Below are positions 1 through 5,418 of a stretch of DNA of 5,418 bases, piece by piece. Source of the DNA: an uncultured Lachnospiraceae bacterium (GTDB lineage Bacteria > Bacillota_A > Clostridia > Lachnospirales > Lachnospiraceae); contig USDU01000171.1 in assembly GCA_900553635.1 (NCBI GenBank), positions 1 to 5,418 of the forward strand, written 5' to 3'. Position numbers and translations under genes: made by a program. The notes under the pieces were generated by a model. The model made no database searches and was not told where the DNA came from. It saw only the letters and a program-made list of their open reading frames with translations. Each line of letters opens with the position of its first letter. Position 1 is the first letter of the stretch.

Positions 1-736
1 AGGCCCGCATGGCCTCCGGGATTCCCGGAACCATCCGTTCCGCGATATCCATGGTAGCCTCCGGCATACAGTCCCGGGGAGAAAAGCCCGTACCCCCGGT
101 GGTCAGAAGCAATTCCGCCACATACTCATCTGCGATGCGCGCCATCTCTTTGGCCAGCATCTCCCGGTCGTCCGGCAGGAGAATCGTATGAACCACCTCG
201 TATCCATTTTTTTCCAGCATCTCTTTGATAGCCGGGCCGCTTATATCCTCCCGTTCTCCTGCGTAGCCGGAATCACTGGAGGTCAGAACCGCTGCACGCA
301 TGGGTCGCTTCACCACGTTTATCTCGTCCCCTTCGGAAATGACGCCGCCCTTCAATACTTTTGTGAAAATGCCTTCTCTCGGCATAATACAGTCGCCCAT
401 AATCTTGTAGATCTCGCAGCCGCTGTGGCACTGCTTCCCGATCTGGGTTACCTCCAGAAGCACGTCGCCGCACTGCAGTCTCGTGCCCACGGGCAGGTGC
501 TTTAAGTCGATACCCCGGACGATCAGATTCTCCCCGAAGGCGCCCTCGTCCACCGGCGCTCCTTTTGCCTTGAAGTCCTCGATCTTTTCATAGGATAACA
601 GGCTCACCTGGCGGTGCCATTTGCCTGCGTGGGCGTCGTTTTCGATACCCCAGTCCTCGATAAGCTTCGCGGAATGCACGTTTTTCTTCTGCGTCCCCTT
701 CTTCTCGCTGATATTTACTGCCATGATCCTGCCCAT
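1..736 (-). CDS. MOSC domain-MogA/MoaB fusion protein, molybdenum cofactor synthesis (3' end cut by window edge)
   Basis: The minus-strand reading frame is open from an ATG at 736 to the window edge and gives 245 residues without a stop. Residues 5-145 form a MOSC domain, a beta-barrel family linked to sulfur transfer and Mo-cofactor handling. It contains the typical clostridial signature KQCHSGCEIYK (101-111) and CIMPREGIF (116-124), with Cys103 as the candidate sulfur-carrying residue. Residues 147 onward start a MogA/MoaB domain: AVLTSSDSGYAGEREDISG (149-167), then the nucleotide/pterin-binding motif TTGGTGFSPRDCMPEAT (212-228). MogA-type proteins adenylate molybdopterin with ATP before molybdate insertion, in the cytoplasm. 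The ATG at 736 is preferred over the in-frame ATG at 724 because a GGAGG lies 9 nt upstream of it. The gene is divergent from fdhD, and moaC lies at the other end of the locus, so a role in the same cofactor pathway is likely. What is missing is the end of the MogA domain. The domain calls are secure; the adenylyltransferase activity is inferred from the family. Confidence 0.93.
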   Translation of the reverse strand, partial: MGRIMAVNISEKKGTQKKNVHSAKLIEDWGIENDAHAGKWHRQVSLLSYEKIEDFKAKGAPVDEGAFGENLIVRGIDLKHLPVGTRLQCGDVLLEVTQIGKQCHSGCEIYKIMGDCIMPREGIFTKVLKGGVISEGDEINVVKRPMRAAVLTSSDSGYAGEREDISGPAIKEMLEKNGYEVVHTILLPDDREMLAKEMARIADEYVAELLLTTGGTGFSPRDCMPEATMDIAERMVPGIPEAMRA

Positions 737-744
737 GCTATCGT

Positions 745-751
745 TCCTCCC
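745..751 (-). promoter_or_regulatory. Shine-Dalgarno site of the MOSC-MogA gene
   Basis: Read on the minus strand this is GGGAGGA, with 9 nt between GGAGG and the ATG at 736. It decides the start in favour of 736 (protein begins MGRIMAVNIS) over the downstream in-frame ATG at 724. Confidence 0.75.
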
Positions 752-806
752 TTATTCTGCCATCTGCTTTTTCCAAAGCGGACAGCCACCAAATTCTCTG
801 TCTTCT

Positions 807-835
807 ATGGTACCTGATCTTGGCCCGCAGATCAA
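807..835 (-). promoter_or_regulatory. weak candidate promoter for the MOSC-MogA gene
   Basis: On the minus strand TTGATC (835-830) is followed after 17 nt by TACCAT (812-807). Each hexamer matches the sigma-A consensus at four of six positions. It would give a leader of about 65 nt before the ATG at 736. No better pair was seen in the gap for this strand, but the match is weak and could be chance. Confidence 0.25.
815..834. repeat. small dyad (6-bp arms, 8-nt spacer), possible operator
   Basis: TGATCT at 815-820 is mirrored exactly by AGATCA at 829-834 across an 8-nt spacer. It lies within the weak leftward promoter candidate, where a bound regulator could block transcription. Arms of 6 bp in a gap of this size are not statistically striking, and no known regulator motif was recognised. 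Confidence 0.3.
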
Positions 836-838
836 CAC

Positions 839-856
839 TTGTTACAAATTAGACAA
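839..856. promoter_or_regulatory. Rex-like operator candidate in the divergent control region
   Basis: TTGTTACAAATTAGACAA compared with the known Rex consensus TTGTTAANNNNTTAACAA matches 11 of the 14 defined positions, including the complete TTGTTA left half and the terminal ACAA. Rex is the NADH/NAD+-sensing repressor of fermentation and hydrogen genes in Firmicutes. The box lies 42 bp upstream of the rightward -35 element and just upstream of the leftward promoter candidate, so it could act on either. The right half-site is imperfect (TAGACAA instead of TTAACAA), so this remains a candidate. Confidence 0.35.
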
Positions 857-898
857 TTTATTTTTTTAATTTTCTGGTAGTTTTTCACAATCACAGGT

Positions 899-927
899 TT
901 GACACGCCCTAAGTCCCCATGTATAAT
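899..927 (+). promoter_or_regulatory. consensus sigma-A promoter of fdhD
   Basis: TTGACA at 899-904 and TATAAT at 922-927 are both perfect consensus hexamers with an ideal 17-nt spacer. Transcription should start near 934, leaving a leader of about 40 nt before the fdhD ATG at 975. Such a promoter would be strong unless it is repressed, which makes the upstream operator candidates more relevant. Confidence 0.85.
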
Positions 928-934
928 GGAAACG

Positions 935-949
935 GGGCAAAAAAAGCCC
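935..949 (+). other. small stem-loop at the 5' end of the fdhD transcript
   Basis: GGGC (935-938), a loop of seven A residues (939-945) and GCCC (946-949) form a 4-bp GC stem right at the predicted transcript start. It could protect the 5' end of the mRNA, but a 4-bp stem is marginal and no function is shown. Confidence 0.35.
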
Positions 950-974
950 ACATCATTCAGGAGTACAACATCCC

Positions 975-1853
975 ATGTATATCAATGAATTATACGACAA
1001 GCTTCCGCTTCTTTCCGCGGAAACCTATACCTATATCAGCCGGGACGGCGACTGTCATACCGAATCCGAACCGGTTCTCACAGAGCATATTCTGGACGTC
1101 TATCTCAACGATCGACTGACCATGAAGCTGGTCTGTATTCCCCAGTATCTGACTGAGCTGGTGCTGGGCCGCCTTCTGACCGAGGGAATCCTGGAGGACG
1201 CTTCCGATGTCGAACAGATCTATATCTGTGAACACGGGCTGCGGGCACGGGTGATACTGCGTGGAAATAAGGGTGAAAACGAGACGCTGCAAGCCACCGT
1301 AGCCGACAGCCATCCGCAGGCAGGACGTGTTGCTTTGGATGGCGGCGCTTCTCGGGAGCCCTTCACAGAGCTTACGCCCTCCTGCTGCACCGGGAATCAC
1401 ATTTTAAACGATTATTTTCTGACCGGGAAGCCGGTAAAGCCGGTGACTCCCATTTCCTGGAAGGCAGAGCAGGTCTTTGACCTGGCCGACCGCTTCCACG
1501 CAGGTATGCCCCTCCACGGACAGACCTGGGCCACCCACAGCTGTTTTCTTGCAAAGGACGGCCAGCTTCTGTTCCAGTGCGAGGATATCGGCCGGCACAA
1601 CGCCCTGGACAAGGCCATCGGTTACGCCCTGCGCCATGACATCCCGCTCACAGAGTGTATCGTCTATTCCAGCGGCCGGATTCCCACCGATATGGCCATG
1701 AAAGCTATCCGGGCCGGAATTCCCATTCTCGCAAGCAAGGCTTCGCCCACGGCGGAGGCCATCGCGCTGGCGAAAGAATACGGGCTTACGCTGGTCTGCG
1801 CGGCAAGGCGGGATCGGATAAAACTGTTCGCCGGAACGAAGCCGGAAGTCTGA
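975..1853 (+). CDS. fdhD: FdhD, sulfurtransferase for formate dehydrogenase Mo/W cofactor
   Basis: This 292-residue protein is close to the usual FdhD length. FdhD proteins take sulfur from a cysteine desulfurase and pass it to the bis-pterin Mo/W cofactor of formate dehydrogenase, a step needed for activity, in the cytoplasm. The C-terminal half carries the family hallmarks: CEDIGRHNALDKAIG (202-216), the SSGR turn (232-235) and SKASPTAEAIALAKEYGLTL (254-273). The region where E. coli FdhD has its CxxC sulfur-relay loop reads PSCCTGN (135-141) here: two adjacent cysteines (137, 138) and no CxxC. The ATG at 975 follows AGGAG (959-963) with an 11-nt gap and lies about 40 nt downstream of a perfect promoter. 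It is divergent from the MOSC-MogA gene and upstream of the hydrogenase-like sensor. Family assignment is secure; a formate dehydrogenase gene is not in the window, so the client enzyme is inferred. Confidence 0.95.
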   Translation: MYINELYDKLPLLSAETYTYISRDGDCHTESEPVLTEHILDVYLNDRLTMKLVCIPQYLTELVLGRLLTEGILEDASDVEQIYICEHGLRARVILRGNKGENETLQATVADSHPQAGRVALDGGASREPFTELTPSCCTGNHILNDYFLTGKPVKPVTPISWKAEQVFDLADRFHAGMPLHGQTWATHSCFLAKDGQLLFQCEDIGRHNALDKAIGYALRHDIPLTECIVYSSGRIPTDMAMKAIRAGIPILASKASPTAEAIALAKEYGLTLVCAARRDRIKLFAGTKPEV

Positions 1854-1886
1854 GAAGCAGGTCATCTTCTTTTAGGAAAAATAAAT

Positions 1887-1915
1887 TTGTAAATTATTTC
1901 CATTTTAAATATAAA
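1887..1915 (+). promoter_or_regulatory. candidate promoter of the sensor-phosphatase gene pair
   Basis: TTGTAA (1887-1892) and TATAAA (1910-1915) are separated by 17 nt and match the sigma-A consensus at four and five of six positions. They lie in an 87-bp AT-rich gap between GC-rich genes. A start near 1922 would leave a very short leader with the Shine-Dalgarno (AAAGGCGGG, about 1923-1931) close to the 5' end. The sensor and phosphatase could thus be transcribed apart from fdhD, although no clear terminator after fdhD rules out read-through. Confidence 0.5.
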
Positions 1916-1940
1916 TTTTAAGAAAGGCGGGTTTTATTCT

Positions 1941-3698
1941 ATGCCTTCGGTATACGCCGACACCTCATTTCTACAATTCAAAAAAGTACACTGCAGAAAC
2001 TGCTATAAATGCGTCCGGAACTGCCCGGTCAAGGCCATCCGGGTCATCAACCATCAGGCACAGATTCTGGAGGATCAGTGCATCCTCTGTGAGAAATGCA
2101 CTCTGGTCTGTCCCCAGAACGCCAAGGAAGAATTAAATATGATACCCAGGGTGTATGATTTCATCCGAAACGGCGGACAGGTCATCGCCTCTCTCCACCC
2201 GGCCTATGTGGCGGAATTCGGAACTGACAGCCTGCCGGCCCTGACCGAAACTCTGAAAAAGCTCGGTCTGTCCGACGCCTTCGACGCAGCCGCCGGGGCG
2301 TATCTGGTCAAGACCGCTTATGAGGACCTGGTGGAGGAACGGGCCCAGGAGACGCCCACCATTTCCTCCAACTGCCCGGTCATCGTACAGCTGGTCCAGA
2401 AGCGTTATCCGGACCTGGTACCCTATCTGGCTCCGGTCCTGTCCGTGATGCAGGCCCACGCCCGTTATCTGAAGGAACAGTATCCCGACGCGCGGATTCT
2501 TTCTGTCTCCCCCTGTATCTCCGGCCTGGCCCAGATGCGGGAGGCGGACAACTATGTGGATTATGTCATCACCTTCAGCGAGCTGCAGGAATGGCTGACT
2601 GCTGTTCAGGTGCAGGTGGCCGCCCCGTCAAGCGCACCCCCGGACGCGGACCGGGATATCCGGCTTTCCCGCATTATGGCCATGTCCGGCGGCTTTACCA
2701 TGGCCATGCATCCATCCGTTCACCAGCGCTATCTTCCCGCCTGCGGGATCGACAGCTGCAAGCAGATTCTGAATGAATTTATGGCGGATCCGGACAGTTA
2801 TTCCAACTGTTTTCTGGAACTGAACGCCTGTCCCAACGGCTGCATCGGCGGTCCTTCTTTCCGACGTACGAAGACCGGACTGCTCCACGGCCTGATCCGT
2901 CTGCAGAACGCGTCCCTGTACAAAGGCATTTCCAATTATAAACGGGACGATTTTTCGGCGCAGTCCCTGACCGATATCAGCCGCCACTATGACACCTTCA
3001 TACTGCGGCAGCAGGAAACCGAAGCCTCCGAAGAAGATATTAAAAAGGTACTGGCCCAGATGGGAAAATTTGCGCCTGAGGACGAGCTGAACTGCGGAGC
3101 CTGCGGCTATAATACCTGCAGGGAAAAGGCAAAGGCCGTGCTGGCCGGTAAGGCCGAGATCTCCATGTGCGTGCCCTTTATGCGGGAGCGCCAGGAGAGC
3201 TACTCCAACAAAATCATCAACGTGATGCCCGGTATCCTGGTGACGGTGGATTATCAGCTGAAGGTCATTCATATGAACCAGGCCGCGAAGGATCTGTTCG
3301 ACCCGCTCCATAAGCGTACGCTGATCGGCGAGACCGTGTCTGATCTGATGGATGATTACACCCTGATCAATATGATTTCCTTCGATAAAAACATGTCCCA
3401 CGATCAGATTTATCTGGAGGATCGGGATATCTATCTGGAGCGCACCCTGGCCAATGACCGGAAGAATCAGCTGATTCTCTGCGTCATGAAGGATATCACC
3501 CGGGAGATAGAAGAAAAGCAGCGTATCCGGAAGGCCCAGAACAACGCGGCCGCCATGGCTGACAAGCTGGCCTCGGAGCAGCTGAAGCTGGTGCACCAGA
3601 TCGCAAGCCTCCTGGGGGAGACCGCCGCGGACACCAAGGTGGCCGTGGAGCAGCTGAAGCGTACCATTCTCAGAGAGGACGAGGATCGCGATGAATAA
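1941..3698 (+). CDS. Sensory (group C-like) [FeFe]-hydrogenase with ferredoxin, Fe-S and PAS domains
   Basis: This 585-residue soluble protein has, in order: two [4Fe-4S] ferredoxin motifs (Cys18, 21, 24, 28 and Cys47, 50, 53, 57); an [FeFe]-hydrogenase H-cluster domain (about 68-350); a four-cysteine Fe-S motif CGACGYNTC (385-393) plus Cys410; a PAS domain (about 421-520); and a charged helical, probably coiled-coil tail (520-575). The four H-cluster cysteines are present: Cys145 (SSNCP), Cys192 (SPC), Cys297 and Cys301 (ELNACPNGC). The catalytic surroundings are altered: the proton-transfer Cys of TSCCP is Asn144, and the usual Met residues of MPC and EVMAC are Ser190 and Asn295. This pattern and the PAS domain point to a hydrogen or redox sensor, not a working hydrogenase. 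No transmembrane segment or signal peptide is seen, so it should act in the cytoplasm. Its stop overlaps the start of a SpoIIE-type phosphatase, the likely output partner. An H-cluster would need HydEFG maturases from elsewhere. The architecture is clear; the ligand sensed is inferred. Confidence 0.9.
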   Translation: MPSVYADTSFLQFKKVHCRNCYKCVRNCPVKAIRVINHQAQILEDQCILCEKCTLVCPQNAKEELNMIPRVYDFIRNGGQVIASLHPAYVAEFGTDSLPALTETLKKLGLSDAFDAAAGAYLVKTAYEDLVEERAQETPTISSNCPVIVQLVQKRYPDLVPYLAPVLSVMQAHARYLKEQYPDARILSVSPCISGLAQMREADNYVDYVITFSELQEWLTAVQVQVAAPSSAPPDADRDIRLSRIMAMSGGFTMAMHPSVHQRYLPACGIDSCKQILNEFMADPDSYSNCFLELNACPNGCIGGPSFRRTKTGLLHGLIRLQNASLYKGISNYKRDDFSAQSLTDISRHYDTFILRQQETEASEEDIKKVLAQMGKFAPEDELNCGACGYNTCREKAKAVLAGKAEISMCVPFMRERQESYSNKIINVMPGILVTVDYQLKVIHMNQAAKDLFDPLHKRTLIGETVSDLMDDYTLINMISFDKNMSHDQIYLEDRDIYLERTLANDRKNQLILCVMKDITREIEEKQRIRKAQNNAAAMADKLASEQLKLVHQIASLLGETAADTKVAVEQLKRTILREDEDRDE

Positions 3699-4893
3699 AG
3701 ACGGAAACTATCGGCTGAACGTGTCCTTCGACGGACTGGTGACGGATTTCGGCTGGGTAAGCCTCAATAAAAAACGGGAAACCATCTGCGGCGATTATTT
3801 TGATATTATGGAAAATGATTCCGATCATGTGCTGGTGCTGTCAGACGGACTGGGAAGCGGCGTCAAGGCCAACATTCTCTCCACGCTGACTGCCCGGATG
3901 CTCAGCCATATGATCATCAAAAAGCTGCCCATCTATGATGCGGTGACCGCCGTAGCCGATACGCTGCCCGTGTGCAGTGTCCGGCATCTGGCCTATTCCA
4001 CCTTTACGGTGCTGGATATCAGGGGACGCCAGGCGCTGCTCTATCAGTTTGACAATCCGGACGCCATTCTGATTCGGAACGGTAAGGTAACGGCCTACCC
4101 TTATTCTACCTTTACCCTGAAGGAAAAGGTCATCCATGAGAGTACCTTCGACCTTCGGGAGGACGATATGCTGATTCTCATGTCCGACGGCGTCACCAAC
4201 GCCGGTATGGGCAAGACCACCGACGGCGGCTGGGGCCGCAATGAGGTCCTACGCTTCTGTCAGAAGAAGTACCGCCCGGGTATGAGCGCCCAGGAAATGG
4301 CTGTGGCTATCGCCTATGCGGGACTGGCCCTGAATCTGGAGGAGACCGACGACGACCTGACGGTTCTGGCCTTACGCTTCTGCAAAAAGCAGACGGTCAA
4401 CCTGATGATTGGTCCGCCCCATACCACCGAGGAAGACACAGCCTATATGGACAATTTCTGGAAAAAGGAAGGGAAGCATGTGATCTGTGGCGGCACCACC
4501 GCAAAAATCGCAGCGCGATATCTTCGGCAGCCTCTGACCACCATCGATGGATCCGCCGTGGACGATGTGCCTTCCCTGATGCGTCTGCCCGGCGCAGATC
4601 TGGTAACCGAAGGGTTACTGACTTTGGAGCGGCTGTTGGAATACTGCGAAGATTTCCGGGAGGATCGAGTGAGCTTCCATGAGATGCTTCAGAAGAAGGA
4701 CGGAGCCGCACAGCTTGGAACACTCCTTTTCACCTGGGCCACGGATATCAACATTTTCTTTGGAAATGCTTATAACGAGGCCTATGCAGGCTCGGAGATT
4801 ACGGCAGAGACCAAAACAAAGACCGTGGAAGAGTTGATGGAGCACCTGCGGAAAGCGGGGAAACATGTGAATGTTTCGTTCTGGGCTGTCTGA
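3691..4893 (+). CDS. SpoIIE-family (PP2C-type) serine phosphatase with extra C-terminal domain
   Basis: Residues 20-230 of this 400-residue protein form a SpoIIE/PP2C-like phosphatase domain. The expected metal-binding acidic positions are visible: Asp35 in CGDYFD, Asp52 in SDGLGSG, Asp166 in SDGV and the Asp220-222 cluster in [11 protein letters not shown]. Such enzymes remove phosphate from serine or threonine, classically on anti-anti-sigma factors, using Mn or Mg. Residues 235-400 form a second, soluble domain that I do not recognise, with NLMIGPP (237-243), [14 protein letters not shown] (265-278) and [15 protein letters not shown] (304-318). There is no membrane segment, unlike sporulation SpoIIE, so a role in spore formation is not implied. 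The ATG at 3691 overlaps the last 8 bases of the sensor gene, and GAGG lies 6 nt upstream, so translational coupling is likely. No kinase, anti-sigma or STAS partner is in the window. The catalytic call is firm; target and control by the sensor are inferred from the gene pairing. Confidence 0.88.
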
Positions 4894-4936
4894 ATTTTGC
4901 CACAGCTTATACTTTATTTCAATTAGAAAGGAAACC

Positions 4937-4965
4937 CGAAGCTGTCCCGGACACGGGCAGCTTCG
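4937..4965 (+). other. strong hairpin in the moaC leader
   Basis: CGAAGCTG (4937-4944) pairs with CAGCTTCG (4958-4965), and CCCG (4946-4949) pairs with CGGG (4954-4957) across a GACA loop, leaving T4945 as a single bulge. This 12-bp stem ends only 14 nt before the moaC ATG. It has no T-run after it on the plus strand, so it is not an ordinary intrinsic terminator. A good Shine-Dalgarno-like AGAAAGG (4925-4931) lies just before the hairpin and has no ATG, GTG or TTG at normal spacing. The hairpin could regulate moaC translation or mRNA stability. Confidence 0.7.
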
Positions 4966-4979
4966 TCAGGCATATGATC

Positions 4980-5418
4980 ATGAGTGAATTTACACATTTT
5001 AACCGCCAGGGCGAGGCCGTCATGGTGGACGTAAGCGCCAAGGCCGAGACCGCAAGGGAGGCTGTGGCTGAGGGCCGTATCTCCATGAGCCGGGAATGCT
5101 TTGAAAAGGTAAAGGAAGGGGAAATGGGAAAGGGCGACGTGCTGGGCGTGGCCCGGGTGGCCGGAATCATGGGGGCCAAGAAGACCTCCGAGCTGATTCC
5201 CCTCTGCCACCTGCTGCATCTGACCAAGGTGGAGATAAGCTTTGAACTGGAGGAAGAGACCTCCTCCGTCCGGGCGGCCTGCACCGTCCGCACCACCGGC
5301 AGGACCGGCGTGGAGATGGAGGCCCTGACCGGCGTTTCCACCGCCCTGCTCACCATCTATGACATGTGCAAGGCCGTGGATAAGGGCATGGAGCTGGGCG
5401 AGATCCATCTGGTGGAAA
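4980..5418 (+). CDS. moaC: MoaC, cyclic pyranopterin monophosphate synthase (3' end cut by window edge)
   Basis: The frame gives 146 residues up to the window edge; E. coli MoaC has 161, so only about 15 residues should be missing. MoaC converts 3',8-cyclo-7,8-dihydro-GTP, made by MoaA, to cyclic pyranopterin monophosphate, the first stable molybdopterin intermediate, in the cytoplasm. It aligns without gaps to E. coli MoaC as I recall it: [20 protein letters not shown] (5-24), Lys51 in GKGDV, IPLCH with His77, TGVEMEAL (109-116) and TIYDMCKAV (125-133) with Asp128 and Lys131. These are the known active-site residues. The usual PLCHPL reads PLCHLL here. ATG 4980 is chosen because AGG (4968-4970) lies 9 nt upstream; the in-frame ATG at 4974 would add only two residues and is too close to that site. 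It follows the phosphatase by 86 bp in the same direction. No clear promoter was seen, so read-through from upstream is possible. Confidence 0.95.

Follow-up and report, generated by a model that had tools for sequence, protein, structure and literature searches.

Does a sensory hydrogenase-like protein that lacks the residue anchoring a cyanide of the [2Fe] unit still bind H2, or has its fold been put to another use? The usual assumption is that sensory [FeFe]-hydrogenases detect H2 by means of a complete H-cluster, and the stretch of DNA analysed here (5,418 nucleotides, hereafter the window) encodes a HydS-like protein that puts this assumption in question. The alignments point to a phosphatase-linked HydS subclade with a rebuilt [2Fe] pocket, encountered so far in formate dehydrogenase and molybdenum cofactor (Moco) loci. 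With its missing cyanide-anchoring Lys, its fixed His and its formate, selenocysteine (Sec) and Moco neighbours, the subclade provides a natural test of what an H-domain needs to hold [2Fe], and it suggests that this fold can be turned to a different signal. The source of one member (P0124) names an uncultured Blautia, so that the subclade may be relevant to the flow of formate and H2 through gut bacteria.

The protein carries two [4Fe-4S] clusters, an H-domain, a C-terminal [4Fe-4S] cluster, a PAS-like region and a long helix, in this order (Table 1). The Fe_hyd_lg_C family (PF02906) matches residues 80-305 (E 1.1e-37, 130.4 bits against a cut-off of 22.1) and the top PDB matches are [FeFe]-hydrogenases, which places the protein in the H-domain fold. 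In the predicted structure the PAS-like region mixes strands and helices, its match to PF13426 being weak, and helix 520-584 has pLDDT values of about 41-78. The cysteines of the cluster downstream of the H-domain follow the Cx2Cx4Cx16C motif, as taken from PMC8163306.

Table 1. Features of the window, with positions counted from its first nucleotide and residues numbered in the HydS-like protein; counts compare the subclade (157) with relatives outside it (113).
Feature	Position	Strand	Evidence
MOSC-MogA-type fusion protein, divergent from fdhD, cut by window start	2..736	-	PF03473, PF00994
FdhD, accessory sulfurtransferase for formate dehydrogenase; gene ends 87 nt before HydS-like gene	975..1853	+	PF02634 E 4.8e-57
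HydS-like protein, 585 aa	1941..3698	+	ORF list, profile matches, alignment, model
N-terminal 2x[4Fe-4S] domain, Cys18-Cys57	1992..2111	+	Fer4 families; 8 Cys in 157/157
His86-Pro87-Ala88 at CpI Ala230-Pro231-Ser232; His subclade-specific	2196..2204	+	His 157/157 vs 0/113
SSNCP, aa 142-146; Asn144 at CpI Cys299 position, Cys145 ligand	2364..2378	+	alignment
Val169 at CpI Pro324 position	2445..2447	+	Pro 0/157 vs 113/113
SPCISGLAQ, aa 190-198; Ser190 (Met353), Cys192 ligand, Gly195 (Lys358), Gln198 (Glu361)	2508..2534	+	Lys at 195 in 0/157 vs 111/113
Met246-Ala247 at CpI Phe417-Gly418	2676..2681	+	aromatic 0/157 vs 112/113; Ala 156/157 vs Pro 111/113
NACPNGC, aa 295-301; Asn295 (Met497), Cys297 and Cys301 ligands	2823..2843	+	alignment
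C-terminal Cx2Cx4Cx16C [4Fe-4S] cluster, Cys385/388/393/410	3093..3170	+	PF04060 E 2.3e-11; Cys 157/157
PAS-like region, approximate boundaries	3213..3500	+	PF13426 18.8 bits, under cut-off 27
Long C-terminal helix, probable coiled coil	3501..3677	+	helix 520-584 in model
SpoIIE-type PP2C phosphatase, 400 aa, overlapping HydS-like gene by 8 nt	3691..4893	+	PF07228 E 6.5e-19
MoaC, molybdenum cofactor synthesis, cut by window end	4974..5417	+	PF01967 E 8.7e-58

A homology search with the window protein gave 7924 proteins with E <= 0.001. The subclade set of 157 consists of the window protein and 156 full-length homologues picked by similarity to it (best 120 of 7924) and to P0049 (best 120 of 5423); it leaves out the four fragments P0030, P0038, P0039 and P0041 and, being picked in this way, is no measure of subclade abundance. 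HydS relatives were present at E <= 1e-60 in 114 genomes of a 393-genome sample from one bacterial class, and 116 loci were fetched around such relatives. From 122 locus matches we retained 113 relatives outside the subclade, leaving out five second-ORF matches and four long proteins that we take, from their length (748-884 aa), to be kinase-type.

The initial annotation had proposed an alignment and a tree as its check, and in our FastTree analysis of phosphatase-linked and kinase-type relatives the window protein nests among the phosphatase-linked ones. The first tree and conservation counts used the window protein and 23 of the first 120 proteins, which formed one clade with a support of 1.0 on a stem of 0.61; with the three proteins from host genomes added, the clade of 27 members again had a support of 1.0. 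These three share the His, the lost Lys and the 16 Cys with the rest of the subclade. The adjoining proteins, from G215 and G321, keep Lys358, so that the long-stemmed subclade is nested in Lys-keeping lineages and the Lys was lost on one stem. Twelve further H-domain proteins from the three hosts, G176 and G001 served only to anchor alignment columns; those among them that we call group A-like and B-like are labelled on our presumption from motifs and length. Judged from its sequence, the window protein belongs to a long-branched subclade that derives from the phosphatase-linked sensory type (HydDB C3-like).

In scans for further hosts, a 150-genome family sample yielded G869 and a 397-genome family sample (E <= 1e-140) only G869 and G883, while a 299-genome phylum sample (E <= 1e-138) contained only the G215 protein, which lies outside the subclade, and the scan of viral contigs returned no subclade member. 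A search with fdhD led, via G176, to one genus with three genomes (G869, G883 and G884) that hold subclade members of 56-60% identity. In G176 itself, locus L190 encodes a 729-aa H-domain ORF with the motifs SQPCP and SPCIAKK, and HydE, HydF and HydG do not exceed the cut-off in that genome.

The [2Fe] pocket differs sharply between the subclade and its relatives. We assumed the CpI numbers A230, P231, S232, C300, P301, P324, C355, K358, E361, G418, C499 and C503. For C299, M353, M497 and F417 the numbers come from the literature on sensory hydrogenases (PMC8163306, PMC10055695). As the initial annotation had it, the window protein has SSNCP, Asn144, Ser190 and Asn295, and Cys145, Cys192, Cys297 and Cys301 align with the four H-cluster ligands. 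All four ligands, including the bridging Cys301, are present in 157/157 subclade proteins, as are Pro191 and all 16 Fe-S cysteines, the window counted. Lys358 is found in none of the 157 and in 111 of the 113 relatives outside, the remaining two having Arg and Ala, whereas His occupies the Ala230 position in every subclade protein and in no outside relative. Two further positions follow the same division: the Ser232 position is Ala in 155/157 against Ser in 105/113, and the Met353 position is Ser in 154/157 against Gly in 109/113. In the 12 added H-domain proteins the same columns hold Lys in 12/12 and His in 0/12. The group A catalytic motifs TSCCP and MPCxxKxxE are thus replaced by SSNCP and SPCISGLAQ, and the Lys358 cyanide anchor of functional H-cluster proteins by Gly195. 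The PCxxKxxE motif had been described as degraded to PCISGLAQMRE; the gapless alignment corrects this to PCISGLAQ, so that Lys358 corresponds to Gly195 and Glu361 to Gln198. Since all 156 aligned full-length homologues lack the Lys and none has Cys at residue 144, we dismissed sequencing error or chance as a source of these changes. Two HydS proteins outside the subclade, at L139 (G160, Ala) and L085 (G355, Arg), also lack Lys358; L139 has a MOSC-Mog-type gene nearby on the opposite strand.

The cyanide-contact residue mutated in the original study (Knoerzer et al. 2012) was reportedly Lys358. A review, in which it is called an arginine, states that with Asn in its place next to the distal cyanide the infrared and EPR signals of [2Fe] were gone (PMC11376134). 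The H-bond residues that hold [2Fe] are described as conserved in sensory enzymes (PMC10055695), a rule that the lost Lys of the window subclade breaks, while the missing Cys299 is ordinary.

Asn144 itself had been put forward as a notable change that may tune H2 affinity. This emphasis did not survive the wider alignment: position 299 varies widely, also within the subclade, where residue 144 is Asn in 131/157, Ala in 18, Ser in 4, Gln in 3, Thr in 1 and Cys in none, which makes it a poor marker. Outside the subclade Cys299 is kept in 78/113 relatives, and the tree neighbours of the subclade have Ser (L037) and Cys (L038). Sensory hydrogenases often lack the proton-transfer Cys; only 17% of the sensory enzymes among HydDB sequences have Cys at 299 (PMC10055695). 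What sets the subclade apart is instead the loss of Lys358 and the replacement of Ala230 by His, accompanied by changes elsewhere in the [2Fe] pocket and in the surrounding genes.

The distribution of constraint along the protein has also changed. At a matched overall identity of 0.50-0.56, conservation within the subclade falls below that among other relatives in the H-domain (0.434 versus 0.482) and exceeds it in the PAS-like region (0.599 versus 0.454), in a comparison of 136 and 419 pairs, respectively, that are not independent. Because constraint has moved and new pocket residues have become fixed, the pattern looks like a fresh use of the H-domain rather than decay.

The pairing with a phosphatase is general among the relatives. 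A phosphatase gene lies beside the HydS relative in 111/116 loci, and four of the five loci without one encode longer proteins of 748-884 aa. Residues D35, D52, D166 and D222 of the phosphatase are conserved in 113/113 aligned partners, and the window has the adjacent Ser/Thr phosphatase gene that characterizes HydDB group C3.

What surrounds the pair is less usual. In G884 the gene order is fdhA-selA-selB-moeA-mobA-fdhD-mobB-moaA-(hydS-like)-(phosphatase)-spoIVA, in G883 it is moaA-(pair)-spoIVA, with the contig stopping just short of moaA, and in G869 (L172) it is nuoF-fdhA-selA-selB-(pair)-nuoE-nuoF. Genes for formate dehydrogenase, selenocysteine or Moco occur within about 4 kb of the pair in 4/4 subclade loci, namely the window and three genomes of one genus, versus 3/112 others, which were covered for about 4 kb to the left and right as far as the contig reached and exclude the four kinase-type loci (Fisher p = 5e-6; 8e-5 with three subclade loci; about 0.0016, computed by hand, for 2/2 versus 3/112 with the genus counted once). 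The three exceptions have an FdhA-like ORF (L105) or, on the strand opposite the pair, a MOSC-Mog gene (L139 and L142); a SelB-like match in L057 was not counted as formate context. No hydrogenase genes were found in the 5.4 kb of the window. The nuoE-nuoF genes that follow the pair in G869 resemble, by eye, those that adjoin an H-domain gene in G883 (L177), so that the pair may there be flanked by formate dehydrogenase genes on one side and hydrogenase genes on the other. The formate dehydrogenase of L172 (8072-10819, minus strand) is fused to a NuoG-like N-terminus and has one in-frame TGA, which probably encodes selenocysteine (residue 367 in the translated stretch).

The other loci have a different company. 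Upstream of L040 lies a small PF01257-type protein that we take from its position to be HfsA-like; a similar one occurs in 95/112, and no match to it was found in the window or in the subclade loci L173 and L174. A further H-domain gene, nearer to the catalytic types than to HydS, is present in 62/112. Pfam naming of neighbours in Lys-keeping loci covers 10 proteins of 4 loci.

As to the supply of [2Fe], HydE and HydF exceed the cut-off in all three subclade hosts (G869, G883 and G884). These also encode other H-domain proteins, whose group A-like and B-like motifs are normal, so that [2Fe] is probably made there. HydG exceeds the cut-off in 0/3 of these many-contig genomes, in which E <= 1e-40 gave only matches below it, the best at about 204-206 bits. 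The three of these four matches that were inspected (L194, L203 and L204) adjoin ThiF- and ThiG-like ORFs, and by this context we presume them to be ThiH-like. The missing HydG match could fit hosts unable to make [2Fe], but may also stem from assembly gaps. In the 393-genome sample HydG (E <= 1e-60; 241/244 over cut-off) occurs in 94/114 genomes with a HydS relative versus 150/279 others, none of the 114 holding a subclade member. We rejected maturase absence as proof that [2Fe] is missing: the link between HydG and HydS is only a general association, and the hosts carry normal-looking group A-like enzymes.

The sensory-type reading of the initial annotation thus holds for the company in which the protein nests, that of phosphatase-paired HydS-type proteins, but loss of Lys358, the change of Ala230 to His and the other pocket and neighbourhood changes make H2 binding itself doubtful. 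We prefer, with a probability of roughly 0.45, the reading that a protein derived from phosphatase-linked sensory [FeFe]-hydrogenases (HydDB C3, hfsB/HydS type) has become a redox or ligand sensor for formate metabolism, with a re-tooled, non-standard [2Fe] site that is either rebuilt or absent. It takes its start from the H-domain fold, the cysteines, the pocket changes across the sampled subclade, the phosphatase pairing and the formate, Moco and selenocysteine context. Against it, Cys301 is kept and His86 could re-anchor a cyanide; the hosts, with HydE, HydF and normal-looking H-domain proteins, probably make [2Fe]; of the four loci that supply the context, three belong to a single genus; the L172 pair also adjoins hydrogenase-like nuoE-nuoF; and the Lys-keeping locus L105 is also near an FdhA-like ORF. 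A real though lesser possibility is that the protein continues to sense H2 and has its H-cluster complete: His86 would replace Lys358 as the cyanide partner, Asn144 and Ser190 would tune potential and affinity, and the signal would now control formate dehydrogenase genes or, as before, hydrogenase genes elsewhere. Every H-cluster Cys is kept, HydE and HydF are present in three hosts, several of the new pocket residues vary little or not at all instead of drifting, the nuoE-nuoF genes of L172 are hydrogenase-like, and TmHydS and TamHydS accept [2Fe] despite altered C299, M353 and M497 positions (PMC10055695, PMC8163306, PMC11803613). This reading has to contend with the near-universal Lys358 elsewhere (111/113 relatives and 12/12 added H-domain proteins of other types), with the loss of [2Fe] on mutation of the cyanide contact (PMC11376134), with the altered Pro324, Phe417 and Gly418 positions and with the lack of HydG over cut-off in 3/3 hosts.

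Rather unlikely as a whole is the reading that no subclade member holds [2Fe] and that the emptied pocket, lined by His86, residue 144 and mostly Ser190, binds another small ligand or a different iron centre. Given the gene context, formate would be the obvious candidate, and if this were true the protein would be a hydrogenase-fold receptor reporting formate or one-carbon redox state to the phosphatase. We consider it very improbable that the protein is a decaying relic kept just as the structural partner of the phosphatase, as the lower conservation of its H-domain at matched overall identity might suggest, for the ORF is intact, His86, Pro191 and the 16 Cys are invariant and Ala247 is nearly so (156/157). 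Least probable is a poor yet real catalytic hydrogenase: the proton-transfer Cys and other pocket residues are gone, the protein has a PAS-like region and a phosphatase partner, and the three host genomes encode separate group A-like H-domain proteins.

Under the preferred reading of a sensor for formate metabolism, electrons from a low-potential carrier would enter at the N-terminal clusters and reach the [4Fe-4S] cluster that the H-domain has kept. The rebuilt pocket, with His86, Asn144 and Ser190 and no Lys358, would not bind H2 as a standard H-cluster does, the [2Fe] unit being either absent or held in a new way; we slightly favour absence over re-anchoring. The signal would then be relayed through the C-terminal cluster, the PAS-like region and the long helix to the SpoIIE-type phosphatase, possibly through conformational change instead of cluster reduction, and the phosphatase would adjust formate dehydrogenase or cofactor-synthesis output via a putative phosphoprotein.

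The window shares with HydDB group C3 the order of Fe-S, H-domain, FeS and PAS-like parts and the adjacent Ser/Thr phosphatase (PMC5037454), but differs from it in the lack of Lys358, the His at Ala230, the other altered [2Fe] contacts and the formate and Moco context. A HydS-type gene beside a serine phosphatase gene is likewise described for Thermoanaerobacterium hfsABCD (HfsB and HfsC; PMC11837493) and for Ruminococcus albus HydS (PMC6776011), both of which, unlike the window, sit with hydrogenase genes. As far as descriptions allow, Thermotoga maritima HydS resembles the window protein in its altered C299, M353 and M497 positions and in its PAS domain, to which the PAS-like region would correspond (PMC10055695), and differs in the H-bond residues holding [2Fe], which that paper describes as conserved in sensory enzymes and of which the window protein lacks the Lys. 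The group D TamHydS is described with C299 replaced by Ala and M353 by Ser (PMC11803613) and has the identical C-terminal Cys motif (PMC8163306), but is without PAS (PMC13104023). Among the titles and abstract openings listed from the open-licence literature, a scope with most subscription journals outside it, we found neither a sensory hydrogenase without Lys358 nor an operon of HydS and formate dehydrogenase.

The HfsA-like and extra H-domain genes of many of the 112 loci outside the subclade recall the Thermoanaerobacterium hfs operon (PMC11837493). At L105 (G117, 3999-9800) a Lys-keeping HydS pair lies downstream of NuoF-like and FdhA-like ORFs, and because these formate-type neighbours accompany a HydS protein that keeps the Lys, the link to formate may be older than the change of the pocket.
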